Source of the DNA: Bacillota bacterium
GTDB taxonomy: Bacteria > Bacillota > UBA4882 > UBA8346
Reading direction: 5' to 3'
NCBI GenBank assembly: GCA_012728785.1
Contig: JAAYEK010000134.1
Span: forward strand, 1 to 47,624
Length of the DNA: 47,624 nt
Positions within the stretch are counted from its first letter, which is position 1. Each line of letters starts with the position of its first letter. The position numbers and the translations under genes were made by a program. Shown here in pieces: positions 1 through 47,624 of the stretch. The notes under the pieces are model-generated. The model worked only from the letters and a program-made list of their open reading frames with translations, had not been told where the DNA came from and ran no database searches.

Positions 1-1296
1 TAAAGCTAAACCAAAAGCATCAGCTAAAATTCCGGCCGCCTTCCGTCCCTCAACCGTATACTTACTAACCAACTCGGGGATCTTCGGGTCAAACTTCACC
101 TTCAACCGTCCGGCAGCGCTAATTACGATTTCCTTAATGTCATCTTGGTCCAAAGGCTCAAAGTAAACCTCGGCGCACCGGGAACGGATCGCCGGACTTA
201 TCTCCATCGGGTCCCTAGTGGTGGCGGCGATTAAGACGAAATCAGCTGGCGCTCCGTCGGAGAATAATTTCTTGATATACTTCGGTACATTAGGATCATT
301 CGGATCATAATAGGCCGAATCAAAAGAAACCCTTTTATCTTCAAGTACCTTCAAAAGCTTATTTTGAAGCATCGGATCCATTTCACCGATTTCATCGATA
401 AAGAGAACACCACCATGAGCTTCGGTCACCAAACCTAGCTTTGGTTCAGGGACCCCTCCTTCAGCAAGATCCCGTCTGGCCCCTTGATAAATCGGATCAT
501 GGACCGAACCCAGCAATGGATTGGTCACTTCCCTAGGGTCCCAACGCAATGTGGTTCCGTCCACCTCAACGAAAGATGCTTCCTCTTTAAAAGGTGTGAA
601 TTGGAGCTTCTTAGCCTCTTCCAAAACCAGTCGGGCTACAGTAGTTTTACCAACCCCCGGAGGGCCATAAAGAATTACATGTTGGGGAAAAGGGGAAGCG
701 ATCTTACCCAACAGAGCTTTAACCGCCCTTTCTTGGCCGACAACCTCTCCTAAATTTGATGGTTTCAAGGTTTCCATAACCGACTTCGCGAGAGTGATTT
801 CATCCATTTTTTCAAGATCAGCCAGTTTCTTTAAGGTGTTAGGATTATCGGGACCAGCCGCCTCTTGAAGAATTTGAAACTTAATTTCTTTTAAATATTC
901 TTCATGCCGTTGTTGCATTCGTTCGGCAATTTTCTTTTCAATTTTATCTTCGACAGTCCGGCGAGCGATCAAGTCGGCGATTTCTTCCTCGATTTCGTTG
1001 AGGGCTTCCGGGAGATCCTTACGATGAGGCGGATTTTCAATAGTCGGATCTTCAAAGACAATTCTTTGCAAAGCTAATACCCGATCTTCCAAAGATTCGG
1101 AACGCATTAATTTCAATGCTTCCAGTTTTCCGGCCTTTAAAACCAGCTTATCCGAACCGTATAAATTAGATAGCAACGCAAAAACAGCCGCTACCTGCCT
1201 TAATAATTGTTCTTCATCAAGTAATCGGTCGTGTAGCGGAACGGTTGATTCGTTTTGTTTAGGCCGGACTGAAAGTTTTTGTAATAAATTCTTCAT
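1..1296 (-). CDS. lonC: Spore-type Lon family AAA+ protease LonC, N-terminal part; runs off the left edge
   Basis: Reverse-strand frame open from ATG at 1296 to position 1 (432 codons): MKNLLQKLSVRPKQNES...; Walker A HVILYGPPGVGKTT, Walker B GGVLFIDEIGEM. Absent from the ORF track because it is truncated. Confidence 0.75.
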   Translation of the reverse strand, partial: MKNLLQKLSVRPKQNESTVPLHDRLLDEEQLLRQVAAVFALLSNLYGSDKLVLKAGKLEALKLMRSESLEDRVLALQRIVFEDPTIENPPHRKDLPEALNEIEEEIADLIARRTVEDKIEKKIAERMQQRHEEYLKEIKFQILQEAAGPDNPNTLKKLADLEKMDEITLAKSVMETLKPSNLGEVVGQERAVKALLGKIASPFPQHVILYGPPGVGKTTVARLVLEEAKKLQFTPFKEEASFVEVDGTTLRWDPREVTNPLLGSVHDPIYQGARRDLAEGGVPEPKLGLVTEAHGGVLFIDEIGEMDPMLQNKLLKVLEDKRVSFDSAYYDPNDPNVPKYIKKLFSDGAPADFVLIAATTRDPMEISPAIRSRCAEVYFEPLDQDDIKEIVISAAGRLKVKFDPKIPELVSKYTVEGRKAAGILADAFGLAL

Positions 1297-1334
1297 TAAA
1301 AACTCCTACTTAGAAAGTGCTTAAGTTAAATCAA

Positions 1335-1781
1335 TTATTCAGCAACCACGTTTACCTGGATCTCAGCTGTAATTCCTTTATAAAGATGGACCTTGACTTG
1401 ATGTTTCCCCAGATTTTTGATGGAGTCCTCGATTTCAAGCTTTCTTTTATCCAACTCAATCTTGGTCTTTTGAAAAATTTGATCGGCCAGATCCTTTCCA
1501 GTGATTGAACCGAATAAACGTCCGCCTTCACCGGTCTTCACCTTAAAAACAATCTCTAAACCATTAAGGCGGCCAGCTAATTCCCGGGCTTCTTCCATTT
1601 CCCGGAGTTCTTTTTGGGCGGTCATCTCTTTCTGATCAGTAAGAATCTTCAAATTCCCGGAAGTGGCTTCAATTGCCAAGCCTTTTGGCAACAAATAATT
1701 ACGGGCATACCCATCGGCTACCTCTTTGATATCTCCTCGTTTACCCAAAGCGCGTATGTCTTGTTTCAAAATAACCTTCAT
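1335..1781 (-). CDS. rplI: 50S ribosomal protein L9
   Basis: [36 protein letters not shown]; start moved to the internal Met of the 160-aa ORF. Confidence 0.95.
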
Positions 1782-1863
1782 ACTCCCACCAACTTTCATC
1801 CAATTTACAATGTACAATTTATAACTATTCCAACCAGAACTTCTGTCTCCTGTAATCTGACTC

Positions 1864-2184
1864 CTAAATACGGTTTCGTTCCTTCACATATTGTTGAAGG
1901 TTGGAAACATCACCATACCATTGTTCAATCTCATGCTCCTGCATTTCGGTAGAATCCAATCGCTTTTCGATTTCAGCGTCAATTTTAGTATATGAAAACC
2001 CTAAACGTTTACCCAAAAAATAACAGCCCATTATTATATTGGCTAAAGCGTCCAGAATAGCATCTTCGCTGTTCTTAATCATCGCCTTAAAAAGGATGCC
2101 GATTCCGGTCAACAATTCAGCCTTTAGCCATTCGATAATTCTGACACTCTTAACGATATTAAGATCCGAGTTGTTAGAAGACAT
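1864..2184 (-). CDS. MazG-like family protein
   Basis: [26 protein letters not shown]...[18 protein letters not shown], typical of the small MazG-like family in Firmicutes. Confidence 0.6.
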
Positions 2185-2312
2185 TAAATGGTTCCTCCTC
2201 CTTCAACCCATCCTATTCTCTATTAAGTCAATTTTTCCTGCGCGTATATTCAAGAAGTATTCTGTCTCATTTAGAATTACGAAACAAACTCTGATAATGA
2301 ATCGTGCCAAAA

Positions 2313-2336
2313 TGAAAAAGAGGCTTTCGGCCTCTT
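2313..2336 (-). terminator. Rho-independent terminator of the rpsF-ssb-rpsR operon
   Basis: Minus strand AAGAGGC-cgaaa-GCCTCTT followed by a T-rich stretch; overlaps the rpsR stop. Confidence 0.7.
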
Positions 2337-2598
2337 ATTCGCTGGTATATGGTAGTAAAGCAACTTGTCTAGCGCGTTTGATTGCACTGGTAAGCTGCCG
2401 TTGATGAATGGCGCAATTACCGGAAATTCGGCGCGGTAAAATTTTTCCCCGTTCGGTAACAAACCTTTTCATCTTGGCCGTTTCTTTATAATCAATTGAC
2501 TCTACTTTATCAACACAAAACGAACAAATTTTCTTTCGAGGTCTGCGTCCTCCCCTACGGGAACCCTCCCGATCTCTATCTTTTTCATATCTTGCCAA
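2335..2598 (-). CDS. rpsR: 30S ribosomal protein S18
   Basis: [63 protein letters not shown]. Confidence 0.97.
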
Positions 2599-2621
2599 TA
2601 TAACTCACCTCCGTCGATAAC

Positions 2622-3026
2622 TTAAAATGGAAGATCGTCAAGATTAATACCGCCCAAATCATCGTCACTCGCTGGTTTTGAAGGACTAGAACTGCTTGAA
2701 GTGTCTTCCCGGCTACGATCTAAGAATTGGACATAACTAGCTATGACCTCAGTCACGCGCCGTTTTTGCCCATCCTGAGCTTCATAACTACGAATTTGCA
2801 ACCGTCCTTCAACACCGACCAATCTTCCCTTTTTAAGATAATTGGCACAATGTTCAGCCTGTTTTTGCCAGACGACGATTCGGATGAAATCCGTCTCCCG
2901 TTCTCCTTGTTGATTAGTGGTTGGGCGGTCTACCGCCAAACCGAAATTAGCTACCGCCACTCCGTTAGGAGTATAACGAAGTTCGGGATCTCTCGTTAAC
3001 CTACCAATTAAGACAATATGGTTCAT
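2622..3026 (-). CDS. ssb: Single-stranded DNA-binding protein
   Basis: [34 protein letters not shown]... and acidic tail DDLPF. Confidence 0.97.
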
Positions 3027-3064
3027 AACGATCTCCTTCGTTATATCTACTTAATAAAGTAGAC

Positions 3065-3352
3065 CTATTCTTCTTTTTTGATCAGTAAATGACGCAAAAT
3101 ATCATCACTAAGTTTTAAAAGACGTTCTAGTTCTTGAGCTGCGCTGCTGGGGGCTTTGAAATACATCAACACATAGAAGCCTTCGGTTTTGTCGTTAACT
3201 TCGTAAGCGAGTTTTCGTTTACCCCAACGCTCGGTTTTAACAATTTCTCCACCATCGTTTTTAACGACATCCTCAAATCGGGCGACTGCAGTGTCAATAC
3301 CTTCCTCGTCCAGCTCTGTACTTAGAATATACATGACCTCGTAATCGCGCAC
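3065..3352 (-). CDS. rpsF: 30S ribosomal protein S6 (GTG start)
   Basis: VRDYEVMYILSTELDEEGIDTAVARFEDVVKNDGGEI; SD GGAGGAGG just upstream of GTG at 3352. Confidence 0.93.
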   Translation of the reverse strand: MRDYEVMYILSTELDEEGIDTAVARFEDVVKNDGGEIVKTERWGKRKLAYEVNDKTEGFYVLMYFKAPSSAAQELERLLKLSDDILRHLLIKKEE

Positions 3353-3448
3353 CCGAATCACCTCCTCCCTTTGGACTATACGGTCCCGGCCAAACCGGGA
3401 CAGGGAAGTCACTGTTGCATTATACCATTTTCCTATAGCAAAATACAA
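3353..3448 (-). promoter_or_regulatory. rpsF promoter and structured 5' leader, candidate S6:S18 autoregulatory RNA
   Basis: Minus strand -35 TTGTAT (3443-3448), 18-bp spacer, -10 TATAAT (3419-3424); hairpin GTCCCGG-tttgg-CCGGGAC (3383-3401) then CCG and a GGGAGG that can pair with upstream CTTCCC, covering the SD. Confidence 0.6.
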
Positions 3449-3540
3449 GTGGCTTTTTACGTAGGATCTAAAGTCTATTAAAGGACCGCAAAAAGCTTAA
3501 ACTGTAATAACTAAAAACGGCCCAATGTTTCTCCAATAAT

Positions 3541-3744
3541 TCATTCATTAACCGTCTCCGGAAACATTGATTTGACAATTGTTTTAACTGCTTTTTCAAA
3601 CTTCGGACGAGGCAACATCAACACCCGTCCGCACTTTAAACATTTAATTCGAAAATCCATTCCTACCCGGAGGACCTCCCAATCGGTTCCGCCACAAGGG
3701 TGGACCTTACGCATTTTAACAATATCACCGATGTAATATTTCAC
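3541..3744 (-). CDS. DUF951 family protein
   Basis: MKYYIGDIVKMRKVHPCGGTDWEVLRVGMDFRIKCLKCGRVLMLPR. Confidence 0.85.
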   Translation of the reverse strand: MKYYIGDIVKMRKVHPCGGTDWEVLRVGMDFRIKCLKCGRVLMLPRPKFEKAVKTIVKSMFPETVNE

Positions 3745-3748
3745 GAGA

Positions 3749-4597
3749 TCACCTATTCCTTGTCTGAATCCTATATAATCTCAATTCATCCCTAGTACTA
3801 CCACGTTTAAAGTTCCATTCAACACTAGAATATTTATGTTGGGCCAAAGTTTCGGCCAATTTGGCTTCCTTCACGGTTAATCCCTCAGTCTTAAAAGTTA
3901 TTCCATACAATCTGCCGAAGCTTTCAATGATTTGGGATGCCAACTCAGTTGGACCCATTATTACTCCTAATTCCTCCAATGAGCAGACCTTAGCTCTCAG
4001 TTTTTCAGCATAGGACCCTCTCAAACCATCGGGAATCTTTAATACCGATTCCAGATCCAGCGCTGAAAATTGGAGAAGAATTGAACCATGCTGCAAAAAA
4101 GAACCTTTTTGACGATATTGGGCGCTCCCGACTAACTTTCGCCCCTTAACGGTAAGTTCACACCAGGAGGGAGCATCAAAACAAGCTCCTGTAAATCCAC
4201 GTTTATCGGCTCCTTGGTCTAATTCCACATCCACATTAAAAACTTGAAGAGCATCAACAAAGACTCGCGAAATATATAGATATGAATCCTTTAAGTTTCC
4301 CGGCAGACCATCTTTAACTCCGGAGATCACCGAATAAGTAAGCTCTTGATCATGAAGAACGGCCCGGCCACCAGTATTCCTCCTAACCAAGCCATACCCT
4401 TTAGAATCTAGATTGTCGGTATCAATTTCTCGGTCCACAGCTTGGAAGTAACCAATCGACACCGTAGCGGGAGCCCATCCATAAAATCGAAGTGTTGGCG
4501 GGCTTTCCCCATTCAAATAATTTGTAAAAATAGCCTCATCAACCGCCATGTTCCAAGCCGGATCAGACACTTGGTAGGCCAACACTCTCCAATCCAT
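3749..4597 (-). CDS. lplA: Lipoate-protein ligase A family (biotin/lipoate A/B ligase)
   Basis: MDWRVLAYQVSDPAWNMAVDEAIF...TLRFYGWAPATVSIGYFQ...LVRRNTGGRAVLHDQELTYSV. Confidence 0.88.
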   Translation of the reverse strand: MDWRVLAYQVSDPAWNMAVDEAIFTNYLNGESPPTLRFYGWAPATVSIGYFQAVDREIDTDNLDSKGYGLVRRNTGGRAVLHDQELTYSVISGVKDGLPGNLKDSYLYISRVFVDALQVFNVDVELDQGADKRGFTGACFDAPSWCELTVKGRKLVGSAQYRQKGSFLQHGSILLQFSALDLESVLKIPDGLRGSYAEKLRAKVCSLEELGVIMGPTELASQIIESFGRLYGITFKTEGLTVKEAKLAETLAQHKYSSVEWNFKRGSTRDELRLYRIQTRNR

Positions 4598-4977
4598 TAT
4601 TTTTCCCCAATCAACTTAGCATACACGTCCGGTTTTAAAAGCCCCTCCAATTCTTCCATCTCCTCAGGTTCGATTACCGTAATCCAACCTTTTCCGTAAG
4701 GATCTTGGTTAACCAATTCCGGGCTGTGTTCCAAGGTATCGTTTACCTCGATCACTTCGCCGGATATTGGAGCAAAGATCTCGGAAACCGCTTTTACCGA
4801 CTCAATAGTAGCCATTGTTTCTTTAATTTTTACTTTTTCACCCGCTCCAGGAAGATCAACGAATACTATATCTCCCAATTCTTTTTGGGCATAATCCGTT
4901 ATTCCCACAATTACTTTGCCGTCCTCAATTTTTACCCATTCATGTTCAGAAGTGTACTTTAAATCTTTCGGCAACAT
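4597..4977 (-). CDS. gcvH: Glycine cleavage system H protein
   Basis: MLPKDLKYTSEHEWVKIEDGKVIVGITDYAQKELGDIVFVDLPG...TIESVKAVSEIFAPISG. Confidence 0.96.
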   Translation of the reverse strand: MLPKDLKYTSEHEWVKIEDGKVIVGITDYAQKELGDIVFVDLPGAGEKVKIKETMATIESVKAVSEIFAPISGEVIEVNDTLEHSPELVNQDPYGKGWITVIEPEEMEELEGLLKPDVYAKLIGEK

Positions 4978-5470
4978 TTGATTTACCTCCCTTAGTGAAA
5001 GCTACTTCGTTGAACTTCCTGATAAATAGAATGTTCCTGATCAATTAGCAATCAATACTGTTTCGAACCTTACTATTTTAAATAAAGTCTAATCATCATT
5101 TCTTTTCGACGACTTTCATAAGTTTCCTTCCGTTATGTTAAATTATCGGCGAACTTCGCGGAATAACGCACACTGACTATCGTCTTTTCATATAATAAAT
5201 TGATTTCCCGCCCGGAAAGGGGGTTGCTGGTTGATTAAAATTTTAGAAACTATCTTAAACCCTTATCTAAAAAAAACAGGGAAAACGATGATTTTAATCT
5301 GGCGTAGAAAAAAAGCAGTTATTTAAGGGTTAGATTTTTTTCCTAGATCCGGTAAACAACCTGCTTATAACAGATTTGCCGGATTAAAGTTTATTAGAAA
5401 GCCACGGCCTGGGGCCATGGCTTATTTTATGGTGTTTATTCAATCTTTATGATTTAAAATAAAAAACCAT

Positions 5471-5671
5471 TTATTGTTTTCTAAAGAAAGTTTCGAGTTT
5501 AAGGGCAGTTTCCAGTAACCAGCCCCCTTCTTTAGCTTCATCATGGGCCAGTAATAGTAGAGCGCGCATTCTAGTTTTAACTGATTTACCGAATAAAGCG
5601 CGTCTAATAAGTTGGTTTTTGGTTCCATCGTTAATAAGCTTAATCATTTCCTCCGTCTTAAATCTAAACAA
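5471..5671 (-). CDS. Small hypothetical protein, possibly starting at the internal Met (MIKLINDG...)
   Basis: 66-aa ORF with GGAGG near the internal ATG; no recognised family. Confidence 0.3.
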   Translation of the reverse strand: MFRFKTEEMIKLINDGTKNQLIRRALFGKSVKTRMRALLLLAHDEAKEGGWLLETALKLETFFRKQ

Positions 5672-5824
5672 AGATATTCAAAAAACATTTTTTTGGATTA
5701 TTCTCCTATTAATCAAGTTTGCCATTTTTGGCATTAAATATACCCCGGATTTCAGCAGGAATTATTTAGGAATTGCAGAAGTAACGTCAATGTACTTTAT
5801 GTTAAATGATGAAAGGAATAATAA

Positions 5825-6625
5825 ATGTCTTTGCCCAGAAAAGTCAAATTCTCTGATCCTCTAGCTTATTTTGGTAGGAATATTACAACTGGATTATTTC
5901 GCTTGGGAGAATTGATTCAAATTTATCTCAAAAGCTTTAAAGCGATTTTTTTTAAGACAATCTTTTGGAAAAATACCATCATCCAAATGGAACAAATCGG
6001 GATTCGTTCCCTTCCGATCGTTTCGATATTTTCGTTATTTACCGGAATGGTTTTTTCTTTACAACTCGCTAAGATTTTCTCAACCTTCGGTTTGTCTTCC
6101 CAATTAGGCCAGGCGCTAACTTTGGCTTTTGCCCGTGAATTATCTCCCGTATTAACCGGTGTGGTAGTAGCTGGACGGGTTGGTTCATCGATCGCTGCGG
6201 AAATTGGTTCCATGAAGGTTACCGAACAAATTGAAGCCTTGGAAACCATGTCAACCGACCCCATCGATTATTTAGTAGCGCCAAGAATTGTAGCCGCCGG
6301 ATTTATGCTTCCGGTATTAGTTACTTATGCCAATCTAATCGGTATTATCGGAGGAGTGGTTGTAGCCACTATTTATGCTAGTATCCCGCCGACTAATTTT
6401 GCAGACGGTGTTTTAACTTTCGTGACTTTCTGGGATTTTATCGGCGGTTTAATCAAAGCTCTCTTTTTCGGACTAATCATTGCCGGAGTCGGAACTTATA
6501 AGGGACTATACACCGAAAACGGGGCAGTAGGCGTCGGCAAGGCCACCACCGAAGCAGTTGTGGTTGCCACGATAATTATTTTTATCATCAACTATTTTCT
6601 ATCAATGATGTTATATAATTTGTAA
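5825..6625 (+). CDS. mlaE: MlaE/YrbE-type ABC transporter permease
   Basis: GVVVAGRVGSSIAAEIGSMKVTEQIEALETMSTDPIDYLVAPRIVA is the MlaE signature. Confidence 0.93.
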   Translation: MSLPRKVKFSDPLAYFGRNITTGLFRLGELIQIYLKSFKAIFFKTIFWKNTIIQMEQIGIRSLPIVSIFSLFTGMVFSLQLAKIFSTFGLSSQLGQALTLAFARELSPVLTGVVVAGRVGSSIAAEIGSMKVTEQIEALETMSTDPIDYLVAPRIVAAGFMLPVLVTYANLIGIIGGVVVATIYASIPPTNFADGVLTFVTFWDFIGGLIKALFFGLIIAGVGTYKGLYTENGAVGVGKATTEAVVVATIIIFIINYFLSMMLYNL

Positions 6626-6655
6626 AGCGAAATATTTTTTAGATAGGTGCGGACA

Positions 6656-7396
6656 ATGTCGGTTATTTCTTTAGTTAATCTTCATTATCAAATTGACGGT
6701 CAAGTTATTTTGACCGATCTTAATTTGGAATTTAAAAAAGGGGAAACTTTTGTGATTATGGGACCCAGTGGTTGCGGTAAAAGTACTTTACTTCGCTTAA
6801 TCATGGGGTTGGTCAAACCTACCGCCGGCTGGATTGAAATTGACGGTGTCAATACCAGTATCTTATCGAAAAAAGACTGGCAAGTACTACGTCGTAAAAT
6901 GGGAATGGTCTTTCAATCGGCAGCTTTATTTGATTCAATGACTGTCTTTGATAATATCGCCTTCGGTTTACGCCGGGAGAAGATGTCCGAACCACTCATA
7001 AAGAACCGTGTGTTAGAAGTGCTTTCCATTGTTGGGCTTGACCACAGCGTGGCTGATAAAATGCCGGCTGATTTAAGCGGAGGTATGAAAAAAAGGACCG
7101 CTATCGCTAGGGCAATTGCTTTCGAACCGCCAATCCTTCTTTATGATGAACCAACCACCGGTTTAGATCCAATTATCGCCGATACCATTAATGACTTGAT
7201 CTGTGAACTCCAAGACCGTCTCGAAATTACGTCTATTGTAGTCACTCATGATATTATCAGCGCTTTAAAAGTTGCCGACCGGGTCGGCCTACTCTATGAA
7301 ACGGATCTCGTGGAAGTAAAAGAACGGGCCGACTTGAAACAGGCTGAGCATCCGTTAATGAAAGAATTTCTTAAGAATTTTAAATCGGCTATTTAG
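6656..7396 (+). CDS. mlaF: MlaF-type ABC transporter ATPase
   Basis: Walker A GPSGCGKST, signature LSGGMKKRTAIARAIAFEP, Walker B LLYDEPTTGLDP. Confidence 0.93.
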   Translation: MSVISLVNLHYQIDGQVILTDLNLEFKKGETFVIMGPSGCGKSTLLRLIMGLVKPTAGWIEIDGVNTSILSKKDWQVLRRKMGMVFQSAALFDSMTVFDNIAFGLRREKMSEPLIKNRVLEVLSIVGLDHSVADKMPADLSGGMKKRTAIARAIAFEPPILLYDEPTTGLDPIIADTINDLICELQDRLEITSIVVTHDIISALKVADRVGLLYETDLVEVKERADLKQAEHPLMKEFLKNFKSAI

Positions 7397-7420
7397 CCTA
7401 TTTTGATTAGGAGGATATTG

Positions 7421-8761
7421 ATGCAGATCCATAGTCCTGAAACAAAAGTAGGGCTTTTTACTTTAATCGCTTTAGGTGTACTATTCGCAGTCTTTTACTG
7501 GTTGAACGGCACAAAACTTTTTCAAAGAGGTTATGAAGTCGAAGCCGTTTTCGAACGAATCGAAGGTTTGCGGCCAGGGGCGCCGGTAAAGTTTAACGGG
7601 GTCGATATTGGCAGGATTAACCGGGTCTATTTTGAAAACTACCAGGTCATTGTTACTATGAGAATTCAACCCCAATTTGAGATTCCTCAAAATACCAAAG
7701 CAGTTATCGCAGCCGCAGGACTCGTAGGCGATAAGTATTTGGAGTTGGTAATTACGAAACCGGGAGAATCCGTTATTGATGGTAACCGGATCAAAGGCCA
7801 AAGCCCCTACTCCATGGATCAGTTGTTTGATACCGCTAATGGAGCCCTTGAATCCATTAAAGAGATTGCCGATTCAATTAAGGAATTAACCGATGAGGAA
7901 CAGATCGGCAGTTTGAAAAATTCAATTGCCAGCATCAATCAGATCACCACTAATCTGGAAAATTTAACGGGCGGTCCTGAAGTCCGGCAATTAATTCAAA
8001 ATTTGGATCTGGCTCTTTCTGAATTGACTCAGGCCGGTAGTACCGCCAATCGTTTCTTGACCGAACTTGAGGCTAACGGCGAAACCGCTGCCGAATTAAA
8101 AAAAGTCATGGCTAATGTAGAGAAAATCACAACCAGTCTCGATAAATTTACTGCAATGATGGCCACCAACGGGCCTGAAGTTGAATTATTGGTCCAAGAT
8201 GCCCGCCAAACATTGCATACCATTAATAAGGCGGTTGATAATATTAATAAAGCCATTGAAGGATTGACCTCCGATGATAGGGAACCCTCCGAAGTCAGGC
8301 ATAATCTTAAAGCCGCTGCCGAAGCAGCAGGCAAAATTTCCGAATATGTCGCGTCATTGAATGAATTTAGCATTAATAACAATATTGGCGTGGGCCATCA
8401 AGACGAAACGGGGCTGATTGTTGATTATCGAATGGATGTCAATTTAAATATAAAGAATATGTTATTGTTAGGTGTTGAAGATATCGGAGAAGCTAATTTA
8501 ACCTCATTTCAAGTTGGTGTTAAATCCCGTAGCTCCCTTAGCCGTTTTGGTTTATACCGCGATGAAGTCGGTTTAGGTTTTGATTATTATCCAATCCCCA
8601 ATTTGACCTTTGGAATCGATGTTTGGGATACTAAATCCGCTAATCTCGGCCTTTCTTCCGCTTACAACCTCAATGAAGATTGGGCGGTAAAATTCTCCGC
8701 TTTTGAAAACTTAGATACCACTGATCGAAGTTGGACGGTGGAATGTTGGCGCAAGTTTTAA
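7421..8761 (+). CDS. mlaD: MlaD family (MCE domain) protein with long helical region and beta-rich C-terminus
   Basis: SD TAGGAGG before ATG 7421; N-terminal TM; MCE VEAVFERIEGLRPGAPVKFNGVDIGRI; helical middle; C-terminus GVDIGEANLT-like beta strands ending in ...VECWRKF. Confidence 0.88.
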   Translation: MQIHSPETKVGLFTLIALGVLFAVFYWLNGTKLFQRGYEVEAVFERIEGLRPGAPVKFNGVDIGRINRVYFENYQVIVTMRIQPQFEIPQNTKAVIAAAGLVGDKYLELVITKPGESVIDGNRIKGQSPYSMDQLFDTANGALESIKEIADSIKELTDEEQIGSLKNSIASINQITTNLENLTGGPEVRQLIQNLDLALSELTQAGSTANRFLTELEANGETAAELKKVMANVEKITTSLDKFTAMMATNGPEVELLVQDARQTLHTINKAVDNINKAIEGLTSDDREPSEVRHNLKAAAEAAGKISEYVASLNEFSINNNIGVGHQDETGLIVDYRMDVNLNIKNMLLLGVEDIGEANLTSFQVGVKSRSSLSRFGLYRDEVGLGFDYYPIPNLTFGIDVWDTKSANLGLSSAYNLNEDWAVKFSAFENLDTTDRSWTVECWRKF

Positions 8762-8775
8762 ACCGTTATAAATTA

Positions 8776-9366
8776 TTATCTATTGGTAAAAGGTTGACGT
8801 ATCTTTTCCAATTCACGGGTTAGTATTGGAACGAGCAACGCTAAACTAATTATTTTGATCCATTCACCAATAATCATAAACGGTAATCCCGGTAAGATGG
8901 CGGCCATTACCACCAATTCGGAGCCGAAAAAAACAGCGGCCAATGGGATATATCCCAATCCAAAAAGATAAATTACAAATATGCCGGTGAATGAAGCGAT
9001 TAGAACACTAATATAATCCCGTTTAAACCATTTGAGACGATAAAGAAAACCGGCCAAATAAGAACCGGGAATAAACCCTAATAGAAATCCGAAAGTTGGT
9101 TTCATCAGGTATCCAATTCCCCCTCCTCCCGAAAAAACGGGGAATCCAATCAATCCCATTAATAAGTATAATGAAGGGACCAACAAACCTACTCTCGGTC
9201 CCAGTAATAAACCGGTTAAGACCACAGCCAGCGTTTGCATAGTAATCGGAACGGGTCCAATCGCCAGGCTCAACCGGGCGCTGATTACCACCACAGCCAC
9301 CATTAATGAGGTTAGAACCAGATCAAATATTTCCTCTCCTACCGTTAATTTTTTCATCCGGCTCAT
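8776..9366 (-). CDS. bioY: Biotin transporter BioY
   Basis: ARLSLAIGPVPITMQTLAVVLTGLLLGPRVGLL..YLLMGLIGFPVFSGGGGIGYLMKPTFGFLLGF; ATG 9366 overlaps birA stop (ATGA). Confidence 0.94.
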   Translation of the reverse strand: MSRMKKLTVGEEIFDLVLTSLMVAVVVISARLSLAIGPVPITMQTLAVVLTGLLLGPRVGLLVPSLYLLMGLIGFPVFSGGGGIGYLMKPTFGFLLGFIPGSYLAGFLYRLKWFKRDYISVLIASFTGIFVIYLFGLGYIPLAAVFFGSELVVMAAILPGLPFMIIGEWIKIISLALLVPILTRELEKIRQPFTNR

Positions 9367-10343
9367 TCTTCCTCCGTATTTTGGATTATCTCTCCGGCGT
9401 ATACCCGGATCATCGACCCTGACGGTTCTTTGAGCCAAAGACTGCCGTCGTCATCCAAATCCACCGCTTCTCCGCTCAAAGTCCGATGATAGCCCTGATT
9501 AATCCGAACCGTCTTGCCTAAAGTAGCTGAATTTTTCTTAGCATAAGCCACAATTTCTAAAAGACTGCCATTAGGTAAACGATCGTAATTTATTTCAAAA
9601 ATTCTTAGAAACTCTTGTAAAATCATTCTTCGGGATAGATCCGAACCTTTAATCATCTGCAGTGAAGCAACTAACGGTTTTAATTCATCCGGAAATTCCT
9701 CCGCCCTTTGGTTGACATTTAACCCTAAACCGATGATCAAATAATTAATCATGTCTGCTTCTCCATTGACCTCAGCCAAAATCCCGGCTAATTTCCGGCC
9801 GTCAAAGACCAAGTCATTAGGCCATTTTACTTGAACTTGGATCTTCGTAACATTATAAATCGCCTGAGCCATGGAAACCGCAGTCAAAATTGTCATTCCA
9901 GCCAGTTCAGAAGGGTTTATCTTTGGCCTTAAGACTAAACTAAAACAAAGCCCTTTACCCGGCGTGGAAAACCAACTTCGGCCTAAACGGCCACGGCCTT
10001 GAGTTTGAGATTCAGCTAAACATAAACCTCCTTCAACCGCGCCTTCTACAGCCAGTCTTTTAGCCCAACGGTTGGTGGAGTCGGTTTCCGGTTGAAAATG
10101 AATCTCCCTCCCGAACCGCTTCGTCTTTAACCCTTCTAAAATTTCAAACGGGTTTAGCTCCGGGGTCTTAGTTAAACAATACCCCTTCCGCGGGGAAGAA
10201 CTTATCTCATAACCCATTTCCCGTAGTTGGTTAATTTGTTTCCAGATGCCAGCCCTAGTGATACCGGAAATTTTAGCCAGGGTTTCGCCTGAGACATAAT
10301 TCCCCAAATGTTCCTTTAGTACTTTAATAATTCTTTCCACCAT
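9363..10343 (-). CDS. birA: Bifunctional biotin--[acetyl-CoA-carboxylase] ligase / biotin repressor
   Basis: N-terminal HTH (GETLAKISGITRAGIWKQINQLREMGYEI) plus ligase motif GRGRLGRSWFSTPGKGLCFSLVLRP and KWPNDL. Confidence 0.95.
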   Translation of the reverse strand: MVERIIKVLKEHLGNYVSGETLAKISGITRAGIWKQINQLREMGYEISSSPRKGYCLTKTPELNPFEILEGLKTKRFGREIHFQPETDSTNRWAKRLAVEGAVEGGLCLAESQTQGRGRLGRSWFSTPGKGLCFSLVLRPKINPSELAGMTILTAVSMAQAIYNVTKIQVQVKWPNDLVFDGRKLAGILAEVNGEADMINYLIIGLGLNVNQRAEEFPDELKPLVASLQMIKGSDLSRRMILQEFLRIFEINYDRLPNGSLLEIVAYAKKNSATLGKTVRINQGYHRTLSGEAVDLDDDGSLWLKEPSGSMIRVYAGEIIQNTEEE

Positions 10344-10361
10344 TTAGTCACCACCATCGAA

Positions 10362-10415
10362 AGTATAGCTGTCCCAACAATAAATGTCAACTCGATCTAT
10401 TTTCTTGGTTTACAA
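10362..10415 (-). promoter_or_regulatory. birA-bioY promoter overlapped by a BirA operator
   Basis: Minus strand TTGACA (10385-10390), 17-bp spacer, TATACT (10362-10367). TTGTAAACC-N14-AGTTGACAT (10384-10415) matches the BirA-type palindrome; its right half lies on the -35. Confidence 0.75.
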
Positions 10416-10430
10416 TTAATGATTTATAAA

Positions 10431-10458
10431 AAAACGGCAGCCATCGGGTTGCCGTTTT
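10431..10458 (-). terminator. Hairpin terminator downstream of tdk
   Basis: aaaacggcagccatcgggttgccgtttt, near-perfect stem with A/T tails on both sides. Confidence 0.75.
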
Positions 10459-11024
10459 CATGGTCTTATTTTTCCCTCCCGCCAATGCTTGCGGCAGAGT
10501 GAGATATAACTTTCATTCCCTCCAATTTGAATCTGTTCGCCTTCATAAACCGGCTTGCCATTTACCAGCCGGGTATTCATGGTCGCTTTTTTACCGCACC
10601 AACATATTGTCTTTAACTCCTCAATACTGTCGGCAAACGAAAGCAAGGCCTCACTCCCGGGGAATAATTCTCCCTTGAAGTCAGTCCTCAAACCGTAGGC
10701 AATTACCGGAATATTGTAATCATCCACGATCCGACAAATCTGGAGCACTTGTTCCTTAGAGAGAAATTGAGCTTCATCAATAAGTATACAATTTACCTCT
10801 TCATCCGTTACTAGGCCTATTAGATTTGTGTCTTGATTAATAATCATCGCGTCACTCTCAAGTCCGACGCGGGATTTAATCTTTACCGCGCCGCACCTGT
10901 TGTCAATAGCCGGTTTGAGTAATAATACCTTTTGGCCCCGTTCCTCATAGTTATATTTAACTTGCAACAATTGGGTGGTTTTCCCGGCATTCATCGCCGA
11001 GTACCGGAAATAAATTTTCGCCAT
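10458..11024 (-). CDS. tdk: Thymidine kinase
   Basis: MAKIYFRYSAMNAGKTTQLLQVKYNYEERGQKVLLLKP...LIDEAQFLSKEQV...VIAYGLRTDFKGELFPGSEALL. Confidence 0.95.
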   Translation of the reverse strand: MAKIYFRYSAMNAGKTTQLLQVKYNYEERGQKVLLLKPAIDNRCGAVKIKSRVGLESDAMIINQDTNLIGLVTDEEVNCILIDEAQFLSKEQVLQICRIVDDYNIPVIAYGLRTDFKGELFPGSEALLSFADSIEELKTICWCGKKATMNTRLVNGKPVYEGEQIQIGGNESYISLCRKHWREGKIRP

Positions 11025-11098
11025 CGAATGTCACCTGTCGGAACTATTATCATTTTGTTATAGCTAAACCATCAACTGCTAAATTGTAGTCAAAACCA

Positions 11099-11461
11099 TT
11101 AAAATTCCTTGCTAATTTCAAATTCGGCCGCTTCAACGACCCCACCAACCGGAGGTTGTGGTTTTCTAACTCGAACCGTAATGCTCTTCAGGGTGTATTT
11201 TTTTCCCAAACGGTTTAAAATGGCTAATGCCATTCCCTCAATTAGGGAAAATTGTTCAGTCTCCACTATCTTTCGAACGGCTTCATAAACATCCACATAA
11301 TTGACGGTCAGCTCTAGATCGTCCTTTAAGCCGGCCTCAGTTAAGTCGGAGACCAACTCAACATCAACCTCGATCTGTTGTCCTAATTTTCTTTCTTCAG
11401 CATAAACCCCATGATAGCCAAAGAAAATCATCTTCTTCAATGTTAATTTGGTAGAATTCAT
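11099..11461 (-). CDS. folB: Dihydroneopterin aldolase
   Basis: MNSTKLTLKKMIFFGYHGVYAEERKLGQQIEVDVEL...VRKPQPPVGG. Confidence 0.9.
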   Translation of the reverse strand: MNSTKLTLKKMIFFGYHGVYAEERKLGQQIEVDVELVSDLTEAGLKDDLELTVNYVDVYEAVRKIVETEQFSLIEGMALAILNRLGKKYTLKSITVRVRKPQPPVGGVVEAAEFEISKEF

Positions 11462-11538
11462 CGTACCTCCTTTTCTCACCCAATTTTACCCCATTTAACT
11501 GCCCTTGTGAAGATCACTTATTGTTAATCCCGAAAAGA

Positions 11539-11567
11539 TTGACAAAACTCTAAACCAAAAGTAAAAT
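11539..11567 (+). promoter_or_regulatory. Sigma-A-like promoter for nadABC
   Basis: TTGACA (11539-11544), 17-bp spacer, TAAAAT (11562-11567), upstream of nadA. Confidence 0.6.
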
Positions 11568-11612
11568 AAGGATAAATTAATACCGGAATGGTTAGAAATA
11601 AGGGTGATCTTG

Positions 11613-12524
11613 ATGAAAACCGCTGATTATATAAATGAGATCAATCAACTTCGCATTCAAAAAAAAGCGCTGATCCTAGCGCATAATTATCAAAACGATG
11701 AAGTCCAAGCGCTAGCCGATATTGTCGGTGATTCATTGGCCTTGAGCCGGGCGGCGGCCGACTCTCAAGCTGAAGTCATTGTCTTTTGCGGGGTCCATTT
11801 TATGGCCGAAAGCGCCGCTATCTTGGCGCCGGAAAAAACAATCCTTTTCCCGGCGGAAAACGCCGGTTGTCCTATGGCGGACATGGCTGATGCCGACGAA
11901 GTCCTCAAATGGCGAAAACGTTACCCTAAAGCCGTTGTGGTTGCCTATGTAAATACCTCCGCTGCTGTTAAAGCAGTCAGCGATTATTGCTGTACCTCGG
12001 CCAACGCTGTAAAACTGGTTAAAAACATTCCCGAATCGGAAATTATTTTTCTACCCGACCAGAATTTAGGCAGCTATGTAGCTAAACAAGTTCCCGACAA
12101 AATCATCCATCTATGGCCCGGTTATTGTATCACCCACCATCACGTAGAACCGGAGTCAGTCACCGCTATTAAAGAGCTTCACCCGGATGCCCCGGTTCTG
12201 GTCCATCCCGAATGCCGCCCTGAAGTAACAAAGTTAGCGGATTTTGTGGGCAGCACTTCACAGATTATTAGTTATGTTAATAATTCTGCCCGGAAAAAAT
12301 ATATTATCGGTACTGAAATGGGAGTTATCTACGGACTTCAAAAAGAAAATCCCGCTAAAACTTTCTACTTATTAACTAAAGGATTGGTCTGTCCGAATAT
12401 GAAACAGACCACCGTCGCTAAAGTCCTTAAATCCCTTCAAACCATGCAACCAGTTGTTCAAGTACCCTCTGAAATTAGGATCAAAGCTGAACAAGCTTTA
12501 AACCGGATGCTGGAATTCCTTTAA
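11613..12524 (+). CDS. nadA: Quinolinate synthase A
   Basis: KKALILAHNYQNDEVQALADIVGDSLALSRAA...VFCGVHFMAESAAIL...NAGCPMADM; Fe-S Cys residues present. Confidence 0.96.
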   Translation: MKTADYINEINQLRIQKKALILAHNYQNDEVQALADIVGDSLALSRAAADSQAEVIVFCGVHFMAESAAILAPEKTILFPAENAGCPMADMADADEVLKWRKRYPKAVVVAYVNTSAAVKAVSDYCCTSANAVKLVKNIPESEIIFLPDQNLGSYVAKQVPDKIIHLWPGYCITHHHVEPESVTAIKELHPDAPVLVHPECRPEVTKLADFVGSTSQIISYVNNSARKKYIIGTEMGVIYGLQKENPAKTFYLLTKGLVCPNMKQTTVAKVLKSLQTMQPVVQVPSEIRIKAEQALNRMLEFL

Positions 12525-12537
12525 AAAGGTGGCGCTC

Positions 12538-14127
12538 ATGCAAACTAATTTTCCGGCCAGCCCCCCTTCCCTTAAGGATAGGGCTCCATATTTAGTCATT
12601 GGCAGCGGAATCGCGGGTTTATATACTGCGCTGGAATTGAGCAAATCTGGTCCGGTAATCTTGATTACCAAATCAAAGCTTTCCGAAAGCAATACCACCT
12701 ATGCTCAGGGTGGTATTGCTGCGGCAATCGGTAACCACGATTCCCCCGAACTTCATTACCAGGACACCATTATGGCCGGGGCCGGTTTATGCGTCTCGGA
12801 TTCAGTTTTAACACTTGTCCATGAGGGTCCCAACCGGGTTAAACATTTAATTGACTTAGGGGTCCCCTTTGACCGCTCCGAAACAAATCAGTTGGCTTTA
12901 ACCCGCGAAGCGGCTCACAGTCGGCGTAGGATCCTTCATGCCGACGGCGATGCCACTGGCCGCGAAGTAACCTATAGTTTAATCTCAAAAGTGCAAACAG
13001 CCAATATCAGAATTTATGAAGACCATTTTGCCTTGGCTTTAATTAAACAACAAGGAAACTGTTGTGGAGTAATAACCATTCATAATGATCAATATCATTC
13101 TTTCCTTGCTGCTGCAGTAATTTTATGTTCCGGCGGTTTGGGACAGATTTACGGCAAGACTACTAATCCTAAAATAGCTACCGGTGATGGGATCACCTTG
13201 GCTTATTATGCCGGAGCGGTATTAAGAGATCTAGAATTTATTCAATTTCATCCTACCGCTCTTTACCTGCCTCCGGCTCCCCCATTTCTAATTTCCGAAT
13301 CAGTCCGAGGTGAAGGCGCAATCCTTCTCAATCATAAGGGTGTCCCATTTATGTCTAAATATCACCCACTGGCCGAATTGGCCCCCCGAGACATTGTAGC
13401 TCGGGCTATTTTTGCTGAAATTGAAAAAACCGGCAACGACTGTGTTTATCTTGATTTAGCGCGAATCGGCGTCCCAACTATCAAGAGACGTTTTCCTAAC
13501 ATCTATAATGAATGCGCCTCCTATGGGTTGGATATTACCACCGAACCAATTCCGGTGGCTCCAGCCGCGCATTATGCCATGGGAGGTGTTGCCACCGATT
13601 TGTTCGGTAGAACCAATATCCCCTGTTTATATGCAGCCGGCGAAGTATCAAATACCGGAGTTCATGGCGCTAACCGGTTGGCCAGCAATTCATTATTGGA
13701 AGGACTGGTTTTCGGAGGTAGAATCGCCGATCATCTCCAAAAACTATCCCTCACTATTCCCGAACCCCATCAAGAATTCGAGATTTGTTATCCAAAGCTC
13801 TATACTTTATTCGAATCCGTTGAATCTGACTTGACCAAGCTCCATCAGATTACAGGTCACCATTTGGGAATCATCCGGGATCAAGGTGGCCTCTCCGAAG
13901 CTTATGATTTACTAGATCTTGAACCGCTTGCCAATCCTAAATTCCAATTAAAACCAGACTATTTTGAACTACAAAATATGTACTTAATCGCCAAACTGAT
14001 AGCTAAATCCGCTCTTGTCAGAACCGAAAGCCGCGGTGGTCATTATCGGTCCGATTACTCCAAACCCAAAGCCAGTTGGCGTAAACATATTGAGTTTTGT
14101 GGCGAAAACATGGAGGTCAAAGAATGA
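12538..14127 (+). CDS. nadB: L-aspartate oxidase
   Basis: YLVIGSGIAGLYTALELS...SNTTYAQGGIAAAIG...EFIQFHPTALYLP; HGANRLASNSLLEGLVFG. Confidence 0.96.
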   Translation: MQTNFPASPPSLKDRAPYLVIGSGIAGLYTALELSKSGPVILITKSKLSESNTTYAQGGIAAAIGNHDSPELHYQDTIMAGAGLCVSDSVLTLVHEGPNRVKHLIDLGVPFDRSETNQLALTREAAHSRRRILHADGDATGREVTYSLISKVQTANIRIYEDHFALALIKQQGNCCGVITIHNDQYHSFLAAAVILCSGGLGQIYGKTTNPKIATGDGITLAYYAGAVLRDLEFIQFHPTALYLPPAPPFLISESVRGEGAILLNHKGVPFMSKYHPLAELAPRDIVARAIFAEIEKTGNDCVYLDLARIGVPTIKRRFPNIYNECASYGLDITTEPIPVAPAAHYAMGGVATDLFGRTNIPCLYAAGEVSNTGVHGANRLASNSLLEGLVFGGRIADHLQKLSLTIPEPHQEFEICYPKLYTLFESVESDLTKLHQITGHHLGIIRDQGGLSEAYDLLDLEPLANPKFQLKPDYFELQNMYLIAKLIAKSALVRTESRGGHYRSDYSKPKASWRKHIEFCGENMEVKE

Positions 14128-14957
14128 ACCCTATATTAATCAAAGAAATTGTCAAACAGGCCTTAGAGGAAGACCTGGGAATCGGCGATCTCACTTCGGA
14201 TTCTATTTTTAAAGAAGATTTTAATACCAACGCTGTTTTTCGAGCCAAATCATCGGGTGTCATTGCCGGTCTGCCGATCGCGGTCGAGGTTTTTCAGCTA
14301 CTCGATCCCGGTATAAACTTTACCGCCTTTGTTACGGATGGTGTCGTCGTCTCCTCCGGGGCTGAAATCGCCAAGGTTACCGGTCCGATTAAATCAATCT
14401 TGGCAGGAGAAAGAGTAGCGCTCAACTTTTTGCAACACCTTTCCGGAATTGCAACTAAAACCGCCGGCTTGGTAAAGCTGGTGGAAGAGTTCCCGGTCAA
14501 GGTGGTAGATACCAGAAAGACCACTCCTGGTTTACGAATTTTGGAGAAATATGCAGTACTCCAAGGCGGAGGTCACAACCATCGTTTTAATCTGGCGGAC
14601 GCAGTGTTGATAAAAGATAATCATATCAAGGCTTGTGGATCGATTTTAGAAGCAGTAAAAAGAGCCAGGGAGGGGATTCCCCATACAATGAAGATCGAAA
14701 TTGAGGTCGAGAATGAAACCCAAGTCAAGGAAGCCCTTGCAGCAAAGGTAGACATTATCATGCTCGACAATATGACCCCAGCGCAAATGGCCGTCATGGT
14801 CCGGTTAATTAATGGGAGGGCGATTGTCGAGGCTTCCGGAAACATCGATGAGTCCTCTATTAAAGCAGTGTCCGCCGCCGGAGTTGATATCATTTCCAGC
14901 GGCGCTATTACTCATTCGGTTAATGCCTTAGATATCAGTCTGGATATTTTGATCTAA
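14124..14957 (+). CDS. nadC: Nicotinate-nucleotide pyrophosphorylase (carboxylating)
   Basis: EDLGIGDLTSDSIF...AERVALNFLQHLSGIAT...VDTRKTTPGLRILEKYAVLQGGGHNHRFNLADAVLIKDNH; ATGA overlap with nadB. Confidence 0.96.
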   Translation: MNPILIKEIVKQALEEDLGIGDLTSDSIFKEDFNTNAVFRAKSSGVIAGLPIAVEVFQLLDPGINFTAFVTDGVVVSSGAEIAKVTGPIKSILAGERVALNFLQHLSGIATKTAGLVKLVEEFPVKVVDTRKTTPGLRILEKYAVLQGGGHNHRFNLADAVLIKDNHIKACGSILEAVKRAREGIPHTMKIEIEVENETQVKEALAAKVDIIMLDNMTPAQMAVMVRLINGRAIVEASGNIDESSIKAVSAAGVDIISSGAITHSVNALDISLDILI

Positions 14958-14961
14958 AAAA

Positions 14962-15000
14962 AGAGGCTGTTGCAAAATGTAAAGTTTTGTTACAGCCTCT
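14962..15000. terminator. Bidirectional terminator between convergent nadC and ftsH
   Basis: agaggctgttgcaaaatgtaaagttttgttacagcctct, long stem with flanking A/T runs. Confidence 0.75.
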
Positions 15001-15049
15001 AATAATTTATTAAATCGGGTTATTGGCTCATTTCGTCCATCCGGGCCTT

Positions 15050-16897
15050 TTAAGCCTCGGCTTTTACCGTTTCTTCTTTCTCTTCTGATTTGGGTTTTTT
15101 TCCAATCAATTCTACAAAGGCTTCCCCTTCAATAGTTTCCTTCTCCAGCAAAGCATTGGCAATCTTATCAAGTAATTCCCGGTGTTCGATCACAATTTGT
15201 TTGGATTTTTCAAATGATTCATCCATAATCAGTTTGATCTCCCGATCAATGGCTGCCGCAATCTCTTCGCTATAATTCTTATCGCGGGAAATATCCCTGC
15301 CCAGGAAAACTTGTTCCTCATGTCCATGGCCGAAAGTCATATAACCCAAATTGTCGCTCATCCCATATTCCGTGATCATCCGGCGCACGGTTTTAGTGGA
15401 CCGTTCCAGATCGTTACGGGCCCCGGTACTGATCTCGCCTAGAGCAACGACTTCTGCGGCCCGACCTCCCAACATGAACACCACGTTTTCTAATAATTCC
15501 GTTCTAGTGCTGTAATGTTTATCTTCAAGCGGTAACGCTAAAGTATAACCGCCTGCTTGGCCTCTCGGAATAATCGAAATCTTATGAATCGGGTCGACTG
15601 TCGGCATAAAATGTCCGACCAAAGCGTGACCCGCTTCATGAAAGGCGGTTAACTCCTTTTCCTTAAGGCTCATGACCCGGCTCTTCTTTTCCGGTCCGGC
15701 GATGACCCGTTCAATTGCATCTTCACAGTCTTTCATAAAAATTTTCTTTTTACCCCGCCTAGCCGCAAGTAAAGCTGCCTCATTCAATACATTAGCCAAA
15801 TCAGCCCCGGTAAACATCGAAGTTTGACGGGCTAATACTTTAAGTTCTACTTCCGAGGCTAATGGCTTACCCTTAGAATGTACTTTTAGAATATCTTCTC
15901 TACCTTTAATATCGGGGATATCCAAGGTAACTTGACGATCAAACCTTCCCGGACGGAGCAGCGCCGGATCCAAAACATCAGGTCGGTTAGTAGCTGCCAG
16001 AATGATAATACCCGAGTTAGGTTCAAAACCATCCATTTCTACCAGTAACTGGTTTAAGGTTTGTTCCCGTTCATCATGACCACCGCCCAAACCAGCGCCC
16101 CGCTGTCTTCCCACAGCATCGATCTCATCAACAAAGACAATACAAGGAGCATTCTTTTTAGCCTGTTCAAATAGGTCTCTTACCCGTGAGGCTCCGACTC
16201 CGACAAACATCTCCACAAAATCCGAACCACTAATACTAAAAAACGGAGTTCCCGCCTCACCGGCTACGGCTTTGGCTAAAAGCGTTTTACCGGTGCCCGG
16301 AGGACCGATCAATAATACCCCTTTGGGGATTCGAGCGCCCAACTCGGTAAAACGTCGGGGTTGACGTAAGAACTCAACAATCTCCACCAATTCTTCTTTT
16401 GCTTCGTCTTCTCCGGCCACATCATCAAAGGTAGTTTTGGTTTTATCCTCTGCATGAAGCCTAGCGCGACTTTTTCCAAAGGAAAGCGCTTTGTTGCCGG
16501 TATTTTGCATCTGATTGATTAGAAAAAACCATAGAATAACGATCATAATAATGAATCCCAAGTTGGGAAGGAGCATCGCCCACCAACTATTACCGCTAGT
16601 GGCGAAAGAAACTTTAACCCCTTGATCCTTTAATTGTTGGTAATATAACTCAGGATGATTGATCGGCCCTTCGGTGCGAAACTTCTTATAGGTCTCTTCA
16701 TTCTGCTTGCCTTGAATTGTTCCATCATTATTATTAATGGTGGCTTCGGTAATTTTACCTTCTTCAACCCTGACGATGAACTCGTTAAAACTTATGTCTT
16801 CAACTTGGTTTGGGCTCTTCATAAAATTAACTACTAAAAATAATGCGATAATCGCCACCAAAAAATAGATCATAATTTCGCGGATAATCTTAAGCAT
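15050..16897 (-). CDS. ftsH: ATP-dependent zinc metalloprotease FtsH
   Basis: [51 protein letters not shown] zinc motif; SD GGGAGG before ATG 16897. Confidence 0.97.
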
Positions 16898-16987
16898 GTA
16901 AACCTCCCTTCGGCATTTAGCCATGTCAAATATTATACCATAGTCAAAATTTGAATACAACTTAACTACTTAACTACTTACCTATTG

Positions 16988-18463
16988 TTAATCAGACCGA
17001 ATCGGACCAAATGAAATATGCCAAAAATCGATGGAACGGTCGGTAATTTTATATAATTCATTCAGCCGATAACCTAAGACCCAAGCAATCTGGTCATCAG
17101 CGGTAACTAAAAGGGGGATACCGGTCCGTTTTTCCCGCGGTACTTTCCGGTTAATAAAAAAATCATGCAGTTTTTGACAACCAGGCGCCCCTAAAGGATG
17201 GAACTTGTCGCCATAACGCCAAAATCTGAGATAAAACGGTAATTTGAGCCGAGTAATATCCAAATAAGCTTCATGTTTACCGACTTCGTTCCAGTTTGGA
17301 ATATAATTATCTTTTTCAACCCTAATCTCTAAATCAAGTTCAGGAATTACGGTCACTCCCGGAACATTCAACCGAAATCGTTCCGCCAGAGTTGGAATCA
17401 ATCGCTCTTTTTTTTCAAAAAAAATTGCTCCTTCCAGCTTATGAGCTAAAATTTTTTTTGATAGTTGGACCGTTTTAAAATGATGGTTTTCGTTAATAAT
17501 CTTATCACGCAGTTTCAGTAAGGTCACCGACTCCAACTGTTGCTGGGGTTGGATTTCCCGTAAAACTCGTTTCAGAAGATAATATTGGAGATAAGCCGGG
17601 ATGCGCAAAAATTCCTCAATAACGATTCCTAATTGTTCCTCCCGGATTATCGTTAGTCTTTCCCATTTTTCCTCTAAAAGTGCCTCCATTAATTCCTGCT
17701 GTTCCCGGGCTAAACGTCCCAAACGGATTAAGGCGGAACTAAGATTAGGATTGTATGCTGTTTCTAGCTCCGGAATTAATTGCAATCGTATTTTATTACG
17801 GACATATACCGATTTCCGGTTTGACGAATCTTCCAACCATGAAAGATTATGCCTTAAAGCATATTCACGGATCTCCTCCCGCGATACTTCCAAAAGCGGT
17901 CTGATAAAAATATTATCTCGGATAATCGGCATCCCAGCTAAACCATCAATCCCGGTACCACGAATCACCCGGTAAAGAATGGTTTCGGCTTGATCATCCC
18001 GATGGTGACCAAGGGCTACCTTTGCAGCGTCAATCTCCTCCCTAAGGCTTATAAATATTTTATAACGTTCTTCCCGGGCTAAAAGTTGCAATGATTGCGG
18101 TTTTTCCCTTAACCGTCCAGGAATATCCAGAGTAACTTCTTTGGTTTTTAATCCCCAATGATTGCCAATTTTATGTAGAAGCTCGACTTCACGGATATTT
18201 TCGGCCGGCCGGAGTGAATGGTTGATATAAACCACCCATAATTCCAACTCATATTCCACTAATTGATGTAAAATATGAAGCAAGCATAGAGAATCAATTC
18301 CACCGGAAAAACCCACTATTACCCGGTCGCCTTTGGCCAGTAAGTCATGGTTTCTAATGGCAGCCTTAACTTTTTGCAGCAAATCAAACACCTCAAAACT
18401 GGATCTTCGCTTCTCTAAAAAAAAATCCTTGTTACAAAATTCTAATTGTTTTAGTATCTCCAA
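16988..18463 (-). CDS. tilS: tRNA(Ile)-lysidine synthetase (start uncertain; may begin downstream, about 18391)
   Basis: GDRVIVGFSGGIDSLCLLHIL PP-loop; LGHHRDDQAETILYRVIRGTGIDGLAGM. Confidence 0.9.
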   Translation of the reverse strand: MEILKQLEFCNKDFFLEKRRSSFEVFDLLQKVKAAIRNHDLLAKGDRVIVGFSGGIDSLCLLHILHQLVEYELELWVVYINHSLRPAENIREVELLHKIGNHWGLKTKEVTLDIPGRLREKPQSLQLLAREERYKIFISLREEIDAAKVALGHHRDDQAETILYRVIRGTGIDGLAGMPIIRDNIFIRPLLEVSREEIREYALRHNLSWLEDSSNRKSVYVRNKIRLQLIPELETAYNPNLSSALIRLGRLAREQQELMEALLEEKWERLTIIREEQLGIVIEEFLRIPAYLQYYLLKRVLREIQPQQQLESVTLLKLRDKIINENHHFKTVQLSKKILAHKLEGAIFFEKKERLIPTLAERFRLNVPGVTVIPELDLEIRVEKDNYIPNWNEVGKHEAYLDITRLKLPFYLRFWRYGDKFHPLGAPGCQKLHDFFINRKVPREKRTGIPLLVTADDQIAWVLGYRLNELYKITDRSIDFWHISFGPIRSD

Positions 18464-18468
18464 AAAAA

Positions 18469-18488
18469 ATCCCGGCCTAAACCGGAAT
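18469..18488 (-). terminator. Terminator downstream of spoIIE
   Basis: Minus strand ATTCCGG-tttagg-CCGGGAT followed by TTTTTTT. Confidence 0.65.
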
Positions 18489-18536
18489 TAAAAATAAAAG
18501 GAATTTGGATTGGGATTGTGATCTTAAGTAACTTAT

Positions 18537-19814
18537 TTAAAATAACTCTTTTTCTAAAAAATGGAGTACAATTACAGTCATATCGTCCTTACAGATCCCT
18601 TCTTGGTTGATTCGTGCTAAATTCAACAAATATTCACCCAACGCCTCCGGACCAACAACTTCGACTTGACGGAGGGCCCTAATCATCCAATCTTCTTTTC
18701 CCACCTCGATTTTACTGTCTACTACGCCATCGGTAACCATGATAATCAAATCACCCGGTTGTAATTGAACAACAGTCCGCTCTAGATCAACCGAATTCAG
18801 GATTCCTGCTGGAAGAGACGTAGATTTTAAACTCCAAACCTCTCGCCCTCTTTTTATATAAGTAGTGGCTGCGCCGATTTTAATGAATTCAGTCTTTCCG
18901 GTGTAAAGATCCATTAATGTCAGATCAACAGTTGCGAAGGATTCTTCCGGGGAGCGCAGTAATAAAACTGAATTAATCATCCGCACCGCAAAATCTCGAT
19001 CGACTCCACTTTCCAATAGTTTTTCCAAAATGGAAACCGTAGCGCTGCTTTGAACGGCCGCCTTATTTCCGTTCCCCATTCCATCACTTAAAATAGCTAC
19101 AAAGTGACCGTCTTTCAACTCATTAAGAGCATGATCATCACCCGAGGCATCATTCCCATCTTTTGGTAGTTTGCAAACAACCGTCCTGACCTCATACGGA
19201 TATACCGGCGTCAAACAATAACTGCACTCACTGTTCTCCAGTTGACAATTCCGCTCCCAAACTGCGTAATCCTCACCTAACAATTGGCACATTAATGGTG
19301 TCATCAAATATTGGCATTCCCGTTTCCGATTGCAACTTTTTTGTTTAACCCTGATCTCCACTCTCTGCTCTCCCAAACCAAGGACAGAAATTTCTTTAAT
19401 ATTAATACCTGCTCGGTTCAAACAAGTCATTAATCGGCTTTCAATCTCAGCTCGAAATTCAGGGTCGGCGGTGACTTCTACCGCTAATTTATTAATAATT
19501 TGGGCCATCCCCTGTAATTGGTTGGCGAGAAAGGACTTACTCTCATCTAATTTGCGCCGCCAGTAATAATCAGATTGACATCTTTCAAACAAATGATTAA
19601 CTGTGGTCAAGAGTTTGAATTGTTGAAAACAATTCTTGGCTAAACGGCCTTTTATATGTTTGGTATTAACTTCACCATAAAGCTCGGCTAAAGCCAGTAA
19701 ATCAAATAATTCCCGGTAAGTTGAATAAAAATTTTCTCCCCAACAAGTCTCATAACCGTTACATTGCTGGCAGTTCTTGGTGCAAACTTGGTCGAGCATT
19801 GTATAAAGGTCCAT
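18537..19814 (-). CDS. spoIIE: SpoIIE cytosolic part (central region and PP2C-like phosphatase) as tracked
   Basis: CWGENFYSTYRELFDLL; VAILSDGMGNGNKAAVQSSATVSILEKLLESG; DLIIMVTDGVVDS. No obvious SD before ATG 19814. Confidence 0.85.
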   Translation of the reverse strand: MDLYTMLDQVCTKNCQQCNGYETCWGENFYSTYRELFDLLALAELYGEVNTKHIKGRLAKNCFQQFKLLTTVNHLFERCQSDYYWRRKLDESKSFLANQLQGMAQIINKLAVEVTADPEFRAEIESRLMTCLNRAGINIKEISVLGLGEQRVEIRVKQKSCNRKRECQYLMTPLMCQLLGEDYAVWERNCQLENSECSYCLTPVYPYEVRTVVCKLPKDGNDASGDDHALNELKDGHFVAILSDGMGNGNKAAVQSSATVSILEKLLESGVDRDFAVRMINSVLLLRSPEESFATVDLTLMDLYTGKTEFIKIGAATTYIKRGREVWSLKSTSLPAGILNSVDLERTVVQLQPGDLIIMVTDGVVDSKIEVGKEDWMIRALRQVEVVGPEALGEYLLNLARINQEGICKDDMTVIVLHFLEKELF

Positions 19815-19910
19815 TTTTTGAACTATCGGTTCTAGTTCGGGCTCTTCATTAAAGGACTTGGCTATTTCGGTGAAAATAGAGGATAAATCATTTAAACGGG
19901 TTAAGATTAA

Positions 19911-20963
19911 TTAGCGGACACTGTTGTTTTCCAATACCGGATCAACCGGCCTATTATCACTAGGAAAATAATTAGTAATCCGTGTCAAACAGCTTTTGGG
20001 TGTTACAATCAAAGCACCTAATCCGAATGACCAGGGAAGGATTTGGTCAATTAACGCTACTTCGGGCTGCAAATATTGAAATATAAAGTAACAACCTAAC
20101 CCTATCCCTATGGTTGTCCCCCATTTGCCTAAATTTTTTAGGAACCCTCCCCAAAATCCTATCAGGCTATACAGGGTGATCATCGCCGTTAAACCGCCGG
20201 TTGCTATTCCGATAACCATACCTAATGAAACTCCCATGGCTGCTCCAACTCCTCCTCCACCTAAGTACGCGACAAATATCAGAACCATACTGGCTACCAG
20301 ATCCGTTAGGGGCCAAGCATCGATCATTAGCTGATCAGTTCCGCCCACTGATAATAATAAAATTACTGCTAAAGCTACTACCGCTTTTTTTGATTTTCTA
20401 AACGGGTTACTGATAAAGTCCAGACCAACTTGAAAAATTCCAGCCAGTAAAAAACTGATAGTTAATTCTAGCGCCACTTTTAGGATATTATTGAGACTAG
20501 GTTCAAGCAAAACGCCTAAGGCTGTACTTAATAGGGCCCAGATTATGAAGACCGATATTTTTGACGATTTTTTTTGACCACCCGCGATCATCTGTTGTAA
20601 CAATGTAAATAAAGCAACTACACCTGTAATTCCGATACTCTCCCAAAAACCTCTAACAGTCAAGCTTCCCAATAATAAGCTGACCCATAACATAATCCGA
20701 GCCGGTACTTTTTGTTCGCGATTAACAAGGCAATACCCGATACCGGCAGGATAAATTATACCTAACAAGGAAAATCTACTTAATAAAAATATGATACCGG
20801 TTTCAAACAAAATTTTTAATAAATTAATATACCAGTTGGTTTTTCTCTTCCGGGAAGACTGCCGAAGAACTGTGGGAGAAATGTAACTACTACTAAAATT
20901 TTTTCTTACCGCAGTAGAAAGTTCAATGGCCACCTTCTCAACAACCACCCTCCTTTTTGACAC
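19911..20963 (-). CDS. spoIIE: SpoIIE N-terminal polytopic membrane part as tracked
   Basis: About 10 hydrophobic segments, immediately 5' and in frame with the phosphatase part. Confidence 0.8.
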   Translation of the reverse strand: MSKRRVVVEKVAIELSTAVRKNFSSSYISPTVLRQSSRKRKTNWYINLLKILFETGIIFLLSRFSLLGIIYPAGIGYCLVNREQKVPARIMLWVSLLLGSLTVRGFWESIGITGVVALFTLLQQMIAGGQKKSSKISVFIIWALLSTALGVLLEPSLNNILKVALELTISFLLAGIFQVGLDFISNPFRKSKKAVVALAVILLLSVGGTDQLMIDAWPLTDLVASMVLIFVAYLGGGGVGAAMGVSLGMVIGIATGGLTAMITLYSLIGFWGGFLKNLGKWGTTIGIGLGCYFIFQYLQPEVALIDQILPWSFGLGALIVTPKSCLTRITNYFPSDNRPVDPVLENNSVR

Positions 20964-21154
20964 TCACGAGAATCAGTATATCATTTCCCTTTCGATTACT
21001 ATGTCGTTTTTTCAAAGGATTTCCCACTGATTTTCCTTAGTTCTTCTTTAAAAACCATCATAAATTCAGAACAAAGAAAACTTGTCCGGTGATAACGGGT
21101 AAAAAAGGTAACGAATTTTACAGATTTGTAATTTAATTGTTTTAGAAATTTAAA

Positions 21155-22198
21155 TTATTTTTTTGCAGCGGGAATTTTCTTTATCAATAACAAAAGGACT
21201 GCCAGGCAAAAATAACCGAATAGCGGATAAAACTTAGTTACTAACTTGCCAAAGCCAATCTGGCCGATTAAAATCCCAATTATGGTTAAAATTATTACAT
21301 AAGATCGGAATTTTAATCCGGTTGATGCCGCTAACCGTTGGGCTACACCATAAGTATTTGCCAGTAACGTGGTTAACATTTCACACCAAAGTATTAAAGC
21401 ATACATCCAATAGAGACAATCACCGCCCAATCGGGCCAAATCCACCATCGGTAGCTGGCTCCCCCGTAAATGCGGGAAATGAAAAATGAGTGACCAGTAA
21501 ATCAGTCCCGCCATTGCCCCAAGAGTAAGACTTCCCAGCCATCCCCCTAATTTCAAATGAGATGCCGAAGGATATCTCCGACATAAAGAAAGTAAAACCG
21601 GGACTGCCAAAACCAAATTATAGGAAGAATATTGAACCGCCGCTAGTAGCCAATTAAAATCAGCGCTTTTCCACAAAGATACAGCGCACCGGTTTTGAAT
21701 AGCAAAAAGCGAAACCGTTAACGCACCGCAAAACATCAAAGGCACAATAATTAAGTTTGCAGTAATTAATCCGGAAAGTTCTTTAAATAAAATCATCATT
21801 ACTATTAATGCGCTTAGCGCAATCCCGATCCAATAACCAAATCCTAGTTCCTCAAATATTGCGCCACATCCCGCGAACATTACCCCAATCAAGATGACGA
21901 AAAAGACCGAAACGATTAAATCGGCGATTCGGGATAAAGCCGGTCCCAGGCAAACCTCAAAAAATTCTTTATATGATTTTGGCCGAATGGCGAGGCCGAT
22001 CCGAAATACTCGCTCCCCAAAGAATCCTAATATTAAAATCGAACAAAACACTCCCAAACAACCTTGTAAACCCTGTATAGTAAAGAATCGGAATATTTCT
22101 TTCCCGGAAGCGAAACCGGCGCCAACCACCGTTCCTACAAAAGTCGCAGCTATTCCGGGAACAATTGGCAATCTTTCAACTTTGGGTGATAACTTCAT
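21155..22198 (-). CDS. YkvI-like integral membrane protein (APC/LeuT-fold-like)
   Basis: GIAATFVGTVVGAGFASGKEIFRFFTIQGLQGCLGV; multi-TM; ATGA overlap with the upstream carboxypeptidase gene. Confidence 0.7.
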   Translation of the reverse strand: MKLSPKVERLPIVPGIAATFVGTVVGAGFASGKEIFRFFTIQGLQGCLGVFCSILILGFFGERVFRIGLAIRPKSYKEFFEVCLGPALSRIADLIVSVFFVILIGVMFAGCGAIFEELGFGYWIGIALSALIVMMILFKELSGLITANLIIVPLMFCGALTVSLFAIQNRCAVSLWKSADFNWLLAAVQYSSYNLVLAVPVLLSLCRRYPSASHLKLGGWLGSLTLGAMAGLIYWSLIFHFPHLRGSQLPMVDLARLGGDCLYWMYALILWCEMLTTLLANTYGVAQRLAASTGLKFRSYVIILTIIGILIGQIGFGKLVTKFYPLFGYFCLAVLLLLIKKIPAAKK

Positions 22199-23376
22199 TG
22201 AAACCACCATCTTTGACGGACCGGCTTTAGATTGATCAAATCAACTTCATTAACCAGCCGTTCCTGATAATAGTAGCCTATTATTCCTAATTTTTGACCG
22301 GGGTTAATCGGCGCTACCGTCGGGTTATCAAAAATAGTAACTTTGGGAATTATTAAATCCATTTTATCTTTATGGGCAACCGCATACAAATCAGAACGCG
22401 GGTATAAGTTTATATCCTTAGGCCGGCCGTTTTTGACTCTAACTTTAGCTACACTTCTGTGGGTAGTTGCGATTTTGATAATATCGAATTCTCGAAAACC
22501 ATACTCCAATAAACGCTGGCAGTCTCCCCAACGATCCCCCGAGTTTAAAACCACTGCAATCAGTTGTTTGTTGTCTCGAGTGGCTGAAGCGACCAAACAA
22601 TGTCCCGCTTCATTAGTGGTCCCGGTTTTAACACCATCGGCCCCTTCCAAATACCACAACAACCGGTTAGTATTCCTAACCTCAATAGCCTTCCGGCGCT
22701 CGACCCATTCAACTAAAGCTGTTTTCTGCTTGACCAAATTAGCGAACCGTCGGTTAGCCAGCCCGTACCTGGCCATTAGAGCCAAATCCAAAGCGGTAGT
22801 ATAATGAGATGGCGCCCTTAATCCGTGAGGGTTACGAAAATTAGTATTAATGGCCCCGATCTCTTTCGCTTTTAAATTCATAAATTCAATAAAAGCTTCA
22901 ATGGTGCCGGCTACTCCCTCGGCAACAGCCATACTTCCGTCATTTCCCGAACGAAGCATCATCCCTTCCAACAATTCTTTCAGACTTAGCCGATCCCCCG
23001 TTTTTAAGTGAATCGTCGACCCTCCAGTCTGGGCCGCTCTTCTGCTAACCGTTACGATTTTGCGGAGATCGCCCCTTTCCAAAGCAACAATCCCAGTCAT
23101 AATCTTGGTAGTACTAGCGGGTGCTCTACGTTGTTCCGCATTTCGGGCAAAAAGAATCGCCCCACTCTTGGATTCAATTAGGATACTGGCGGCGGCATGA
23201 ACTTTCGGTCCTTGGTCTGAACCGGGCAAAAAAACTAAGGGTGGGAATTCCGGCCTCAAACGGTAAGTATCGGTTACTACAGGTTGATTTGCTTTTTGCC
23301 AAACAAACCAGGTTAGCAGCGGTACTAAGGCTAATACCACCAATATTATTTTTTTCCTAAAAAGAATTACGACCAT
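22195..23376 (-). CDS. D-alanyl-D-alanine carboxypeptidase (S11 family, DacB/DacF-like)
   Basis: RRAPASTTKIMTGIVALE (SxxK), RSGNDGSMAVAE (SxN), DGVKTGTTNEAG (KTG). Confidence 0.93.
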   Translation of the reverse strand: MVVILFRKKIILVVLALVPLLTWFVWQKANQPVVTDTYRLRPEFPPLVFLPGSDQGPKVHAAASILIESKSGAILFARNAEQRRAPASTTKIMTGIVALERGDLRKIVTVSRRAAQTGGSTIHLKTGDRLSLKELLEGMMLRSGNDGSMAVAEGVAGTIEAFIEFMNLKAKEIGAINTNFRNPHGLRAPSHYTTALDLALMARYGLANRRFANLVKQKTALVEWVERRKAIEVRNTNRLLWYLEGADGVKTGTTNEAGHCLVASATRDNKQLIAVVLNSGDRWGDCQRLLEYGFREFDIIKIATTHRSVAKVRVKNGRPKDINLYPRSDLYAVAHKDKMDLIIPKVTIFDNPTVAPINPGQKLGIIGYYYQERLVNEVDLINLKPVRQRWWFQ

Positions 23377-23439
23377 TATTAATGCCCTCCGTCAGTAAAC
23401 ATATTAAAAAAGGGACATTTTAATAACTGTTTTCAGATC

Positions 23440-23482
23440 AGAAAATAAAAAAACCCCTCTCCAAACTATGAAAGGGGGTTTT
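23440..23482 (-). terminator. Terminator downstream of the GerMN-domain gene
   Basis: Minus strand AAAACCCCCTTTC...GAGGGGTTTTTTTATTTTC hairpin and T-run. Confidence 0.65.
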
Positions 23483-23572
23483 GGTAATCATTTATATCCG
23501 GCCAACTAAAGCAGCTAAATGGATTAACATTGCAATGAGCTCAGTCACCCAGTTTCGCCTTAGCTTAATAAA

Positions 23573-24115
23573 TTATTCCAAGGTCACTACCCGGTTATCA
23601 TACTCAAAAACACCGGTTAAGTCTACATGTCCTGCTAAAGACTCCACTTCGTTACCTTCAATTAATATTTTCACCTGGAATACCTCCGGCAATTTAGTCA
23701 AAGTATTGACGATGGACGCAACCGCCAGATACTCTCCTTGGGCGCCTACATTTAACCGAGTCGCTTCCCGGTTTAGATTAACAGTCGCTAACCCGTTTTC
23801 GAGTTTATAATCTAAAAGCTTAGTCTCCGGAGCAAAGACCGGAGTTAATTCGGAACCAGGGGGTGGACCAGCGAATAATGCTTTCAAGGCTTGCAAATGT
23901 TGAGCCTCGTCTTGGCCAACCGGTACTAAGACGGGTTTTAGATAAAAATTAGTGGGAGTGGATTTAATAAAGAAGACAGCAATTTTAGCTTCTTTTGGCC
24001 GTAACTCTCGGTTGAGTCTTTGAATTTCTCCGCGTAGTTGGAAATCGTCAAAGATCAGCCACGCTATTCCGACCAATACGACCAGCAGCAAAACTATCAA
24101 CAATGCACGGCGCAT
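23573..24115 (-). CDS. GerMN domain (GerM-like) sporulation/germination protein
   Basis: N-terminal TM, then KIAVFFIKSTPTNFYLKPVLVPV...LQALKALFAGPPPGSELTPVFAPETKLLDYKLENGLATVNLN; SD GGAGG before ATG 24115. Confidence 0.85.
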   Translation of the reverse strand: MRRALLIVLLLVVLVGIAWLIFDDFQLRGEIQRLNRELRPKEAKIAVFFIKSTPTNFYLKPVLVPVGQDEAQHLQALKALFAGPPPGSELTPVFAPETKLLDYKLENGLATVNLNREATRLNVGAQGEYLAVASIVNTLTKLPEVFQVKILIEGNEVESLAGHVDLTGVFEYDNRVVTLE

Positions 24116-24143
24116 CCCAAACCTCCTCACCAATCCAAAAAAA

Positions 24144-24854
24144 CTAGAACTTAAACTCAAAACCGCCCCGGTAGTTAATTTCCGAATCTCCAGGATTGTT
24201 AGGGTTATCATCATAGTTACTAACGTTCAAAACAACATTGGCTTTTTCGTTAATATGATATTTAAAAGTGTAATCGTGATAATAATAACCTTTAACATAC
24301 AGAAGCGGGTCTAAGCTAATCGAGAATTTTTTCCAAGACCAGTTAAAATCACCCCGGAGAAACATATGAGGTTCCTCTAGATTATCTTCGTTATACTTCA
24401 GTTCCGGAACAACACCGGCATCGCCGCGAATCCCGGCGTAGATGTAGTGGTTCTTCGCCATTTGAATCTTTAAAGCCGCCTCATAGCGATCCCAATCCTT
24501 GTACTTATAATTAATGTCATAAAAACCGGCAATATTCAGGCTGTTCCCAAAAGGTATTATAAAATTAATACCTCCGTAAGTGAACGTTTCTTCAGTATCG
24601 GGGTCATATACTTGACCGGCCTTAATTCCAAAACGTTCCGATGGATCATAACGCAGTCCCAGTTTGGCTAATTCATCCTCATATACCCCGGTAATACTAA
24701 AGCCATTGGCTAAATGAAATTTCGCCCAACCGTATCCTCCGTCATTGCCAAGTAACATCACTTCATTTTGGGGTTTTTCCGCTTCGGCAAAAACCACAAA
24801 TGCGCTACAGGTTAACAAACATAAGGTCAATAGCAGACAAAGAACTTTTTTCAA
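24144..24854 (-). CDS. Exported beta-barrel-like protein, candidate outer membrane protein (TTG start proposed)
   Basis: Signal peptide KKVLCLLLTLCLLTCSAFVVFAEA after SD AAGGAG; alternating aromatic beta strands; C-terminus YRGGFEFKF. Confidence 0.55.
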   Translation of the reverse strand: MKKVLCLLLTLCLLTCSAFVVFAEAEKPQNEVMLLGNDGGYGWAKFHLANGFSITGVYEDELAKLGLRYDPSERFGIKAGQVYDPDTEETFTYGGINFIIPFGNSLNIAGFYDINYKYKDWDRYEAALKIQMAKNHYIYAGIRGDAGVVPELKYNEDNLEEPHMFLRGDFNWSWKKFSISLDPLLYVKGYYYHDYTFKYHINEKANVVLNVSNYDDNPNNPGDSEINYRGGFEFKF

Positions 24855-25101
24855 TCCTAAAACGCTCCTTCCAAAATCAAACTCACTTCCGTTATTTCTA
24901 AACGCAATTTTCGTCAATTCGTTCCTAATAGGGTTTACCAAGTTCAATGCAGTTAATTTCGCGACAAAGTTAAATAATCCTTTTGATATTGAAAAAAGCT
25001 TCAATGAAATATGTAGCACTTAAGGAAGGTAACACCACAGAACCTATTTATTACTGGAAACAATTTTAAACGTTTCAATAAGAATTATCTCAAGGTTAGG
25101 T

Positions 25102-26106
25102 TTAAATATCCCGAAACGGACTCTCCGCTAACATCAACTCCCCAACATCAAAGTCCACCACCGCTGAGATTCCCTGGGGTAACGTCCATTGCTCCGAGAT
25201 ATGTCCAATAGGAAACCCATAGGCCATTGGGCATTTCAACTTAAACAACCTTTCATTAACAACCTTGATTAAATCAGCCTCCGGTTTGCCTTCACCCGGA
25301 TTACAACGGCCGATGATTATCCCAACCACCGAGTCTAACGCTCCGGACAATAATAGCTGAGTCAACATTCGGTCAATCCGATAAGCGGGTTCTTCTGTCT
25401 CCTCTAAAAACAGAATTGCCCCTTTCAAGTTGGGGAAATAATCGGTTCCTAATAAAGAACTAACTAGCGCTAAATTACCCCCCAAGAGCGGGCCGCGAAC
25501 TTTTCCCTTTTTAAAAACCAGATAATTCCGATTAACCTCCGGCCAAGGTAATGGCTCCGCCACCCCTTCTCCGGAAAGGATCTTGATAGCCTGGTTAACC
25601 GAAAAATCACTTTTTAAAGTCGTTAAAACCGGACCATGAAAAGACACCAGTTTGGTCCGCTGCCAAAGGCCCAATTCAATTCCGGTTATATCGCTAAATC
25701 CAATCAGGATCTTCGGATTTCTCGCGATTAACCCTAGGTATAAATCAGGCAACAACCGGGCGCTTCCATAACCGCCCCGCAAACACCAGATGGCCTCAAT
25801 TGAATCATCCCACCAAAATCGTTCCAAATCCGCTCTGCGTTCCAAATCACTGCCTGCTAAATATCCCTCCCAGGGTCGAGCGGTCTCTCCCAAAACCGTT
25901 TGGTAGCCTAACTTTTGTAATAGCCCAACACTAGCTTCGATCTCATTATTATCCTTAACCGGACTAGCCGGCGCTATAATTCCAATTTTGCTTCCTAATG
26001 ATAATGGCCTGCTTTTCAGCTTCTTCACTCCAGTATTCCCCCTGTTCAGATAATACCTCGAACAACATGAATTACATTTAGTTCCCCTTAAGGGATAGGT
26101 ACCCAT
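25102..26106 (-). CDS. LD-carboxypeptidase (S66/LdcA family); start probably about 26028
   Basis: KIGIIAPASPVKDNNEIEASVGLLQKLGYQ...IWCLRGGYGSARLLPDLY...GFSDITGIELGLW...FHGPVL. Confidence 0.9.
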   Translation of the reverse strand: MGTYPLRGTKCNSCCSRYYLNRGNTGVKKLKSRPLSLGSKIGIIAPASPVKDNNEIEASVGLLQKLGYQTVLGETARPWEGYLAGSDLERRADLERFWWDDSIEAIWCLRGGYGSARLLPDLYLGLIARNPKILIGFSDITGIELGLWQRTKLVSFHGPVLTTLKSDFSVNQAIKILSGEGVAEPLPWPEVNRNYLVFKKGKVRGPLLGGNLALVSSLLGTDYFPNLKGAILFLEETEEPAYRIDRMLTQLLLSGALDSVVGIIIGRCNPGEGKPEADLIKVVNERLFKLKCPMAYGFPIGHISEQWTLPQGISAVVDFDVGELMLAESPFRDI

Positions 26107-26146
26107 CTAGAAAATCCATCGATAGTGTTGGTTAAATATAAAATTA

Positions 26147-26178
26147 TTTATCGATCAACTAAAAAAATGATCGATAAA
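26147..26178. repeat. Perfect 11-bp inverted repeat upstream of the gerA-type operon
   Basis: TTTATCGATCA-actaaaaaaa-TGATCGATAAA. Confidence 0.6.
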
Positions 26179-26264
26179 AACTAAAAATGCTAATACTAAA
26201 ACCTATCAGGTAAAAATTATTGTGTTTATTATTTAAAGTCAACTTATTCTAAGCGGAGCTAATC

Positions 26265-27917
26265 ATGAATTTTTGGAACGGTTTGAAAAAAGTATTTCAG
26301 TTTGGCGCCAGGGGAAGACAGTTCTCATTGGGGAATAAATCCTGGAATAGGCCAAAGCCAAAAAAACCAAAGCCGGAACCATTATTTAGAGACTTGGAAG
26401 CAAACCAAAGGCTTTTAGAAAAGATTTTTGAGTTGCCAACCAATCAAGATGTGGTAATTAGGGACTTTTCGATCCCAAGCTTGAAACAAAAAGCCCTCTT
26501 AATATATATAGATGGCCTTTCCGATCGTAATACCCAAAGTTTTGCTATTTTACAACCGTTGATGATTCTTGGTCCCGATGAAGCTGTTAACGGTAAAGAT
26601 CCAGTCACTCTCGCCTATCAAACGTTACTCCCCGGTCATCAGTTACAAAAGACCGCTAGTTTAAGTGATGTTGTGGACGGGATATTGGATGGTTCTTCCG
26701 CCCTCCTTATCGACGGTTCGGATCAAGCCTTAATTATCGAAACCAAAGGATGGGAGCACCGGGGGGTGGACCGGCCCAACAATGAACCGGTAGTCAGAGG
26801 ACCGCAGGAAGCATTTGTAGAAAGCTTTCGGGCCAATACCGCTAGTGTCCGGCGGTATGTTAAAGATCCAAAATTGGTTACCGAAATCTTCAGAGTCGGC
26901 AAGCGGAGCCGGACGCTGGTCGCGGTGATGTATGTCAAGGATATTGCCAATGTTAAGTTGGTGGAAGAAGTAAAATACCGGATTCAAAGCGTCTCTGAAA
27001 CCGTTGATTATATTCCGGAAACAGGGACCCTAGAGGAATATTTGGAGGATCATCCCAAATCCCTCATTCCCCAAATGTTGTCTACTGAACGTCCTGACCG
27101 TTTGGGGGCCTATATCCGCGAAGGCCATGTTGGAGTGGTGATGGCCAATAGCCCCTTTTCTTTGATCATCCCGACTACCTTCACCATCTTCCTCCATTCG
27201 GCCGAAGACTATTATTTACGCTGGCCTTTCGGAAACTTTTTAAGATTTATCCGGTCAATCGCTCTCTTCATCTCCCTAATGTTGCCCGCTTCCTATATTG
27301 CAGTCATCAATTATCACCAAGAGATGATCCCCACCGATCTGTTATTGGCGATGACCGCCGCTCGGGAAATGGTCCCCTTTCCGGCCATAGCTGAAATCCT
27401 ACTTATGGAGTTCGCTTTCGAACTGATCCGTGAAGCCGGAGTCCGGATTCCCAGCGTCATCGGACCGACTATCGGGATTGTCGGCGCTTTAATCCTGGGA
27501 CAAGCGGCAGTCGCCGCCTTCGTAGTCAGTCCAATTCTGATCATCATCATTGCCATCACCGCCTTAGCGTCTTTCGTGGTCCCCAACTACAACGCCTCCT
27601 TTGCGATTCGGATCTTACGGTTCTTATTTATTATCTTAGCCGGTTTTCTAGGGTTTTTTGGAATTGCCTTTGGACTCTTTTTATTAATTTTACATACCGT
27701 TACTATTACTAGCTTTGGAGTTCCGTTTATGACCCCAATTGTTCCTTATCAACCCCGGAACAAAGATCGGGTGATTCGGCCTCGAGCTTATGAACAGAAA
27801 TATCGCCCCTTGTTTTTAAGGCCTTTGGATTGGATTCGGCAGGAAAAAAACCCCCGGCGATGGGATCGGCCCCAGAGTAGTATTGAGAAGGGAAGGGATG
27901 ACCAAAATGAGCAGTGA
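26265..27917 (+). CDS. Spore germination protein, GerA/GerKA family (A subunit)
   Basis: LIYIDGLSDRNT...YLRWPFGNFLRFIRSIALFISLMLPASYIAVINYHQEMIPTDLLLAMTAARE. Confidence 0.95.
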   Translation: MNFWNGLKKVFQFGARGRQFSLGNKSWNRPKPKKPKPEPLFRDLEANQRLLEKIFELPTNQDVVIRDFSIPSLKQKALLIYIDGLSDRNTQSFAILQPLMILGPDEAVNGKDPVTLAYQTLLPGHQLQKTASLSDVVDGILDGSSALLIDGSDQALIIETKGWEHRGVDRPNNEPVVRGPQEAFVESFRANTASVRRYVKDPKLVTEIFRVGKRSRTLVAVMYVKDIANVKLVEEVKYRIQSVSETVDYIPETGTLEEYLEDHPKSLIPQMLSTERPDRLGAYIREGHVGVVMANSPFSLIIPTTFTIFLHSAEDYYLRWPFGNFLRFIRSIALFISLMLPASYIAVINYHQEMIPTDLLLAMTAAREMVPFPAIAEILLMEFAFELIREAGVRIPSVIGPTIGIVGALILGQAAVAAFVVSPILIIIIAITALASFVVPNYNASFAIRILRFLFIILAGFLGFFGIAFGLFLLILHTVTITSFGVPFMTPIVPYQPRNKDRVIRPRAYEQKYRPLFLRPLDWIRQEKNPRRWDRPQSSIEKGRDDQNEQ

Positions 27918-29022
27918 AGAAAAGATCGGCCATCACGAGGCCTTATCGCTTTTAGTAATTATCCTTTCCGCCAAGGTCTTTTTGTCTTTCCCACGCAATA
28001 TGGCTCTCCTAGGTGACGCGGCAGGGTGGATCATTGTTTTTCTCGCGGGGATCTATAGCTTAGTGGGTTACTTCTTCCTTTCCGCTTTATTAAAGAAGTA
28101 TCCCGGTAAAAATATTATTCAAATTGCTCACCAGGTCAGTGGCGGCATTTGTGGCAAATTAATAGGAGCGGCGCTCTTCCTTTTTTTTCTGATGACCACC
28201 TCCTTGTACCTCCGCCAATTCGCGGAAAGTTTCATTTTGGCCATACTCCCCCGAACTCCCATCAGCGTCATTACCATTTTGTTCTTGATTCTGTTAGTCT
28301 ACACTGCCCTATTGGGGGTTGAAACCCTTTCCCGGGTAGCCTGGTTATTGGGTCCTTATCTGTTGATTGCTTTAATTATTATTTTCTTGTTTTCCCTGCC
28401 CCAGATGACTTTTGACCATCTAGTCCCAGTCTTGGGACCGGGTCCGGTTCCGCTCATAAAATATTCCCTTACACATCTGTCTCTCTTTTCTGAAATTATC
28501 TTGTTCGGGATAATCGCTCCCTTGATCCGAAGCCGAGAGAAGATAAACCGAATTGGTCTCTATATTCTAGGGGTGGCGGTGGTCATTAATACCGGTGTTA
28601 CCATCTTAACTACCGCAGTATTTAATTATGTAGAAACTCAAAAAATGGTCTTCCCCGTCTTCCAATTAACTCGGTTAGTCGCTTATGGCGAGTTTGTCCA
28701 AAGAGTAGAGGCGGTCTTTGTCTTTCTCTGGTTTTTCTGGGCTGGGATCCAGCTGAGCGGGTTATTCTATGGGGCCGTCACCAGTTTTGCCCAGACTTTT
28801 AGGATTAAAAACTACCGTCCCTTAACTTTACCCATCGCCGTTTTGACCTTTACGATCAGCTTAATCCCAGCTTCGATGACTGAGACGGTAGAATTGGGCG
28901 ATTATACCACTTCTCCCTCATTAATAAGTAATTACTACTCAATCGCCGCTTTTGGCATACCTTTTCTATTGTGGCTAATTGCATTTGCTAAAAAACATTT
29001 AGGTGGCGTCACTAATGATTAA
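27898..29022 (+). CDS. Spore germination protein, GerB/GerKB family (B subunit)
   Basis: About 10-TM protein, EALSLLVIILSAKVFLSFPRNMALLGDAAGWI; overlaps the A subunit gene. Confidence 0.92.
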   Translation: MTKMSSEEKIGHHEALSLLVIILSAKVFLSFPRNMALLGDAAGWIIVFLAGIYSLVGYFFLSALLKKYPGKNIIQIAHQVSGGICGKLIGAALFLFFLMTTSLYLRQFAESFILAILPRTPISVITILFLILLVYTALLGVETLSRVAWLLGPYLLIALIIIFLFSLPQMTFDHLVPVLGPGPVPLIKYSLTHLSLFSEIILFGIIAPLIRSREKINRIGLYILGVAVVINTGVTILTTAVFNYVETQKMVFPVFQLTRLVAYGEFVQRVEAVFVFLWFFWAGIQLSGLFYGAVTSFAQTFRIKNYRPLTLPIAVLTFTISLIPASMTETVELGDYTTSPSLISNYYSIAAFGIPFLLWLIAFAKKHLGGVTND

Positions 29023-30280
29023 ACGAGTCATCGTTATCGGTTTGTTAATAATGATAACTTTCCTAGCCAACGGCTGTTGGGATCGGCGTGAGTTGGAAAG
29101 CTTGGGGCTGGTTCAAGCTCTCGGGTTGGACTTAGGACCCGATCAAAAAGGAGTGACCGTAACCACTATGATCGCAATCCCATCCGAGTTAGGCGGTGAG
29201 GAAGGCGGCGGAGCCGGCGGCAAGCCCGGAGTCTTTTTGATATCCATGGATGCTCCCTCGATTTACGAAGCTTTCAACCTGATCAATACCACGGTTAACC
29301 GAGAGATCACCCTGATCCAGAACCGGCTCCTGATCATTGGCGAGGAATTAGCCCGCCATGGAGCTAACAAATGGATTGATAATCTAATCCGTTATCGCGA
29401 GATGCGCCGTACCTTGCTACTTTTCGTTTGCAAAGGAACAGCAGCTGAAATATTACACGTCCAGCCGCAGCTGGAAAATAAACCTTCGGAATACGTTAAC
29501 GCCTTAGTAGCGTTGTCACGGCGGACCGGAATGTATCCGACCGTTACCTTAAATGACTTTCTCAAACACTATGAGGCTTTTGCTCAAGAAAACTATCTTC
29601 CTCTCTTAGATAAATACCAGAGAAAAGAGGGGCCAGAAACACCTCCGGCCGAAAATCAAGCCCAATCGGGGGGAGGCGGATCCGAATCCGGTACTGAAGG
29701 AGCCTCGCCAGAAAAGAAACCGCAAAAACAGGACGACGTTCGATTTATCGGGTCGGCGATCTTTAAAAAAGACCGAATGGTCGGAACTTTCGATATCTAT
29801 GAAACTCAAATTCTGTTGCTCTTGAATGACGAGTTCAAGGAAGCGATGCTCACCGTCGAAGACCCTTTGAAAAAAGGCAATTATGTTGTTTTTAAGCTAC
29901 TGGCGACTGCACCGGGTGAAATTCAATACCGGCGTCAAAAGAAGGTTGATCAATTTAGTGTCCAATTAAAACTGGAAGCGGATCTGTTAAGTATTCAAAG
30001 TCAGATCGATTATACCCAGCCGAAACTGGAAAAATTTCTAGGCCGGGTGATTGCCGGAGAAATAAAAAACCGGGTTGAGAAGGCGATCAAAAAAGCCCAA
30101 CAGGAGTATAACTCCGATGTCTTCGGTTTCGGTAAAAAAGTCAGGCGTACCTTTATCACCTCTGGTGATTATGAAAAATATTATTGGCCCGGCAAATTCA
30201 AAGACGCCCAGGTTAATGTGGATGTCAAAGTAGATCTGCGCCGGGTCGGTGTCCAATTCCAGCCTCCGGAGAATCGGTAA
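29015..30280 (+). CDS. Spore germination lipoprotein, GerC/GerKC family (C subunit)
   Basis: Lipobox FLANGCWDRRELESLGLVQALGLD; overlaps the B subunit gene. Confidence 0.93.
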   Translation: MIKRVIVIGLLIMITFLANGCWDRRELESLGLVQALGLDLGPDQKGVTVTTMIAIPSELGGEEGGGAGGKPGVFLISMDAPSIYEAFNLINTTVNREITLIQNRLLIIGEELARHGANKWIDNLIRYREMRRTLLLFVCKGTAAEILHVQPQLENKPSEYVNALVALSRRTGMYPTVTLNDFLKHYEAFAQENYLPLLDKYQRKEGPETPPAENQAQSGGGGSESGTEGASPEKKPQKQDDVRFIGSAIFKKDRMVGTFDIYETQILLLLNDEFKEAMLTVEDPLKKGNYVVFKLLATAPGEIQYRRQKKVDQFSVQLKLEADLLSIQSQIDYTQPKLEKFLGRVIAGEIKNRVEKAIKKAQQEYNSDVFGFGKKVRRTFITSGDYEKYYWPGKFKDAQVNVDVKVDLRRVGVQFQPPENR

Positions 30281-30304
30281 GATTAGAAAAGGAGAATTCG
30301 CTAA

Positions 30305-30469
30305 ATGAGCTATCTAGCCTTTACCATAGTGCTAATCATCGCTTTTTATACCGTCTTGTTCGCGATTGAAAATTTCAGGGAAAAAAACCGGATCGGTTTT
30401 TGGGCGATTCTATTATTAACCTTAGCCAGTACGGCTTTACCGTTTTATATGCTTTTCCTGTTAGATTAA
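30305..30469 (+). CDS. 54-aa two-TM protein, candidate GerA-operon D subunit
   Basis: MSYLAFTIVLIIAFYTVLFAIENFREKNRIGFWAILLLTLASTALPFYMLFLLD; SD AAGGAG about 10 nt upstream; 24 bp after the C subunit gene. Below the ORF-track size limit. Confidence 0.6.
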   Translation: MSYLAFTIVLIIAFYTVLFAIENFREKNRIGFWAILLLTLASTALPFYMLFLLD

Positions 30470-30598
30470 GGGCGCTAATATCCCTAACTTACCCGATTGA
30501 AATTCGTTTTTTATTATCCTTCTCGTCTCCCCCAAGGCAGGAAAAACTCAACAAAAAATCGAATGAGATACCAATAGGCCTATGGAGGTTGTTATATT

Positions 30599-31132
30599 TT
30601 GAAAACAAAACAATATCCGTTAGTAGGTTGTTGCGGTATGTCCTGCGTCCTTTGTCCGCGCTTTCATTCCCAGTCCAAATCTAAATGCCCCGGGTGCGGC
30701 CATGGCACTAATCGCCAATCTTGCTCCACTTATAAATGCTGTACTGAAAAACACAATTACGAAACCTGCGCCGAATGTGCGGTTTTTCCCTGTGAAAGAT
30801 TATTTCTACAAGCTGATTGGGTCGGATTTAATACCCGTAAGAAATGGATTGACAATTTAAAACAGATCAAGGAGATCGGCATTGAAAAATGGTTTGCCGA
30901 ACAAGTTCAAAAACAAGTTTTACTTGAGGAAGCGCTCCAATATTTCCACAACAACCGGATGCGAAGCTTTTTTTGCCTGTCTTTTCTCTACTTTGAGATC
31001 GATACAATCAAAAAATTGATCGCTGCCGCCCATTCCCAAAAAGAGCTGGAACTCACGGAGCGATCCGAAGCTTTTCAACAAGCGGTTAAAACCGAGGCCA
31101 TCCAGCACAACCTCAAAATTTGGGATGACTGA
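30599..31132 (+). CDS. DUF3795-like Cys-rich protein (TTG start)
   Basis: YPLVGCCGMSCVLCPRFHSQSKSKCPGCGHGTNRQSCSTYKCC...ETCAECAVFPCERL; SD GGAGG. Confidence 0.65.
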   Translation: MKTKQYPLVGCCGMSCVLCPRFHSQSKSKCPGCGHGTNRQSCSTYKCCTEKHNYETCAECAVFPCERLFLQADWVGFNTRKKWIDNLKQIKEIGIEKWFAEQVQKQVLLEEALQYFHNNRMRSFFCLSFLYFEIDTIKKLIAAAHSQKELELTERSEAFQQAVKTEAIQHNLKIWDD

Positions 31133-32120
31133 TCTTCTTCTCTTCCAGTTGAGTCATTACCGGAACAGGCTTCGGTTGATGAAGTTCACCGCCAAATAAT
31201 GAAACTCCATAAGCGTGTTTTATCATCGCCTGATGGTCCAGATCGATCCGCCCGGTTTGATGGACCCTACTTCCTAAGAAATGTGCGCAAAATTGCCCAT
31301 TAAAATCATTATCAGTAATTGATTGGCCCCCGTGGGGCATTCCATTGATTGAGGCGGCAATAAAAAGTTTTCGCACCTGGACCACTACCGCCCGCCGCTC
31401 CCAGCTCCATTTACCGCCATATATCTCTTTCATAATCCTAGTATCCTCTTTAGTTAAGGGCTCAATATCAGCATGATAATAGCCATAGAGACGTTTGGCT
31501 TGAAAAGATTTACCGGTTTCAACATCAATTATTCGCGCGATCTCACCGTTCCTCCATAGCTGGTTCACAATCGCCCAGGATATGGCTTGAATCCCTCCGG
31601 GACTACTCCGCGAATTCGTAGTAAATCCCTGACTTTTCCCAACCGGAATGATTATTTTTTGACCTTCAACAAGCTGCTTGTCCGGTAGATTATTCCGGGC
31701 CATAATTACCGCCACATTGGAAGAATATTGGTCGGCGAGGGTTTCCAGATCATCACCAGGCTTTACCGTATACTCCACTGTACGGTTGGGGCCACCAGCC
31801 AATTCCCGAAGGGTGTTCATTGTCATCGGGCCAACTATTCCGTCAATCGCCAGATTATACTCAATTTGAAAAGCGATAACCGCCGCTTTGGTTAATTTAC
31901 CATAATAACCGGTGGGTTTTACCCCCAAATAGTCTAACTGATATAAATAGTTCTGGACCTCTCTTACCTGTTCTCCTCTGGAACCGAATTCCAGGAAACC
32001 CATAGCTTTCACGTTTGATGCAAAGACTATTGTTATCCCAAAAGCCCATAAAAAGACGGCCCCTATTTTATAATTAGTCATCTTGATCACTGTGAACCTC
32101 CCGAATACCTCATGCTTCAT
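31113..32120 (-). CDS. Exported peptidoglycan-binding and LysM protein with uncharacterised C-terminal domain
   Basis: PG-binding repeat FGSRGEQVREVQNYLYQLDYLG..TGYYGKLTKAAVIAFQ; LysM YTVKPGDDLETLADQYSSNVAVIMARNNL; His/Cys-containing C-terminal domain. Confidence 0.85.
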   Translation of the reverse strand: MKHEVFGRFTVIKMTNYKIGAVFLWAFGITIVFASNVKAMGFLEFGSRGEQVREVQNYLYQLDYLGVKPTGYYGKLTKAAVIAFQIEYNLAIDGIVGPMTMNTLRELAGGPNRTVEYTVKPGDDLETLADQYSSNVAVIMARNNLPDKQLVEGQKIIIPVGKSQGFTTNSRSSPGGIQAISWAIVNQLWRNGEIARIIDVETGKSFQAKRLYGYYHADIEPLTKEDTRIMKEIYGGKWSWERRAVVVQVRKLFIAASINGMPHGGQSITDNDFNGQFCAHFLGSRVHQTGRIDLDHQAMIKHAYGVSLFGGELHQPKPVPVMTQLEEKKISHPKF

Positions 32121-33322
32121 AATCCGTTATGATCATTATTAAAGAATTTTAAGTAAATTATACTTTGCCCATCTTTACCCTTGAAAATTCCCCGGATCCA
32201 ATCTCGAAGCCAGCGCCATCCCCGGACAATCAAGTTGGCCCGCTTTACTTCCACCGTTGTATAAACGGATGTCTCAGCTAGAATTTCTCCTTGATATATC
32301 GCTCTTAAGGAACCGACCTTGCCCCCGGGTTTAATCGGAAATTTCAATTTAGTCGACGGGACCAGTTTGGTTTCCACCAACTTATCCCGTCCCCGTTTCA
32401 CAGATACTCCAAAATCTTCCTTCAATTTAACCGGCGCCATTTCAGGTCGGGCTTGTTTTAGATAAACCTTCCCCAGCTCCTTACCGCCTTTTCCAACTAC
32501 CTTCCACTGGTAATTACGATAACCGTAATCCAGCAAGCGCTTGGTCTCAGCCACTCGTTTAGCATCACTATCCGCACCTAAAATGACGCTTAATAAACGA
32601 AAATCGCCTTTGACGGCAGTGGCGGCCAAACAATAACCGGCTTCCTCGGTATGTCCGGTTTTCAACCCGTCCGCTCCGCGATAAACCCGAATTAATTCGT
32701 TGGTGTTCCTTAACTGAAACGTACCGCTGCGAAAAGTATCCGACCAAATGGAAGTATGTTTTAATACTTCCGGGTATTTTAATAACTCCCGGCAAATTAA
32801 AGCCAAATCATATGCGCTACTATAATGGTTCAGATCGGGCAAGCCGGTCTCATTGGAGAAGTGAGTGTTTTTGAGGTCCATTTTCTGAACCCGCTGATTC
32901 ATGGCTCCAATAAAATCCTGGACGGAACCATAAAGATGTTCAGCCACAGCCGCACTGGCATCGTTAGCTGAAACCACCGCAATGGTTTTAAACATTTCCG
33001 AGAGGGAAAACTCTTCTCCTTCTTTCAAATAGACCTGCGATCCTCCCATACCGGCAGCCACTGCTGAAGTGCGGATCGGGTCGGACCATTTGACCCAGCC
33101 GGATTCGATGGCCTCCATGATTAAGAGCATGGTCATGACTTTGGTCACGCTGGCCGGAGGCCACCGCCGGTCCTTATTTTGTTCAAAAAGTATCTTCCCT
33201 GAGAGCGGGTCCATTAGTATAGCAGCCCTGGCATCAATTGAAAAAGCAAGACCCCTTTGGGATATTGACAATAATAACACAAAAGTAATTAAGAACGCTA
33301 TTACCCGCTTCTTCAGCACCAA
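32117..33322 (-). CDS. D-alanyl-D-alanine carboxypeptidase (S11 family, DacF-like)
   Basis: WPPASVTKVMTMLLIMEA (SxxK), SANDASAAVAEHL (SxN), DGLKTGHTEEAG (KTG). Confidence 0.94.
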   Translation of the reverse strand: MVLKKRVIAFLITFVLLLSISQRGLAFSIDARAAILMDPLSGKILFEQNKDRRWPPASVTKVMTMLLIMEAIESGWVKWSDPIRTSAVAAGMGGSQVYLKEGEEFSLSEMFKTIAVVSANDASAAVAEHLYGSVQDFIGAMNQRVQKMDLKNTHFSNETGLPDLNHYSSAYDLALICRELLKYPEVLKHTSIWSDTFRSGTFQLRNTNELIRVYRGADGLKTGHTEEAGYCLAATAVKGDFRLLSVILGADSDAKRVAETKRLLDYGYRNYQWKVVGKGGKELGKVYLKQARPEMAPVKLKEDFGVSVKRGRDKLVETKLVPSTKLKFPIKPGGKVGSLRAIYQGEILAETSVYTTVEVKRANLIVRGWRWLRDWIRGIFKGKDGQSIIYLKFFNNDHNGL

Positions 33323-33545
33323 AAAGACTCCCCCCTTAGGATAAAGGATGCCCTAAAAGGGGAGATAGTATTCTCATTCTTCGTCGGTGTCGCCTGTGTG
33401 TCAATGAAGAATGACACCGAAGATTATCTCGACGATATTTTACATTATAAATTGTAAATTGTACATTACTAAATGACGTATATCCAAAATAAAATGGGGG
33501 AGATTAGTACAGTATATAAAAGCTATCAAAAAGGAGGCCAGAATT

Positions 33546-33818
33546 TTGAGTCAAAACAAACAAAATACCGGAACCTATGAATCTCCGGAGCGAATGGAGC
33601 AACCCCCTAATGTGATCACCACCAAAGACTTGTCCTACTTGAAAGACGCCATGTCCTGGGAGTTGTTGGCAATGAAAAAATGTCGCCAATACGCATCCTT
33701 CTGCACCGACCCCGAACTTCAAACCCAAATTGACGGTGTCGGCCAAATGCACCAGCAGCATTATGAAAAATTGCTCCAATATGTCCAATCTAATCCTAAT
33801 CAAGGATATTTGCAATAG
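33546..33818 (+). CDS. Spore coat CotF-like/ferritin-like protein (TTG start)
   Basis: TTKDLSYLKDAMSWELLAMKKCRQYASFCTDPELQTQIDGVGQMHQQHYEKLLQYV; SD AAGGAGG. Confidence 0.75.
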   Translation: MSQNKQNTGTYESPERMEQPPNVITTKDLSYLKDAMSWELLAMKKCRQYASFCTDPELQTQIDGVGQMHQQHYEKLLQYVQSNPNQGYLQ

Positions 33819-33922
33819 CCCTCAAACCAAAAAAGGACCTGGGCGCTACATACATGTCCATGCTTTAAGGTTCATGCCCAGCCTTACTTAACCAAAAACC
33901 AACTGATGAAGGAGGATCATAG

Positions 33923-34267
33923 ATGCCAAACCAAAACCAACCAAATCCCAATGCCATCAAGAACCCCCAGACCGGGCAATTGCCTCAAGTTAAAGGACCG
34001 GAGATGAATGAGAGGGATTTTGTAAACGAAATCTTAGCCACGGAGAAATATCTCACTGATAACTTTAATATTTTCGCCCGTGAGACAAGCAATCAAAGGT
34101 TGCACCAGGAAGTAATGGGTATTTTAAACGAATCCCACCAAGGGGCCAGAAATTTGTTTAATATGATGTTCAAGAAAGGCTGGTATTCGCTGACCGCCGC
34201 GCAACAGCAGGATATTCAGCAGACGGCGCAACAGTTTCAGAACTACCGGAACCAAGAGCCGTATTAA
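33923..34267 (+). CDS. Spore coat protein, CotF family
   Basis: NERDFVNEILATEKYLTDNFNIFARETSNQRLHQEVMGILNESHQGARNLFNMMFKKGWY. Confidence 0.8.
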   Translation: MPNQNQPNPNAIKNPQTGQLPQVKGPEMNERDFVNEILATEKYLTDNFNIFARETSNQRLHQEVMGILNESHQGARNLFNMMFKKGWYSLTAAQQQDIQQTAQQFQNYRNQEPY

Positions 34268-34420
34268 TAAACATTCTGATTATATAGTTAACTCAGGATT
34301 TTGGAATGTCTGGAAAACTAGAAATGATCTGATCAACTTCTACTCTGGGTGATAGAACGATAGGAAGCATCTAGTTTTCAGCCTTAGCTAAGTTATCTTT
34401 ATAATCACCTAAAGTTGTTG

Positions 34421-34450
34421 AAGAAGTGGGACTGACCCACTTCTTTTCTT
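34421..34450 (+). terminator. Terminator after the CotF-like pair
   Basis: AGAAGTGGG-actga-CCCACTTCT followed by TTTCTT. Confidence 0.8.
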
Positions 34451-34608
34451 ATGCTTTCAATTATAAATAAAAGTAGTCATCTTCTCATATATTATATTGG
34501 TATTTAACGTTGGAGAACTTTTACCCGTGCTTTTCTTTACTACTGGAGGTGATCATTAAAAAATTTCACTAATAAACCTGTTCAATAAAATATACGAGGA
34601 GGGCTATC

Positions 34609-35856
34609 ATGAAAAGTCACTGGTCCAAATGGATCTTCCTGTTTTTAAGCTTAATTATGATTAGCTGTAATGTAATGGCCGCCAATGAAGTTAAACTCAA
34701 TCTCTTCTTTTACAAACAGGAGATTGCCAAAGAACTCAAAGAAATGACCGATGCCTTCACCAAGACCCATCCGGACATTACCATCGATTTGGAGATCGTC
34801 CCCAATGATAGCATGACTGTCTTAAAGACCAGAATGTCCAGCGGCCAGGCCCCGGATATCATCCAATTACAGTCTTACGCCAATGTCTTTGAATTCGCCA
34901 ATGCCGGCTGGTTACTGGATTTATCGAAGGAACCGGTGATGGCCAAAGTCGTCCCTGATACCAAAAACTCCGTTACCTTTCAGGGCAAGGCCTACGCCCT
35001 TCCCATGGACGTAGCCGGTATTGGTATTATCTACAATAAGAAGATTTTCAAAAAATATAACCTTAAGCCTCCCGCGACTTTCAATGAACTAAAGAATGTC
35101 TGCGCTACTCTGAAGAAAAATAAAGTGACTCCCTTCGCTTCCATGTTTAAGGTCAACTGGTCTTTGGGCCATTTCCTTTCTATGGTTCATACCACTTTGG
35201 CCGGATCCAAAGTTTTACCCTGGATTGAATCAATGAATTCTGGAAAAGGTTCATTCGCCGATCCGGTCAATGTTAAAGAGCTATTCACAATTTTGAACTT
35301 TTATAAGGCCAACTCCGATCCCCGGGCCGCCGAATTCGATTGGGATGAACAGCAAGCTTCTTTTGCTAAAGGCGAAGCCGCTATGATGGTCCAAGGACTT
35401 TGGTCTTACGGCGCCGCAATCGGAACCAATCCCAAGTTAAATTGCGGTTTTATCCCTTTTCCCTGTACCAATTTTGCCAATGACACCAAACTCTTCGCTG
35501 ATGTTGATTCGACTTTTGCCCTTTCAGCCGTTTCTAGTCCGGAAAAAATAAAGGCTGCCAAAGCTTTCCTCGAATGGTTGGGAACTCCGGAGGCCATCCA
35601 AATGTGGGTTGAAAAATGTAAACTGGTTCCCACCTTTAAGGGAGCCGATGTTAAGTCGATGGACACTCCTTTCCAAGATCTGGTCGCTTATCTCAACTCC
35701 GGCAAAACCAACCCTTGGGCTTTCAGTATGTATCCGGTGGCTGCCTTTGAAGACGCTACCAAAAATGGGGCCCAAGAATATTTATTCGGCCGCAAGAACG
35801 CCGGGCAAGTTATCAAATATATTGATGATACCTGGAGAAAATCAGTTCAGAAATGA
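34609..35856 (+). CDS. Sugar ABC transporter substrate-binding protein
   Basis: Signal peptide; MTDAFTKTHPDITIDLEIVPNDSMTVLKTRMSSGQAPDIIQLQ...YALPMDVAGIGIIYNKKIFKKYNLKPP. Confidence 0.93.
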   Translation: MKSHWSKWIFLFLSLIMISCNVMAANEVKLNLFFYKQEIAKELKEMTDAFTKTHPDITIDLEIVPNDSMTVLKTRMSSGQAPDIIQLQSYANVFEFANAGWLLDLSKEPVMAKVVPDTKNSVTFQGKAYALPMDVAGIGIIYNKKIFKKYNLKPPATFNELKNVCATLKKNKVTPFASMFKVNWSLGHFLSMVHTTLAGSKVLPWIESMNSGKGSFADPVNVKELFTILNFYKANSDPRAAEFDWDEQQASFAKGEAAMMVQGLWSYGAAIGTNPKLNCGFIPFPCTNFANDTKLFADVDSTFALSAVSSPEKIKAAKAFLEWLGTPEAIQMWVEKCKLVPTFKGADVKSMDTPFQDLVAYLNSGKTNPWAFSMYPVAAFEDATKNGAQEYLFGRKNAGQVIKYIDDTWRKSVQK

Positions 35857-35912
35857 GTATGAATAGAAAAATCTAACTCGAAAATAACTAGGGAAATTTC
35901 AGCTGATTCTGT

Positions 35913-36074
35913 CCACCGCGGGTTAAAACCCACGGCTAAGTATAAAAAGCATTCCAAAGCCCGTTCTTACCTGGCTCGGTGGTACTCCGAAGCCGAATAG
36001 CGGAGGGTAGTCGATCCTGGATGGGATTTAGAACGTTTTTATATACCCAGCCGTGCGGTTTTAACCCGCGGTGG
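35913..36074. repeat. Long imperfect inverted-repeat element between binding protein and permease genes
   Basis: Left arm ccaccgcgggttaaaacccacggct (35913-35937), right arm agccgtgcggttttaacccgcggtgg (36049-36074); pairing continues inward (GTATAAAAAGC / GTTTTTATATAC). Confidence 0.8.
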
Positions 36075-36166
36075 GGGGAAAAAATCCACTTCCGTTCCCC
36101 TTCGTGTCCTTCATGTCCTTCGTGGTGAATATCTCATTTTCATCCTTTTTCAGAAAGGAGCCAAAA

Positions 36167-37498
36167 ATGATCGCCTCTAAAAAAAGTAAGGCCTTTTACT
36201 TTTGTTTGTTCTTACTTCCGGCACTTTTACTTTACACGCTCTTTTTCATCTCCCCTTTTTTCCAAGGGATTCGCTATTCCTTTACCGATTGGAACGGCAT
36301 TGTCCCTGAAATACCGTTTAGTATGAGTAAAGTTGTTTTTGAAGAAAATGTAATTAAAAAACTCCACCGTCAAAAAGATTTTGACTATATCTCGAAGTTT
36401 TATGCCTTGGATGAAACCGGCGAAAACTATCATTTAATCACTTGGATCAAAGACGGGAAAGACAGCCGGCAAATAACTACCGCTGAAAGAAGAAGAATAA
36501 AACGGATTCTTAAATCCGTAGGCATTACATCAGTTAAATTTATTGGGTTTAAGAACTATCAGGATATGTTCCAACATGATGAAAGATTTATACCGCGAAT
36601 TGAAAAAAGATATCTGTTCAATGAATTTGACGATTTACCGGAGACTATTCCGGCCAAAAACTATAAAAAAAATCTCTTGAATCATATCTCTCAAAAAGAT
36701 GAACAAGAATTTATCCTGAAATTTTATCAATTTAATAAGAAAGCTAACGCCTACCTGCTTGATCAAAACATTTCCGAAGCCGACGCGGAGAAGCTGAAAT
36801 CGATTCTCAGCGCCAATATGTATCAAAACACTCTTATCCCCGGCGTTATCGGATTTACCCTATTCTTTGCCTTCTTTAATATTATTTTCGCGAATCTCCT
36901 GGCTTTAATATTAGCCTTGATTCTGGATACTAAAATGAAAACCCGCAATCTCCTGCGGTCAATATTCTTCCTTCCCAATGTACTCAGTTTAATCATTGTC
37001 GCCTTCATTTGGTCCTTTGTCTTCCGGCTGATTTTACCGGCGCTAACCGGGATCTCGGTCTGGTTGGGAAGTGCTGATTTGGCGCCTTACGCTGTTTTGA
37101 TGGTAACCATCTGGCAGGGTTGCGGCTATTTAATGATCATCTATCTCGCCGGACTCCAGTCTATTCCGGTGGAAATTACCGAAGTCGCCGCCATTGACGG
37201 GGCCAACGAGCTGCAACGGCTTTTCCGGGTGACACTCCCCTTACTCTTACCGGCGCTGACCATCTGCCTTTTCTATAGCCTCTCCGGCTCTTTAAAAACT
37301 TTCGACGTAATCATGGCCTTAACCAGCGGCGGGCCAGGATATGCCACCACCCCAATCGTGTTGGATATTTATTTTAACGCCTTCAATAACAACCAATTCG
37401 GTTATGCCACCGCCAAAGCGGTATTTCTTTGCATAATCATTATGTTGGTAACCGGCATTCAACTGTTTTTGATGAAAAAAAGGGAAGTGGAATTATGA
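36167..37498 (+). CDS. Sugar ABC transporter permease (MalF/UgpA type) with large extracytoplasmic insert
   Basis: EAA motif EITEVAAIDGANELQRLFRVTLPLLLPAL; SD AAAGGAG before ATG 36167. Confidence 0.92.
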   Translation: MIASKKSKAFYFCLFLLPALLLYTLFFISPFFQGIRYSFTDWNGIVPEIPFSMSKVVFEENVIKKLHRQKDFDYISKFYALDETGENYHLITWIKDGKDSRQITTAERRRIKRILKSVGITSVKFIGFKNYQDMFQHDERFIPRIEKRYLFNEFDDLPETIPAKNYKKNLLNHISQKDEQEFILKFYQFNKKANAYLLDQNISEADAEKLKSILSANMYQNTLIPGVIGFTLFFAFFNIIFANLLALILALILDTKMKTRNLLRSIFFLPNVLSLIIVAFIWSFVFRLILPALTGISVWLGSADLAPYAVLMVTIWQGCGYLMIIYLAGLQSIPVEITEVAAIDGANELQRLFRVTLPLLLPALTICLFYSLSGSLKTFDVIMALTSGGPGYATTPIVLDIYFNAFNNNQFGYATAKAVFLCIIIMLVTGIQLFLMKKREVEL

Positions 37499-38316
37499 AA
37501 CATAAGGGTAAATCCAACCTAATAATTTTGGAAGCAGTTATGGTTTTTATTGCAATTTTATTTCTCTTTCCGGCTTTAATTACCTTACTTAATTCATTCA
37601 AGACCGATGCGGAAATTGTTTTGAATCCGGTTTCATGGCCCCAATCATTCAACCTGAGGAATTACTACGCCGCCTGGCAAGAAATGAACTTTCCGGTTGT
37701 CTTATTCAATACTTTCATCATCACTTTCTTGAGCACCTTAAGTATAATTATAGTCAGCTCCATGGCAGCCTATATCCTGGTCCGGTCCAGGACCCGGATC
37801 AGTTGGGTACTATTCTTGACCTTCACCTTCTCAATGGTAGTTCCCTTTCAAACTATTATGGTCCCCTTGGTCCAAACCGCTAAAGAATATGGCCTAAAAA
37901 ATATTTTAGGCATTATTCCAATCTACATTGGTTTGGGCTGTCCCTTGGCAATCTTCATGTATCATGGGTTTATCAAAGGCATTCCCCTGGAGATAGAAGA
38001 ATCGGCGGCCATTGACGGCGCCAATCCGTTACGAACCTTTTTTCAACTTGTTTTCCCTTTGTTGAAACCAATCACTGCAACTATTGCCATCTTGGATGTG
38101 CTCTGGATTTGGAATGATTTCCTATTGCCCTTGATTATCCTGCCGAAACAATCAACTTTGCAACTGGCACAGTATGGCTTTTTCAGCCTGTTTAAAAGGG
38201 AGTATTCTTTGGCTATGGCTTCGTTGGTTTTATCAGCCTCGCCGATCATCCTTTTCTACCTGGCGATGCAGAAATATATCGTCAAAGGGATCGCCGCCGG
38301 AGCGGTTAAGGGGTGA
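37495..38316 (+). CDS. Sugar ABC transporter permease (MalG/UgpE type)
   Basis: EAA motif EIEESAAIDGANPLRTFFQLVFPLLKP; ATGA overlap with the preceding permease. Confidence 0.93.
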   Translation: MKHKGKSNLIILEAVMVFIAILFLFPALITLLNSFKTDAEIVLNPVSWPQSFNLRNYYAAWQEMNFPVVLFNTFIITFLSTLSIIIVSSMAAYILVRSRTRISWVLFLTFTFSMVVPFQTIMVPLVQTAKEYGLKNILGIIPIYIGLGCPLAIFMYHGFIKGIPLEIEESAAIDGANPLRTFFQLVFPLLKPITATIAILDVLWIWNDFLLPLIILPKQSTLQLAQYGFFSLFKREYSLAMASLVLSASPIILFYLAMQKYIVKGIAAGAVKG

Positions 38317-38352
38317 TAAAGTCTTTAATTTTCAAACTTCTCCCTTCACACT

Positions 38353-38655
38353 TCAAACTTTTATTTCCCCTCCCTGCCATACCAAAGCAACCAAATACCC
38401 AAACAAGATCCCGTCCTTCAGCGCTTCGGCGTAGATGATCTCTTCGTGGCGGCAGAGCTGGGCCGTCCAGGTGTCCTCTTGTTCGTAGATGACCTCTTTG
38501 TCCTCAGTGGTCAACTTGTCTGAATATTTTTTGCTCAACTCAAGGGATTTGGCAGTCAGTTCCTTATACTCCGGGTCATTGATGATGATTTCGTCATTGA
38601 TCTGGGTGATCCGGTCGAGGATGAATTTTTGGATGCCGGTTTTGTAGTTTAGCAT
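38353..38655 (-). CDS. Hypothetical protein
   Basis: 100-aa charged helical ORF with an AGGAGG-like SD (aaaggaggatatcATG). Confidence 0.5.
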   Translation of the reverse strand: MLNYKTGIQKFILDRITQINDEIIINDPEYKELTAKSLELSKKYSDKLTTEDKEVIYEQEDTWTAQLCRHEEIIYAEALKDGILFGYLVALVWQGGEIKV

Positions 38656-39074
38656 GATATCCTCCTTTGGTTAGTTGTCAGGAGACAGGAGTCAGGAGTC
38701 AGTGGAAAGACATTGGTGTAGGTTAACCTTCCGCCTGAATCAACCGCATTAAACCGTTTCTATAATGGAAAGACAAGGATGAGCGATTTGATCAATTTTG
38801 CAACAGCCTTGGGTTTGTGCTATCCATGGATTTCTAATCCATAGCGTGAAAACTGACCGATCTTTCATGCGTTGAGGTAAAAAGGGTTTTATGATAAAAT
38901 AAAATAATTAGGAAAATTTAGGTTTTTTGATTCCATTGATTATTCTTCTAGGAAACATTTGTAATTCTATCTAAAAGAATTGTATCGTCTGCATTACAAA
39001 ATGTCAAGACTTTTTCTTTATATTTTAATAACCTTGTTTTAAATAATTAAATGATGTTCTTTGGAGGATACAGA

Positions 39075-39413
39075 ATGACTCTAGGTGAAAAAATATTGTT
39101 CTTGAGAAAACAAAAAAAATGGAGTCAAGATTTTTTAGGAGAAAAAATCGGAGTCTATGGACGACGTGTTTCGTTATATGAAAACGAGAAGTCCATACCT
39201 TCTACTGAAACACTGCAAAAAATCGCCGAGGTATTTGATGTTTCAATGGATTATCTACTTTCGGAGACACCTAAAAACGCAAATGAAATTAATCTAAATG
39301 ATAAATCATTATTGCCGTATATTGAAAAAATGGACCAATTGGATGAAGATGAAAAGAACCTAGTTAAATCATTAATAGAGAAGCTTGCTAATAAAATAAG
39401 AACTGGTAAATAA
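39075..39413 (+). CDS. XRE-family HTH transcriptional regulator
   Basis: MTLGEKILFLRKQKKWSQDFLGEKIGVYGRRVSLYENEKSIPSTETLQKIAEVFDVSMDYLL; SD GGAGG. Confidence 0.9.
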   Translation: MTLGEKILFLRKQKKWSQDFLGEKIGVYGRRVSLYENEKSIPSTETLQKIAEVFDVSMDYLLSETPKNANEINLNDKSLLPYIEKMDQLDEDEKNLVKSLIEKLANKIRTGK

Positions 39414-39531
39414 AGATCTATAATGGTTATTAATAGAGAACTTTAACTGATAAACATTAAAATTATTGGTTTACTACAGAAAACTAAGTCACCTAGTTAT
39501 TCATTGTTTGAAAATAGTAAAGAACCTCCCT

Positions 39532-42500
39532 TCATCTCCCCTGCGTTAACTCTTCCGCTATCAATTCCGCCTGTTTCAACACCGTCTCCGTCGCCAGCAT
39601 TTGCATATCCGGCGGATAACCATATTGACGTAGGACCCGTTTCACAATGACCTTCAGTTTCGCTTTGACGCTTTCTCTGATAGTCCAGTCGATTGAGGCG
39701 TTTTCCCTAACCTTCTGATACAAAACCACCGCCAATTCTCGGAGTTTTTCTTTACCCATTATTTCTTGCGCGCTTTCATTGTTGGCGACAGCAGAATAAA
39801 AGGCATACTCATAGTCGGATAAGCCCATCTCCTGGGGTTCCTTATCCATGGCTTGGATTTCTTTCCCCAGATTTATCAGTTCTTCAATGACCTCGGCAGC
39901 GGTAATAATTTTGTTATGATACTTTTTAATGGAATTCTCCAGCATCTCCATTAAGGTCTTGCTTTGAACCAGGTTCTTTTTAGCCCGGGCTTTAATTTCA
40001 TCATTCAGAAGTTTTTTCAATACTTCCAAAGCGATGTTTTTATGCTCCATATTCTTGACTTCAAGCAAGAATTCTTCGGAGAGGATGGAGATATCCGGCT
40101 TTTTAATACCTGCCGCATCGAAAACGTCAATTACTTTTTCGGTGACAAGGGCTTGATCGATAACTTGTTTAATAGCGGTTTCAATTTCGGCGTCGCTTTT
40201 TCCAGGCCCGGCGCTTTCGAATTTGACCAAACGGGATTTGACCGTTTGGAAGAAAGCCACCTCATCTTTGACGTCCATTGCCTGCTCGTGAGGGATGGCG
40301 ATAGCGAATGCTTGGGATAGGGCGGTCACTTCATCGATAAACCGCTTCTTACCGTTTTCCAGACCGAGAATATGTTCTTCGGCGGCCAAAATGATGGATA
40401 GTTTCCTTCCGGTGTCCGCTTCGAAGTATTCTTCATAAGCGAAACCATGGAACATCTGCGAGACCACTTCCAATTTGGCCAGCATCAATTGGACCGCTTG
40501 CTCCTGGGCGACTGCCGGATCGCCTTTGCCACCGGCGGTGGAATAGAAGGACAAGGCTGCTTTTAAATCCGAGGCGATCCCCAGATAGTCTACGATTAGC
40601 CCGCCTTTAACCTGCCCATAAACCCGGTTTACCCTGGCAATGGCCTGCATCAGATTATGCCCCTTCATGGGCTTGTCGATATATAGGGTTTTGAGGCAGG
40701 GAGCGTCAAAACCGGTCAGCCACATATCACGGACGATAACCAATTTCAATTCGTCGTCCGGGTCTTTCATCCGTTCGGCAAGACCTCTCCGCTGCTCTTT
40801 AGTGGTATGGTGTTTGGCGATCTCCGGCCCATCGGAGGAAGCCGAAGTCATAACCACTTTGATGACACCCTTTTTTAGGTCGTCGCTATGCCACTCCGGC
40901 CTCAAGTCGATGATTGCTTGATATAGTTCGGTGGCGATCCGCCGGGACATGGCGACAATCATGGCCTTGCCGTTGATAGCCTCCTGACGCCGTTCAAAAT
41001 GGATCACAATATCTTCGGCCACGTGTTTAATCCGATCCTTACTGCCGATCAATGCCTCCAATTGGGTCCACTTGGCCTTGGCATTTTGAGTTTCGGTAAG
41101 TTCGGCCTGTTCCAGATCGTCATCAAATTCTTTGATTAATTTTTTACCCTCATTACTCAGGCCAATTTTGGCGAGGCGGCTTTCGTAGTAAATACGCACC
41201 GTAGCGCCGTCAGTTACGGCTTGGGAAATATCATAGATATCAACATAGTTGCCGAATACCGCCGGAGTATTGACATCCGTTCCTTCAATCGGCGTGCCGG
41301 TAAACCCGATATAGGTAGCTTTAGGTAAAGCGTCCCGCATGTATTTGGCGAAACCGTAAACAATCTTCTTACCGATTACATTACCGTTTTCATCTTTAGC
41401 GTCGATGTTCTTCGCCTTGAACCCATATTGGGTCCGGTGGGCTTCATCAGCAATGACAATAATATTTTCCCGATCGGAAAGTTGTTCATAAACATTGCCC
41501 TCCTCGGGCTGGAACTTTTGAATGGTAGTAAAAACAATCCCGCCGGAAGCCACCTTTAAAAGGTCTTTTAATTGTTCCCGGTTCTCGGCCTGTATCGGGT
41601 CTTGTCTCAACAATTGCCGGGAGGCGGCGAAAGTATCAAAAAGTTGATCATCCAAATCGTTACGGTCGGTAATCACCACTACGGTGGGATTGTCCATCGT
41701 CAAGACGATTTTGCCGGTGAAAAAGACCATGGAGAGAGATTTACCGCTGCCCTGGGTGTGCCAGATCACGCCGCCTTTCCGGTCTCCGACAGGCTGGTCT
41801 TTGACGCCGGGGACGCCGTAATTTTCGGGGGATTCTTTTACGGTCGATGGTTGGGATGATTGATGATAACCCGATGCCCTAAGCGCCGATTCTACCGCCC
41901 GGTTGACCGCGTAATATTGATGATAGGCCGCGAGTTTCTTGATGGTTTGGATGGTGATGATACCGGTTTCTTTGTCTTCCTTTTTTGTTTTTTCAAAGAC
42001 ACTAAAATGGCGGATCAGGTCTAAGAGAGTCGTTTTATTTAACATCCCTTTGATGAGCGTTTCCAACTGGCCGATTAGGGGCGATGCTTCAACTTTGCCG
42101 TCACTGCTTTTCCAAGCCATAAAACGGCTATAATCAGCCGAAATCGAACCAGCCTTGGCCTCCAAGCCATCGGAGATGACCAAAAAACCATTGTAGGTAA
42201 AAAGGGTAGGGATAGCTTGTTTATAGGTTTGTAACTGTTTAAAGGCTGAATGAATAGTCGCGTTTTCATCCGCCGCGTTTTTCAGTTCAATGACAACAAG
42301 AGGTAAGCCATTTACAAAGAGAATAACATCCGGGCGTTTGTTGATATTATTTTCGATAACAGTAAATTGGTTACAAACCACAAAATCATTTTTCTCCGGG
42401 TCGTTAAAATCAATCAGCCAAACCAGATCTCCCCGGCTCTGTCCGTCCTTTTGATAGGTAACTTTGATACCTTCGGTTAGCATTCGGTGAAAGGTTTCGT

Positions 42501-42756
42501 TATTTGAAATAAGTTCCGGCGAGTTGATGCGTTGGATCTGTTTAATGGCATCCTCGCGTACATCGGCAGGAATTTTCGGATTGATACGGGCAATAGCTTT
42601 CCTTAGTCTTTCAAGTAGAAGAACATCTTCAAATGATTGCCGAGCGGGTGTTTCACTGTCTGGGGCGATGTCAGGGCCGTAAATATAATGGTAGCTCTGT
42701 TTTTCAAGAAGTTCTATTGAAAACTCTTCTATTACAGATTCGGTAATTCTATTCAT
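39532..42756 (-). CDS. hsdR: Type I restriction endonuclease subunit R
   Basis: PDVILFVNGLPLVVIELKN nuclease motif; GGVIWHTQGSGKSLSMVFF; DEAHRTQYG; TYIGFTGTPI. Confidence 0.97.
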   Translation of the reverse strand: MNRITESVIEEFSIELLEKQSYHYIYGPDIAPDSETPARQSFEDVLLLERLRKAIARINPKIPADVREDAIKQIQRINSPELISNNETFHRMLTEGIKVTYQKDGQSRGDLVWLIDFNDPEKNDFVVCNQFTVIENNINKRPDVILFVNGLPLVVIELKNAADENATIHSAFKQLQTYKQAIPTLFTYNGFLVISDGLEAKAGSISADYSRFMAWKSSDGKVEASPLIGQLETLIKGMLNKTTLLDLIRHFSVFEKTKKEDKETGIITIQTIKKLAAYHQYYAVNRAVESALRASGYHQSSQPSTVKESPENYGVPGVKDQPVGDRKGGVIWHTQGSGKSLSMVFFTGKIVLTMDNPTVVVITDRNDLDDQLFDTFAASRQLLRQDPIQAENREQLKDLLKVASGGIVFTTIQKFQPEEGNVYEQLSDRENIIVIADEAHRTQYGFKAKNIDAKDENGNVIGKKIVYGFAKYMRDALPKATYIGFTGTPIEGTDVNTPAVFGNYVDIYDISQAVTDGATVRIYYESRLAKIGLSNEGKKLIKEFDDDLEQAELTETQNAKAKWTQLEALIGSKDRIKHVAEDIVIHFERRQEAINGKAMIVAMSRRIATELYQAIIDLRPEWHSDDLKKGVIKVVMTSASSDGPEIAKHHTTKEQRRGLAERMKDPDDELKLVIVRDMWLTGFDAPCLKTLYIDKPMKGHNLMQAIARVNRVYGQVKGGLIVDYLGIASDLKAALSFYSTAGGKGDPAVAQEQAVQLMLAKLEVVSQMFHGFAYEEYFEADTGRKLSIILAAEEHILGLENGKKRFIDEVTALSQAFAIAIPHEQAMDVKDEVAFFQTVKSRLVKFESAGPGKSDAEIETAIKQVIDQALVTEKVIDVFDAAGIKKPDISILSEEFLLEVKNMEHKNIALEVLKKLLNDEIKARAKKNLVQSKTLMEMLENSIKKYHNKIITAAEVIEELINLGKEIQAMDKEPQEMGLSDYEYAFYSAVANNESAQEIMGKEKLRELAVVLYQKVRENASIDWTIRESVKAKLKVIVKRVLRQYGYPPDMQMLATETVLKQAELIAEELTQGR

Positions 42757-43403
42757 TTGTCCCCTTCCTCACTCTCAACAAATGCTTTTAGTTCATTAAT
42801 ATATGCCGGGTAATCAACATTGTAAAGAATTTCACTCGCAGGGAAGGAATAATCTCTCATTTTAAATTCTCCATATATATCATCCAAAAAGTCATTAAAA
42901 TCAGCATTATCTTCATACGATATTTGAGTTTCTTCCGGTGCTAAAATACGTGGGTTTTCATTTTCAAATGTGCGAATAAGAAAACAGGCAATTATTATAG
43001 TAGAGTCAATTAAAAACTCTTTTGTTAAATTATCTATTTTGTTATTCCGCTCTCGCAATTCCTCCAATGAACGCCCGTGAGATATAGTACCAATTTCATT
43101 TCGGATTTCACCAATTTGTTGACCTATAGTTGCAAGAGATGATGAAATCTGAGTAACCATCGTTTCGCCAGAATATCCAATAGCTGAAAAAGCTTTTTTT
43201 AATACAGAGTTGATGCTCGATGTACCATCAAGCAAAATACCTTTAGATGAACATATTTCTTTGCCTATTGTTTCTAACAAAGCTTTGGCATTCTCAACGC
43301 ATTGACTAAAATCTGCAACCTGAAACATCTCAATTCGTTCAGTGTAAATTGTCAGGTCTGACCAACGCCCATACTGATTTATGACTCTCTTTAGTTTATC
43401 CAT
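42753..43403 (-). CDS. Abi_C/HEPN-like abortive-infection family protein inside the hsd operon
   Basis: CVENAKALLETIGKEICSSKG...LATIGQQIGEIRNEIGTISHGRS resembles the Abi_C RNxxGxxSHG motif; ATGA overlap with hsdR. Confidence 0.55.
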   Translation of the reverse strand: MDKLKRVINQYGRWSDLTIYTERIEMFQVADFSQCVENAKALLETIGKEICSSKGILLDGTSSINSVLKKAFSAIGYSGETMVTQISSSLATIGQQIGEIRNEIGTISHGRSLEELRERNNKIDNLTKEFLIDSTIIIACFLIRTFENENPRILAPEETQISYEDNADFNDFLDDIYGEFKMRDYSFPASEILYNVDYPAYINELKAFVESEEGDK

Positions 43404-43422
43404 TTTTTACTCCGACATAATT

Positions 43423-44604
43423 TCATACTTTCACTTTTATTTCACCGCTTATTAACTTTGGTAAGAGAATATCATGTAATTTTTCAAGAGCGCGAATCTG
43501 CTTGGCATTTTCAATCTGTTTATTCAATAAAGGTGTCATTAGCTCTGACATATTAATTAGTTCCTTATCAGATGGAATCAGCACTTTTGCTTTATCTAAA
43601 TCTCCCCTTTTAATATGTCCCATAGTAGTTGCATGGCTTGAAGAAATCGAAACAAACTCAGCTAAATGATGTTTGCACCATGCTAAATAAAACCATTTCG
43701 GAAATTTGTCCGAAGAAACCTTGAATAAATGTTGATTAAGTACGCACTTTTCACCATCCCAAACCTTTACCATCAATGATGCAGACCACGCAAAAATAAC
43801 ATCGCCTGTTTGAACTATATATTCGTGATTAACCTCAGAAGTTGCCCAATCTGATAACTCGGAAATTCCATTGCTAAGTTCTTTTATTTTTAAGACAGGT
43901 AATTTATCTAATTCATTTTTTGGTGGAATTTTTTGACAAGCTAAGCCGTTCAAAAAATTAGCTACACTGCTTAATGGTCTTTCCTCCCACCACTCATTCC
44001 TTTCCTCCACAAACCACTGCCTAAAAAGCGTTTCCGCCATGGCTTCAAGGGTTTTGTTCTGGCGGTGGAGCAGGTCTATCTTAACGTCGAGGCTGGAAAG
44101 CACCGAGGCAATTGCACGTTGTTCAGGTAGAGGGGGTAGTGAGAAAGTATACTCCTTAATTCTTGATGGTGATGTATGCATAATTGAGGTACCACTTGCA
44201 CCACCAACGATAAAGCCGTGGTATTCATCAGTCCTCATTAACCAGTAAATAAAATCAGGAATAACTTCTTTTGATTGAATTTTGAGTAATCCAATTCGCT
44301 GATTATGCAAATACTTTACACCAGTGTCATAAGGGATTTTTGCAGAATATCCTAAGGTGTCTGATTCTTTGCTTAAATCGGTCATTGTTACTACAATGTC
44401 GCCACCTTGAAGAACATACTCTTCAGGATAGTTGCCATTATAATATTTAAACTTGCTGTATTTAAATCCACCACCAATATGAAAATTACCTGGTGTCACT
44501 AATACATTTTCGGTGGGTTCTGAAGTTATGTTTTCCCCTTTAAATGCAAAGCCATGCTTTATATCCAAAAGATCACCAATAGAACATTCCTTCCACTCAC
44601 TCAT
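43423..44604 (-). CDS. hsdS: Type I restriction enzyme specificity subunit S
   Basis: Two target-recognition-like halves; [61 protein letters not shown]. Confidence 0.95.
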
Positions 44605-46142
44605 CCCAGTTTCACCTTTTTCAAGTTCTCCAAAATCACCGCGTTGAGCCTTTCTTCTTCTTTCAACTGTGCTTCAAACTCAGCCTGCAAACTGGTAAAA
44701 CGCTCCTTAAAATCAAAATCATCTTCTTCATCAGGCAATCCCACATACCGGCCGGGGGTCAACACATAATCCAATTCCCGCACTTTTTCAATACTGGTGG
44801 AATTGCAAAATCCTTTAATATCCTCATACTTTCCGTCCGAATTGCGCCAATTATGATAAGTATCAGCGATCTTTTGGATATCCTCCGCCCCTAACTCTCT
44901 GGTTCTGCGATTAATCAAATACCCTTCGTTTCGGGCGTCGATAAAAAGAATTTCATCAGTACGATTACGATAGCCGCCGTTTGATTTGTCCCGGCTTAAA
45001 AACCAAAGGCAGGCCGGGATCTGGGTATTTAAAAACAGCTTGGCGGGCAGGTTGACGATACAATCCACCAACCGGGCTTCAATTAATTCCTTACGGATCT
45101 CCCCTTCCCCGGAAGTCTTGGAGGTGAGCGATCCCTTTGCCAAAACAAATCCGGCGATACCGCTGGGGGTCAAATGATACAAAAAATGCTGAATCCAAGC
45201 ATAGTTGGCGTTACCGGAAGGCGGTACGCCGTACTTCCAACGACCATCATTACGGAGCAAGTCGCCGCTCCAGTCGCTGTCGTTAAAAGGCGGATTGGCG
45301 ATGACAAAGTCAGCTTTCAAATCCTTATGGGCATCGTTTAAGAAAGAACCTTCATTGTTCCACTTGACCATCGTGCTATCAATCCCACGAATGGCAAGGT
45401 TCATTTTACACAACCGCCAAGTAGTCTGGTTGCTCTCCTGCCCGTAAATGGAAATATCATTGACCTTACCCTGATGATTATCAACAAATTTCTCCGATTG
45501 AACAAACATCCCGCCCGAGCCACAGCAGGGGTCAAAGACCCGGCCTTTATAAGGCTCCAACATTTCTACAAGTAATTCAACAACACTGCGGGGCGTATAG
45601 AATTGGCCACCCTTCTTCCCTTCCGCCAGGGCGAACTCGCCTAAGAAGTATTCGAAGACATGACCTAGAACATCGGCGCTCCGGTCTTTGGCTTCGCCAA
45701 GTGCGACATTGCCAATCAAGTCAATCAGTCCGCCTAAGTTGGTTGGGTCAAGGTTCCCACGGGCGTAAACCTTAGGCAGCACATCTTTTAGGGAGGGATT
45801 ATCCTTTTCAATAGCTTCCATGGCGTTATCGATTTCCTTGCCGATGGTGGGGAGTTTCGCCTTGGATTGCAAATAAGACCAGCGGGCAATCTCCGGGACA
45901 AAGAAGACGTGCTCCGCTTTATATTCGTCCTTGTCCTCCGGGTCCGCTCCGGCATATTCACCTTGGCCGCTTTTTAGCTTGTTATAAAGTTCCTCAAAAG
46001 CGTCGGAAATGTAACGTAAAAAAATAAGTCCCAGAACAACATGTTTATATTCGGCGGCGTCGATGTTTTTTCTAAGTTTGTCCGCAGCCTTCCAAAGCTG
46101 TTTTTCGATGGGTTCTTCTTTGGTATTGTTTTTGTTAGCCAT
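44601..46142 (-). CDS. hsdM: Type I restriction-modification DNA methyltransferase subunit M
   Basis: [18 protein letters not shown]...[29 protein letters not shown] (NPPF). Confidence 0.97.
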
Positions 46143-46536
46143 TGTGTTTTATCTCCATTTTAAATATTTTTTTTCATGATAAACTGGATGAATATCTGAA
46201 AAGCAAATTATATCCTCAAGTCTAGTTCTAATAATTCCAGAAAAACATGGCATATCCTGCCAAATAGTAAAGACATTATAACTAATTCTACTTTTGCGCC
46301 ACAAAAATGCTTTGTTGTAAAATCGATGGTTTAACGCTTTTTCAAGAATCGATATCTTTGACCATCGACTTTACTGATGAAAACCAAAATGCGAAAGTTA
46401 TATAACTAACAATATTATTGTATAAAACCACTTCAATACTTGATTTTTTAATAAATCGATTATTCATGCAATAGGAAATCGAAAGTGTATGTTTAATTCT
46501 AAATCAATTGATGATGATCAACCAAATATAATACCT

Positions 46537-46562
46537 CCCCCCAAACCCCCTCCCACCTGCCC
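46537..46562 (-). promoter_or_regulatory. G-quadruplex-forming motif on the minus strand
   Basis: Minus strand GGGcaggtGGGaGGGGGtttGGGGGG: four G-runs of at least 3 with loops of 7 nt or less, in AT-rich surroundings. Confidence 0.6.
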
Positions 46563-46610
46563 GAATGTAAAAATATATAAAAAAGTAACAAAAAATTACT
46601 TAACTGAGAA

Positions 46611-46741
46611 GGAAATTAAAGTAATTTCCAGAATAATACTGATCATCCGGATATCGCATGCCTCACCCGAACAATAAGGCCTTATCGTTCGGGAACTGGA
46701 AAATAAAGTTTCTCGAGACCGGTTAAGAACTTTATTTCCAG
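46611..46741. repeat. Three consecutive inverted repeats upstream of the 46788 gene
   Basis: GGAAATTA-aag-TAATTTCC (46611-46629); cccgaacAataaggccttatCgttcggg (46666-46693); CTGGAAAATAAAGTT...AACTTTATTTCCAG (46696-46741). Confidence 0.75.
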
Positions 46742-46787
46742 GAATAATGTTTGACCAAAATCCAAAATGAAGGGAGTTAATAAAAAA

Positions 46788-47282
46788 ATGGCACAAAATC
46801 TTGTGTCCGCTACACTAACGGAAGAAACCAAAAACCAAATACTTGCCAAACTCACCGAGATCAAAAGCGCCCTGGATTTCTTGATTTCACTACAGCCAAA
46901 AGAAGTACGGTCCTTGTTCAAACCCGGTAATACTTTTGCGCCACTGATCGACAAAGCCTATCATGTTGTCGTCGACCACCCGGAGATCTTACCCGCCATC
47001 TTCGATAAAGAGGAATTTATCAAAGATTATCAGTTATCCAAAGACCTAACCCCCATCGACAACCAGATCAATGAACTCAGCGAAAGCGTAACCAAAACCT
47101 TAATGGCCATCAACAGCGATGCCTTAAACGAGACCATGGAAGTATATGCGGCGGTTAAACAAAACAAGGATAAAGTTCCGGGTTTGAACGTAGTCGCCGA
47201 GGAGATGGCCGAGTTCTTCAAAAAAGCGGGTAAAAAAATAACCCCACCCCAAGAGCAAATAGCGGCTACCAAACAAAACTAA
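46788..47282 (+). CDS. Uncharacterised helical protein
   Basis: MAQNLVSATLTEETKNQILAKLTEIKSALDFLISLQPKEVRSLF...FAPLIDKAYHVVVDHPEILPAIFDKEEFIKDY...; terminator immediately downstream. Confidence 0.7.
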   Translation: MAQNLVSATLTEETKNQILAKLTEIKSALDFLISLQPKEVRSLFKPGNTFAPLIDKAYHVVVDHPEILPAIFDKEEFIKDYQLSKDLTPIDNQINELSESVTKTLMAINSDALNETMEVYAAVKQNKDKVPGLNVVAEEMAEFFKKAGKKITPPQEQIAATKQN

Positions 47283-47294
47283 CCAAGAAGGCTG

Positions 47295-47323
47295 CGGAGT
47301 GTAAGGAACACTCCGTTTTTTTT
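47295..47323 (+). terminator. Rho-independent terminator of the 46788 gene
   Basis: CGGAGTGT-aagga-ACACTCCG followed by TTTTTTTT. Confidence 0.9.
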
Positions 47324-47380
47324 GGGGAAAAACCTGCGGATAATCATGGGACTTCATCAAAGAGCAACTCAAACCCAGCG

Positions 47381-47624
47381 GAGACTAAATTTTACCATCC
47401 CGAGACTAACCGGAACTCTCCTGAGACTAATTTTTACCCTCCGAAGACTAATCGGAACTCTCTCGAGACTAATTTTTACCCTCCGAAGACTAATCGGAAC
47501 TCTCCCGAGACTAATTTTTACCCTCCGAAGACTAATCGGAACTCTCCCGAGACTAATTTTTACCCTCCGAAGACTAATCGGAACTCTCCCGAGACTAATT
47601 TTTACCCTCCGAAGACTAATCGGA
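47381..47624. repeat. 42-bp tandem repeat array built from alternating 21-bp half-units; truncated by the window edge
   Basis: Units at 47381, 47423, 47465, 47507, 47549 and 47591 (partial); consensus gagactaatttttaccctccgaagactaatcggaactctccc; AGACTAAY-like box every 21 bp from 47382 to 47613. Confidence 0.97.

Follow-up and report, generated by a model that had tools for sequence, protein, structure and literature searches.

The window, the whole stretch of 47,624 nucleotides that was analysed, is one entire contig of a single 3.7-Mb draft assembly in 296 contigs. On its minus strand, positions 20963 to 18537 form a single SpoIIE frame of 809 codons, in sequence and translation, whose sole internal stop is a TAA at 19913-19911 (codon 351); the rest of the frame is recognisable as SpoIIE throughout. 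The 5' part (19914..20963, minus strand; 350 codons from a GTG at 20963) comprises the N-terminal tail and the multi-pass membrane domain SpoIIE_N (PF19732, 36-331). Between the stop and the next ATG lies a 32-codon stretch (19815..19910, minus strand) that is covered by the relatives' alignment, and beyond it the downstream C-terminal part (18537..19814, minus strand) holds the regulatory domain and then the PP2C phosphatase domain (PF19732, 386-603, and PF07228), aligning with the B. subtilis SpoIIE structures 5ucg and 3t91. The two pieces match TIGR02865 in the correct order, 7-296 and then 348-762, and a genome-wide profile search also marked '1 TAA' within one continuous SpoIIE match. Because the relatives' alignment is ungapped across the position, the continuation of the SpoIIE frame past the TAA exceeds chance. 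The stop separates the membrane domain from the regulatory/phosphatase part, and sequence, translation, domain matches and ungapped relatives all bear out the earlier note, which had described a lone in-frame TAA between these regions. The SpoIIE domains are not carried on a single unbroken polypeptide, and the gene is a degraded or misread member of SpoIIE and not a separate family.

The listed start, GTG 20963, was found to have no Shine-Dalgarno sequence. The start is uncertain (GTG 20963, 20948 or 20933) because a GGAGGG falls just within the listed ORF (window 20933-20963), in an arrangement shared with the genus-mate, and the true start may lie slightly further in. The genus-mate shares the conserved upstream region (20964..21154, minus strand), in which both have a TATACT element, and this is a probable promoter region. 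The downstream neighbour is tilS (16988..18463, minus strand; PF01171 and PF11734), and ftsH also lies nearby (15050..16960, minus strand; PF01434, PF00004 and PF06480); the spoIIE-ftsH neighbourhood is kept among endospore formers (synteny, PMC4714977). Elsewhere in the window, a spore germination operon with GerXA-like and Ger(x)C-family proteins and an intervening ORF (26265-30280) has no obvious breaks. A type I restriction-modification set identified with Pfam occupies 39532-46142 (HsdR 39532-42756, HsdM 44601-46142), and the 393-residue ORF between the two may be HsdS. Between genes at 35913-36074 sits a repeat, about 165 bp long and bounded by imperfect inverted ends of about 52 bp, with related copies (81-86% identical) in sampled contigs of the genus-mate, namely L035, L081, L090, L086 and partly L095; Rfam gave no match for it in the window, and a small mobile or structured element is one possible identity.

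We examined the stop position among relatives, an alignment check that the earlier note had proposed, and the stop was absent from every relative readable there. The single genus-mate compared has an uninterrupted spoIIE, 84% identical in the C-terminal part, and all family and class relatives readable across the site are likewise uninterrupted. Within the class, SpoIIE_N was matched in 28 of 29 genomes, and in a phylum draw of 399 genomes the stronger SpoIIE matches, about 150, were listed; among the class genomes and the matches listed for the phylum, the window's copy is the only one with an internal stop. Of the eight relatives from the genus or the family, seven have Glu (GAA or GAG) in the stop column, namely the genus-mate and six of the seven aligned family members, and the remaining one has Asp; the column varies among more distant relatives. 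Since the column is Glu or Asp in these close relatives, one substitution explains the TAA, and the flanks on both sides are constrained. Several apparent split genes were rejected as such: in G012 the gene is spread over two contigs, in G003 it contains a run of N, in G047 the contig ends, and in G032 what looked like an internal TAA is the normal terminator of an ORF of 734 residues. A contig scan returned three loci only, of which one is G003 and the other two are distant. It was also noted that four loci from one genus in the class (L022, L025, L026 and L029) have SpoIIE frames of about 630-650 residues against the usual 800 or so, and that their N-terminal membrane part appears reduced.

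The unbroken protein-level signal across the stop is what read-through of the TAA, yielding some full-length SpoIIE, would leave behind. A TAA with a T after it is not known as a leaky context. Programmed read-through is argued against because the stop has this context and is unconserved, being found in no relative among the 29 class genomes and the approximately 150 listed phylum matches. No ochre-suppressor tRNA was found among the tRNAs of the sampled contigs, which cover part of the genome. Read-through had been left as an option by the earlier note; with uninterrupted homologs and a lesion that is isolated in the sampled part of the genome, we consider it exceedingly improbable.

The TAA lies where the membrane domain meets the regulatory domain, which would also suit a functional split: one protein would carry the membrane domain, and re-initiation at ATG 19814 or further on would yield a soluble regulatory/phosphatase protein. 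Soluble fragments of B. subtilis SpoIIE have served in phosphatase assays (PMC4714977, PMC3517971). The B. subtilis 457-827 fragment forms a dimer taken as the active state (PMC5468089). From the phosphatase alignment, we infer that a product from ATG 19814 would begin near B. subtilis residue 390; missing from it would be the N-terminal tail and the membrane domain, along with some 70 residues of the regulatory domain. However, a designed split is unlikely because ATG 19814, 96 nt beyond the stop, has no Shine-Dalgarno pairing, as had been noticed earlier, and is Ile in the genus-mate. The 32 codons ahead of it are conserved as protein, though they would go untranslated in a true split. Homologs with a two-gene arrangement and a conserved Shine-Dalgarno sequence before the second ORF had been named as the mark of a genuine split. 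No two-gene arrangement was found in the genus-mate, the 29 class genomes or the approximately 150 listed phylum matches, and the second ORF of the window has neither a Shine-Dalgarno sequence nor a start conserved in the genus-mate.

A split form would also be expected to misregulate, because both loss of the N-terminal FtsH tag and changes at the membrane/regulatory boundary disturb control. In B. subtilis, 71% of cells activated sigma-F non-specifically once the tag was lost (PMC4714977), and changes at SpoIIE residues 334 and 344 uncouple activation from septation (PMC3517971). We therefore regard a functional split as very unlikely, and an organism that activates sigma-F with a separate membrane anchor and soluble phosphatase, dispensing with membrane-tethered, FtsH-tagged SpoIIE, as a shade less likely again. 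Nothing in the sequence supports either a designed split or read-through.

We assessed whether the gene carries signs of decay by comparing it with the genus-mate, where synonymous sites are near saturation. The pN/pS values were 0.246/0.679 for the membrane part, 0.186/0.685 for the roughly 32 codons that follow the stop, and 0.090/0.770 for the C-terminal part. Fast evolution of the membrane part is common to all relatives. In relative-rate counts the window's lineage had no consistent excess: with L004 and L011 as outgroups the counts were even, and L008 and L009 gave raised ones for the membrane part. The membrane part, the gap stretch and the phosphatase part thus all look to be still under constraint, and no independent decay was found that would mark loss of function and speak for a real allele. 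Constraint on all parts of the gene, together with the conserved upstream region, indicates that the TAA, if it is real at all, is young relative to the divergence from the genus-mate.

The rest of the genome was then considered. A genome search found no second SpoIIE_N protein elsewhere, and two further PF07228 proteins were rejected as a second SpoIIE, their matches being different and weaker. The spoIIAA-spoIIAB-sigF cluster looks intact and adjoins a DacF-like gene (SpoIIAB is a profile match; its neighbours were named from order and from sequence by eye). SpoIVA is present without stops, as is SpoIIR, whose profile score is just below the cut-off. A lesion scan of 433 kb of the same genome, sampling about 350 coding-like ORFs, sought stops with long coding ORFs in frame on both sides and an extended start-codon-free stretch after them. 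Of its four candidates, spoIIE alone showed a clear coding signal across the start-free stretch, and no second lesion of this kind was found in the sampled 433 kb; the scan criteria were fixed after two weaker versions had missed spoIIE, so that the gene stands out but the scan is no blind test. Generally poor assembly or widespread pseudogenes were not seen in these 433 kb. By their coordinates, the other 'stops' from tblastn against the genus-mate look like ORFs on the antisense strand or frames extended upstream of a start codon.

These observations bear on whether the TAA is real. In this fragmented draft it may instead be a fault of base-calling or consensus, or the assembler may have promoted a variant from a minority strain, the organism's own spoIIE being ordinary and intact. 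A single substitution suffices for this, everything else in spoIIE is intact, the genome is a draft of 296 contigs, and the sporulation pathway genes examined are whole. However, such errors appear infrequent in this assembly, because no other such fault was found in the approximately 350 sampled ORFs. We consider an error of this kind a serious possibility that falls short of probable. A real single-base nonsense substitution, recent and carried by the ordinary full-length spoIIE of a strain or population, is slightly more likely than not; it is slightly favoured over a consensus error, as a matter of judgement, because the sampled rest of the genome has no similar fault. That the locus carries a one-base lesion of spoIIE with no designed function is, in either case, very probable. 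The earlier note's option of an error or recent nonsense mutation, and its lean towards a recent or tolerated lesion, are supported by the unsplit homologs, the unconserved ATG lacking a Shine-Dalgarno sequence and the isolation of the lesion in the sample.

Should the nonsense allele be real, translation from the normal spoIIE start would end shortly past the membrane domain, and little or no SpoIIE phosphatase would be made. SpoIIAA-P would then keep its phosphate, leaving sigma-F inactive, and sporulation is predicted to halt at stage II. This phenotype is drawn from spoIIE mutants of other species, as null mutants of clostridia and B. subtilis do not sporulate (PMC7522474, PMC3517971). One sampled population would probably be unable to complete sporulation despite its other examined sporulation genes being whole, a warning that the presence of genes is by itself no safe guide to spore formation. 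A TAA that is an error would be a routine fault of a draft genome. Neither reading alters the understanding of SpoIIE or adds a new kind of split or read-through gene.

Among known systems, the locus resembles SpoIIE (TIGR02865, PF19732 and PF07228) in its domain order, its length and its tilS/ftsH neighbourhood, and the solved B. subtilis protein can be aligned to its phosphatase part; unlike known SpoIIE, it has an in-frame stop that occurs in no other genome examined. In literature searches on premature spoIIE stops and on read-through, judged by titles and abstracts, no natural spoIIE stop was found. Sporulation is blocked by spoIIE20 of B. subtilis (Gly698 to stop) and by a spoIIE deletion in Clostridium beijerinckii (PMC3517971, PMC7522474). 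The lesion described here, in a draft genome, would be of the same kind as these nonsense or null alleles, but its stop precedes most of the regulatory domain.
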